From assembly GCF_937859865.1 (NCBI RefSeq), contig NZ_CALMAT010000023.1, positions 1 to 36,772 on the forward strand: 36,772 nt of DNA, written 5' to 3'. Positions 1-36,772 of the stretch are shown here, in pieces. Source of the stretch: an uncultured Mucilaginibacter sp. (GTDB lineage Bacteria; Bacteroidota; Bacteroidia; Sphingobacteriales; Sphingobacteriaceae). The first letter of the stretch is position 1. Each line of letters opens with the position of its first letter. The translations under genes and the position numbers were made by a program. Below the pieces are notes generated by a model. The model had not been told where the DNA came from. It did no database searches and saw only the letters and a list, made by a program, of their open reading frames with translations.

Positions 1-2
1 CA

Positions 3-710
3 ACGATTGTGGAAGATGCCGGAATTGATGTGATGCTGGTTGGCGATTCGGCTTCTAACGTGATGGCCGGGCATGAAACTACGCTGCCCATCACGCTGGA
101 CCAGATGATCTATCATGCTTCTTCTGTTGTCCGCGCAGCAAAAAAAGCGCTGGTGGTGGTGGATTTGCCTTTCGGTTCTTATCAGGGAAATTCTAAAGAA
201 GCATTGAATTCGGCCATTCGGATTATGAAAGAAGCGGGAGCACACGCGGTAAAAATGGAAGGCGGAACGGAAATTGCCGAATCGGTAACGCGGATTTTGG
301 CAGCGGGAATCCCGGTGATGGGCCATTTGGGTTTAACGCCGCAATCCATTTATAAATTCGGGACTTATACCGTTCGTGCCAAAGAAGAAACGGAAGCGTT
401 GAAGTTAAAATCGGATGCGCTGGCTTTGCAGGAACTGGGTTGTTTTGGTGTGGTTTTGGAGAAAATCCCGGCTAAATTAGCGCAGGAAGTAACCGAAAGT
501 TTATCCATCCCAACCATTGGTATTGGTGCCGGCGGCAATTGCGACGGACAGGTTTTAGTAATCCACGATATGTTGGGTATGAACAAAGGTTTTAAACCGA
601 GGTTTTTACGGCAATATGCAAACTTGTTTGACGAGATGAACCGCGCTGTAAAAGCTTATATTAACGATGTAAAGTCGAAAGATTTTCCGGGAGAAAAGGA
701 GCAGTATTAA
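3..710 (+). CDS. panB: 3-methyl-2-oxobutanoate hydroxymethyltransferase, 3' part
   Basis: PanB transfers a hydroxymethyl group from 5,10-methylene-THF to 2-oxoisovalerate, giving ketopantoate, the first step of pantothenate and CoA synthesis in the cytoplasm. The reading frame is open to the window edge, so the N-terminus is missing; about 235 codons remain of the usual 260-280. Visible family blocks are [21 protein letters not shown] near the cut end (metal-binding Asp of GDS), [31 protein letters not shown] and the [18 protein letters not shown] block near the C-terminus. An RluA-family gene follows on the same strand after a 130-bp gap filled by repeat elements. Identification is by family motifs seen directly in the translation and is secure. 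Confidence 0.95.
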
Positions 711-726
711 GTTTAGTTTTCGCCCT

Positions 727-813
727 GCTGTCATTCCGACGATAGGAGGAATCTTCATCAAACAAAATCCTGCTGCTTTGAAGAAAATTTCTCCCGCTGG
801 TCAAAATGACAGC
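727..813. repeat. 87-bp imperfect palindromic repeat element
   Basis: Outer arms GCTGTCATTCCGAC (727-740) and GTCAAAATGACAGC (800-813) are inverted with two mismatches, and inner blocks around AGGAGGAATCTTC and GAAGAAAATTTCTCC also pair, so the whole element can fold into one long hairpin. The TGTCATTCCGAC...AATGACA pattern resembles non-coding palindromes I know to be dispersed in Bacteroidetes chromosomes; only one copy lies here. It fills the panB-RluA gap and could act as a terminator or mRNA-stabilising hairpin. Confidence 0.7.
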
Positions 814-814
814 G

Positions 815-840
815 TATACTTCTTTTATCACTAAAAAATC
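815..840 (+). repeat. dispersed short palindrome, TTC type (copy 1)
   Basis: Left half TATACTTCTTTTATC and right half TAAAAAATCATCAT match the window-wide element. It abuts the start codon of the RluA-family gene, directly after the 87-bp palindrome. Confidence 0.6.
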
Positions 841-843
841 ATC

Positions 844-1566
844 ATGCGCCAATCTCAATATATTCCAACGCCAACAGATATTACCGCAACAGATATTTTG
901 TATGAAGACAACCACCTGATTGCCATCAACAAAAGGGCTGGGGATATTGTGCAGGTTGATGAAACCGGCGACGAGCCGCTGGACGAGAAGGTGAAACGCT
1001 ACATCGCCCAAAAGTACAATAAGCCAAACGGCGCTTTTTTGGGCGTTGCCCATCGTTTAGACCGTCCGGTAAGCGGCGTTATCTTATTTGCCAAAACCAG
1101 CAAAGCTTTAGAACGGGTGAACGAAATGTTTAAAAGCCGCGATATGCACAAAACTTACTGGGCTGTAGTGCGCAATAAACCGGTTCCGGAAAGTGGAAAT
1201 TTGGTGCATTGGCTGGTAAAAAACCAACAAAAAAACGTAACCACACCGCACAACAAAGAAGTAGCCGGAAGCCAGCGCGCCGAATTGAATTACCAGTTAA
1301 TTGGCGAACTGAACAGTTTTTATTTGATCGAAATTGATCCGATAACCGGCCGCCCGCATCAAATCCGTGTGCAGCTTTCTACTTTGGGTTGCCCGATAGT
1401 TGGTGATAACAAATATGGTTATCCGCGTGGCAGTTTGAAAAAAAGCATTTGTTTGCACGCGCGCCGTTTGCAATTTATCCATCCGGTAAAAAAAGAACCA
1501 ATAGATATTTTGGCTCCGCTGCCGAAAGACGGTTTTTGGGAAAAATTTGAAGTTTTTGGACACTGA
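844..1566 (+). CDS. RluA-family RNA pseudouridine synthase
   Basis: This 240-residue protein isomerises uridine to pseudouridine in rRNA or tRNA. The catalytic motif HRLDRPVSGVILFAK (about residues 70-84, Asp in RLD) is intact, followed by the KTYWAVV strand and the ITGRPHQIRVQL block characteristic of the RluA/RluC/RluD group. There is no N-terminal S4 domain, so it is a short RluA-type enzyme and its exact target base cannot be told from sequence. The ATG at 844 is the only sensible start. Its stop codon lies inside a dispersed palindromic repeat (1561-1592). Confidence 0.93.
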   Translation: MRQSQYIPTPTDITATDILYEDNHLIAINKRAGDIVQVDETGDEPLDEKVKRYIAQKYNKPNGAFLGVAHRLDRPVSGVILFAKTSKALERVNEMFKSRDMHKTYWAVVRNKPVPESGNLVHWLVKNQQKNVTTPHNKEVAGSQRAELNYQLIGELNSFYLIEIDPITGRPHQIRVQLSTLGCPIVGDNKYGYPRGSLKKSICLHARRLQFIHPVKKEPIDILAPLPKDGFWEKFEVFGH

Positions 1567-1592
1567 TTTTATTGGCATAAAAGAAGCATCGG
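1561..1592 (-). repeat. dispersed short palindrome overlapping the RluA-family stop codon
   Basis: Half sites CACTGATTTTAT and ATAAAAGAAGCATCGG flank a short centre. The TGA of the upstream gene (1564-1566) is part of the element, so the repeat contributes the last codon and stop. Confidence 0.7.
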
Positions 1593-1637
1593 TATCAATT
1601 TTCTTTCTATGCAAACAATGTGCATACTTTCTTTCTT

Positions 1638-1721
1638 AATAATTATCCGCATAATTATTGTTGGTTTAGCTAACCATATTGCGTTTGTACAGACGAAAAA
1701 CTAAAACCTATTTTAGTTTTT
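1638..1721. other. two AT-rich perfect inverted repeats in a 230-bp gene-free stretch
   Basis: AATAATTAT (1638-1646) pairs with ATAATTATT (1651-1659) around CCGC, and AAAAACTAAAA (1696-1706) pairs with TTTTAGTTTTT (1711-1721) around CCTA. They lie between the RluA-family gene and the DUF6582-like gene and may be weak terminator or operator structures; nothing else is visible in the gap. Confidence 0.35.
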
Positions 1722-1796
1722 GCTGATGTAAATATTTATAGCTAAAGGAAGAGTCTTTCGCCCTAAAACTTCTAAAATTATCAAAACATAAAAACA

Positions 1797-2096
1797 ATGG
1801 CAAAAACAACCTGGAAACCCGATACCACGCATGGAGAGTTGGGCGCTAAAGAAAAAAAAGATTTGCCCGACAGCGTTTTCGCTTTTCCTGCACAGCGCAA
1901 AGAACCTATCACTGATGCTTCGCACGTTAAAAATGCTTTGGCACGTTTTGACCAAGTAAAAGATGTATCTGATGAGGACCGTGATTTGGCTTTTGCCAAC
2001 ATCAGGAAAGCCGCCGAGTATTATGACATTGAAGTACACGAAAAAGATTGGCACGAACTCGGTAAAAAGCCGCATACTAAAAACCCATCGAAATAA
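1797..2096 (+). CDS. small DUF6582-like protein
   Basis: A 99-residue soluble protein, lysine- and aspartate-rich, without signal peptide or membrane segment. The run VFAFPAQRKEPITDASHVKNA followed by ALARFDQVKDVSDEDRDLAFANIRKAA matches the small conserved family I know as DUF6582, which ends in a WHELGK-like motif, also present here (residues 84-89). Biochemical function is unknown. The Rieske-domain gene starts 31 bp downstream on the same strand, so the two may be cotranscribed. The family name is from memory of its motif; no function is claimed. Confidence 0.7.
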   Translation: MAKTTWKPDTTHGELGAKEKKDLPDSVFAFPAQRKEPITDASHVKNALARFDQVKDVSDEDRDLAFANIRKAAEYYDIEVHEKDWHELGKKPHTKNPSK

Positions 2097-2127
2097 ACAC
2101 AAACTAAATAAAAAAGGAGAAAAACGA

Positions 2128-3021
2128 ATGAGTGCAGACGACGTAATGGATGCGATTGCCAAACAGGAATGGCTTGAGGCAGCAGGCGATAAAATCCAAC
2201 CAGCCATTATCAATACTTTTAAAGCAGGCGGAGAAGCCGGACAAAAGATCAAAAATTTTTTACACGGAACCTGGCTTGGCCATCCGCTTCACCCAATTAT
2301 TACCGATGTTCCGGTTGGTTCATGGACGGCAGCGTTTGTACTGGATGCAATGGAACTGGCAGGCAATAAAAAGTACAAAGCCGGTGCTGATGCAGCCATT
2401 GCAATCGGGTTATTTGGAGCGGCAGGTGCAGCGGTTTCCGGGATGACAGACTGGTCTGGAACAACCAAGAAAAAACGTGCCATTGGTTTGATGCACGGAC
2501 TTTTAAACATTAGTGCGACAGCAATTTATGCCACTTCTTATTATCTCCGTAAAAAAGAAGGTTCGAGAACAACGGCAATTGGTTTGGCCATGGTAGGCTA
2601 CGGAATTACCAGCGCTTCGGCTTACTTGGGCGGACATTTAGTTTATGCAGAACAAGTTGGCGTTGACCATACCGCAATTTCGGTAGAATATCCAAAAGAA
2701 TTTGTGGCTGTTTTGCCGGAAGCGGAATTAACAGAAAATTCGATGAAACGCGGCCAGGCAGGCGAAATTTCGGTATTGCTGGCTAAGAAAAACGGGGAAA
2801 TATTTGCGCTGGCCAATACCTGTTCGCATTTGGGCGGGCCGCTTTGCGATGGCGATTTGCTGGATGATTGCAGCGTGCGTTGCCCTTGGCACCATTCCGT
2901 TTTTTCCTTAAAAGACGGAAGCGTAATTGACGGGCCGGCTACAGAACCGCAGCCAAAGTTTGAAACGCGTATAAACAACGGTCAAATTGAAGTTCGTTTA
3001 ATTAAAAACGACAAGCAGTAA
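2128..3021 (+). CDS. DUF2231 membrane domain fused to a C-terminal Rieske [2Fe-2S] domain
   Basis: A 297-residue protein in two parts. Residues about 50-175 form a DUF2231-type membrane domain: the signature GHPLHPIITDVPVGSW (51-66) is followed by hydrophobic helices near 65-75, 86-105, 122-140 and 150-172. Residues about 185-297 are a Rieske ferredoxin-like domain with Cys232-x-His234 and Cys252-x-x-His255 as cluster ligands and the GxxxDGP-type loop at the end. The likely job is electron transfer at the cytoplasmic membrane; the partner is unknown. I prefer ATG 2128, preceded by AAAGGAG, to upstream in-frame starts that would overlap the DUF6582-like gene in another frame. The fusion is seen directly; the redox role is inference from the intact ligands. 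Confidence 0.88.
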   Translation: MSADDVMDAIAKQEWLEAAGDKIQPAIINTFKAGGEAGQKIKNFLHGTWLGHPLHPIITDVPVGSWTAAFVLDAMELAGNKKYKAGADAAIAIGLFGAAGAAVSGMTDWSGTTKKKRAIGLMHGLLNISATAIYATSYYLRKKEGSRTTAIGLAMVGYGITSASAYLGGHLVYAEQVGVDHTAISVEYPKEFVAVLPEAELTENSMKRGQAGEISVLLAKKNGEIFALANTCSHLGGPLCDGDLLDDCSVRCPWHHSVFSLKDGSVIDGPATEPQPKFETRINNGQIEVRLIKNDKQ

Positions 3022-3029
3022 ATATTAAC

Positions 3030-3058
3030 TTGGATTTTATACCGATAAAAGAAGCATT
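3030..3058 (-). repeat. dispersed short palindrome, left member of an inverted pair
   Basis: TTGGATTTTATACCGATAAAAGAAGCATT in reverse orientation to its neighbour at 3061-3094. Confidence 0.7.
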
Positions 3059-3080
3059 ACAATTGGATGCTTCTTTTATC
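3044..3080. terminator. putative bidirectional terminator made by two inverted repeat copies
   Basis: GATAAAAGAAGCAT (3044-3057) and ATGCTTCTTTTATC (3067-3080) are perfect 14-bp inverted arms around a 9-bp loop, exactly between the converging Rieske and manA genes. The stem is AT-rich, so terminator function is inferred from position. Confidence 0.5.
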
Positions 3081-3094
3081 ATATAAAATTTGTT
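3061..3094 (+). repeat. dispersed short palindrome, right member of an inverted pair
   Basis: GGATGCTTCTTTTATC then ATAAAATTTG; its end overlaps the manA stop codon (3093-3095). Confidence 0.7.
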
Positions 3095-4073
3095 AAGGAA
3101 CAAATGTTTCCAATACTTTAAAACCTGTTGTGGTTTTTAATTGTATATTTTTAATTGCATTTGGGATTAAAATACAATCGCCTCTTTTAACTTGGAACTT
3201 TTGATTGTTGCCAATTAAATCATAAGCACCATCAACACAAACATGGATCACAAAAGAATCCAAAGTTGTATAATCCCGGTTTGTGTTATCTGTAAATTCT
3301 AAAACATTGGTTGTAAAATACGGACAAGTTACAGCCTCAACAGCTTCGTTGGTTTTATGCGGATACTTGGATTTGTATTCCGGGTAAACTTTGTAATCAA
3401 TTGCGGCTAAAGCTTCTTCGGTGTGCAGTTCGCGTTTCTGGCCTTTGTCATCAACGCGGTCAAAATCATAAATGCGATAAGTAATATCCGAAGTTTGCTG
3501 GATTTCTGCAATCAGCAAACCTTTTCCAATCGTATGGACGCGGCCGGCCGGTAAAAAGAAAATATCTCCTTTTTCTACCTCTTCTTTGTTTAGAATATCT
3601 GAAAGCTTGCCGTTGTTTAACTTCTCCAAGTAAAGCTTTTCATCAACCTGCTGGTTAAAACCCGAAATTAAGGTTGCGCCGGGATCAGCTTGCAACACAT
3701 ACCACATTTCGGTTTTGCCGAAAGAATTATGGCGTCTTTTGCCCAATTCATCGTTTGGATGAACTTGAATGGAAAGGTCATCATTGGCATCAATAAACTT
3801 TATAAGTAATGGAAATTCGGTTCCGAATTTTTCAAAAACTTTGTTTCCGGCCAGTTCGCCTTGGTATTCTTCCAGCAAATCTGTCAAAGCTTTTCCTGCC
3901 AACTCACCTTCGACAACTACAGAAATATCGCCTTTTACACCGGAAACTTCCCAGGTTTCGCCACAGTTAGGCAGCGGCGCAAAATCTTTTCCTAAAACAG
4001 TTTTTATTTTTTCGCCACCCCAGATTTTATCTTTGTAGATGGTTTTAAATTTTAATGGATACAATTGAGACAT
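3093..4073 (-). CDS. manA: type I mannose-6-phosphate isomerase
   Basis: A 326-residue cupin enzyme interconverting mannose-6-phosphate and fructose-6-phosphate. The N-terminal half has the family motifs IWGGEKIKTVLGK, GETWEVSG, FPLLIKFIDANDDLSIQVHPND (zinc-binding Gln/His) and KTEMWYVLQADPGA (zinc-binding Glu), then FFLPAGRVHTIGKGLLIAEIQQTSDITYRIYDFDR, whose His and the Arg complete the active site. Length fits the short bacterial class (about 310-330). The start at 4073 lies 3 bp behind the hepT stop, so manA is probably read in the same transcript as the toxin-antitoxin genes before it. Confidence 0.95.
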   Translation of the reverse strand: MSQLYPLKFKTIYKDKIWGGEKIKTVLGKDFAPLPNCGETWEVSGVKGDISVVVEGELAGKALTDLLEEYQGELAGNKVFEKFGTEFPLLIKFIDANDDLSIQVHPNDELGKRRHNSFGKTEMWYVLQADPGATLISGFNQQVDEKLYLEKLNNGKLSDILNKEEVEKGDIFFLPAGRVHTIGKGLLIAEIQQTSDITYRIYDFDRVDDKGQKRELHTEEALAAIDYKVYPEYKSKYPHKTNEAVEAVTCPYFTTNVLEFTDNTNRDYTTLDSFVIHVCVDGAYDLIGNNQKFQVKRGDCILIPNAIKNIQLKTTTGFKVLETFVP

Positions 4074-4076
4074 ATT

Positions 4077-4421
4077 TTATTCAATAGTTTTTAGTATGTT
4101 TTTTATTGCAATAATTAAAGATGGCAATAATTCGTTCTTCGTGTACCAAATAATTTGATAATCAATTCCAAAGTATTCGTGTACAAGTTTATTTCTAAAC
4201 CCTCTTATTTTTTCCCATTCTATATTTGGAAGCGAATTTTTGATACTTTGTGAAAGCTTATTAGAAGCTTCACCAATAATTTCAAAGTTCCTGATTACCG
4301 CGTCTATTGTTTTCTTATCATTCAAAAATTCTTGATAAGTATAAGACGAAGTATAATCAACAATACTTTCGGCACTTTCTAAAATATCCATAAGTAATAA
4401 TTTAGAATTTCTTTTAGACAT
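4077..4421 (-). CDS. hepT: HepT-like HEPN ribonuclease toxin (DUF86)
   Basis: A 114-residue helical HEPN protein. The catalytic R-x4-H-x-Y motif is present as RNKLVHEYFG near the C-terminus. In the characterised MntA-HepT systems the HEPN protein is an RNase toxin and the partner nucleotidyltransferase AMPylates the Tyr of this motif to switch it off. The ATG at 4421 is chosen because it gives the usual family length and an 8-bp overlap with the end of mntA; another ATG lies 18 bp upstream. No membrane segment. manA starts 3 bp after its stop. Confidence 0.88.
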   Translation of the reverse strand: MSKRNSKLLLMDILESAESIVDYTSSYTYQEFLNDKKTIDAVIRNFEIIGEASNKLSQSIKNSLPNIEWEKIRGFRNKLVHEYFGIDYQIIWYTKNELLPSLIIAIKNILKTIE

Positions 4422-4704
4422 ATAATATTTCCGGTTCAATTACTTCATAATACCTTGGTTTGATTCCATTTCTTGAGACTAAATCAACTTTTCGATTTAA
4501 TTTTTCTTCCAGTTCATATGCAAGGGTTATAAAATCTGATCCTATTGGCTTACTAAAACTTACTACAATATCAATATCGCTTTGATCTGTAAAATCATCA
4601 CGGACAATAGAACCAAAAAGCCCTAAGGAACTTACACCATATTTAGATGTCAGTTCTGGTTTAAGCTGTTGCAGGATAAATTGTACTTCTTCAAGATAGG
4701 CCAT
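4414..4704 (-). CDS. mntA: MntA-like minimal nucleotidyltransferase antitoxin
   Basis: A 96-residue nucleotidyltransferase-fold protein. The motif GSIVRDDFTDQSDIDIVVSF gives the G-S-x10-D-x-D signature that binds metal and nucleotide, and a third acidic residue follows in KVDLVSR. Established MntA proteins transfer AMP groups from ATP to the HEPN toxin HepT and so neutralise it. The ATG at 4704 is preferred over a TTG two codons upstream. It is the first gene of an overlapping mntA-hepT pair, the normal order for this module, with no obvious terminator after it. Confidence 0.88.
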   Translation of the reverse strand: MAYLEEVQFILQQLKPELTSKYGVSSLGLFGSIVRDDFTDQSDIDIVVSFSKPIGSDFITLAYELEEKLNRKVDLVSRNGIKPRYYEVIEPEILYV

Positions 4705-4733
4705 AAACAAATATATGTGTTTCTAATTTTGAG

Positions 4734-4922
4734 TTAAGAAATTACGGGGATTTCTAATTGCTTGCAAATCTTTTTACAAAGCTGATTATCTAATTCCTGG
4801 TGTCGGCCAACAGATGTTTGCTTTAGATTAGCAGGATTTTGATAGATCGCATGGTTTGTTCCTTCCCGAAGCAATTGACAACCACTTTTTTGGAGATGTT
4901 TGATCAAAGCAGAACGCTTCAT
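4734..4922 (-). CDS. hicA: HicA-family mRNA interferase toxin
   Basis: A 62-residue protein with the dsRBD-like HicA layout: MKRSALIKHLQKSGCQLLREG, then NHAIYQNP with the catalytic His, and a C-terminal QLCKKICKQLEIP helix. HicA toxins cleave mRNA during translation. The ATG overlaps the hicB stop codon by one base (TGATG arrangement), so translation is coupled. Gene order is antitoxin first, which is found in part of this family. Confidence 0.9.
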   Translation of the reverse strand: MKRSALIKHLQKSGCQLLREGTNHAIYQNPANLKQTSVGRHQELDNQLCKKICKQLEIPVIS

Positions 4923-5137
4923 CAGTTTAATTCGAGTTCTTCAACAAAAGTTGATTTATCAATATATTCTTTTTTAGTCAGTTCTTTATTTACTTCTAAA
5001 ATCAATTTTAAAGCATCAAGCAAATTTTCTTTTACTTCTTCAATTGTTTTGCCCTGGGCCAATGCTGCCGGTATTTCTTCTACCTGACCAACAAACCAGC
5101 CGTTTTCGCCTTTTTCTATGATTGCTGTAAACTTCAT
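4922..5137 (-). CDS. hicB: HicB-family antitoxin, short form
   Basis: A 71-residue protein beginning MKFTAIIEKGENGWFVGQVEEIPAALAQG, the partial RNase H-like HicB fold, with KTIEEVKENLLDALKLILE as the following helix. It lacks an obvious C-terminal HTH or ribbon-helix-helix DNA-binding domain, so autoregulation, if any, may need another protein. The ATG at 5137 fits better than the TTG two codons upstream. It binds and blocks HicA in characterised systems. Confidence 0.88.
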   Translation of the reverse strand: MKFTAIIEKGENGWFVGQVEEIPAALAQGKTIEEVKENLLDALKLILEVNKELTKKEYIDKSTFVEELELN

Positions 5138-5189
5138 AATCAAATGTAAGAATGTATTTTAATAAAGAAGCACGCTTTCTTTTCACAGA

Positions 5190-5220
5190 ACGTGCTTCTT
5201 TTATCGATCAAAAATCAGTG
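5190..5220 (+). repeat. dispersed short palindrome next to icd stop, with extra upstream arm
   Basis: CGTGCTTCTTTTATC and CAAAAATCAGTG form the element. AAAGAAGCACG (5164-5174) upstream pairs perfectly with CGTGCTTCTTT (5191-5201), giving an additional hairpin between icd and hicB that could terminate icd transcripts. Confidence 0.65.
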
Positions 5221-5224
5221 TTGA

Positions 5225-6457
5225 TTAACCCAATTTTGCTTTCAGATTTTCGTCAATCGCTTCTAAAAATTCTTCAGTGTATAAATAATCACGACCGTGT
5301 TCTACTTTATTGCCGTGGATACAAACGGCTAAGTCTTTCGTCATTTTGCCGCTTTCTACGGTTTCGATACAAACTTCTTCCAAGGTTTTGCAAAAGTTGA
5401 TCAATTCCTGGTTGCCGTCTAAAATCCCGCGGAACTCTAAACCACGCGTCCAGGCAAAAATAGAAGCAATTGGGTTGGTTGAAGTTGGTTTTCCGGCCTG
5501 ATGGTCGCGGTAGTGGCGTGTAACCGTTCCATGGGCAGCTTCGGCTTCCATCGTTTTTCCGTCAGGCGTAACCAATGTCGAAGTCATCAAACCTAAAGAA
5601 CCAAAACCCTGCGCAACGGTATCAGATTGAACATCACCATCGTAATTTTTACAAGCCCAAACAAAATTACCGTTCCATTTTAAAGCAGAAGCAACCATGT
5701 CATCAATTAAACGATGCTCGTAAGTAATGCTGGCTTCTGTAAACTTGGTTTTGTAATCCTGCTGATAAATCTCTTCAAAAATATCTTTAAAACGGCCATC
5801 GTATTTTTTCAAAATGGTATTTTTGGTGGATAAATATAAAGGCCAGCCTTTCATCAAAGCCTGGTTAAAACAAGCATGTGCAAAACCACGGATAGATTCA
5901 TCCGTATTGTACATGGCCAAAGCAACGCCATCACCTTTAAAATTATACACTTCAAAAGATTGCTCTTCGCCACCATCTTCCGGTGTAAATTTGATGGTTA
6001 ACTTGCCTTTTCCTTTGGTAACAAAATCGGTTGCGCGGTATTGATCGCCAAAAGCATGGCGGCCAATGCAGATAGGAGCGGTCCAGTTTGGAACCAAACG
6101 TGGCACATTGCTCATTACAATTGGTTCGCGGAAAACGGTTCCGTCCAGAATATTACGGATCGTTCCGTTTGGCGATTTCCACATTTGTTTCAACCCAAAC
6201 TCTTCTACACGGGCTTCGTCCGGAGTAATGGTTGCGCATTTGATGCCCACGCCGCAAGCTTTGATCGCATTTGCTGCATCAATCGTAACTTGGTCATTGG
6301 TTTCATCACGGTACTCAATGCCCAAATCAAAATATTGAATATCCAGATCCAGGTAAGAAAGGATCAGTTTGTCTTTGATAAATTTCCAGATGATTCGGGT
6401 CATCTCGTCGCCATCCAGTTCTACAACCGGATTGTTCACTTTAATTTTCTGTGCCAT
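5225..6457 (-). CDS. icd: NADP-dependent isocitrate dehydrogenase
   Basis: A 410-residue enzyme that oxidatively decarboxylates isocitrate to 2-oxoglutarate in the TCA cycle, producing NADPH. The sequence is of the homodimeric, eukaryote-like IDH subfamily: [14 protein letters not shown] at the N-terminus, [20 protein letters not shown] (substrate phosphate loop), [21 protein letters not shown] (metal-binding Asp) and [10 protein letters not shown] plus NPIASIFAW near the coenzyme site. Length matches that subfamily. The gene precedes hicB on the same strand, with 80 bp and a hairpin between them. Confidence 0.96.
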
Positions 6458-6468
6458 AGAAGTTTTTT

Positions 6469-6490
6469 AAAAGCAGTGCTGTTTTTAGCG
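6469..6490 (+). repeat. single CTG-type half of the dispersed repeat upstream of icd
   Basis: AGCAGTGCTGTTTTTAGC, 12 bp before the icd start codon on the other strand; no clear partner half. Confidence 0.35.
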
Positions 6491-6611
6491 TTTCAAATAT
6501 ATAAAATTGCAATTACGGCAGTTGTGGTTTTTGTCAGAAAAATATGCAAACCCTGTAAAACCTTAAAACTTATAGCCTGATTTTTTCTTTATCCCTAAAA
6601 TAAACACAATC

Positions 6612-7100
6612 ATGAGCAATCCAAATCCATTATTGCCTGGTTCAGACGAAAACCTGGACCGCGACAAAAAATTAAAAGACGACTTGGGCGATAGGACTGA
6701 CCCGGACGATTTGTTATATAATGCTGAAAAAAACAGTTATGAGATTGATGTAAAAAGCGAAGACCCGGATTATCAGCACGATTTTCCGTATAATACCGCT
6801 GCACCAAACGGCGAAGATTTCAATTCGACGTATGACGAAGCAAACCCGGAAGCGGTTGACGAATACATCCCGCACGAAACGTTGGCGACTGATGTTGACG
6901 GTTTGGACAATTTGGGAATGCACGTGGACACCGGACAAAGCATTGAGTTAGACCCAATTGATGAAATTTTGGCCCGTACACCGGAAGATGATCGTGATGA
7001 CCTGGACGAAGAAGGCTATCCAAAAAACGATCGCGGCATTGACGCCGAAGGTTATCCAAAAAAGGATGCCGGCGACAACGATGACCAGTTGTTTAAGTAA
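6612..7100 (+). CDS. very acidic, probably disordered protein
   Basis: A 162-residue protein with no recognised catalytic domain, rich in Asp, Glu, Asn and Pro and almost free of hydrophobic stretches; it is probably largely disordered and cytoplasmic. Near the C-terminus the block EEGYPKNDRG is repeated as AEGYPKKDAG. The ATG at 6612 follows CACAATC without a Shine-Dalgarno site, normal for Bacteroidetes. Its stop codon (7098-7100) directly abuts the dnaX stop codon on the other strand, so the two genes converge with no spacer. I do not recognise a named family. Confidence 0.75.
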   Translation: MSNPNPLLPGSDENLDRDKKLKDDLGDRTDPDDLLYNAEKNSYEIDVKSEDPDYQHDFPYNTAAPNGEDFNSTYDEANPEAVDEYIPHETLATDVDGLDNLGMHVDTGQSIELDPIDEILARTPEDDRDDLDEEGYPKNDRGIDAEGYPKKDAGDNDDQLFK

Positions 7101-8960
7101 TCAGTCAATCTCCAGGTTAAAACGCTTTTTCAATTCCGCCAGTTCCGGGTTTTTGTTAACCATGTACTGAAACTTTTCGACTGGCGAATATGGTTTCCTC
7201 GACCCGGATTGTTCTTCAATCCGGGTTTGTATTTCAATGTTAAAATTTTTCAGTTCCGAACGCAAAAAGTTCATCAGGTTCGGTTTATCTTCCCTGAAAG
7301 TATTTTCCTGCGTTTTGTTTTCCAGCACCAACTCAAACACATACGGTTTCAGCATCACCGGTTTTTGATGGGTAAAAACAGTATGCAGCGTCATGCTTTT
7401 GTTTTCGGCTTTGGCTTTGGCGGCATACTCATTCCACTTTTTTAAAAACGTTTCGGGATCAAAATCTTCAAAATCTGTCCCTTTCAAATACGGGTCTTCG
7501 TCAACTGTTTCCTGCAAACTCGTTTTGGCCAGATCTTTTAAGGAAGGGATTTTAACCGAAGTGGAAGCGCCATTTAAGTTTGGAATAAACAACGTAGATT
7601 TTTCTGCTGGCTTCTCTACTGTTTTTACCGGTATATTTTCTTCAGATTTAGAAACAGGTTTTTCAACAGGTTTTGGTTCGGTTGCTTCCGGTTGGGCAAT
7701 TGTTTTTGCTTCGGGAACAGTTACCGTTTCAACAACTTTTGGCTTTATTTCGGGTAGCGTTTCCTGAATTTTTGCCAGTGGCGGAGAAATTACAGCATCA
7801 GTTTTTTTTTTAAGGGTTTCTTCCGGGCGGCTTAAATTGGATGCTTCTTTTACCAGGTTAAAAGCAGCGTTGATGTGGCACATTTTGATCAAAGCCAGTT
7901 CTACCTGCAAGCGTTGATTTTTGCTGATCTTGTAATTGAGATCGCATTGATTGGCCAAATTTAAAGCCGAAACCAAAAAAGAAACTGAAGTTTGCTGCGC
8001 TTGCTGCTCGTACTTTTTGCGGATGCCTTCGCTCACTTCCAGCAGTTTTAAAGTTGCCGTATCTTTCCCGACCAACAAATTCCGGAAATGGTTGGACAAG
8101 CCCGAAATGAAATGATAACCATCAAAACCATTGGCCAAAATCTCGTTCAAAATCAGTAAGCTTTGCGAAGTGTTTTCTGCAAGAATGCAATCTGTCAATC
8201 TAAAATAATAATCGTAATCGAGGATGTTCAGGTTATCAATCACCAACTTATAAGTGATTTCTTTTCCGCCCGAAAAACTAACGATCTGGTCAAACATGGA
8301 CAAAGCATCGCGCAAACCGCCATCTGCTTTTTGGGCGATAATGTGCAATCCGTCTTCCTCGTAACTGATCTGCTCTTTTTGCGCGATAAATTCTAAGTGG
8401 CGCGTCATGTCATCCACCTGAATTCTGTTGAAATCAAAAATCTGGCAGCGAGATAAAATAGTTGGCAAAATTTTATGCTTTTCAGTTGTGGCCAAAATAA
8501 AAATGGCGTAAGGCGGCGGTTCTTCCAGCGTTTTTAAAAACGCGTTAAAAGCCGCCTGCGAAAGCATATGCACTTCATCAATAATGTAAACTTTGTAACG
8601 GCCAAATTGCGGCGGAATGCGCACCTGCTCAATCAGATTGCGGATATCATCCACCGAGTTGTTGGAAGCCGCATCCAGTTCGTGTACATTAAAAGAATTG
8701 CCGTTTTGAAAAGCGCGGCACGAATCGCAAACGCCGCAAGCTTCTATATCCGGCTGCAAGTTTTGGCAGTTGATGGTTTTGGCCAGGATACGGGCGCAGG
8801 TAGTTTTGCCCACGCCGCGCGGCCCGCAAAATAAAAATGCCTGGGCAAGCTGGTTATTTTTGATCGCGTTTTTGAGCGTACCGGTGATATGGCGCTGGCC
8901 GACAACACTTTCAAACGTAACGGGGCGATATTTACGGGCTGAAACAACAAAATTATCCAT
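7101..8960 (-). CDS. dnaX: DNA polymerase III subunit tau (and probably gamma)
   Basis: A 619-residue clamp-loader ATPase. N-terminal motifs: ARKYRPVTFESVVGQ, Walker A GPRGVGKT (46-53), four zinc ligands Cys65, Cys75, Cys78 and Cys81, Walker B YIDEVHMLS, sensor block ILATTEKHKILPTILSRC and the arginine-finger SRC motif. Residues about 390-510 are a Pro/Lys/Glu-rich linker and the rest is the species-specific C-terminus for polymerase and helicase contact. ATG 8960 is chosen because MDNFVVSARKYRP is the conserved N-terminus. A run of ten A (minus strand, 7811-7802) at codons Lys384-386 ends the conserved clamp-loader core; the other two frames stop one to four codons later, suggesting a shorter gamma product by slippage. 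Confidence 0.96.
   Translation of the reverse strand: MDNFVVSARKYRPVTFESVVGQRHITGTLKNAIKNNQLAQAFLFCGPRGVGKTTCARILAKTINCQNLQPDIEACGVCDSCRAFQNGNSFNVHELDAASNNSVDDIRNLIEQVRIPPQFGRYKVYIIDEVHMLSQAAFNAFLKTLEEPPPYAIFILATTEKHKILPTILSRCQIFDFNRIQVDDMTRHLEFIAQKEQISYEEDGLHIIAQKADGGLRDALSMFDQIVSFSGGKEITYKLVIDNLNILDYDYYFRLTDCILAENTSQSLLILNEILANGFDGYHFISGLSNHFRNLLVGKDTATLKLLEVSEGIRKKYEQQAQQTSVSFLVSALNLANQCDLNYKISKNQRLQVELALIKMCHINAAFNLVKEASNLSRPEETLKKKTDAVISPPLAKIQETLPEIKPKVVETVTVPEAKTIAQPEATEPKPVEKPVSKSEENIPVKTVEKPAEKSTLFIPNLNGASTSVKIPSLKDLAKTSLQETVDEDPYLKGTDFEDFDPETFLKKWNEYAAKAKAENKSMTLHTVFTHQKPVMLKPYVFELVLENKTQENTFREDKPNLMNFLRSELKNFNIEIQTRIEEQSGSRKPYSPVEKFQYMVNKNPELAELKKRFNLEID
7802..7811 (-). promoter_or_regulatory. 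A10 slippery run, candidate dnaX frameshift or transcript-slippage site
   Basis: The mRNA reads CTT-A10-CTGATG. One extra A gives K-K-K-N then TGA; one A fewer gives K-K-K-L-M-L then TAA. Either way a protein of 387-389 residues results, close to domains I-III. Comparable slippery runs make gamma in Escherichia coli and Thermus. Confidence 0.6.
7837..7860 (+). repeat. dispersed repeat half inside dnaX
   Basis: TGGATGCTTCTTTTACC lies within dnaX (encoding VKEAS on the minus strand), 27 bp from the A10 run; a 14-base match to intergenic copies is unlikely by chance in 37 kb. Confidence 0.4.
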
Positions 8961-9007
8961 CAAGGCGAAGTTAAACAGAAGCTTGGGTTTGTGCAAGAAA
9001 TGATTGC

Positions 9008-9038
9008 AATGCTGTTTTTACCGGCATAAAAACAGCAT
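9008..9038. repeat. dispersed short palindrome, perfect CTG/CAG form, between divergent genes
   Basis: ATGCTGTTTTTA (9009-9020) and TAAAAACAGCAT (9027-9038) are perfect 12-bp arms around CCGGCA. It lies between the divergent dnaX and first Uma2 genes, where it cannot be a simple terminator. Confidence 0.75.
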
Positions 9039-9051
9039 CAAAGATTATTTG

Positions 9052-9059
9052 TATTTTTG
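9052..9059 (+). promoter_or_regulatory. -7 promoter box for first Uma2 gene
   Basis: TATTTTTG matches the Bacteroidetes -7 consensus TAnnTTTG, 18 bp before the ATG at 9078. A good -33 TTTG is not seen; the palindrome occupies that position. Confidence 0.4.
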
Positions 9060-9077
9060 GAAGCAACACAAAAGCTT

Positions 9078-9659
9078 ATGCAATTTTCTGACCTCGACCT
9101 TAATAAAACCTACACCTACGCCGATTATTTAAAATGGACTTTTGATGAACGGCTGGAACTGATTAAAGGAAAAATCTTTCCGATGAGCCCGGCTCCGGCA
9201 GAAATTCATCAACGGATATCAACTGTTGTTGCAAATGAACTGTACAATAATTTGAAAGGAAAACCTTGCCGGGTTTATTCAGCTCCTTTTGATGTTCGTT
9301 TGATGCGAAAATCTAAAAAAGATAAAGAAATTGCCACAGTTTTGCAGCCAGATATTTGTGTGATTTGTGATTTGAACAACATTGATGATCGTGGTTGTAT
9401 TGGTGCACCTGATATTGTTGTGGAAATTCTTTCGCCAGGTAACAACAAAAAGGAACTGCAAAATAAGTATGAGGTTTATGAAGAAGCCGGCGTAAAGGAA
9501 TATTGGATTATAAACCCTTACGGCAAAACCTTTTTAAAATATATCTTGGATGAAAACGGACAGTTTCAATCCACAAAATTATTAACGTTGGGTGATGAAG
9601 TTACCAGTTCAATTTTACCAAAGTTTACTTTAAACTTGGATGAAGTTTTTGCTGACTAA
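9078..9659 (+). CDS. Uma2-family (DUF820) PD-(D/E)xK nuclease-fold protein, copy 1
   Basis: A 193-residue protein of the Uma2/DUF820 family, which has a restriction-endonuclease-like core; the cellular role of the family is not established. Visible motifs are MSPAPAEIHQRIS (conserved near the N-terminus), DICVICD, GAPDIVVEILSPGNNKKE with the core Asp, Glu and Lys residues, and YEEAGVKEYWIINP. The ATG at 9078 is preferred over a TTG at 9057 because the paralogue downstream starts at the same residue. Its first 92 bases are identical to those of the next gene. Confidence 0.88.
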   Translation: MQFSDLDLNKTYTYADYLKWTFDERLELIKGKIFPMSPAPAEIHQRISTVVANELYNNLKGKPCRVYSAPFDVRLMRKSKKDKEIATVLQPDICVICDLNNIDDRGCIGAPDIVVEILSPGNNKKELQNKYEVYEEAGVKEYWIINPYGKTFLKYILDENGQFQSTKLLTLGDEVTSSILPKFTLNLDEVFAD

Positions 9660-9689
9660 AATAAACCAAACAAGTACTTAATCTATTCA

Positions 9690-9719
9690 ATACTGTTTTT
9701 ATCACCTTAAAATTGTAAT
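9690..9719 (+). repeat. dispersed short palindrome, CTG type, between the Uma2 genes
   Basis: ATACTGTTTTTATC and TTAAAATTGTAAT form a diverged element 30 bp after the first Uma2 stop codon. Confidence 0.6.
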
Positions 9720-9757
9720 AGAGAAGTATAGTTTATGAAAAATAAAGATTTATAATT

Positions 9758-10360
9758 ATGCAATTTTCTGACCTCGACCTTAATAAAACCTACACCTACG
9801 CCGATTATTTAAAATGGACTTTTGATGAACGGCTGGAACTGATTAAAGGGAAAATATTTCCGATGAGTCCGGCACCTGCGGAAATCCATCAACGGATATC
9901 ACATAAAGTAAATTTGGCGTTAGGCAATAACTTGTATGGTAAACCTTGCGCTGTTTACGCAGCACCTTTTGATGTTCGCTTAATCCTAAAATCTAAAAAA
10001 GACAAAGAAATCATTACAGTTTTGCAACCTGATATCTGTGTGATTTGTGATTTAAGCAAAATTGATGACCGCGGTTGCCTCGGTGCGCCTGATATTGTTG
10101 TGGAAATCCTTTCTCCCGGAAACAACAAAAAGGAACTTAAAAACAAATATGAAGTTTACGAAGAAGCGGGCGTAAAGGAATTTTGGATCATCCATCCGCA
10201 GGAAAAAACGTTTTTTAAATATGTTTTGGATGAAGCGGGAAAGTTTATGCCCACGAATTTACTGACTTTTGGCGACGAAGTTACAAGTTCAATTTTGCCA
10301 GGTTTCGCTTTAAATTTAGATGAAGTTTTTGCAGATCGGTTGGGTGGAACAAGCAGTTAA
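9758..10360 (+). CDS. Uma2-family (DUF820) PD-(D/E)xK nuclease-fold protein, copy 2
   Basis: A 200-residue paralogue of the preceding gene, with the same core motif GAPDIVVEILSPGNNKKE and YEEAGVKEFWIIHP. Bases 9758-9849 are identical to 9078-9169, after which the two genes diverge mainly at third codon positions and by scattered replacements. It has a slightly longer C-terminus (DRLGGTSS). The pair arose by tandem duplication, and the sharp end of identity suggests later gene conversion of the 5' part. Function unknown; a perfect 14-bp hairpin follows the stop. Confidence 0.88.
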   Translation: MQFSDLDLNKTYTYADYLKWTFDERLELIKGKIFPMSPAPAEIHQRISHKVNLALGNNLYGKPCAVYAAPFDVRLILKSKKDKEIITVLQPDICVICDLSKIDDRGCLGAPDIVVEILSPGNNKKELKNKYEVYEEAGVKEFWIIHPQEKTFFKYVLDEAGKFMPTNLLTFGDEVTSSILPGFALNLDEVFADRLGGTSS

Positions 10361-10362
10361 CT

Positions 10363-10396
10363 GCATACTGTTTTTAGGCACATAAAAACAGTATGC
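10363..10396. repeat. dispersed short palindrome, perfect CTG/CAG form
   Basis: GCATACTGTTTTTA (10363-10376) and TAAAAACAGTATGC (10383-10396) are perfect 14-bp arms around GGCACA, two bases after the Uma2 stop. Compared with 9009-9038 both arms differ in a compensating way (TGCTG/CAGCA against TACTG/CAGTA), which supports a folded RNA or a symmetric binding site. Confidence 0.8.
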
Positions 10397-10427
10397 GTTG
10401 TTTCAAACTAAAAATCAAAAACAATAG

Positions 10428-11345
10428 ATGAACGGATCAAAGCAAAAGACCCATACCAATCCAATTATTAATGCTGATTTTCCGGACCCTTCCGTAATCC
10501 ATGTTCCTGGCGACGGTTATTACGCTTATGGCACACATGATGCGCCTTCGCCTACGGTCAATAACATCCAGTTAAGTTATTCTAAAGATTTAACCCAATG
10601 GGCAAAACCAGAAGGAGCGTTGGTAGAACCGCCGGTTTGGGCAAAAAACTGTGAAAAATTTTGGGCGCCGCAAGTGGTAAAAGTTGGTTTAGAGTACCGC
10701 TTGTATTACGCCGCTGAACCGGATACCAAAGACGGCATGTGCCTGGCTTTGGCCATTTCCAACGAACCACATGGTTTCCGCGATATTGGAAAACCGCTGG
10801 CACAAATCCCAGGCTCCACTTACCGGATGATTGACCCGTGCTTCTTTTACGATGCAAAAACCGGTAAGAATTTGTTGTTTTATGGTTCGGCGCACGAACC
10901 GATTAGTGTGGTGGAAGTTGCCGAAGATGGCTTTTCGATCATTAGCAAACCCATTGATGTACTTTTTGCAAAACCGGGTGTAAAGTTTGAAACTTTGCGT
11001 GAAGGTGCTTTTATAACTTACCAGCCAAAATTTGACCGTTATTTAATGTGGGTTTCGGGCGATAACACCTGGGCCGAAAATGGTTACGCCATCAGCGTTT
11101 TTTGGTCTGATGACCCGCAGAAAGAATTTCAACCCATTCCCGGAGACCACCTTATTTTAAAACCGAACGAACAATGGGATGCGCCCGGACAAAATTGTAT
11201 TTTAACAGATGCTGATGGCAATGATTGGATTTTTTATCACGCCGTGGATACTCAAGACCGTTTTATTGCCGGAACCAACAAGTTTAAACGCAAAATGTGT
11301 ATGGAACGTGTTTGGTATGATGAGCAAGGCTGGCCCAGTATTTAA
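10428..11345 (+). CDS. cytoplasmic family 43 glycoside hydrolase
   Basis: A 305-residue five-bladed beta-propeller hydrolase. The GH43 catalytic triad is visible: general base Asp20 in ADFPDPSVIH, pKa modulator Asp136 in MIDPCFFYD and general acid Glu192 in REGAFITYQP. GH43 enzymes cut arabinofuranosyl or xylosyl bonds by inversion; the substrate cannot be told here. There is no signal peptide, so it probably acts on imported oligosaccharides inside the cell, unlike the secreted GH43 at 17326-18882. The UbiA operon starts 90 bp downstream on the same strand. Confidence 0.87.
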   Translation: MNGSKQKTHTNPIINADFPDPSVIHVPGDGYYAYGTHDAPSPTVNNIQLSYSKDLTQWAKPEGALVEPPVWAKNCEKFWAPQVVKVGLEYRLYYAAEPDTKDGMCLALAISNEPHGFRDIGKPLAQIPGSTYRMIDPCFFYDAKTGKNLLFYGSAHEPISVVEVAEDGFSIISKPIDVLFAKPGVKFETLREGAFITYQPKFDRYLMWVSGDNTWAENGYAISVFWSDDPQKEFQPIPGDHLILKPNEQWDAPGQNCILTDADGNDWIFYHAVDTQDRFIAGTNKFKRKMCMERVWYDEQGWPSI

Positions 11346-11437
11346 ACTTGGATTGTACCTTTTTATTTATTTGCCTTAATTCAGTTTTTATTTTCAACAT
11401 AAATCAACATCTTGCGTAAAAACCGGAACTTTCATTT

Positions 11438-12310
11438 ATGATAAAAAAGTACTTTCCGCTGTTACGTGTTTCGCATTACGTCAAAAACTTTTACATATTT
11501 CTGCCACTGTTTTTTTCGGGCGAAATATTAAACCATGACAAGTTTTTAAAATCTTTACCTGTGTTTTTTGCTTTTTGTTTTGCCGCAAGTTCCATTTATA
11601 TCTTTAACGATTTGATGGATATTGATTACGACCGGCAGCATCCAATTAAAAGAAATCGCCCAATCCCGTCCGGAAAAATATCCAAACCTGAAGCTTACAT
11701 TTTAGCTGCAATTTTACTTGCAATTGCTGTCGCGATTGGGTTTGGTATTTCCAACCAGGTTTTACTTGTTGTTTTAGCTTATTATATTTTAAACATATTT
11801 TACTCTATCAAATTAAAAAACTTTGCGCTGATTGATGTAACCATTATCAGTATTGGTTTTGATTTGCGCGTAATTGCAGGCGGCCTGGCAACCGGAATAT
11901 TGGTTAGTAAATGGCTGATGATTATGGTTTTTTTGTTGTCCATGTTTCAGGCACTTTCCAAAAGAATGGACGATTTGTATTTGATGTTAAAAGATGCTGA
12001 CAAGCAAGTGAGGCGGTCCATTCATGGTTATAGCATTGAATTTCTTCAAATTGTTTTATCCATGTTGACGGGCGTAATGTTGGTTTGTTACATCATGTAC
12101 ATCATTTCTCCCGAAATTTTGAACAGGCTGGGCGAATATTCTTATTTTACAACCTTGTTTGTTTTACTTGGATTATTGCGCTACCTGCAAATAACTTTTG
12201 TAAAAAAGACAAGTGGTTCTCCGGTTAAAATTTTAGTGAACGACCGTTTTATACAATTGAGCATTTTATGCTGGTTGATTTCTTTTGCTTTTTTAATCTA
12301 CATCAAATGA
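11438..12310 (+). CDS. UbiA-family prenyltransferase, decaprenyl-phosphate phosphoribosyltransferase-like
   Basis: A 290-residue integral membrane protein with about 8-9 hydrophobic helices. Opening LLRVSHYVKNFYIFLPLFFSG and the first Asp-rich motif NDLMDIDYDRQHPIKRNRPIPSG resemble the Rv3806c/DPPR-synthase branch of UbiA, which joins PRPP to polyprenyl phosphate; the second region LRVIAGG is also present. The usual quinone-type branches lack the HPIKRNRPI form. The next gene starts inside its stop codon (ATGA overlap), and a HAD phosphatase follows, which fits a phosphoribosyl-polyprenol route. Substrates are inferred from these motifs and neighbours. Confidence 0.82.
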   Translation: MIKKYFPLLRVSHYVKNFYIFLPLFFSGEILNHDKFLKSLPVFFAFCFAASSIYIFNDLMDIDYDRQHPIKRNRPIPSGKISKPEAYILAAILLAIAVAIGFGISNQVLLVVLAYYILNIFYSIKLKNFALIDVTIISIGFDLRVIAGGLATGILVSKWLMIMVFLLSMFQALSKRMDDLYLMLKDADKQVRRSIHGYSIEFLQIVLSMLTGVMLVCYIMYIISPEILNRLGEYSYFTTLFVLLGLLRYLQITFVKKTSGSPVKILVNDRFIQLSILCWLISFAFLIYIK

Positions 12311-13770
12311 AAAAATCTTTCATAGCAATCGTCCTGATTATTGTTGCAATTTATGCTTATTTCACTTTCACTTTTGCTTTTAATGGTTATCCCGGTTTTA
12401 TACAAGATTCAACCTGCTTTTTGCCAACGGCTTATTTTATCAATCATTTTCATCAGTTAATTAATCCTTTGTATGATGCGGGACTTGATCCGATTCATCA
12501 TCGTTTTCTTTTTTATCCACCTTTGTTTCCTTGTGTTGTTGCTTTAATCAATAGTTTGATGCCCGAGTTTTACAACAACATGCAAGTAAGCCAGTCTTTT
12601 ATAGATTTAATGAGTTTGATTGTACTGCTGTTGGCTGTTTATGTTTATACCATCAAAAGAAAAGTTCATGCTTCTTTTACCTTATATTTTTGGGTGATAC
12701 TTTGGCTTTTTGCGTTGTTTTCTTTTTATGGCGTACAGGAAGGCCGGCCCGAGGTTTTGTGTAAGTTCTTCATTTCCTGCTTTTTGCTGAACAATGTTTA
12801 CAGAAGCAAGCGGTTTTGTAATTTTAACAATGGCATTTTGGTAACGTTGAATATGATTACCTCGCCGGTTTCTACTTTTTATTTGATATTGATAACTGCC
12901 GGTTTACTTTTTTACCGGAACGAATTTAGAATAAAACCTATCCTGCAAACTGCTTTGGGTTTTGTCATTATTGCCGGCATTTTTACAATTGTTTATCCGT
13001 ATCATATTGTAGAATTGATCCAAGCTTTACGCCAACATTCAAAAAATGTAATTGTAAACCGTTATAGCACAAACTCATTAAAAACGTTTGTCAGCTTTTA
13101 CATCACTTATACTTATGCACCGTTTTTAATCTTTAATTTTCTAATTCCGATTATTTATGTTGCACGTAATTTGGTTAAAAAAAGAATGATAATTGCGTTG
13201 GGTTTACTTGCAGTTTTATCAATATTGGTATCTTATTTTTCTTTCAGGGATATGCCGATGAATTACAACATGCTTGTTTTATCGCCTGTTTTTTTCTTTG
13301 TTTTATTCGTCATAATCACACAACTATTTATGGGCGATAAAAGAAGTATGCTTTTTAAAATTTCATCAATTGGTATTGCGTTTATCTTGTTTGTAAATTC
13401 GATTGGTTTTATCCGCAGAACCTTGCTTTTTTATGGCACGCAAGATGATAGTAAAATCACTTATAACAATTTCAGGACTGAATTTTTGAAAGTTGCGGCG
13501 CAAACAAACAAAGGCAAAAAAGTAGGCATTACCTTTTCGTTATGGCCTTATTGTTTGGATCATTATAAAAATATCACTTTAAACCAAACGGATACTTCTA
13601 TCCAATATTTGATGGTGCAACAATTGTATTCTGGTGCAACTGAACCGCCAACATTAAAAGATTATAAATTAATCAAAAACAACTTTATCAACAAACATCC
13701 AAAGTTGGGGAAGATTCCTTTAGGCAATACTTATCCCTGGTTTCAAACTGCTATTTATGAACGAAAGTAA
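12307..13770 (+). CDS. multi-spanning membrane protein, GT-C glycosyltransferase-like
   Basis: A 487-residue protein with around ten hydrophobic segments. After the first helix comes a periplasmic loop, NGYPGFIQDSTCFLPTAYFI, with an Asp where GT-C enzymes (ArnT/PMT/arabinosyltransferase type) carry their catalytic acid, and then LDPIHHRFLFYPPLFP. I do not recognise an exact family. ATG 12307 overlaps the UbiA stop by four bases, and the HAD gene starts 14 bp before this stop, so the three genes are translationally coupled. A lipid-phosphate-sugar-dependent transfer role is inference from context. Two segments match the dispersed repeat (12667-12696, 13332-13352). Confidence 0.72.
   Translation: MKKSFIAIVLIIVAIYAYFTFTFAFNGYPGFIQDSTCFLPTAYFINHFHQLINPLYDAGLDPIHHRFLFYPPLFPCVVALINSLMPEFYNNMQVSQSFIDLMSLIVLLLAVYVYTIKRKVHASFTLYFWVILWLFALFSFYGVQEGRPEVLCKFFISCFLLNNVYRSKRFCNFNNGILVTLNMITSPVSTFYLILITAGLLFYRNEFRIKPILQTALGFVIIAGIFTIVYPYHIVELIQALRQHSKNVIVNRYSTNSLKTFVSFYITYTYAPFLIFNFLIPIIYVARNLVKKRMIIALGLLAVLSILVSYFSFRDMPMNYNMLVLSPVFFFVLFVIITQLFMGDKRSMLFKISSIGIAFILFVNSIGFIRRTLLFYGTQDDSKITYNNFRTEFLKVAAQTNKGKKVGITFSLWPYCLDHYKNITLNQTDTSIQYLMVQQLYSGATEPPTLKDYKLIKNNFINKHPKLGKIPLGNTYPWFQTAIYERK
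12667..12696 (+). repeat. dispersed repeat copy inside coding sequence
   Basis: CATGCTTCTTTTACC followed by ATATTTTTGGG closely matches the intergenic copy at 29125-29158, yet lies in frame within the membrane-protein gene, encoding HASFTLYFWV. Confidence 0.5.
13332..13352 (-). repeat. dispersed repeat half inside the GT-C-like gene
   Basis: GGGCGATAAAAGAAGTATGC, in frame as GDKRSM. Confidence 0.4.
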
Positions 13771-14362
13771 AGCCATTGCTTTTTTTGATTTTGACGGAAC
13801 GATAACCAACCGCGATATTTTTTGGGACTTTACTTTTTTTCGGTTAAAAAATGGTTTGTCGGTTTTAAAAATTATCCATGCAATCCCTGATTTTACTTTA
13901 TATCTTGGCAAAGTTTTAAACAACAAACAAGCCAAACAAAGGATTTTTAGCAAATTGTTTAAAGATGAAAGTTTGGATAGTTTCAATAACTCAGTTGAGA
14001 AGTATTATCAATCCTATCTTCACAAAAGAATCAAAAAAGATGCTTTAGACCGAATTAACTGGCATAAAAACAGTATGCATCAGGTTTGTTTGGTTAGTGC
14101 CAACTTTGATCTGATATTACAAAAGTTTGCACAATCCAATCAAATCCAATTAATTTCAACACAAATACAAGTGGAGGATAATTTGATTACTGGCAAATTT
14201 GCAACCCGCAATTGTTATGGCGAAGAGAAAGTTAACAGGATCAAAAGTGCTTTCCCCAACTTAAATTCCTACACTAAAATCTATGCTTACGGCGATAGCA
14301 AAGGCGATTTGCAAATGCTGGACTTGGCTACAGAAAAGTTTTATTGCTTCTTTAAAAAGTAA
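13757..14362 (+). CDS. HAD-IB (SerB-like) phosphatase
   Basis: A 201-residue haloacid dehalogenase-superfamily phosphatase. Motif I is FFDFDGTITNRD (residues 9-20, nucleophile Asp11), motif II the Ser of LVSAN, motif III Lys in GEEKVNRIK and motif IV GDSKGD. A helical cap follows motif I, as in phosphoserine-phosphatase-like HADs. It overlaps the GT-C-like gene by 14 bp. With the DPPR-synthase-like UbiA two genes upstream, it is a candidate for removing the 5-phosphate from a polyprenyl-phosphoryl-ribose-phosphate; this is inference. Codons at 14061-14081 coincide with a CAG-type half of the dispersed repeat. Confidence 0.85.
   Translation: MNESKAIAFFDFDGTITNRDIFWDFTFFRLKNGLSVLKIIHAIPDFTLYLGKVLNNKQAKQRIFSKLFKDESLDSFNNSVEKYYQSYLHKRIKKDALDRINWHKNSMHQVCLVSANFDLILQKFAQSNQIQLISTQIQVEDNLITGKFATRNCYGEEKVNRIKSAFPNLNSYTKIYAYGDSKGDLQMLDLATEKFYCFFKK
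14061..14081 (-). repeat. dispersed repeat half inside the HAD phosphatase gene
   Basis: GGCATAAAAACAGTATGC, identical in core to the right arm at 10381-10396, in frame as WHKNSMH. Confidence 0.4.
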
Positions 14363-14373
14363 ATTTTTCTTTC

Positions 14374-14381
14374 TACATTTG
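14374..14381 (+). promoter_or_regulatory. -7 promoter box of the rpsF operon
   Basis: TACATTTG fits the TAnnTTTG consensus and is the same octamer as in front of tRNA-Phe. No clear TTTG at -33. Confidence 0.55.
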
Positions 14382-14384
14382 CGC

Positions 14385-14399
14385 TCCGCTTTTGGCGGG
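14385..14399 (+). promoter_or_regulatory. leader hairpin of rpsF, possible S6:S18 autoregulatory site
   Basis: TCCGC (14385-14389) pairs with GCGGG (14395-14399) around a U-rich loop in the short leader of rpsF. S6:S18-binding leaders with CCG elements are known in other bacteria, but I cannot confirm the full motif here. Confidence 0.35.
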
Positions 14400-14426
14400 T
14401 AAATCATTAAATACCAACAGCAAAGA

Positions 14427-14795
14427 ATGCAACAGTACGAAACAGTAATCGTTCTTACCCCGTTGTTATCTGTAGATGTAGCGAAAGAGGCCATTGCCAA
14501 ATTCACTAAAATTTTGACAGATAACGGAGCCGAAATTATCCAGGAGGATAATTGGGGTTTGAGAAAATTAGCGTACCCTGTACAAAAAAAGAGTACAGGT
14601 TACTATCACCTAACTGAATACAAGGCCCCGGGTGAACTAATTAACAAACTGGAAACTGAGTTCCGACGTGATGAGCGCGTGCTTCGTTTTTTAACTATTT
14701 CTCTGGATAAACATGCCATCGCTTACAACGAGAAAAAACGCAGCGGTGCTTTTAACCAGCGCAAACCAAAAGCAGAGGAGGCCGTAGCAAGATAA
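14427..14795 (+). CDS. rpsF: 30S ribosomal protein S6
   Basis: A 122-residue S6 protein of the small subunit platform, where it dimerises with S18. [46 protein letters not shown] and [12 protein letters not shown] are the family blocks. The C-terminus has a basic extension ([20 protein letters not shown]). The stop codon shares a base with the rpsR start (TAATG). First gene of rpsF-rpsR-rplI. Confidence 0.98.
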
Positions 14796-15058
14796 TGGCA
14801 AACGATCAGATTAAATACGTTACCGCCCCTAAAGTAGAGGACAACCGTAAAAAATATTGCCGTTTTAAAAAGAACGGCATCAAGTACATTGATTACAAAG
14901 ACGCTAACTTTTTAATGAAGTTCATCAACGATCAGGGTAAATTGTTGCCACGCCGTTTAACCGGAACTTCTTTAAAATTTCAGCGCAAAGTGGCACAAGC
15001 TGTTAAACGCGCACGCCATATTGGTTTGTTGCCTTACGTTGCAGACTCGTTAAAATAG
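14795..15058 (+). CDS. rpsR: 30S ribosomal protein S18
   Basis: An 87-residue S18 protein. [50 protein letters not shown] is the conserved core binding S6 and the 16S rRNA platform. It lacks the Cys cluster of zinc-binding S18 variants apart from a single CRF cysteine. Translation is coupled to rpsF by a one-base overlap. Confidence 0.98.
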
Positions 15059-15069
15059 GAGGACACGAA

Positions 15070-15513
15070 ATGGAAGTTATTTTAAAACAAGACATCAAGA
15101 ACCTCGGCGAGAAAGATGATGTAGTAAATGTAAAGCCAGGATACGGTCGCAATTATTTGATTCCGAAAGGGTTTGCAAGTATGGCAACCGAATCTGCACG
15201 CAAAGTTTTGGCCGAAAACCTGAAACAAGCTGCTTTTAAACAAGATAAAATACGCAAAGATGCAGACGCCATTGCAGCCCGTTTGGAAGGCGTAACGCTT
15301 ACCATCGGTGCAAAAGCCGGCGAAAGCGGTAAAATTTTTGGTGCCATCAATACCATCCAGGTTTCAGATGCTTTGAAAAAACAAGGCTTTGATGTTGACC
15401 GCCGCAAAATTACTTTTGACAGCGATCCTAAGTTTGTTGGCGATTATGTTGCCAATTTAAACTTGCACAAAGAAGTAAAAGTGAAAGTTCCGTTTACGGT
15501 TGTTGCTGAGTAA
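15070..15513 (+). CDS. rplI: 50S ribosomal protein L9
   Basis: A 147-residue L9 with N-terminal KQDIKNLGEKDDVVNVKPGYGRNYLIPKGFA RNA-binding domain, central helix and C-terminal domain with GKIFGAINTIQV. Unusually for this genome a full AGGAGG Shine-Dalgarno site (15057-15062) lies before the ATG and overlaps the rpsR stop codon. Last gene of the operon; an intrinsic terminator follows at 15601. Confidence 0.98.
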   Translation: MEVILKQDIKNLGEKDDVVNVKPGYGRNYLIPKGFASMATESARKVLAENLKQAAFKQDKIRKDADAIAARLEGVTLTIGAKAGESGKIFGAINTIQVSDALKKQGFDVDRRKITFDSDPKFVGDYVANLNLHKEVKVKVPFTVVAE

Positions 15514-15559
15514 GAAATCGGGAAGTCAAAAAAGTCCGAAAGACAGAAAGTTTTTCCAA

Positions 15560-15594
15560 CCGATGCTTCTTTTAGCACATAAAAATTAGTATGA
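15560..15594 (+). repeat. dispersed short palindrome, TTC type, between rplI and its terminator
   Basis: CCGATGCTTCTTTTAGC and ATAAAAATTAGTAT halves, seven bases before the rplI terminator hairpin. Confidence 0.75.
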
Positions 15595-15600
15595 CCAATA

Positions 15601-15635
15601 AAAGGTGTCCGGTTATTCGGGCACCTTTCTTATTT
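15601..15635 (+). terminator. intrinsic terminator of rpsF-rpsR-rplI
   Basis: AAAGGTGTCCG (15601-15611) pairs with CGGGCACCTTT (15618-15628) with one G-U pair, followed by a T-rich tail CTTATTTAT. Confidence 0.8.
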
Positions 15636-15652
15636 ATATTTGGCTTTGTGAA

Positions 15653-16330
15653 ATGCGCCTGTTCAAATACCTCCTCAAATTAATATTGATTGGTTTCTTC
15701 GGCGTTACCATTTTGTGGGTGCTGTTGCTGCGTTTTATCAACCCGCCGGTAACATTACTGATGATCGAACGTGGTTTTGAACGGAAAGCAGCAGGGAAGA
15801 ACTGGAAGATAGATAAAGACTGGGTTTCGTTTGATGATATGTCCATCAACATCAAAAAAGCAGCCGTCGCATCTGAAGACCAGTTGTTTTTAGAACATCA
15901 CGGCTTTGATTTACGGGCAATTGAACGTGCCATTGATAAAAACCAGCATAGCAATAAATTGATTGGCGGAAGCACTATTTCGCAACAAACGGCTAAAAAT
16001 GTTTTTTTGTGGCCCGGCCGTTCGTACATCCGTAAAGCTTTTGAAGCTTATTTTACGATGTTGATCGAAGCTTTATGGAGCAAAGAACGGATCATGGAAG
16101 TTTATTTAAACGTGATTGAAATGGGCGATGGGATTTATGGAATTGAAGCTGCTTCCGAAACTTATTTTAAACGCCATGCTTCAGAATTGAACAAGCAACA
16201 GTCTGCTTTAATCGTTGGGGTTTGGCCAAACCCGCTTAAATGGTCGCCGGTAAAACCAACGCAATACATCAGGCACCGTAGTTACTTAATCATGAAAAAC
16301 ATGCGAAGGTTGGGGCCGTTGGATTTTTAG
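15653..16330 (+). CDS. mtgA: monofunctional peptidoglycan glycosyltransferase
   Basis: A 225-residue GT51 enzyme that polymerises lipid II into glycan strands without a transpeptidase domain. An N-terminal membrane helix (about residues 5-30) precedes the GT51 motifs AAVASEDQLFLEHHGFD (catalytic Glu), GGSTISQQTAKNVFLWPGR, KERIMEVYLNVIEMGDGIYGIEAAS and YFKRHASELNKQQSALI. ATG 15653 is preferred; a GTG at 15605 would place the rplI terminator within the gene. The stop codon lies inside a dispersed repeat. Confidence 0.94.
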   Translation: MRLFKYLLKLILIGFFGVTILWVLLLRFINPPVTLLMIERGFERKAAGKNWKIDKDWVSFDDMSINIKKAAVASEDQLFLEHHGFDLRAIERAIDKNQHSNKLIGGSTISQQTAKNVFLWPGRSYIRKAFEAYFTMLIEALWSKERIMEVYLNVIEMGDGIYGIEAASETYFKRHASELNKQQSALIVGVWPNPLKWSPVKPTQYIRHRSYLIMKNMRRLGPLDF

Positions 16331-16349
16331 GGGATAAAAGAAGTATCGG
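16319..16349 (-). repeat. dispersed short palindrome overlapping the mtgA stop codon
   Basis: TTGGATTTTTA and GATAAAAGAAGTATCGG; the TAG stop (16328-16330) is in its left half, the same arrangement as at the RluA-family gene. Confidence 0.7.
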
Positions 16350-16359
16350 TGTTGTTATT

Positions 16360-16845
16360 TTAAGCCCGAATCAAACTACCGAAAACCCTTGCATGCCAAC
16401 TATTTTTTAACGCAACCTGCCACTTCGTTTCAAAATCCTGTAAGTTGTTTATCAAATTGTTAAACACAATTGTTTCGCCTGTGATTTTCCCTGTCCGCAG
16501 CAATTCTTCCAATTCTTCGCGTGTGGCGGATTGTATTTTGTCGCCTTTTAGGTAAGCCGTATTAAACCGGTCAAACAAGTTGATGCCAAATTCTTGTTCC
16601 ACATCCTGCATAAACCGAACCGATTTATCTATTGAACAACCACTTGCGCCGGCCTGGCTTTCATCAACTATCAAAACAATAAAACGGTTATAAACCAATT
16701 GGGCAGCAGCTTTTAGTTGTTGATTGTGCGCCGTCCAACTGCTGGCAAACTGATCGAGTTGAGGTTGTAATTGAGCGGTTTCTATTTCAGACAATTCCCG
16801 GTTGGCTTGATAAACCCAAACTTTTGAAGCAGGTGAAAATTCCAT
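16360..16845 (-). CDS. conserved hypothetical protein of Bacteroidetes type
   Basis: A 161-residue soluble protein without signal peptide. It begins MEFSPASKVWVYQANRELSE and has a central FIVLIVDESQAGASGCSIDKSVRF segment followed by EFGINLFDRFNTAYL. I recall similar Bacteroidetes proteins that databases label as ABC transporter ATPase, but no Walker A, signature or Walker B motif is visible here, so that name is not supported. Function unknown. Monocistronic, converging with mtgA. Confidence 0.8.
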   Translation of the reverse strand: MEFSPASKVWVYQANRELSEIETAQLQPQLDQFASSWTAHNQQLKAAAQLVYNRFIVLIVDESQAGASGCSIDKSVRFMQDVEQEFGINLFDRFNTAYLKGDKIQSATREELEELLRTGKITGETIVFNNLINNLQDFETKWQVALKNSWHARVFGSLIRA

Positions 16846-16980
16846 ATTGCAAAAATAGTTAAAGGCTGATTAGGAATTGCATTTTTAGGTAAAATCTTAA
16901 AAGCTGGTATAGGCCGCATAGGTTTTTTTAAATCAAGCTTAAAAAACAAAAGTTTGCAACGATAAAAACACAAACTTTAC

Positions 16981-17011
16981 ATGCTGTTTTTATGCCCTAA
17001 AAATCAGTATA
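16981..17011 (+). repeat. dispersed short palindrome, CTG type
   Basis: ATGCTGTTTTTATGCC then CTAAAAATCAGTAT: a CTG-type left half with an ATCAGT-type right half, showing mixing of half-site types. Confidence 0.75.
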
Positions 17012-17120
17012 GAGGTTGTATTGAATTGATAATGAGCGTTGCTTTACTACAAAGCAGGATATGCAGCAAGTGCAGTTTTAAATAAATTGAAAAAAAATTT
17101 TCAAAAGTAAAAAAACACGT

Positions 17121-17128
17121 TACATTTG
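17121..17128 (+). promoter_or_regulatory. -7 promoter box of tRNA-Phe
   Basis: TACATTTG, 15 bp before the tRNA 5' end, identical to the rpsF box. Confidence 0.55.
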
Positions 17129-17143
17129 CAACCCCAACCAGGG

Positions 17144-17216
17144 GGTACCATAGCTCAGTTGGTAGAGCAAAGGACTGAAAATCCTTGTGTCGCTGGTTCG
17201 ATTCCAGCTGGTACCA
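17144..17216 (+). tRNA. tRNA-Phe (anticodon GAA)
   Basis: A 73-base cloverleaf: acceptor arms GGTACCA (17144-17150) and TGGTACC (17209-17215), D loop with AGCTCAGTTGGTAGAGC, anticodon stem AAGGA/TCCTT with loop CTGAAAA giving GAA, and T arm GCTGG-TTCGATT-CCAGC. The 3' CCA is not encoded (discriminator A then CAA). A strong hairpin terminator follows. Confidence 0.97.
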
Positions 17217-17234
17217 CAAATCATCAAACTTTTT

Positions 17235-17276
17235 AAAATCCTGTAATTGATATCAATTACAGGATTTTTTATTTTT
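17235..17276 (+). terminator. intrinsic terminator of tRNA-Phe
   Basis: AAAATCCTGTAATTGAT and ATCAATTACAGGATTTT are perfect 17-bp arms meeting at 17251/17252, followed by a T-rich tail. Confidence 0.85.
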
Positions 17277-17325
17277 ATTCCAATAAATATTTCTAAATTT
17301 TTAGAATAAACCATCCTTTTGATCT

Positions 17326-18882
17326 TTAGATTCTTTTGGCAACTTGCATCCTAAACCAATTTACATCCACAAAACCGCCTAATGCTTTTGTTGCATAATT
17401 AAACAAACAAAACTTGTTGCCGGTAAAAACAGATAAGTTAAACTTCATGGCAAAAGTATTCCCCAAAGGTTTGAAATTGATATTATCAGTGCTGTAAAAA
17501 AAAGTAGCATTATCGGTAATGAAATCTGCTTTTGCCTGAAAATAAATTTTGTTTGCCGTCCAGTTTTCTACGGCAGTTAATTCTTTGCCATTGTCCACCA
17601 TTACCAAACGTTTTTTACCGTCTTTAACTTCAACCGCGATATAAGCATAAGGATCTTGAAATAAAGCCAAACCTGCCACATCGCCTTCGTGCATGTGGCT
17701 AACCTCAAATTCTGCAGTGCTGGTTGAGGCAGGGCCGAAAGGACGTTGGGTCAACATGTTTCGGGCCAAAGTTAGCTTGTTGGTTACGGTTGCTGTTTTT
17801 AGCCGTAAATATCCTTTTCGTTCGCTAAGTGACCAAAAACTGTCGTTCGGGTTATGGTTCCAGGCCCATTGCAAGCCTAATTTTGGCTGGTCAAATTCAT
17901 CAGAAGTTGGCAAAACGGTAGCAGGCCAGCTTTTGCCCACGTTTGGTTTTTTATAAGTAGTTACCGCTTTACCGTTTACGCCCAGCATCGGCCAACCATC
18001 CGTCCAGGTAACGGGTTGTAAAGTAGGAACTCTTCCGATGGCATCCCGGTCCTGAAATATCACCGACCACCATTCGCCGGTTTGGGTTTGAATCAAAGCG
18101 CCCTGGTGCACACCTTTTTTTCGGAAGCCCATGTCATCTTTCAACACTACTTTTTCTTCGTAAGGGCCATAAATATTTTTAGAACGCATGGCAACCTGGT
18201 AACCGTCGCCGCCACCGTAGGTGCAATACAAATAATAATAACCGTTGATTTTATAAACGTGGCTGCCTTCCAAACCGCCACGCTGTTTGCCTTCAAAAAT
18301 TATGGTATCTTTTGATTTGGGCGACAGATCAGGATTAACTTCCGTTAAGTTTAGTTTTGAATAGCCATGTACGATATAAATTTTGTTGTTGTCATCAAAA
18401 AATAAACCGGCATCATAATAAGCTTTGGGCAGTTTGTTTAATTTCCAAGGGCCGGCAGCATTTTTTGCCGTGCATAAAAAACCGCCTTCATCCAATGTTA
18501 CAAAAAGTATGTAAAACTGTCCGTTGTGGTAGCGGATGCTGCTTGCCCACTGGCCATGCGAATAACGCGTCGCCCCTTGCATATTATAAGCAGGAAACCC
18601 AGGCATCCGTTCTACGGCATTGCTTAGGTATTGCCAGTTTACCAAATCTTTGGATTGCATCACCGGCACGCCCGGAAAAAAATTCATGGTGGTGCTAACC
18701 ATATAATAAGTATCGCCAACGCGGATGACATCATTGTCCGGAAAATCAGCCCAAATAATTGGATTGGTGTAAGTGCCATTACCGTTGTCCGCAGTTTGTG
18801 CAAAAGCAGGATAAGATAAACTGGTGATGAACAAGATAATTACAGCAGACAAAACTTTTGCTGTTAACTTATAAATATTCAT
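17326..18882 (-). CDS. secreted family 43 glycoside hydrolase (beta-xylosidase/arabinofuranosidase type)
   Basis: A 518-residue protein with a signal peptide (hydrophobic 11-24, cleavage likely after AFA at 26-28). The GH43 propeller spans about 36-330: general base Asp49 in ADFPDNDVIRVGDTYYMVS, the pKa-modulating Asp in DAGLFFDDNNKIYIVHG, and general acid Glu in GGLEGSHVYKING. A C-terminal beta-sandwich of about 180 residues (SDEFDQPKLGLQWAWNHNP onward) matches the xylosidase C-terminal domain found in this subfamily. It acts outside the cytoplasm on xylan or arabinan side chains; specificity is not readable. First of the minus-strand carbohydrate genes in map order and last in transcription order. 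Confidence 0.93.
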   Translation of the reverse strand: MNIYKLTAKVLSAVIILFITSLSYPAFAQTADNGNGTYTNPIIWADFPDNDVIRVGDTYYMVSTTMNFFPGVPVMQSKDLVNWQYLSNAVERMPGFPAYNMQGATRYSHGQWASSIRYHNGQFYILFVTLDEGGFLCTAKNAAGPWKLNKLPKAYYDAGLFFDDNNKIYIVHGYSKLNLTEVNPDLSPKSKDTIIFEGKQRGGLEGSHVYKINGYYYLYCTYGGGDGYQVAMRSKNIYGPYEEKVVLKDDMGFRKKGVHQGALIQTQTGEWWSVIFQDRDAIGRVPTLQPVTWTDGWPMLGVNGKAVTTYKKPNVGKSWPATVLPTSDEFDQPKLGLQWAWNHNPNDSFWSLSERKGYLRLKTATVTNKLTLARNMLTQRPFGPASTSTAEFEVSHMHEGDVAGLALFQDPYAYIAVEVKDGKKRLVMVDNGKELTAVENWTANKIYFQAKADFITDNATFFYSTDNINFKPLGNTFAMKFNLSVFTGNKFCLFNYATKALGGFVDVNWFRMQVAKRI

Positions 18883-18976
18883 AAGTGAAAATTAAGTTTG
18901 TTATAGCAAGCTACAGTAAAACGGCATTCTTTAAAAACTTAAGTTTGATACAAGTTTAGATTCTATTCTTTCATTA

Positions 18977-19010
18977 CCGATGCTTCTTTTATCGGCATAA
19001 AATCAGTAAC
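18977..19010 (+). repeat. dispersed short palindrome, left member of a 19-bp-arm inverted pair
   Basis: CCGATGCTTCTTTTATCGG then CATAAAATCAGT. Arm 18977-18995 is perfectly inverted at 19045-19063. Confidence 0.8.
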
Positions 19011-19031
19011 GTTTTGGGTTGAAAATGTCAA

Positions 19032-19063
19032 CACCAATTTTATACCGATAAAAGAAGCATCGG
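19032..19063 (-). repeat. dispersed short palindrome, right member of a 19-bp-arm inverted pair
   Basis: CACCAATTTTATA then CCGATAAAAGAAGCATCGG. Together with 18977-19010 it can form a hairpin between the GH5-like and GH43 genes. Confidence 0.8.
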
Positions 19064-19102
19064 CAATTTTGTAAGTTTTTAAGAATGAAAACATCCAATT
19101 GT

Positions 19103-20203
19103 TTATTGCAAATGCTGTTGCAAGTAAGCTTTGGTTTTTGATTTGGAAATATCGTTGGATAACAAATCAATTTCCTTTTGATCGTAAGGAGAAAAATCTC
19201 CGTGAAACAGATCATGCTGCCAAACTTTTGGAACAGGGTCTCCGGGACGGTGGCCCCAGGGAAGATCGGTTTGCGTTTTTCCGTTCACCAATCCCCACAA
19301 CAAACAGCCAATCTTTTCATCATAAAAAACAGCAAGGTTATCCTGGATAATAGATTTGTTCGGCCGGTTCATCCATTCGGTATTGATCAAAGGGCGGTTA
19401 TAAACTTTAAGTTCGGCGATGTTCCTGATCAAATCATCTTTGTTTCCATAATTATGGAAAGAGATGATGTCAGAACCTGCAACTGCAATCTCATTCAGTT
19501 CTTTGTTTTTGTTCCAAATATCAATTGTTACCGGTTGCGAAGGATGGACTTCGTGCGCCCAGCGGATAACTTTTTTAAGCAAAGGCAAAGTAGTGGTGCC
19601 TAACCCGCCGTTGGTAGGTTCGTTGTACAAATCCCAAATAAAAATACGCGGATCATTTTTAAAACGGCCCATTACCGCTTTCACATATTTTTCCAGCCGC
19701 GGGTGCGTGGTAGAATCAATCACCATGCTATGGCCGGGGCTTGGCGACCAGGCCCAGGCGTACCAGCCTTTTACCGGTTCGGGTTGTTTGCCAACTTTAG
19801 GATCGTGTTCCAATCCGAACACACAATCATCAAAAAGGGCAGGCATAAATTTAATTTTGTGTTTGTCGCAAATGGCTAGAAAAGTATCCAAGGTTTTTAG
19901 AAAATATGCCGGGTCGTCTTCATAAACCGCAAACTGCAATACTGACCGCAAACTGTTCAAGCCCGATTTTTCTGCCAGATCCAACTCTTTATCAATTGCT
20001 GCGGGATCAAAAGTAGTTTTGTCCCACATAGCGGTGTAATTAATGGCATAAGCAGGGATGTAATTAAAACCGCAATACCAGGGCTGTTTGTTGTACCATT
20101 CCTTGATTTTTTGTTCGGGCCAGCGTTCATCTTTTTGTTGTGCGGAAACGTGGGCCGATTGAAACAACAGGAATAGGCTTATCCCTAAGAAGATTTTTTT
20201 CAT
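19103..20203 (-). CDS. secreted GH5-like (clan GH-A) glycoside hydrolase
   Basis: A 366-residue secreted protein: signal peptide MKKIFLGISLFLLFQSAHVSA, then a TIM-barrel glycosidase. GLNSLRSVLQF, FIWDLYNEPTNGG (acid/base Glu of the NEP motif) and PLINTEWMNRP (nucleophile Glu) are the clan GH-A signatures, and ISFHNYG carries the conserved His-x-Tyr type motif between them. Substrate is unknown; mannan, xylan or glucan are all possible. It lies between the GH43 and esterase genes on the same strand, each gap carrying repeat copies, so it may be its own transcription unit. Confidence 0.87.
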   Translation of the reverse strand: MKKIFLGISLFLLFQSAHVSAQQKDERWPEQKIKEWYNKQPWYCGFNYIPAYAINYTAMWDKTTFDPAAIDKELDLAEKSGLNSLRSVLQFAVYEDDPAYFLKTLDTFLAICDKHKIKFMPALFDDCVFGLEHDPKVGKQPEPVKGWYAWAWSPSPGHSMVIDSTTHPRLEKYVKAVMGRFKNDPRIFIWDLYNEPTNGGLGTTTLPLLKKVIRWAHEVHPSQPVTIDIWNKNKELNEIAVAGSDIISFHNYGNKDDLIRNIAELKVYNRPLINTEWMNRPNKSIIQDNLAVFYDEKIGCLLWGLVNGKTQTDLPWGHRPGDPVPKVWQHDLFHGDFSPYDQKEIDLLSNDISKSKTKAYLQQHLQ

Positions 20204-20306
20204 AATAAAGAAGTTTGGTTTAACTGTTTTATAGATTTGGTTTTTGGTTATATGCTGTTGAAATTTTATCTTTTAAGAAGCTGTTTCTGTTTGTATATAA
20301 ATTTAT

Positions 20307-20341
20307 GCCGATGCTTCTTTTATCCCTATAAAATTGGAACC
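20307..20341 (+). repeat. dispersed short palindrome abutting the esterase stop codon
   Basis: GCCGATGCTTCTTTTATCC and ATAAAATTGG halves; the esterase stop begins at 20342. Confidence 0.75.
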
Positions 20342-21145
20342 TCATTTTAAATTTTCAGCAAAAAACAATAAAGAGTTTTTGATATGTTTTTCCCAATACG
20401 CCCATTCATGGCCGCCGGTATATTCTTTATAAATATGTTTGATCTTTGCCTGATCTAATTTAAAGTGCAGATCGCGGTTGTCATCAATCAACAAATCTTC
20501 ATTGCCGCAATCAAAATAGACGGGCGGAAGATTTTCACGATGTCGGAAAATCGTTTCAAAAACGTCTTCATCTGCGGCATCTTTTTGTTTGTAGTGGGTT
20601 AAATCCTCTTCAACAAAAAGCTTCATCTGCTGCAAGTTGGTGATGGAAGAATGCCCGGAAATCGCCCGAAATTTATGGTGGTATTTTGCACCGATCCTTA
20701 AAGCGCCAAAACCACCCATGGATAAACCTGAAATAAAAAAAGGGGAATCTGCCGTAACGCCGTCAATATACTGCTGCAAAATATTCGGCACATCTTCGGC
20801 AATCCATTTTTCAAAATCCTTATTGTTGTGCGAAAGATACGCTGACCCGTCTCCCCAAAGCCCATCAGACGGCATGGCAATAACCATAGCGGGAAGTTCG
20901 CCGTTTGCCATCATTTTTAAGGCTTGAAGATGCACACCAGTTTTCTGTGCCCAACTCCAGGCACTTCCATAAACGCCATGAAGCAAAATAACGACCGGAT
21001 AGGATTTTGCCGGATCAAGGCCGGGCGGTACAAATACGCAAATATCGCCCCTGCCTTTCAGGTTATCGCTTTTTACGGTGATGAACCTGAGGTGATTGTT
21101 TTCAAAACGAGGGTCGGAAATTTCAACTGTCCTGAATTTATTCAT
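20342..21145 (-). CDS. alpha/beta-hydrolase esterase (esterase D / CE1-like)
   Basis: A 267-residue esterase. The oxyanion region VVILLHGVYGSAWSW, nucleophile elbow GLSMGGFGALR, acid Asp in YFDCGNEDLLIDD and catalytic His in TGGHEWAYW complete the triad. The family includes S-formylglutathione hydrolases and carbohydrate acetyl/feruloyl esterases; location among glycosidase genes favours deacylation of sugar chains. No signal peptide is visible, so it would act on imported material unless a start upstream was missed. Confidence 0.88.
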   Translation of the reverse strand: MNKFRTVEISDPRFENNHLRFITVKSDNLKGRGDICVFVPPGLDPAKSYPVVILLHGVYGSAWSWAQKTGVHLQALKMMANGELPAMVIAMPSDGLWGDGSAYLSHNNKDFEKWIAEDVPNILQQYIDGVTADSPFFISGLSMGGFGALRIGAKYHHKFRAISGHSSITNLQQMKLFVEEDLTHYKQKDAADEDVFETIFRHRENLPPVYFDCGNEDLLIDDNRDLHFKLDQAKIKHIYKEYTGGHEWAYWEKHIKNSLLFFAENLK

Positions 21146-21176
21146 GAACTTGTTTAAGGTTTAGCTTCTGCATATT

Positions 21177-21210
21177 TAGATGCTTCTTTTAGCACTAAAA
21201 AATTGGTGTT
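21177..21210 (+). repeat. dispersed short palindrome, left member of an inverted pair
   Basis: TAGATGCTTCTTTTA (21177-21191) is perfectly inverted at 21259-21273. Confidence 0.75.
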
Positions 21211-21243
21211 ACAATTTCGTTTTTAAAAAAACAAAGCAGCTTA

Positions 21244-21273
21244 ATGATTTTTAGGGGATAAAAGAAGCATCTA
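21244..21273 (-). repeat. dispersed short palindrome, right member of an inverted pair
   Basis: ATGATTTTTAGGGG then ATAAAAGAAGCATCTA, between the alcohol dehydrogenase and esterase genes. Confidence 0.75.
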
Positions 21274-21332
21274 ACAAATTAGGTTTTTAAGGAATATCAA
21301 GGTTAAAAACACAAACAGCTTTGATAACAAAT

Positions 21333-22451
21333 TCAGGGAAACACGATAACGCCTTTTGCATTTCGGCCTTTTATCAGATCATCAAAAGCGGTTTTAATAT
21401 CTTTTAATTCATACGTTCGAGTGATCATTTCTTTTAACAATAAATTGCCTTGGTCATATTGGTTTATAATCTTGGGGAAATCAACTTCGGGCCGGCATTT
21501 TCCATACAAAGGGTTCATATAAATTTTATCCCATTCAAAAAGCCGCATATCAATTGTAATTTCCTGTTCGATGCCACTTACCTGCACCGCTGTTCCTGCA
21601 TTGCGGACCATGGCCAAAGGTGCCGCGCCTAATTGTGGAATTGCGGTACATTCGAAAGCATAATCAGCACCTCTTCCGCCTAATAATTCTTTTACTTGCT
21701 TGGCCGCCAGCAAAAGGCCGGTATCTTGTTTATCGGCAACAACAAAATCAGTAGCGCCAAACTGATAAGCCATGTCCGACTTGCTTTCGTTAATATCAAC
21801 AGCAACAATGCGGGCAGCACCGGAAATCTTTGCCGCCTGGATCACGTTCAGGCCAACCCCTCCGGCACCCAGCACAACGACAGATGAACCGGCCTGAACT
21901 TTAGCTGCGTTTACCACCGATCCGTAACCTGTCATCACACCGCAGCTAATGATACTGGCAGCATCAAAAGGCATATTTTTAGAAGTGTTGCGTACGACGG
22001 CCAATGATTTAACTAACGCATATTGCGATAATGTGCCTAAATTAAAGGAGCGGAGGATGGGTTTCCCTTTCCATTTTGTACTGCTAAAAACAGCATGGCC
22101 CGGCGTATAACCGTTTCCTCCGGCAACTACCGGCGAATTGTTTTCGCAAATATTTTGGTTTCCTTCCAGGCATTGAAAACAATGGCCGCAAGGTGTGGCC
22201 CAGTTTAAAATAACAGAGTCGCCTTCTTTTACATTTTTTACGAGGTTACCGGTCTGCACCACAATACCAGCACCTTCGTGGCCCAGTACCAATTGCTTTT
22301 TCCAGCTCAGCGAATCATAATCGGTATGGCATAATCCTGCTGCTTTGATTTGAACAAGCACTTCATCTTCAGCAGGCGCGGCTACTTCAATTTCGTCTAT
22401 CAGCAGGCTTCCGTCGCCATCGGTAATGGCAGCTTTACAAAAAATGGCCAT
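21333..22451 (-). CDS. zinc-dependent alcohol dehydrogenase (MDR family)
   Basis: A 372-residue medium-chain dehydrogenase. Catalytic zinc ligands lie in AGLCHTDYDS and LGHEGAGIV; the structural zinc is held by CGHCFQCLEGNQNIC. The Rossmann motif VVLGAGGVGLNVIQAAK and VDINES mark an NAD-binding domain, with Asp of VDI suggesting NAD preference. ATG 22451 is chosen over an upstream frame extension because it starts two bases after the PhyH stop codon and gives the conserved N-terminus MAIFCKAAI. It probably oxidises an alcohol or hemiacetal made by the dioxygenase encoded just before it (inference). Confidence 0.93.
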   Translation of the reverse strand: MAIFCKAAITDGDGSLLIDEIEVAAPAEDEVLVQIKAAGLCHTDYDSLSWKKQLVLGHEGAGIVVQTGNLVKNVKEGDSVILNWATPCGHCFQCLEGNQNICENNSPVVAGGNGYTPGHAVFSSTKWKGKPILRSFNLGTLSQYALVKSLAVVRNTSKNMPFDAASIISCGVMTGYGSVVNAAKVQAGSSVVVLGAGGVGLNVIQAAKISGAARIVAVDINESKSDMAYQFGATDFVVADKQDTGLLLAAKQVKELLGGRGADYAFECTAIPQLGAAPLAMVRNAGTAVQVSGIEQEITIDMRLFEWDKIYMNPLYGKCRPEVDFPKIINQYDQGNLLLKEMITRTYELKDIKTAFDDLIKGRNAKGVIVFP

Positions 22452-22453
22452 GT

Positions 22454-23272
22454 TTATAAAACCAAAGGGTTTAGTTTGGATGCCACCAATTCGCCGGGCT
22501 CCAAGCCGCACAGCCAGCGCTGGCGGTCATTTTCCTGGTGTTTGTTTTGAGGCGGAGTTACGTGGGCGCCATCGGCAATATAAATAACCGTCATTACTTC
22601 CCGTACGGTATCTTTTGACAGGTTTCCCGGGGCCGAATGCAGCGTCCAGCCGTAGTGCCAGGAAGCATCTCCGGCTTGCATGGCGGCAGGTTGTTCAAGC
22701 GCAAAGCCTTTTTCTTTAATATAGCGTTCCAGCATCGTTTCCGATTCATCAGAAATAGCAACATTCTCCACAAAACCAGCCTGATGCGAACCGGAAGCAA
22801 AGGTGAGCATGCCCATTTCATTGGTAATATCAATCAAAGGCATCCACATCGTTACCGTGTTGTTGGTATCTACCGGCCAGTAATATTGGTCTTGGTGCCA
22901 AGGCGTAAACCCGCCGCCCGGTTCTTTGTACAAAGCCTGGTCGTGGTAAATGCGCACATTTTCTACCCCGAGTAAATCGGCAGCAATTTTGCCCATTCGT
23001 TTGGCCAGCGTAAATTTTTTAACCTGCTGATCAACTTCCCATAAATTCATGATCTGCAAAAAAGCTTTGCCATACGTGTCGCGTTCTTCCAGCTTTCGCT
23101 TTTCGGTGTTGTGTTTGTTGGCTGCTTCGTTGATGACATCGCGGTATGCAGCTACCTCGTCTTTGTCAAGTATATTTGGAATTAAAACGTGGCCATTTTT
23201 GCGAAATCCTGCAATTTGTGCATCTGTTAACGGTTTGTAATCCGTTAATTCCGGAAGTTTGAGGTCTAACAT
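22454..23272 (-). CDS. phytanoyl-CoA dioxygenase (PhyH) family Fe(II)/2-oxoglutarate oxygenase
   Basis: A 272-residue non-haem iron oxygenase. The iron triad is seen as His-x-Asp in FTPWHQDQYYWP and the distal His in GWTLHSAPGN, with the 2-oxoglutarate-binding Arg probably in TVREVMTVIYIAD. Bacterial PhyH enzymes hydroxylate diverse small molecules, so the substrate is open. It is the first gene of a two-gene unit with the zinc dehydrogenase and is divergent from the GH43-like gene at 23416. Confidence 0.9.
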   Translation of the reverse strand: MLDLKLPELTDYKPLTDAQIAGFRKNGHVLIPNILDKDEVAAYRDVINEAANKHNTEKRKLEERDTYGKAFLQIMNLWEVDQQVKKFTLAKRMGKIAADLLGVENVRIYHDQALYKEPGGGFTPWHQDQYYWPVDTNNTVTMWMPLIDITNEMGMLTFASGSHQAGFVENVAISDESETMLERYIKEKGFALEQPAAMQAGDASWHYGWTLHSAPGNLSKDTVREVMTVIYIADGAHVTPPQNKHQENDRQRWLCGLEPGELVASKLNPLVL

Positions 23273-23322
23273 AAGCTTGGTTTTTAGGGGTGTCTTTTTT
23301 TAAGTGTTAATTGAACATTTAT

Positions 23323-23354
23323 TTTGGCTGCATTAAAGGTATAAAATATTTTAT
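23323..23354 (+). promoter_or_regulatory. candidate promoter of the GH43-like gene
   Basis: TTTG (23323-23326), 20-bp spacer, TATTTTAT (23347-23354): near the Bacteroidetes TTTG-N19-TAnnTTTG pattern in the divergent PhyH/GH43-like gap. Confidence 0.35.
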
Positions 23355-23415
23355 CTGTGCTTAATCTTCATTTATAATTTTTGAAGTTTTAATTTTAGAA
23401 AAATATAAATTAAAG

Positions 23416-24420
23416 ATGAAAGCCTTTTTTGCTAAACCATTTGGGTTAATTGCCTTAGCGCTGCTGCTAATCAGTACTGCATACGGGCAAAACAAACCAC
23501 GCATGTATTTTAGTGATAGTACCACAACCGGCATTCCGCTGGCCAAAGACCCCATTGTGGTTAAGTTTAAAGGGCGATATTTGATGTATTATTCGCGCAA
23601 GATGGGCAATGATAAGAGCAACGGTATGCTGGGCTGGAACATTGGCATTGCCGAAAGCAAAGATTTATACAACTGGACAAAAATAGGAGAGCTAAAACCA
23701 GAAGCTGCTTATGAACAAAAAGGGCTTTGTGCGCCAGGCGCATTGGTAAAAAACGGTAAAATACATTTGTTTTACCAAACTTATGGCAACGGGCCAAAAG
23801 ATGCCATTTGCCATGCTGTATCTGTTGATGGCATCCATTTTATCCGCGACAACAGTAACCCAATTTTTCATCCGGCAGCAGGAAACTGGACCAACGGCAG
23901 GGCAATTGATGCGGAGGTTTACTTTTTCAAAAACCAATACTTTCTTTATTATGCCACTCGTGACAGCAGTGGCGTTACCCAGCAGCAAGGTGTAGCCACT
24001 GCGCCTGCAAGTACAGATTTTAGCCGTGATACCTGGCAACAAGCTGCTGATTCATCCATTTTAAAACCAACCTTAGCCTGGGAAGGCAAATGTATTGAAG
24101 GTGCAACGGTCATCAAACGAAATAATAAATTGTACATGTTTTATGCAGGAAGTTATAACAACGCGCCGCAACAAATTGGCGTGGCCGAAAGTACAGATGG
24201 CATTACCTGGAAAAGATTGTCAAACAAGCCTTTTTTGGCCAATGGAAAACCAGGGACTTGGAACAGCAGCGAATCCGGCCATCCTTGTATTTTTGAAAAC
24301 GACAACGGCAATACTTACTTGTTTTATCAGGGAAACAATGACCAGGGCAAAACCTATTTTTTATCCAATTTAAAAATTGGCTGGGATAAAAACGGGCCGT
24401 ATATTTTAAACAAACAGTAG
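23416..24420 (+). CDS. secreted GH43-like beta-propeller glycosidase
   Basis: A 334-residue protein with signal peptide (hydrophobic residues about 8-22, cleavage near ATA-YG/AYGQ). The repeating blades show KDPIVVKFKGRYLMYYS (Asp of the KDP motif as likely general base), GIAESKDLYNWTKIG, GRAIDAEVYFFKNQYFLYY (second acid) and GKCIEGATVIKRNNKLYMFY (Glu of IEGA as likely general acid). This fits the GH43/GH117-type five-bladed propellers, short of any accessory domain. A perfect 15-bp hairpin follows. Substrate unknown. Confidence 0.83.
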   Translation: MKAFFAKPFGLIALALLLISTAYGQNKPRMYFSDSTTTGIPLAKDPIVVKFKGRYLMYYSRKMGNDKSNGMLGWNIGIAESKDLYNWTKIGELKPEAAYEQKGLCAPGALVKNGKIHLFYQTYGNGPKDAICHAVSVDGIHFIRDNSNPIFHPAAGNWTNGRAIDAEVYFFKNQYFLYYATRDSSGVTQQQGVATAPASTDFSRDTWQQAADSSILKPTLAWEGKCIEGATVIKRNNKLYMFYAGSYNNAPQQIGVAESTDGITWKRLSNKPFLANGKPGTWNSSESGHPCIFENDNGNTYLFYQGNNDQGKTYFLSNLKIGWDKNGPYILNKQ

Positions 24421-24435
24421 CAACTTTAAATTTTT

Positions 24436-24472
24436 AAAACGATAAAAGAATCCAATTTAAGGTGGTTTTTAT
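24436..24472 (-). repeat. degenerate halves of the dispersed repeat
   Basis: AACGATAAAAGAATCC and GGTTTTTATCAC are partial half sites between the GH43-like stop codon and its hairpin. Confidence 0.4.
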
Positions 24473-24479
24473 CACAAGT

Positions 24480-24514
24480 AGAAAGCCTGTTTTCGCAAAG
24501 AAAACAGGCTTTCT
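24480..24514 (+). terminator. perfect 15-bp hairpin after the GH43-like gene
   Basis: AGAAAGCCTGTTTTC (24480-24494) and GAAAACAGGCTTTCT (24500-24514) around GCAAA. No T tract follows, so it may be a strong RNA-stabilising or Rho-assisted structure. Confidence 0.65.
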
Positions 24515-24557
24515 ACAATCTAAAGAATATGTTCAAATTAAAAGCATAACTAAAAAA

Positions 24558-24590
24558 TACATGCTTCTTTTATCCCTATTTTTTTATTCT
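24558..24590 (+). repeat. dispersed short palindrome overlapping the PPOX stop codon
   Basis: TACATGCTTCTTTTATCC then a T-rich right half (CTATTTTTTTATTC); the stop codon of the minus-strand gene is at 24584-24586. Confidence 0.6.
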
Positions 24591-25123
24591 ACTTCCAGTT
24601 TGCCTTCGATAGAATCATCAATGGTTTTGCCAATTACGGCTCCGGCGGCCTGCTTGATAAAAGCGATGGCATTGCCGTGTTTGTTGTCCCAATAATAACC
24701 GTCTGTCGGGTCAACTTTGATAACCGTAATGCGCGGGTCGTCTTCGCCTTCGGTAAACCAGGTTTTCAAAATTGGCTTCCAAAGTTCTTTGATCTTTGCT
24801 TTGTCGGTGCTTACTTCGGCAATGCCATAAACATTTAAAAAACCGGAAAAAGAAGAACCTTGAAACAATAACTGTACAAAAGGGTCGTGGCTTACTTCTT
24901 GGTTTTTATTGCTGTCGTTTGAACTTAAAAACCAAAAGTTCCCGGCATCGTCTACTTTTAAAACAGACATTGGCCGGGTTGAAAACGGAAGCCCGGTTTT
25001 AATGTTCGAGCAAAAAAAGCATGTGTCGGCACGTTCGGCCAGGGCTTTCATTTTCTGTGCGGCGTCGCTGCCTTGCAAATCCTTCAAATTGTCTTCCGGC
25101 TGCTGTTGATTGATACTATCCAT
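24584..25123 (-). CDS. PPOX-fold general stress protein (pyridoxamine-phosphate-oxidase-like)
   Basis: A 179-residue split-barrel flavin-binding protein. FCSNIKTGLPFSTRPMSVLKVDDAGNFWFLSSNDSNKNQEV and PFVQLLFQGSSFSGFLNVYGIAEV match the general-stress-protein-26 type (YdaG/GSP26) of the PPOX superfamily. It is soluble, with no signal peptide. Such proteins bind FMN or FAD and are linked to stress survival, but the reaction is not known. Stands alone on the minus strand, divergent from the Cof-type HAD gene. Confidence 0.88.
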   Translation of the reverse strand: MDSINQQQPEDNLKDLQGSDAAQKMKALAERADTCFFCSNIKTGLPFSTRPMSVLKVDDAGNFWFLSSNDSNKNQEVSHDPFVQLLFQGSSFSGFLNVYGIAEVSTDKAKIKELWKPILKTWFTEGEDDPRITVIKVDPTDGYYWDNKHGNAIAFIKQAAGAVIGKTIDDSIEGKLEVE

Positions 25124-25173
25124 AATTAAGTTTCTTGATTTTGAACAATAACTTAAAGGATTAATTTTTGTGT

Positions 25174-25190
25174 GGTAAAAAAAGCATTAC
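25174..25190 (-). repeat. half copy of the dispersed repeat
   Basis: TGGTAAAAAAAGCATTAC, a diverged single half in the divergent PPOX/HAD gap. Confidence 0.35.
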
Positions 25191-25327
25191 ACCGCATTAT
25201 CTGGTAAAAAGACCGGAAAGCGCGACAACAAAATCAGCCTAAAATCACGATGCTGCATTTGCACTTCTGTTTTTCTCAAAATAGTTTATAGTTTTAGCCC
25301 GGTTGCCCATCTTTCAACCTAAAAACA

Positions 25328-26158
25328 ATGGTAAAACTAATTTGCACAGACATAGACGGTACGCTTTTGAACAAGGAGAGGGCAGTGGACGAACGGACCA
25401 TCCAAATGTTTAAACAGTTAAACAAAAGCATCCCAATTGTACTGGCATCTTCCCGGATGCCGAAAGCATTGTGGCACATCCAGCAAACTTTGAACATCGA
25501 AAACCAGCCTTTGATTTGCTATAACGGCGCTTTAACGCTTTCTTCCGGTGCAGCTTTTGGCCCTGAAAAAGTAATTTCCTCCGTTACCATTGCCGGAGAA
25601 AAAGTACAGGCAATGCTAAAAATGGCGCAGTTGCACAACCTTCACATCAGCATTTTCCAAAATAATACCTGGCTGGCTTCTGCCATAGATTTTTATGCTG
25701 AAAGGGAAACCAACAACACGCGCGTTCGTCCTGATGGTTTGTTGACTGATTTTTCTGCGGAAGCTTTGGCTGCATTTGTGGCAAACGGCGCGCACAAAGT
25801 AATGGTTATGGGAAAAGCGGAACTGCTGGATTTGATTGAAAAAGAATTGCGCGCCGAGGCAGAATTGGCTGTTTGGCGGTCAAAAGATGTTTATTTGGAG
25901 ATAACGCCGCCAACCAATAAAAGCCAAGGTTTAACAACACTATTAAACCAATTGCCACAATTTGCGGGTATCGGTTGGGAAAATGTAATGGCTTTTGGTG
26001 ATGGCTATAATGATTTGGAACTGCTACAAGAAGCAAAGTTTGGGATTGCAGTTGGCAACGGTGTGCAAGAACTTAAAGACGTTGCCCATGCAATCACGAA
26101 ACCTAATATTGAACACGGCGTGGCTGAATATTTGGCAGAATTTTTCAACCTGGAATAA
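25328..26158 (+). CDS. Cof-type HAD-IIB sugar-phosphate phosphatase
   Basis: A 276-residue HAD hydrolase of the Cof/YkrA type. Motif I is CTDIDGTLLNKE (nucleophile Asp at residue 8), motif II LASSR, motif III Lys in NKSQGLTTLL and motif IV FGDGYNDLELLQEA. The C2B cap sits between motifs II and III. Such enzymes dephosphorylate phosphosugars or FMN and PLP; substrate unknown. Cytoplasmic and monocistronic. Confidence 0.93.
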   Translation: MVKLICTDIDGTLLNKERAVDERTIQMFKQLNKSIPIVLASSRMPKALWHIQQTLNIENQPLICYNGALTLSSGAAFGPEKVISSVTIAGEKVQAMLKMAQLHNLHISIFQNNTWLASAIDFYAERETNNTRVRPDGLLTDFSAEALAAFVANGAHKVMVMGKAELLDLIEKELRAEAELAVWRSKDVYLEITPPTNKSQGLTTLLNQLPQFAGIGWENVMAFGDGYNDLELLQEAKFGIAVGNGVQELKDVAHAITKPNIEHGVAEYLAEFFNLE

Positions 26159-26174
26159 ATTTAATGTTTTTGCT

Positions 26175-26208
26175 GATACTGTTTTTACCACTATTTTTTC
26201 CAGTGTTC
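26175..26208 (+). repeat. dispersed short palindrome, CTG type
   Basis: GATACTGTTTTTACC and TTTTTTCCAGTG halves, 17 bp after the Cof-HAD stop codon. Confidence 0.6.
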
Positions 26209-26249
26209 AATTTTAAATTGATTGAATGGAATTACAAATACTTTTTTTA

Positions 26250-26288
26250 TAAAAAAAAGCTTGTACCCATTTTTAAAAGGTACAAGCT
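26250..26288 (-). terminator. intrinsic terminator of the SPW-repeat gene
   Basis: On the minus strand AGCTTGTACC pairs with GGTACAAGCT (10 bp) and is followed by an eight-T run, the classic form. Confidence 0.75.
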
Positions 26289-26414
26289 GATTAATAACCG
26301 AAGCACTTATAGAAAACAGTTCCGGTCTGTTGGTTTTTAATCAAACCCTAAAGGTTGGCCTGATGTTCATTTTAATACGATAACAAAAGCATTTGCCTTT
26401 CCTCGCAACTAAAG

Positions 26415-26783
26415 TTAAATAGCAACTGATGTGCGTGTGCCAGGTGTGGTTTTTGTCATTAAGCCGGCACCAATTTCTAAAATACCGAACACAATGTGCG
26501 GCGTGCTAATGCGGCCTGCAAAACCAAAAAGCCATGGCGAAGCAATCAGGAAAATCCCGGCCAATACATCCAAGCCCAAGTGTGTTGGCATTGAAATCAT
26601 TTTTGCTATCGAATACTCATAATTGGTCATCAACGATGAGAGCAGCAAAACAAGACCTACCACAACCGGCACCCATTGTGCCGCTGTTCCGTCTGCAAAG
26701 CCAAAAAGCCAAGGCGAAGCAATGATGATTAAACCCATAATGTAGTCCAGCATTCCGTGGACTTTTGTTGAAATAAAACGCAT
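26415..26783 (-). CDS. SPW-repeat membrane protein
   Basis: A 122-residue membrane protein with four hydrophobic helices arranged as two repeats. Each repeat contains the motif ASPWLFGFA (residues about 23-31 and 87-95) that names the SPW family. Function is unknown; members are often found near general-stress genes. The PPOX-type stress protein lies 1.3 kb away. Terminator at 26250-26288. Confidence 0.9.
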   Translation of the reverse strand: MRFISTKVHGMLDYIMGLIIIASPWLFGFADGTAAQWVPVVVGLVLLLSSLMTNYEYSIAKMISMPTHLGLDVLAGIFLIASPWLFGFAGRISTPHIVFGILEIGAGLMTKTTPGTRTSVAI

Positions 26784-26940
26784 TTTTTCTTCCTTTTAAG
26801 TAGTTTTTTTAATTTGATTTCTGTTGAGATTAATATTTTAATATCAACCTGTTTCTATATTAATTAATAGGAAATTAATTTGTTTTAAAATATTGATAAA
26901 AATAGATTTCTGATTAAAAAAATTTAAACTGCCTGCTGAG

Positions 26941-26970
26941 GCAATAAAAACAGGTGTATAAAAACAGCAT
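26941..26970 (-). repeat. two CAG-type half sites of the dispersed repeat
   Basis: AATAAAAACAGGTG and TATAAAAACAGCATTGG in direct orientation. Confidence 0.4.
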
Positions 26971-26980
26971 TGGCATGGTC

Positions 26981-27020
26981 AAAAAAAATCCCTCGGCCGG
27001 GTAAGGCTGAAGGATTTTTT
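26981..27020 (-). terminator. intrinsic terminator of kup
   Basis: On the minus strand AAAAAATCCTTCAGCC pairs with GGCCGAGGGATTTTTT around a short loop with T-rich tail, 60 bp after the kup stop codon. Confidence 0.7.
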
Positions 27021-27082
27021 AATAAGGTTAAACAAAAACTAAATCAATAAAATATTTTTGAGTTTAACAGTAATAAAAACAG

Positions 27083-29062
27083 CTATTGTACTTGTACTTT
27101 CGGTTCAATCCTTTTTAAAGCAAAGTTGGAAAAAGGCGTTACCACTAAAGGTATTTTTTCTACGCGGGTTTCACTGGTATCCAAACCGTAGGCTTGGGCA
27201 TCGCTCAAAGCGTATTTTTTGATCGCAAAATAGCTTCTCAAAATAAAACCTTCTTTCAAACTGAACTCGTTTTCGTAGGACAAGAATTTTTCTAACAACA
27301 CAAAACGGAAATCGGCCGCCAGTTTGTATTGGCTTAATGCTTCGTAAGGGCTGGTAATGTCCAGTTCTTTCCGGGCAACCATATCTTCCACCACCCTTCT
27401 AAACAACACATTAATGCGCGGCTGGATACGGAAACCAAGCCTGAATTCAACACGGATGATCTTATCGTTCGCCAGTTCTTCAATGCTGTATTCCATAGTG
27501 TATGGGTCGTCCGCCCTTTCAATATGGATAAACCAGTAAATATCGGCACGTTTTGGCATCCGGCTAAAAATCGAATACAAAATCTTCTGCTCAATTTGAT
27601 TGCTGTTGTTGGCTTTGGTCAAATAAATTAAATGTGTGGCAAATTTAGGGACCGATGTTTCTGCGCTTAAAGCGTTAAACATTGGGATTTTATCTTTCAG
27701 GTCAATAAACGTGAGCAAGCGATTGTTGATTTTTCTGGCGCGGTACCAAATGTACATGGTGAAAATCAAACCAATTTCAAACACTAAAAAGAACAAACGT
27801 TTGAGCAGTTTGACGGCGTTGGCCACAAAGAACGAGCCTTCTACAGACAGGAAAATTAACAGGATAATCACCACCAGCCAAAGCGGCCAGTGCTTTACAT
27901 AACGGATAAAATGGTAAACCAAAATCGTGGTCATCAGCATGGCAACGGTAATGGAAAAACCGTAAGCAGCAGTCATCGCTTCCGAAGTGCGGAAATACAG
28001 CGAAACTGCAATACAGCCAAAGCAAAGCAGCCAGTTGATGCTCGGGATATAAATTTGTCCGCGGATATCGCTTGGGAATTTGATCGTAACGCGTGGCCAA
28101 AAGTTCATGCTTACGGCTTCGCTGATTAAGGTGAAAGAACCGCTGATCAAAGCCTGGCTGGCAATAATGGTGGCAAACGTGGCCAGGATAATACTCGGCA
28201 CCAAAAACGCGTGCGGCACAATCTGGAAAAACGGGTTTAGGTTGGTAAAAGAAGTATTAGCCGGTTGCAAAAGTACCCAAGCGCCTTGTCCCAAATAGTT
28301 AAGCATTAAGGTAGTTTTCACAAAAATCCAGCTTACCTGGATGTTCTTTCTGCCGCAATGGCCCAGGTCAGAATACAAAGCTTCGGCACCGGTGGTACAT
28401 AAAAAAACGGCACCTAAAAGCCAGAAACCACGCGGATGGTTGGTCAGCAGTTCAAAACCGTAATGCGGGCTTAAAGCTTTAAATATTTGCGGGTATTGTA
28501 CAATTTGGATGGTTCCTAAAACACCCAGCATGATAAACCAAAGCAGCATGACCGGGCCAAAAGCAGAACCGATAACTTTGGTGCCAAATTGCTGAAAAAA
28601 GAAAAGCAGTAAAATAATACCAATCACGATGGTGAGGATCAGTTCGTTTCCCGGCACGATGTATTTGGCTAAAGCTGGCACCAACTGCAAACCTTCGATA
28701 GCGGAAGTAACCGAAATGGGCGGCGTGATAATACCATCAGCCAGCAGCGTGCCGGCACCGATAATAGCCGGAATAGCCAGCCATTTTCCATAACGCCGAA
28801 CCAAAGCGTATAAAGAAAATATCCCGCCTTCGCCTTTGTTGTCTGCTTGCAAAGTAATTAAAATGTATTTAAAAGTAGTTTGCAGCGTAAGCGTCCAAAA
28901 AACGCAGGAAATAGAGCCCAGCACCAGCTCCTGGTTCACTTTTCCGCCTTCGGTAAGCAAAGTTTGAAAAACATACAGTGGGGAAGTGCCGATATCGCCA
29001 AAAATAATGCCCAGCGTAACGAGCATACCGGCGGCAGACAACTTTTTTAAATGTGAATTCAT
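27083..29062 (-). CDS. kup: KUP/HAK-family potassium uptake protein
   Basis: A 659-residue potassium-proton symporter. The first helix begins LGIIFGDIGTSPLYVFQTLL, the KUP signature, followed by GEGGIFSLYALVRRYG, GTLLADGIITPPISVTSAIEGLQ, TTGAEALYSDLGHCGRKNI and YFRTSEAMTAAYGFSIT. About twelve membrane helices occupy residues 10-450 and a cytosolic C-terminal domain of about 200 residues follows. ATG 29062 (MNSHLKKLSAAGML) is preferred to an upstream in-frame extension with a foreign hydrophobic lead. Divergent from the sigma-54 regulator gene. Confidence 0.95.
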   Translation of the reverse strand: MNSHLKKLSAAGMLVTLGIIFGDIGTSPLYVFQTLLTEGGKVNQELVLGSISCVFWTLTLQTTFKYILITLQADNKGEGGIFSLYALVRRYGKWLAIPAIIGAGTLLADGIITPPISVTSAIEGLQLVPALAKYIVPGNELILTIVIGIILLLFFFQQFGTKVIGSAFGPVMLLWFIMLGVLGTIQIVQYPQIFKALSPHYGFELLTNHPRGFWLLGAVFLCTTGAEALYSDLGHCGRKNIQVSWIFVKTTLMLNYLGQGAWVLLQPANTSFTNLNPFFQIVPHAFLVPSIILATFATIIASQALISGSFTLISEAVSMNFWPRVTIKFPSDIRGQIYIPSINWLLCFGCIAVSLYFRTSEAMTAAYGFSITVAMLMTTILVYHFIRYVKHWPLWLVVIILLIFLSVEGSFFVANAVKLLKRLFFLVFEIGLIFTMYIWYRARKINNRLLTFIDLKDKIPMFNALSAETSVPKFATHLIYLTKANNSNQIEQKILYSIFSRMPKRADIYWFIHIERADDPYTMEYSIEELANDKIIRVEFRLGFRIQPRINVLFRRVVEDMVARKELDITSPYEALSQYKLAADFRFVLLEKFLSYENEFSLKEGFILRSYFAIKKYALSDAQAYGLDTSETRVEKIPLVVTPFSNFALKRIEPKVQVQ

Positions 29063-29124
29063 AATGGAAAAAAATGAAGAAGATAAAATGGTAAAAATAA
29101 AACCCGGGTAATCAGAAAAAAGAA

Positions 29125-29158
29125 CAATGCTTCTTTTACAGGCATATTTTTGGGGTTG
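29125..29158 (+). repeat. dispersed short palindrome, TTC type, upstream of kup
   Basis: CAATGCTTCTTTTACAGGC then ATATTTTTGGGG, closest relative of the coding-sequence copy at 12667. Confidence 0.65.
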
Positions 29159-29322
29159 TTGCAATCATAAAAATTAACTTCCCGGCAGATAAGCAAAGGA
29201 AGGTGCACAATGTTTGAACATAGCTAAAAGATGCGGCAAAAATAGTTATTATTAAGGATAATTCAATTTTATTTGGCAACCAAGCCATTTTTGCATTTAA
29301 ATATTTTTGTTACAAATGAGAT

Positions 29323-29352
29323 TAAATGCTTCTTTTACAACACAAATTTTGA
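29323..29352 (+). repeat. dispersed short palindrome, TTC type, upstream of the regulator gene
   Basis: TAAATGCTTCTTTTAC then CACAAATTTTGAT, 41 bp before the ATG at 29393. Confidence 0.6.
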
Positions 29353-29392
29353 TAACGAAACGCTTCATTTCAAGCCAAAACAAAACGGTTAT

Positions 29393-30742
29393 ATGCAAAA
29401 GGGTAAACTGCTGATTATTGATGACGAAGACCGTTTGCGCAAGCTTTTGTCGCGCATTATGCAGTTGGAAGGCTACGAGGTGGCCGAAGCGGCAACCGCC
29501 AAAGAAGGTTTAAAAAAACTGGAACAGGATACCTTTGATGTTATTTTGAGCGATGTAAAACTGCCGGATATGAACGGCATTGAGCTAACCCAAAAGATCA
29601 AAGAAGGCTGGCCAGCAACTGAAGTTATCGTTATAACGGCTTACGGAACTATCAGCGATGGTGTTACGGCTATCAAAAACGGCGCTTTTGATTACATTAC
29701 CAAAGGCGATGATAATGATAAGATTGTTCCGCTGGTAAGCAAAGCGATGGACAAAGCGTATTTGCAGCGCCGCGTACTGGAACTGGAAAACAAACTAAGC
29801 AGCCGTTTTGGTTTTGAGCGGATTATCGGCACATCGGCAGCGATAACCGAAGCGGTGGATTTAGCGCGAAAAGTGGCCGTAACCGATACCACCGTTTTGC
29901 TTTTAGGCGAAACCGGGACCGGAAAAGAGGTTTTTGCAGAAGCCATCCACCAGGCCAGCAGCCGCAAAACGAAAGCTTTTGTGGCCGTAAACTGCAGTGC
30001 TTTTACCAAAGAATTATTGGAAAGCGAACTGTTTGGTTACAAGGCCGGCGCTTTTACCAATGCGTTAAAAGATAAAAAAGGGTTGTTTGAAGAAGCCAGC
30101 GGCGGCACCATTTTTTTGGATGAAATAGGAGAGCTGGACTTGGATTTGCAGGCGAAACTGTTGCGCGTTTTAGAATCGCAGCAGTTTATCAAAATAGGGG
30201 ACACGCGGCCAACACAAGTTAACGTCCGTATCATCACCGCAACCAACCGCGATTTGCTGGCCGAAACTACAAAAGGTACTTTCCGGCTGGATATTTATTA
30301 CCGTTTGTCCGTCTTCCAAATCACGTTGCCGCCATTGAGTGAACGAAAAAAAGACATCAAGTTGTTGGCTGCTTTTTTCGTTCAATATTTTGCTGCAAAA
30401 GTGAAAAAGCCGGTTTCGCAATTAAGCCAGACCTTTATTGAAAAACTGGAAACCTACAACTGGCCGGGCAACATCCGCGAATTAAAAAACAGCATTGAAC
30501 GCGCCATGATTTTAGCGGATGAGAACGGTTTAAACGAATCTTTGTTGCCGATTAATTTGCAGGAACAGATACTTTCTAACCTGCCCGATCAGCCGCAATC
30601 GTTTAACTTGGATTCGATTGAAAAATTGCATATCCAACGCGTACTCAACCATACCAAAGGCAACCGGACGGAAACAGCACGTTTGTTAAATATTGGTATT
30701 GCTACGTTGTACCGGAAGTTAAAGGAGTATGGGTTGGATTGA
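29393..30742 (+). CDS. NtrC-family sigma-54 response regulator with GAFTNA loop
   Basis: A 449-residue regulator in three domains. REC domain 1-120: acidic pair in IIDDED, phospho-acceptor Asp54 in ILSDVKLPDMNG, Thr and Lys in ITAYG and YITKG. AAA+ domain about 143-375: Walker A LGETGTGKE (171-179), Walker B GTIFLDEIGEL, and the sigma-54 contact loop reading GAFTNA (219-224) instead of GAFTGA. C-terminal Fis-type HTH 408-449: HTKGNRTETARLLNIGIATLYRKL. It should activate sigma-54 promoters when phosphorylated. No histidine kinase is encoded beside it. ATG 29393 (MQKGKLLIIDDE) is the conserved start; longer in-frame starts would run through the repeat-bearing leader. Confidence 0.93.
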   Translation: MQKGKLLIIDDEDRLRKLLSRIMQLEGYEVAEAATAKEGLKKLEQDTFDVILSDVKLPDMNGIELTQKIKEGWPATEVIVITAYGTISDGVTAIKNGAFDYITKGDDNDKIVPLVSKAMDKAYLQRRVLELENKLSSRFGFERIIGTSAAITEAVDLARKVAVTDTTVLLLGETGTGKEVFAEAIHQASSRKTKAFVAVNCSAFTKELLESELFGYKAGAFTNALKDKKGLFEEASGGTIFLDEIGELDLDLQAKLLRVLESQQFIKIGDTRPTQVNVRIITATNRDLLAETTKGTFRLDIYYRLSVFQITLPPLSERKKDIKLLAAFFVQYFAAKVKKPVSQLSQTFIEKLETYNWPGNIRELKNSIERAMILADENGLNESLLPINLQEQILSNLPDQPQSFNLDSIEKLHIQRVLNHTKGNRTETARLLNIGIATLYRKLKEYGLD

Positions 30743-30748
30743 GGGGTT

Positions 30749-30782
30749 AGTACTGATTTTTTGTTGGTAAAAAAAGTATGTT
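30749..30782 (-). repeat. dispersed short palindrome, mixed type, after the regulator gene
   Basis: AGTACTGATTTTTTG and GGTAAAAAAAGTATG halves, six bases after the stop codon. Confidence 0.6.
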
Positions 30783-30791
30783 GTTTTAGAG

Positions 30792-30808
30792 ACGGATTGA
30801 AAATCCGT
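30792..30808 (+). terminator. short hairpin after the regulator gene
   Basis: ACGGATT (30792-30798) pairs with AATCCGT (30802-30808), followed by GAGTT/AACTC near 30832. No T tract, so weak. Confidence 0.35.
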
Positions 30809-30952
30809 AGCTTAACGATTTGAGTTGAAAACTCACCTGGTAAAATTCTTTTAATAATTTATTGTAAATATTATTTTGAAACAATATTTTTACAAATAGT
30901 ACAATTATTAAACAGCAATTCAATTTTTAACAAAAACCAAATTTGAAAAAGT

Positions 30953-32743
30953 ATGAAAAGAGAAATTCTACACTCATCCAAATGGTTCTTTGCTTTTTTT
31001 ACACTATTGGTTTTATTTATAAGCTGTCGTAAAAACGAAGTAGCTGACCCTGGCAAAGAATTAAGCAGGGAAGAACTGCAAAAAACCTTTTTTAACACCT
31101 CTACAACGAATGATGCAGAAATTAAAAAGCTTGCAGAAAACATTCAAAAGCAACAATTATTCTTAAAATCATTGCCCGAATTTATCCGCAAAAACGGTAT
31201 TCCTAAATGGGACAAAGTTTTATATAAAACGAAAGGTGAAAGCGGTGGACAACAACCTGTAAAAACTTCTTCAACTTCATTAAAGACAAATACAGTTAGC
31301 AATAATGGAGCTAACCAGGGCGTATTTTTTATTCCATTGCAAGACGAAAATTCAAAACAAATCAAGTCCTATATAACGGCTTATAAGCACAATGACAGCC
31401 TTTATACTTACAGGCTCTATAACAAAGATTCTCTAAATGCTATTCGCCCAGGTTCTAACATAACAAAAAGCAACTTGCTAAATACACAAGCAGTATTTGG
31501 CTATTTTGAGAAAACAATCAATAATACAGATAGTGTTAATGTATTGTCTCCCACAAAAGCCACCCTAAAAAATGTAAAAATTAATTTTGATACTCCTACA
31601 AATACCAATTCAGTAACTGGTGCAGGTGTTAAACCGATGTCTGGTGATGGGTGTTTAGTTGCAATGTCTGTTAGTATAGAATATACACTAATTATCTGGT
31701 CTGACGGTAGTTATTCTGAATCTGTCTCCGTTACCATGATAATAGCTTTTGACTGCTCCGGTGGAGGTGGCGGCGGAAGCGGTGGTTTTGGTGATGGTTC
31801 AACAACTTATCAATCCCCAGATAGTGGAACTTATTGGTGGAGTTATGGTACGGGATGGCCTTATAATACAGGCGGTGGTGGATACATTAACAATGACCCA
31901 AACTATAATCATGCAGGTGGCGGTGGTAATTTTGACCCTAACTGGTATTGGTGGTGGAACAATAACCCGGGACAAACCCTTTTACAAAATTTCGCTAATA
32001 CACTTTCGTCAACAGAATTTAATTTTTGGAATGATCCGTCAAACTTTGTAATCGTTAATACTCTTACAGACAGGCTTAATCAAGAAAATTATTCAGCAGA
32101 AGTGCAAGATTTTGTGAAATGGGCAATAGATTACCTAATTGCTAATCCTTCCGTTACGAATGATGTATTCATCAATGAATTTTTAACCCCTTCTGAAGGT
32201 ACAGATGGGCCATATGGTTTTAATCAAAGTTACTGGGACGATCCCAACTTAGTCATCCCAACTCAAACATTGCCATCTTACCAGGATTTTTATAACAATT
32301 TTCCTAATGTCGATGCAGATGCTGTATATAATTTAATAGGAGGGCCAATATTGGCTCATCATCAATCTGACCCAGTTAACTATTCTAATGCTTGTGCATT
32401 AAGAGTAAGCCGCGCATTAAATTATGCCGGTAAAACGATACCAGCCGTTAATGGAACTGAACAAGGAGCTGACGGGAAGAATTATTTTTTGAGCGCAAAA
32501 GCATTAAACGCATATTTAAGGAAAGCTTTCGGCCCTCCCACAGATCATTTTACACAAACACAAGGTGGAAGAAACGGTGAAAACTTCCCTAATTTAATTG
32601 CTGGTAAAAAAGGTATTTATTCTATGATTGCGTCTGGGTGGGTAGCATCGGGTCATGCTGATTTATTTACTGGCACAATCTGTAAACGTGGATGTGACAT
32701 CACAAAATTTACGACAACAATTGATATTTGGGAACTACAATAA
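30953..32743 (+). CDS. lipoprotein with C-terminal Tae4-like peptidoglycan amidase toxin domain
   Basis: A 596-residue protein. Residues 1-25 are an SPII signal with lipobox FISC (acylated Cys25). About 26-95 is charged helix; 100-265 is a beta-rich region (FFIPLQDENSKQIKSYITAY onward); 265-345 is a Gly/Trp/Asn-rich spacer with GGGGGGSGG and YWWWNNN. The C-terminal 140 residues match type VI amidase effector 4: NACALRVSRALNYAG with candidate nucleophile Cys481, GADGKNYFLSAKALNAYL, GKKGIYSMIASGWVASGHADLFTGT with His568, then CKRGCD (Asp582 or Asp570 as possible third residue). Tae4 enzymes cut the D-Glu-mDAP peptide bond. The next gene looks like its immunity partner. No VgrG, Hcp or other T6SS gene is present, so surface or outer-membrane delivery is inferred. 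Confidence 0.85.
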   Translation: MKREILHSSKWFFAFFTLLVLFISCRKNEVADPGKELSREELQKTFFNTSTTNDAEIKKLAENIQKQQLFLKSLPEFIRKNGIPKWDKVLYKTKGESGGQQPVKTSSTSLKTNTVSNNGANQGVFFIPLQDENSKQIKSYITAYKHNDSLYTYRLYNKDSLNAIRPGSNITKSNLLNTQAVFGYFEKTINNTDSVNVLSPTKATLKNVKINFDTPTNTNSVTGAGVKPMSGDGCLVAMSVSIEYTLIIWSDGSYSESVSVTMIIAFDCSGGGGGGSGGFGDGSTTYQSPDSGTYWWSYGTGWPYNTGGGGYINNDPNYNHAGGGGNFDPNWYWWWNNNPGQTLLQNFANTLSSTEFNFWNDPSNFVIVNTLTDRLNQENYSAEVQDFVKWAIDYLIANPSVTNDVFINEFLTPSEGTDGPYGFNQSYWDDPNLVIPTQTLPSYQDFYNNFPNVDADAVYNLIGGPILAHHQSDPVNYSNACALRVSRALNYAGKTIPAVNGTEQGADGKNYFLSAKALNAYLRKAFGPPTDHFTQTQGGRNGENFPNLIAGKKGIYSMIASGWVASGHADLFTGTICKRGCDITKFTTTIDIWELQ

Positions 32744-32752
32744 CCGGATCAT

Positions 32753-33193
32753 ATGAAAAACCTTGCTTTTATTCTGGTAATTTGCTTTTTAAGTGATTGT
32801 AGCACTCATCACGCGCTATCGGTTAAAAATCCAGATACTACCGATTCTCAATTTAACAAATTAACGGAAAGGCAATTTTCGGAAACTTTCAAAATGGATG
32901 TATATCTTATTGGTTTGCAATATTCTTTTAATAATTCACCTGAGATTAGAAAGGTATTACAGGAAGACAAAAGCGGCGGCAGTTTTATTGATTTTGTTGA
33001 CCCTCAAGATGCCGTTAACGTTGCAAAAATTATAGTTGAAAGAATCAAATTGGATTCAGCCAGCAATATCAGACAAGCACCTTCGGATTTGCGAGGGAAA
33101 GCCGTTTTTGCAACTTGTTTGGAATTTTATAATAGTAAAGAATTAGATTCTATTACGAAAAAGTTATATAAGAAGAAATACAAAAATCGATAG
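32753..33193 (+). CDS. exported Tai4-like amidase immunity protein
   Basis: A 146-residue protein with an N-terminal export signal (hydrophobic 4-13). Cys16 in LSDC could be a lipobox, but Asp at -1 is unusual, so it may be periplasmic rather than acylated. The region KMDVYLIGLQYSFNNSPEIRK is helical, and AVFATCLEFYNSKELDSITKKLY near the C-terminus resembles the conserved CLDLYNSKEL block of the Tai4 immunity family. It starts 9 bp after the toxin gene on the same strand, as effector-immunity pairs do, and would protect the cell envelope from the amidase. The family assignment rests on that motif, the export signal and the position. Confidence 0.75.
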   Translation: MKNLAFILVICFLSDCSTHHALSVKNPDTTDSQFNKLTERQFSETFKMDVYLIGLQYSFNNSPEIRKVLQEDKSGGSFIDFVDPQDAVNVAKIIVERIKLDSASNIRQAPSDLRGKAVFATCLEFYNSKELDSITKKLYKKKYKNR

Positions 33194-33320
33194 AATCTTT
33201 AATGGTCAGTGTTAAAACTTTCCGTACTTTTTCACAGGAGTATAATCAACAACATCATTTAGAAACACATAATCTGAAAAATTCATCAACGTTAAATTTT
33301 TGTTAAATCTTAAAACCGGC

Positions 33321-33351
33321 CTTGCTTAGTGTATTTTTTACACTATATTTG
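33321..33351 (+). promoter_or_regulatory. strong Bacteroidetes-type promoter with operator-like palindrome in the spacer
   Basis: CTTG (33321-33324), exactly 19 bp, TATATTTG (33344-33351) match TTTG-N19-TAnnTTTG. The spacer is almost filled by TAGTGTA (33327-33333) and its inverted copy TACACTA (33339-33345) around five T, a likely binding site for a dimeric regulator. Confidence 0.65.
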
Positions 33352-33356
33352 TGCTC

Positions 33357-33420
33357 TTCATATTTAGGTTTATAATTGGTTAAAAGGATCTCATTCTCCC
33401 CGTTTGAGGTCCTTTTTTAT
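33357..33420 (+). ncRNA. candidate ~60-nt small RNA or terminated leader
   Basis: The unit lies between the promoter box ending at 33351 and an intrinsic terminator, AAAAGGATCTCA (33382-33393) pairing with TGAGGTCCTTTT (33405-33416). The hairpin loop contains C-rich TCTCCCC. No start codon with a meaningful frame is present. It could be an independent sRNA or an attenuator for the oxidoreductase operon 165 bp downstream. Confidence 0.5.
33382..33420 (+). terminator. intrinsic terminator of the candidate small RNA
   Basis: Twelve-base arms with one G-U pair and a TTTTTT tract at 33413-33418. Confidence 0.75.
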
Positions 33421-33486
33421 TTACCGGTTTTCAGGCAAAAAATGCCATTGATTGTATGAATTTTCATCAGCCTAAATTTTTAAATG

Positions 33487-33517
33487 CCTAAAAAAATAGC
33501 GATAAAAGAAGCATCTG
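33487..33517 (-). repeat. dispersed short palindrome upstream of the oxidoreductase operon
   Basis: CCTAAAAAAATAGC and GATAAAAGAAGCATCTG halves, 69 bp before the annotated start codon. Confidence 0.7.
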
Positions 33518-33585
33518 TTAGAAAATAGGATTGTTACAGAAAGAATCGTGCGCAGCCAAAAACATTATCTGCTTGGGAAAAGTTA

Positions 33586-34251
33586 TTGCTGAAAAAGAAA
33601 CAAGCGGTGGAAAAAGAAGAAGCAAACAAATCCGGAAACGAAAGCTCGGGTTTAACGGGAAGCGGCGCAAGCAGGCGCAGTTTTTTATCAAAAATAGCCG
33701 TAGCAGGTGCCGGGTTATCGTTGGCGCCGCTGATTACTTCGGCAGCAGAGCAGGAAGCAGAAAGGGCGGCCATTGCACCGGTGGAAGTGAATGGCGTAAC
33801 GCTAATGATCAATGGAAAAAGCCAAACCTTGAATTTAGACACGAGGACAACTTTATTAGATGCTTTACGCGAAAACCTGATGCTAACTGGAACAAAAAAA
33901 GGTTGCGACCATGGCCAATGCGGTTCTTGCACGGTTTTAATGAACGGCAACCGGATTAACTCTTGCTTAGTATTGGCCGGGATGTGCCATGATGCACAAA
34001 TTACCACGATAGAAGGTTTGGCCAACGGCGAAAAACTGCACCAGATGCAGGAAGCTTTTATCAAACATGATGCTTACCAGTGCGGTTACTGCACACCGGG
34101 ACAGATTTGTTCGGCCGTAGGTTTGGTAAAAGAAGGCCACGCCAAAACCGATGCCGAGATCCGGGAATCCATGAGTGGGAACATTTGCCGTTGTGGCGCT
34201 TACCAGAACATTTTAAGTGCCATAAAAGAAGTACAACAACAAACTGCCTAA
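33586..34251 (+). CDS. Tat-exported [2Fe-2S] subunit of xanthine-oxidase-family oxidoreductase (PaoA-like)
   Basis: A 221-residue iron-sulfur subunit. A twin-arginine signal SRRSFLSKIAVAGAGLSLAPL starts at residue 29, so the folded complex is exported. The ferredoxin-type cluster is held by CDHGQCGSC plus a fourth Cys (NSC), and the second cluster by CGYCTPGQICS and CRCG. It passes electrons from the molybdenum site toward FAD. No ATG exists in frame between the upstream stop (33526) and the Tat motif; TTG 33586 is the most plausible start, CTG is also possible. First gene of a three-gene operon. Confidence 0.9.
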   Translation: MLKKKQAVEKEEANKSGNESSGLTGSGASRRSFLSKIAVAGAGLSLAPLITSAAEQEAERAAIAPVEVNGVTLMINGKSQTLNLDTRTTLLDALRENLMLTGTKKGCDHGQCGSCTVLMNGNRINSCLVLAGMCHDAQITTIEGLANGEKLHQMQEAFIKHDAYQCGYCTPGQICSAVGLVKEGHAKTDAEIRESMSGNICRCGAYQNILSAIKEVQQQTA

Positions 34252-34274
34252 ACAAATCCGACTAAGAAAACTAT

Positions 34275-35258
34275 ATGGAACCATTTAAATTAGTCCGGGC
34301 GCAAAACAACGCAACCGCCATTGCTGCTGCTACCTCCAAAGACACCAAGTTTATCGCCGGCGGCACCAACATCATTGATTTGATGAAGCTGTATATCGAA
34401 ACGCCAAAACAATTGGTAGATATTACCGGCTTAAACCTCAACCAAATTGAAACACAAGCTGACGGCAGCATCAAAATAGGCGCGCTGGTAAAAAACACTA
34501 CCGTTGCTTATCATCCCGCCATTACTAAACAATTTCCGATGTTGTCGGAAGCGATACTTTCCGGCGCAACAGCGCAATTGCGCAACATGGCCTCGGTTGG
34601 CGGAAACCTGCTGCAAAGGCCGCGCTGCTATTACTTCTACGATACCGCTTTTCCCTGCAATAAACGTGAACCGGGAACAGGCTGCTCTGCCATTCCGGGC
34701 TATAACCGAAACCATGCAGTTTTAGGGACAACAGAAAATTGCATCGCCACGCATCCTTCTGATATGTGCGTACCGATGGCCGCTTTAGGCGCGACCATCC
34801 AGGTTCAAACGGCAAAAGGCGTTCGCAGTATTCCTTTTAATGATTTTTATATCATCCCCGGTAAAACGCCGCAGTACGAAACCATTTTAAGGCCGGGAGA
34901 ATTGATTACCTCGGTTACTTTACCAAATTTACCTTTTGCCGCTAAATCGCATTATTTAAAAGTTCGTGATCGGGCTTCTTACGAATTTGCACTCACTTCT
35001 GCGGCCGTCGCTTTGGATATTGCTAACGGAAAGATCAACAATTCGCGCATTGCTTTAGGCGGCGTGGCTACCAAACCGTGGCGGTCATTGGCGGCAGAAA
35101 AAGTACTGAACGGCGCATCTGCAAACGCCCAAACATTTAAGGCAGCAGCCGATGCCGCCATGGCCGATGCAAAACCACATAAATATAACGCTTTTAAAAT
35201 TGAGCTGGCAAAACGCACGATCGTACGTGCTTTGGAAACAGTGGGAGGAATGGTATGA
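34275..35258 (+). CDS. FAD-binding subunit of the oxidoreductase (PaoB-like)
   Basis: A 327-residue FAD subunit. FIAGGTNIIDLMKLY and ATAQLRNMASVGGNLLQRPRC are the FAD-binding blocks. Five cysteines in RPRCYYF (Cys118), FPCNKREPGTGC (128, 137), ENC (156) and DMC (165) match the PaoB-type insertion that carries an additional [4Fe-4S] cluster, a feature absent from ordinary xanthine dehydrogenases. No signal peptide; it would be exported with the Tat subunit. Starts 23 bp after the first gene; its stop overlaps the next start by four bases (ATGA). Confidence 0.93.
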   Translation: MEPFKLVRAQNNATAIAAATSKDTKFIAGGTNIIDLMKLYIETPKQLVDITGLNLNQIETQADGSIKIGALVKNTTVAYHPAITKQFPMLSEAILSGATAQLRNMASVGGNLLQRPRCYYFYDTAFPCNKREPGTGCSAIPGYNRNHAVLGTTENCIATHPSDMCVPMAALGATIQVQTAKGVRSIPFNDFYIIPGKTPQYETILRPGELITSVTLPNLPFAAKSHYLKVRDRASYEFALTSAAVALDIANGKINNSRIALGGVATKPWRSLAAEKVLNGASANAQTFKAAADAAMADAKPHKYNAFKIELAKRTIVRALETVGGMV

Positions 35259-36772
35259 ACGAGACAGTAGGAAAACCAGTTGACCGTGTTGACGGAAAAC
35301 TGAAAGTAACCGGTGGCGCTACTTATGCAGCCGAATTCAATCTAAAAAATATGGTCCATGCCGTTGCGGTAACCAGCAACATTACGAAAGGCAGGATAAT
35401 AAATATCAATACCAACATTGCCGAAAAATCGCCGGGCGTGGTTGGGGTGATGACTTATAAAAATTCAATGCAACTGCATTCGCCGCAAAGTTCTGATCCG
35501 GGCGGCGGCAAATTTGCAGAGAAAGACCTTTTGCCGCTGCAAAACGACCGCGTTTTTTACGATGGACAAATTGTTGCTTTGGTAATGGCCGAAACCTATG
35601 AACAGGCAGAACATGCGGCATCTTTGGTTAAAGTAGATTATCAATCTGAGACACCAATTTTTGACCTGGAAAAAAACAAAGAGAAAGCTTATAAGCCAGA
35701 AAAAGCATCAACCGGGTCAGAAACGCAGGTTAGCCGGGGAAATGCAGATCATGCGTTACAATCGGCAGCAGTGAAAATGGAAGAAACCTATACCACGCCG
35801 GTTTATCACCATAACGCGATGGAACCGCACGCAACGGTTGCCGTTTGGCAAGGCGAAACGGTAACCATTTATGATGCAACGCAATCTGTAGCCGGCACAA
35901 AAACTTTAATGGCTTCTATGTTGGGCGTTCCCAAAGAAAAAATAAGGGTGATGGCCTATTACATTGGCGGCGGATTTGGTTCGAAAGGTTTCTCCTGGCC
36001 AAACACTGTTTTGGCGGCAATGGCAGCAAAACAAGTTGGCCGGCCGGTAAAATTTGTTTTAAAACGCCAGCAAAATTTTACAACGGCAGGCCGACCGTCG
36101 CAAACCATTCAAAAAGTAAGTTTAGGGACAGACCAGGCGGGTAAGTTTTCTGCCATAAAACACGATAGCACCGTTGAATCTTCTTTTGTAGATGAATTTG
36201 TAGAAACGGCGGGTGTGGCAACTCCAATGTTGTACAGCAGTCCGAACGTAGACGTAAGCCACAAATTGGTACGGTTAAACAAAGTAACTCCTTGCCCAAT
36301 GCGCGCGCCTGGCGAAGCACCGGGAACTTACGCGTTGGAAGTTGCTATGGATGAGCTTTCCTACAAATTAAAAATTGACCCCATACAATTGCGGCTTGTA
36401 AATTATGCGGAAAAAGACGAGGATAAAAAGAAAGATTTTTCATCCAAATACTTAAAAGAATGCTACCAAAAAGGTGCTGATTTGATTGGCTGGAACAAAC
36501 GCAATGCAGAACCCAGATCAATGAAAGAAGGCAAATATTTGGTTGGATATGGCATGGCAACGGCAACTTATCCGGCAAACCGAAGTGCATCTTCTGCCAA
36601 AGCGGTGATATTTGCAGACGGACATGTAGAAATAATGTGCGCCACGCAAGACATCGGAACCGGAACATATACTATTATGGCCCAAACCGCTGCCGATGCG
36701 CTGAGTTTGCCGTTGGAAAAAGTAAAGGTTAAAATAGGCGACAGTGAGTTTCCGAAAGGTGCAAATTCCGGT
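35255..36772 (+). CDS. molybdopterin-binding subunit of the oxidoreductase (PaoC-like), 3' truncated
   Basis: 506 codons are open to the window end, out of about 730 usual. VGKPVDRVDGKLKVTGGATYAAEF starts the protein; then HHNAMEPHATVAVW, YIGGGFGSKGF (molybdenum cofactor loop), PCPMRAPGEAPGTYALE and TQDIGTGTYTIMAQTAADAL are the family motifs. The catalytic Glu near the C-terminus lies beyond the window. PaoABC in Escherichia coli is a periplasmic aldehyde oxidoreductase; here substrate is inferred only from that likeness. Confidence 0.93.
   Translation, partial: MNETVGKPVDRVDGKLKVTGGATYAAEFNLKNMVHAVAVTSNITKGRIININTNIAEKSPGVVGVMTYKNSMQLHSPQSSDPGGGKFAEKDLLPLQNDRVFYDGQIVALVMAETYEQAEHAASLVKVDYQSETPIFDLEKNKEKAYKPEKASTGSETQVSRGNADHALQSAAVKMEETYTTPVYHHNAMEPHATVAVWQGETVTIYDATQSVAGTKTLMASMLGVPKEKIRVMAYYIGGGFGSKGFSWPNTVLAAMAAKQVGRPVKFVLKRQQNFTTAGRPSQTIQKVSLGTDQAGKFSAIKHDSTVESSFVDEFVETAGVATPMLYSSPNVDVSHKLVRLNKVTPCPMRAPGEAPGTYALEVAMDELSYKLKIDPIQLRLVNYAEKDEDKKKDFSSKYLKECYQKGADLIGWNKRNAEPRSMKEGKYLVGYGMATATYPANRSASSAKAVIFADGHVEIMCATQDIGTGTYTIMAQTAADALSLPLEKVKVKIGDSEFPKGANSG

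Follow-up and report, generated by a model that had tools for sequence, protein, structure and literature searches.

The unit at 33321-33420 is predicted to be the gene for a trans-acting small RNA (sRNA) of about 62 nt, one of four copies in this Mucilaginibacter genome and a member of a paralogous family found in much of the Sphingobacteriaceae. The favored explanation, which we consider likely, combines this sRNA with a glycolysis-linked repressor of the NrtR/AraR type and with a block on the translation of SusC-type glycan importers. It builds on the observed conservation, structure and copy number of the gene, on an operator that is shared with other promoters and on an enriched complementarity to SusC translation starts. 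The original prediction for this part of the window (the whole stretch of 36,772 nucleotides that was analysed) had described the promoter, the palindrome and the terminator; the multi-copy nature of the unit, the pairing partner of its 5' arm and the regulator that owns the palindrome had been missed.

The architecture proposed there is present in the sequence (Table 1): a near-consensus promoter (CTTG-N19-TATATTTG), a 7-bp inverted repeat in its spacer and an intrinsic terminator with a C-rich loop. The Bacteroidota promoter consensus is TTTG/TAnnTTTG. The arms of the palindrome are TAGTGTA (33327-33333) and TACACTA (33339-33345), and the right arm runs two bases into the -7 element. Folding predicts an RNA with an unstructured 5' half, in which the 5' arm is mostly unpaired, and a hairpin at the 3' side; the fold of 66 nt has an energy of -15.7 kcal/mol (z = -2.65), and 3 of 200 shuffles are equally good. 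The expectation of a unit of about 60 nt without a coding frame was borne out as to ATG frames, none of which was found in the list of open reading frames of at least 20 aa, where the only frame at the unit is a 27-aa TTG frame that extends beyond the terminator. Automatic scans do not make the unit conspicuous: there are 6 promoter-like sites against 6.9 expected, in a scan of the sigma70 type that is ill-suited to this phylum, and the terminator is absent from a scan limited to loops of 8 nt, its own loop (33394-33404, including TCTCCCC at 33395-33401) having 11 nt. Since these scans do not single out the unit, its significance rests on comparison. Rfam has no match to the unit at gathering level, the sole such match in the window being a tRNA-Phe; the weak matches near the unit (algC, OrzO-P, Ref55, DapZ, ncr1015 and others) were all below their gathering scores and were discarded.

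Table 1 Features of the unit, its neighbours and its paralogues in the same genome
Feature	Position	Strand	Details
Bacteroidota-type promoter	33321..33351	+	CTTG 33321-33324, 19-nt spacer, TATATTTG 33344-33351; from the sequence
Putative operator palindrome TAGTGTA-TTTTT-TACACTA	33327..33345	.	core AGTGTA-N5-TACACT 33328-33344
Predicted sRNA transcript, ~62 nt	33357..33418	+	5' end predicted by the -7 element, 3' end by the terminator
Conserved single-stranded 5' arm AGGTTTATAATTGGTTA	33366..33382	+	proposed seed against SusC translation starts
Intrinsic terminator	33382..33419	+	stem 33382-33393/33405-33416, loop TTCTCCCCGTT, T tract
Neighbour outside the unit: xanthine dehydrogenase/PaoA-like molybdenum hydroxylase, 2Fe-2S subunit	33586..34251	+	
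Neighbour: FAD subunit of the molybdenum hydroxylase	34275-35258		
Neighbour: putative molybdenum subunit of the molybdenum hydroxylase	from 35255		
Other three sRNA copies in the window's genome	C92, C121, C173 (L032, L033, L036)		found with covariance model R1

The unit had been read as either a regulated sRNA or an attenuator in front of a molybdenum oxidoreductase operon. The downstream subunit genes are real and lie on the same strand, the terminator stands about 170 nt before the Fe-S gene, and one congener has the same neighbour, an Fe-S oxidoreductase gene directly after the copy (L002); in Mucilaginibacter arboris (L124) the Fe-S gene is about 1.6 kb downstream, with another gene between. 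Nevertheless, among the 78 family copies that have 1.2 kb of flank on both sides, 55 are followed by a gene of opposite orientation and only 23 by one of their own orientation, so that the homologues do not consistently have a co-oriented gene next to them that they could regulate. Moreover, the neighbours vary among genera, and the fold showed no competing anti-terminator pairing. The idea that the unit attenuates transcription of the molybdenum-hydroxylase operon, or forms its leader, was thus rejected on the strength of the opposite-strand genes and appears very improbable, whereas the sRNA half of the earlier alternative is favored by conservation, covariation and the shared operator.

Two other features of the window are recorded here. 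Positions 30953-32743 encode a secreted-looking protein of 596 aa with a C-terminal Tae4-like amidase domain (PF14113), followed at 32753-33193 by a small lipoprotein-like open reading frame without family match; together they are perhaps an effector/immunity pair. The sequence ATGCTTCTTTTA occurs 15 times in the window (including 33503-33514, minus strand) and 213 times in 437 kb of the window's genome, with no occurrence in 280 kb of the genome G051, and is seemingly a dense, lineage-specific, short intergenic repeat.

The distribution of the unit was studied in several ways. A DNA search of 100 related genomes retrieved conserved copies, which the original prediction had proposed to look for: the closest are 97% and 90% identical in two congeners, and homologues in other genera reach E-values down to 2.5e-23, often with several per genome. 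The tally of this search at E <= 10 (99/100 genomes) is uninformative and only the strong matches were used. An exact-pattern scan of GTDB genomes gave at least 119 stretches; the 80 matches listed are nearly all from Sphingobacteriaceae, with the genera Sphingobacterium, Parapedobacter, Pedobacter, Mucilaginibacter, Albibacterium and others. A covariance model made from 34 copies (R1) matches 48 of 61 genomes of the Sphingobacteriaceae and none of 39 genomes of other families. This search, run with strict filters that weak copies may escape and including a few single matches near the E-value limit of 0.01, finds 1-20 copies per genome and four in the genome of the window, whose own copy (33355-33428) scores 79.8 bits (E = 6.5e-12). 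The DNA homologue search is free of the arm and loop pattern bias that affects the exact-pattern copies, and so is the R1 search, although R1 was itself made from pattern-chosen copies.

The stem covaries, a point that the original prediction had suggested checking: compensatory changes occur in 8 of the 10 pairs and every letter-bearing cell is paired, a combination that none of 500 shuffles reaches, the compensatory cells number 44 against 10.0 in the shuffles, and shifting the stem partner abolishes the signal. The 5' arm has 16 invariant columns, but the invariance of arm and loop is partly built in, because these copies were picked by an exact arm/loop pattern. Most of the pattern-chosen copies correspond to a long form that starts with UCAUAAUUUAGGUUUAUAAUUGGUUA, whose promoter layout, in the listed copies compared, is that of the window copy; the remaining ones begin near GGUUUAU. 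The suspicion that the unit is a mobile or repeated DNA element with a functionless transcript arises from the many copies per genome, yet these have only the promoter, the arm and the terminator fold in common, their stems covary, their flanks differ and the promoter varies independently of the arm, all of which makes such an element extremely improbable.

A tRNA-like element (TGTAGG.TGGTGAAATT..GGCAGACACACCTCCTTGTC..., with a long variable arm) was observed directly 5' of some copies (G000:C121 (L033), L024, L030, L097 and L105). Its core is present in 35 of the 61 family genomes and in none of the 39 others, in some cases as tandem arrays. ARAGORN found no tRNA in the elements beside class B copies (L024, L030, L033), and Rfam names that of L024 a tRNA at 35 bits. 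The sRNA may in these cases be cut from a tRNA-like precursor.

The 5' arm, GGUUUAUAAUUGGUUA, is complementary to the translation starts of SusC-type glycan importers, and its complement, UAACCAAUUAUAAACCUAAAUUAUGA, resembles a Bacteroidota leader plus its AUG. Loci were available for 30 of 56 listed SusC matches. In the window's genome, 21 of the 23 above-cut-off SusC matches were studied (two lack the N-terminus, and 7 weaker loci were excluded) over the region from -70 to +21. The octamer AACCAATT is found at 6 of these 21 starts against 2 of 291 other genes (Fisher 1.1e-6), and AACCAATTA at 5 of 21 against 0 of 291 (Fisher 8.5e-7). In G051, compared with this genome's own background genes, AACCAATT occurs at 7 of 30 SusC starts and at none of 182 others, and CCAATT at 13 of 30 against 4 of 182 (p = 1e-9). 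When all 8-mers are ranked, AACCAATT comes first in the pooled data (13/51 vs 2/291) and in the window's genome, and ties with CAAATGTA for the first place in G051 alone. The predicted duplex energies are also lower for SusC starts, modestly so in the window's genome (p = 0.014) and strongly in G051 (p = 6e-12); in the former, none of 200 dinucleotide-shuffled arms matches the mean SusC energy and one of 200 matches the difference. The first ATG of a frame served as its start codon, a choice that brings noise into the analysis, and since SusC genes are paralogous, common leaders could be inherited. AACCAATT is missing from 15 of the 21 SusC starts of the window's genome, and a few non-SusC genes also have strong predicted sites for the arm. 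The strongest predicted pairing of all (-23.2 kcal/mol) is with the start region ACCAAAAACCTAAATATG of a gene named by eye as glycosyltransferase-like in L310 (G000:C118:40001-60000).

A different use of the same RNA has to be weighed at this point. The sRNA could be real and act mainly through its C-rich loop, on G-rich mRNA or on a protein, with a protein, for example an RRM protein, as the partner of the 5' arm and SusC not being the main target. The loop CATTCTCCCCGTTTG is indeed nearly invariant in class A copies while the stem letters change, a contrast biased by the search pattern, and the genome encodes one RRM_1 protein (E = 8.5e-22). Yet the other copies of the window's genome have quite different loops, two with TGCCCATCA in place of the C-rich loop and one with GGGCTCCCCGCCC, and keep the arm unchanged. 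Since the loops differ among the copies of one genome, the 5' arm is the constant element and the stem and loop are not; together with the enrichment of the arm complement at SusC starts, this makes action through the loop quite unlikely.

The palindrome in the promoter is a putative operator of the NrtR/AraR type. It agrees with the consensus AGTGTA-N5-TACACT at 12 of 12 positions, and the pattern with one mismatch allowed occurs at six places in the window's genome, against three for a reversed control: in the unit, before the pyruvate kinase gene, between pfkA and a Nudix-type regulator gene, before the C92 sRNA copy, and at two intragenic places. Earlier readings of the palindrome as NrdR-like or MerR-like, made by eye, were dropped once the site turned up before pfkA and pyk. 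In four other genomes the pattern gives 28, 12, 7 and 15 hits against 8, 8, 5 and 4 for the control; since 12 of 49 one-mismatch sites fetched from relatives are intragenic (for G051, 20 of its 28 sites were fetched, the omitted ones lying mostly at sRNA copies), single sites prove little. The recurrence of the site in homologous promoters was scored. The 130 sRNA promoters were reduced to 114 by removing near-duplicates. The long-form promoters reach at least 11/12 in 54 of 95 cases (32 perfect) against 0.16% of 1900 shuffles, and at least 10/12 in 56 of 95 against 0.84%; in 55 of these 56 the operator starts at -39/-40 relative to the arm, and in the remaining one at -38. Conversely, 41 of the 95 stay below 11/12, and just 1 of 19 promoters other than the long form reaches 11/12, so that some copies must have an input other than the operator. 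Operator-like sites accompany two of the four copies of the window's genome, in one case in another layout. This second layout, AGTGT-TATCTTT-ACAC(T/C), is centred on an apparent -7 element about 70-80 nt before the arm (G000:C92:5181-5197; also L078, L095, L127 and L131).

The same site recurs at glycolysis genes. Of the 61 genomes searched, 30 contributed regulator and pyk loci. For the AraR-like regulator, which is divergent to pfkA, the upstream region reaches at least 11/12 in 21 of 30 loci (0/600 shuffles) and at least 10/12 in 24 (1.3% of shuffles), 9 loci scoring below 11/12. Upstream of pyk, the corresponding counts are 19 of 24 (0/720 shuffles) and 23 of 24 (0.8%), 6 of the 30 loci, including that of the window's own genome, being unscorable through a missing start motif or a short flank. 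Among 2279 background tiles, 11/12 is reached by only two, one being the regulator's own site and the other that of the C92 copy. In relatives, operator sites also precede Pfam-confirmed genes for phosphofructokinase, pyruvate kinase, enolase (G017, G004), class II aldolase (G017) and PEP carboxykinase (G004), as well as genes for NADH-dehydrogenase-like flavoproteins (G051, G017), BadF-type kinases (G051, G017) and AraJ-like transporters (G051, G018). The site occupies the -33/-7 spacer, where a repressor would sit, in the promoters of the sRNAs, of pfkA and of some pyk genes.

The regulator next to pfkA (G000:C130:9004-9696) is the candidate owner of this operator. It is found in 58 of the 61 family genomes by tblastn, paralogues counted. 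The regulator (L059:1577-2272) matches PF21906 (101.7 bits), PF19368 (57.7) and PF00293 (42.7), and thus has the NUDIX domain and the NrtR winged helix of the NrtR family above the Pfam cut-off, with NrtR_WHD and AraR_C both above it. Its nearest solved structure is BtAraR (E = 4e-55), five of whose six DNA-contact residues (K179, R180, N181, K184 and R205, in a chain with a numbering offset of 3) are identical in the pfkA-linked protein, K204 being replaced by Y. The DNA sequences bound by BtAraR, as given in the sections of PMC4666351 drawn on here, agree with the present consensus at 11/12 (EMSA DNA) and 10/12 (crystal DNA) positions, and the window site, with 12/12, is an AGTGT(A)-N5-(T)ACACT site of the same kind. 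BtAraR is described in those sections as letting go of the DNA in the presence of its sugar; the ligand of the pfkA-linked regulator is probably a sugar or a glycolytic intermediate. Alternatively, the family could be real and pair with SusC starts while the palindrome belongs to another regulator, either an NrtR-family paralogue or an unrelated dimeric repressor, with an input other than glycolysis. Such paralogues do coexist in these genomes (4 tblastn matches in that of the window), and BtAraR itself binds very similar DNA (PMC4666351, same sections). Nevertheless, most of the scored loci of the pfkA-linked regulator and of pyk have the site upstream, as do eno, fba and pckA of relatives, and the two other NrtR-like genes of the window's genome have no site of at least 10/12 nearby: none within 8.5 kb of an AraR-like gene in an operon that by eye is araA/araB-like, and none within 6.5 kb of the third. 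Ownership by another regulator is thus unlikely. The genome G023 has sRNA copies and no regulator match at E <= 0.001, and the palindrome is absent from its copy L023.

Several known systems can be compared with the one favored here. The FopS sRNAs of Bacteroides thetaiotaomicron form, according to the passages of PMC11697453 used here, a set of 14 paralogues that prevent the translation of SusC and bind the protein RbpB; they respond to bile salts and have canonical sigma-ABfr promoters. Like FopS (RF04319), the window unit is short, belongs to a multi-copy paralogous group (4 in this genome, as many as 20 in relatives) and has a Bacteroidota promoter, a 3' terminator and a single-stranded 5' seed, similarly worded (AGGUU-A/U-A), whose complementarity to SusC translation starts is enriched in silico. 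The window copy, however, reaches 19.3 bits where Rfam's gathering score is 56 (E = 0.26-1.4 according to the stretch searched), and by that standard it falls outside the FopS family. In the window's genome RF04319 gives no hit up to E = 0.1, and a single one of 100 relatives, from outside the window's family, has a match above its cut-off; FopS is not among the matches at E <= 5 in a cmscan of five homologue loci, and R1 matches a 3-kb FopS locus weakly (16.2 bits, E = 0.04), at the sRNA itself. The FopS-like promoters of one genome, moreover, score at most 8/12 for the operator. By analogy, the unit probably works like FopS. FopS-like sequence was also noticed in phage records (MT836368, PQ571285 and others), 3 of the 14 matching records covering at least 80% of a 42-base query. 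GibS of B. thetaiotaomicron likewise acts on the translation starts of carbohydrate genes, as is proposed for the window unit, but in the same passages of PMC11697453 it is a single gene with two seeds and the non-canonical promoter motif PM2. As for the regulator, BtAraR and BtXylR share with it the Nudix and winged-helix repressor architecture, an AGTGT-N7-ACACT-like operator and the DNA-contact residues, but control arabinose or xylose genes in what was consulted of PMC4666351 and PMC3878776, whereas here the linkage is to pfkA and the sites lie at glycolysis genes and sRNAs.

The proposed circuit may be described as follows. A Nudix winged-helix repressor of the NrtR/AraR type, encoded divergently to pfkA, would occupy the operator in the spacer of the sRNA promoter and the same operator upstream of pyk, as well as those upstream of eno, fba and pckA in relatives. 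In the presence of its ligand, glycolysis genes and sRNA would be derepressed together, and the sRNA would use its 5' arm to pair with SusC-type importer mRNAs around their translation start (AACCAATTA ahead of the AUG) and block initiation. Glycan uptake would thereby be switched off while a simple sugar is at hand, a sugar-preference circuit whose transcription, repressor binding, ligand, sign of regulation and translational block we infer from the comparison of genomes. Spot 42 and SgrS of enteric bacteria are sRNAs that respond to sugar status and repress uptake or catabolic mRNAs; they are single-copy, Hfq-dependent and under other regulators. Their likeness to the present system is limited to sugar-responsive repression, and no sequence relation is claimed. 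Since 36 of the 95 long-form promoters score below 9/12 and are without a trace of the operator, the family seems to put one seed under several promoters.

In the Bacteroidota outside the gut genera, the choice between simple sugars and glycans has hardly been studied at the RNA level, and the papers found on it concern Bacteroides and Flavobacterium. No literature was found on this sRNA family, on the pfkA-linked NrtR regulator of the Sphingobacteriaceae or on an NrtR glycolysis regulon, in a search that covered a minority of subscription papers and preprints. As the seed, the operator and the candidate regulator can all be named, the circuit is directly testable. In its widest form, to which we would give about even chances, a Nudix-type sugar repressor would unite glycolysis (pfkA, pyk, eno, fba, pckA) with a large family of sRNA copies that, with one common seed under different promoters, serve as parallel inputs to silence SusC-type importers, and this would constitute an RNA-based carbon catabolite repression of the Sphingobacteriaceae, independent of Hfq-type circuits. 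If true, SusC-silencing multi-copy sRNAs would extend well beyond the Bacteroidaceae, and this would be the first link between them and central carbon metabolism.
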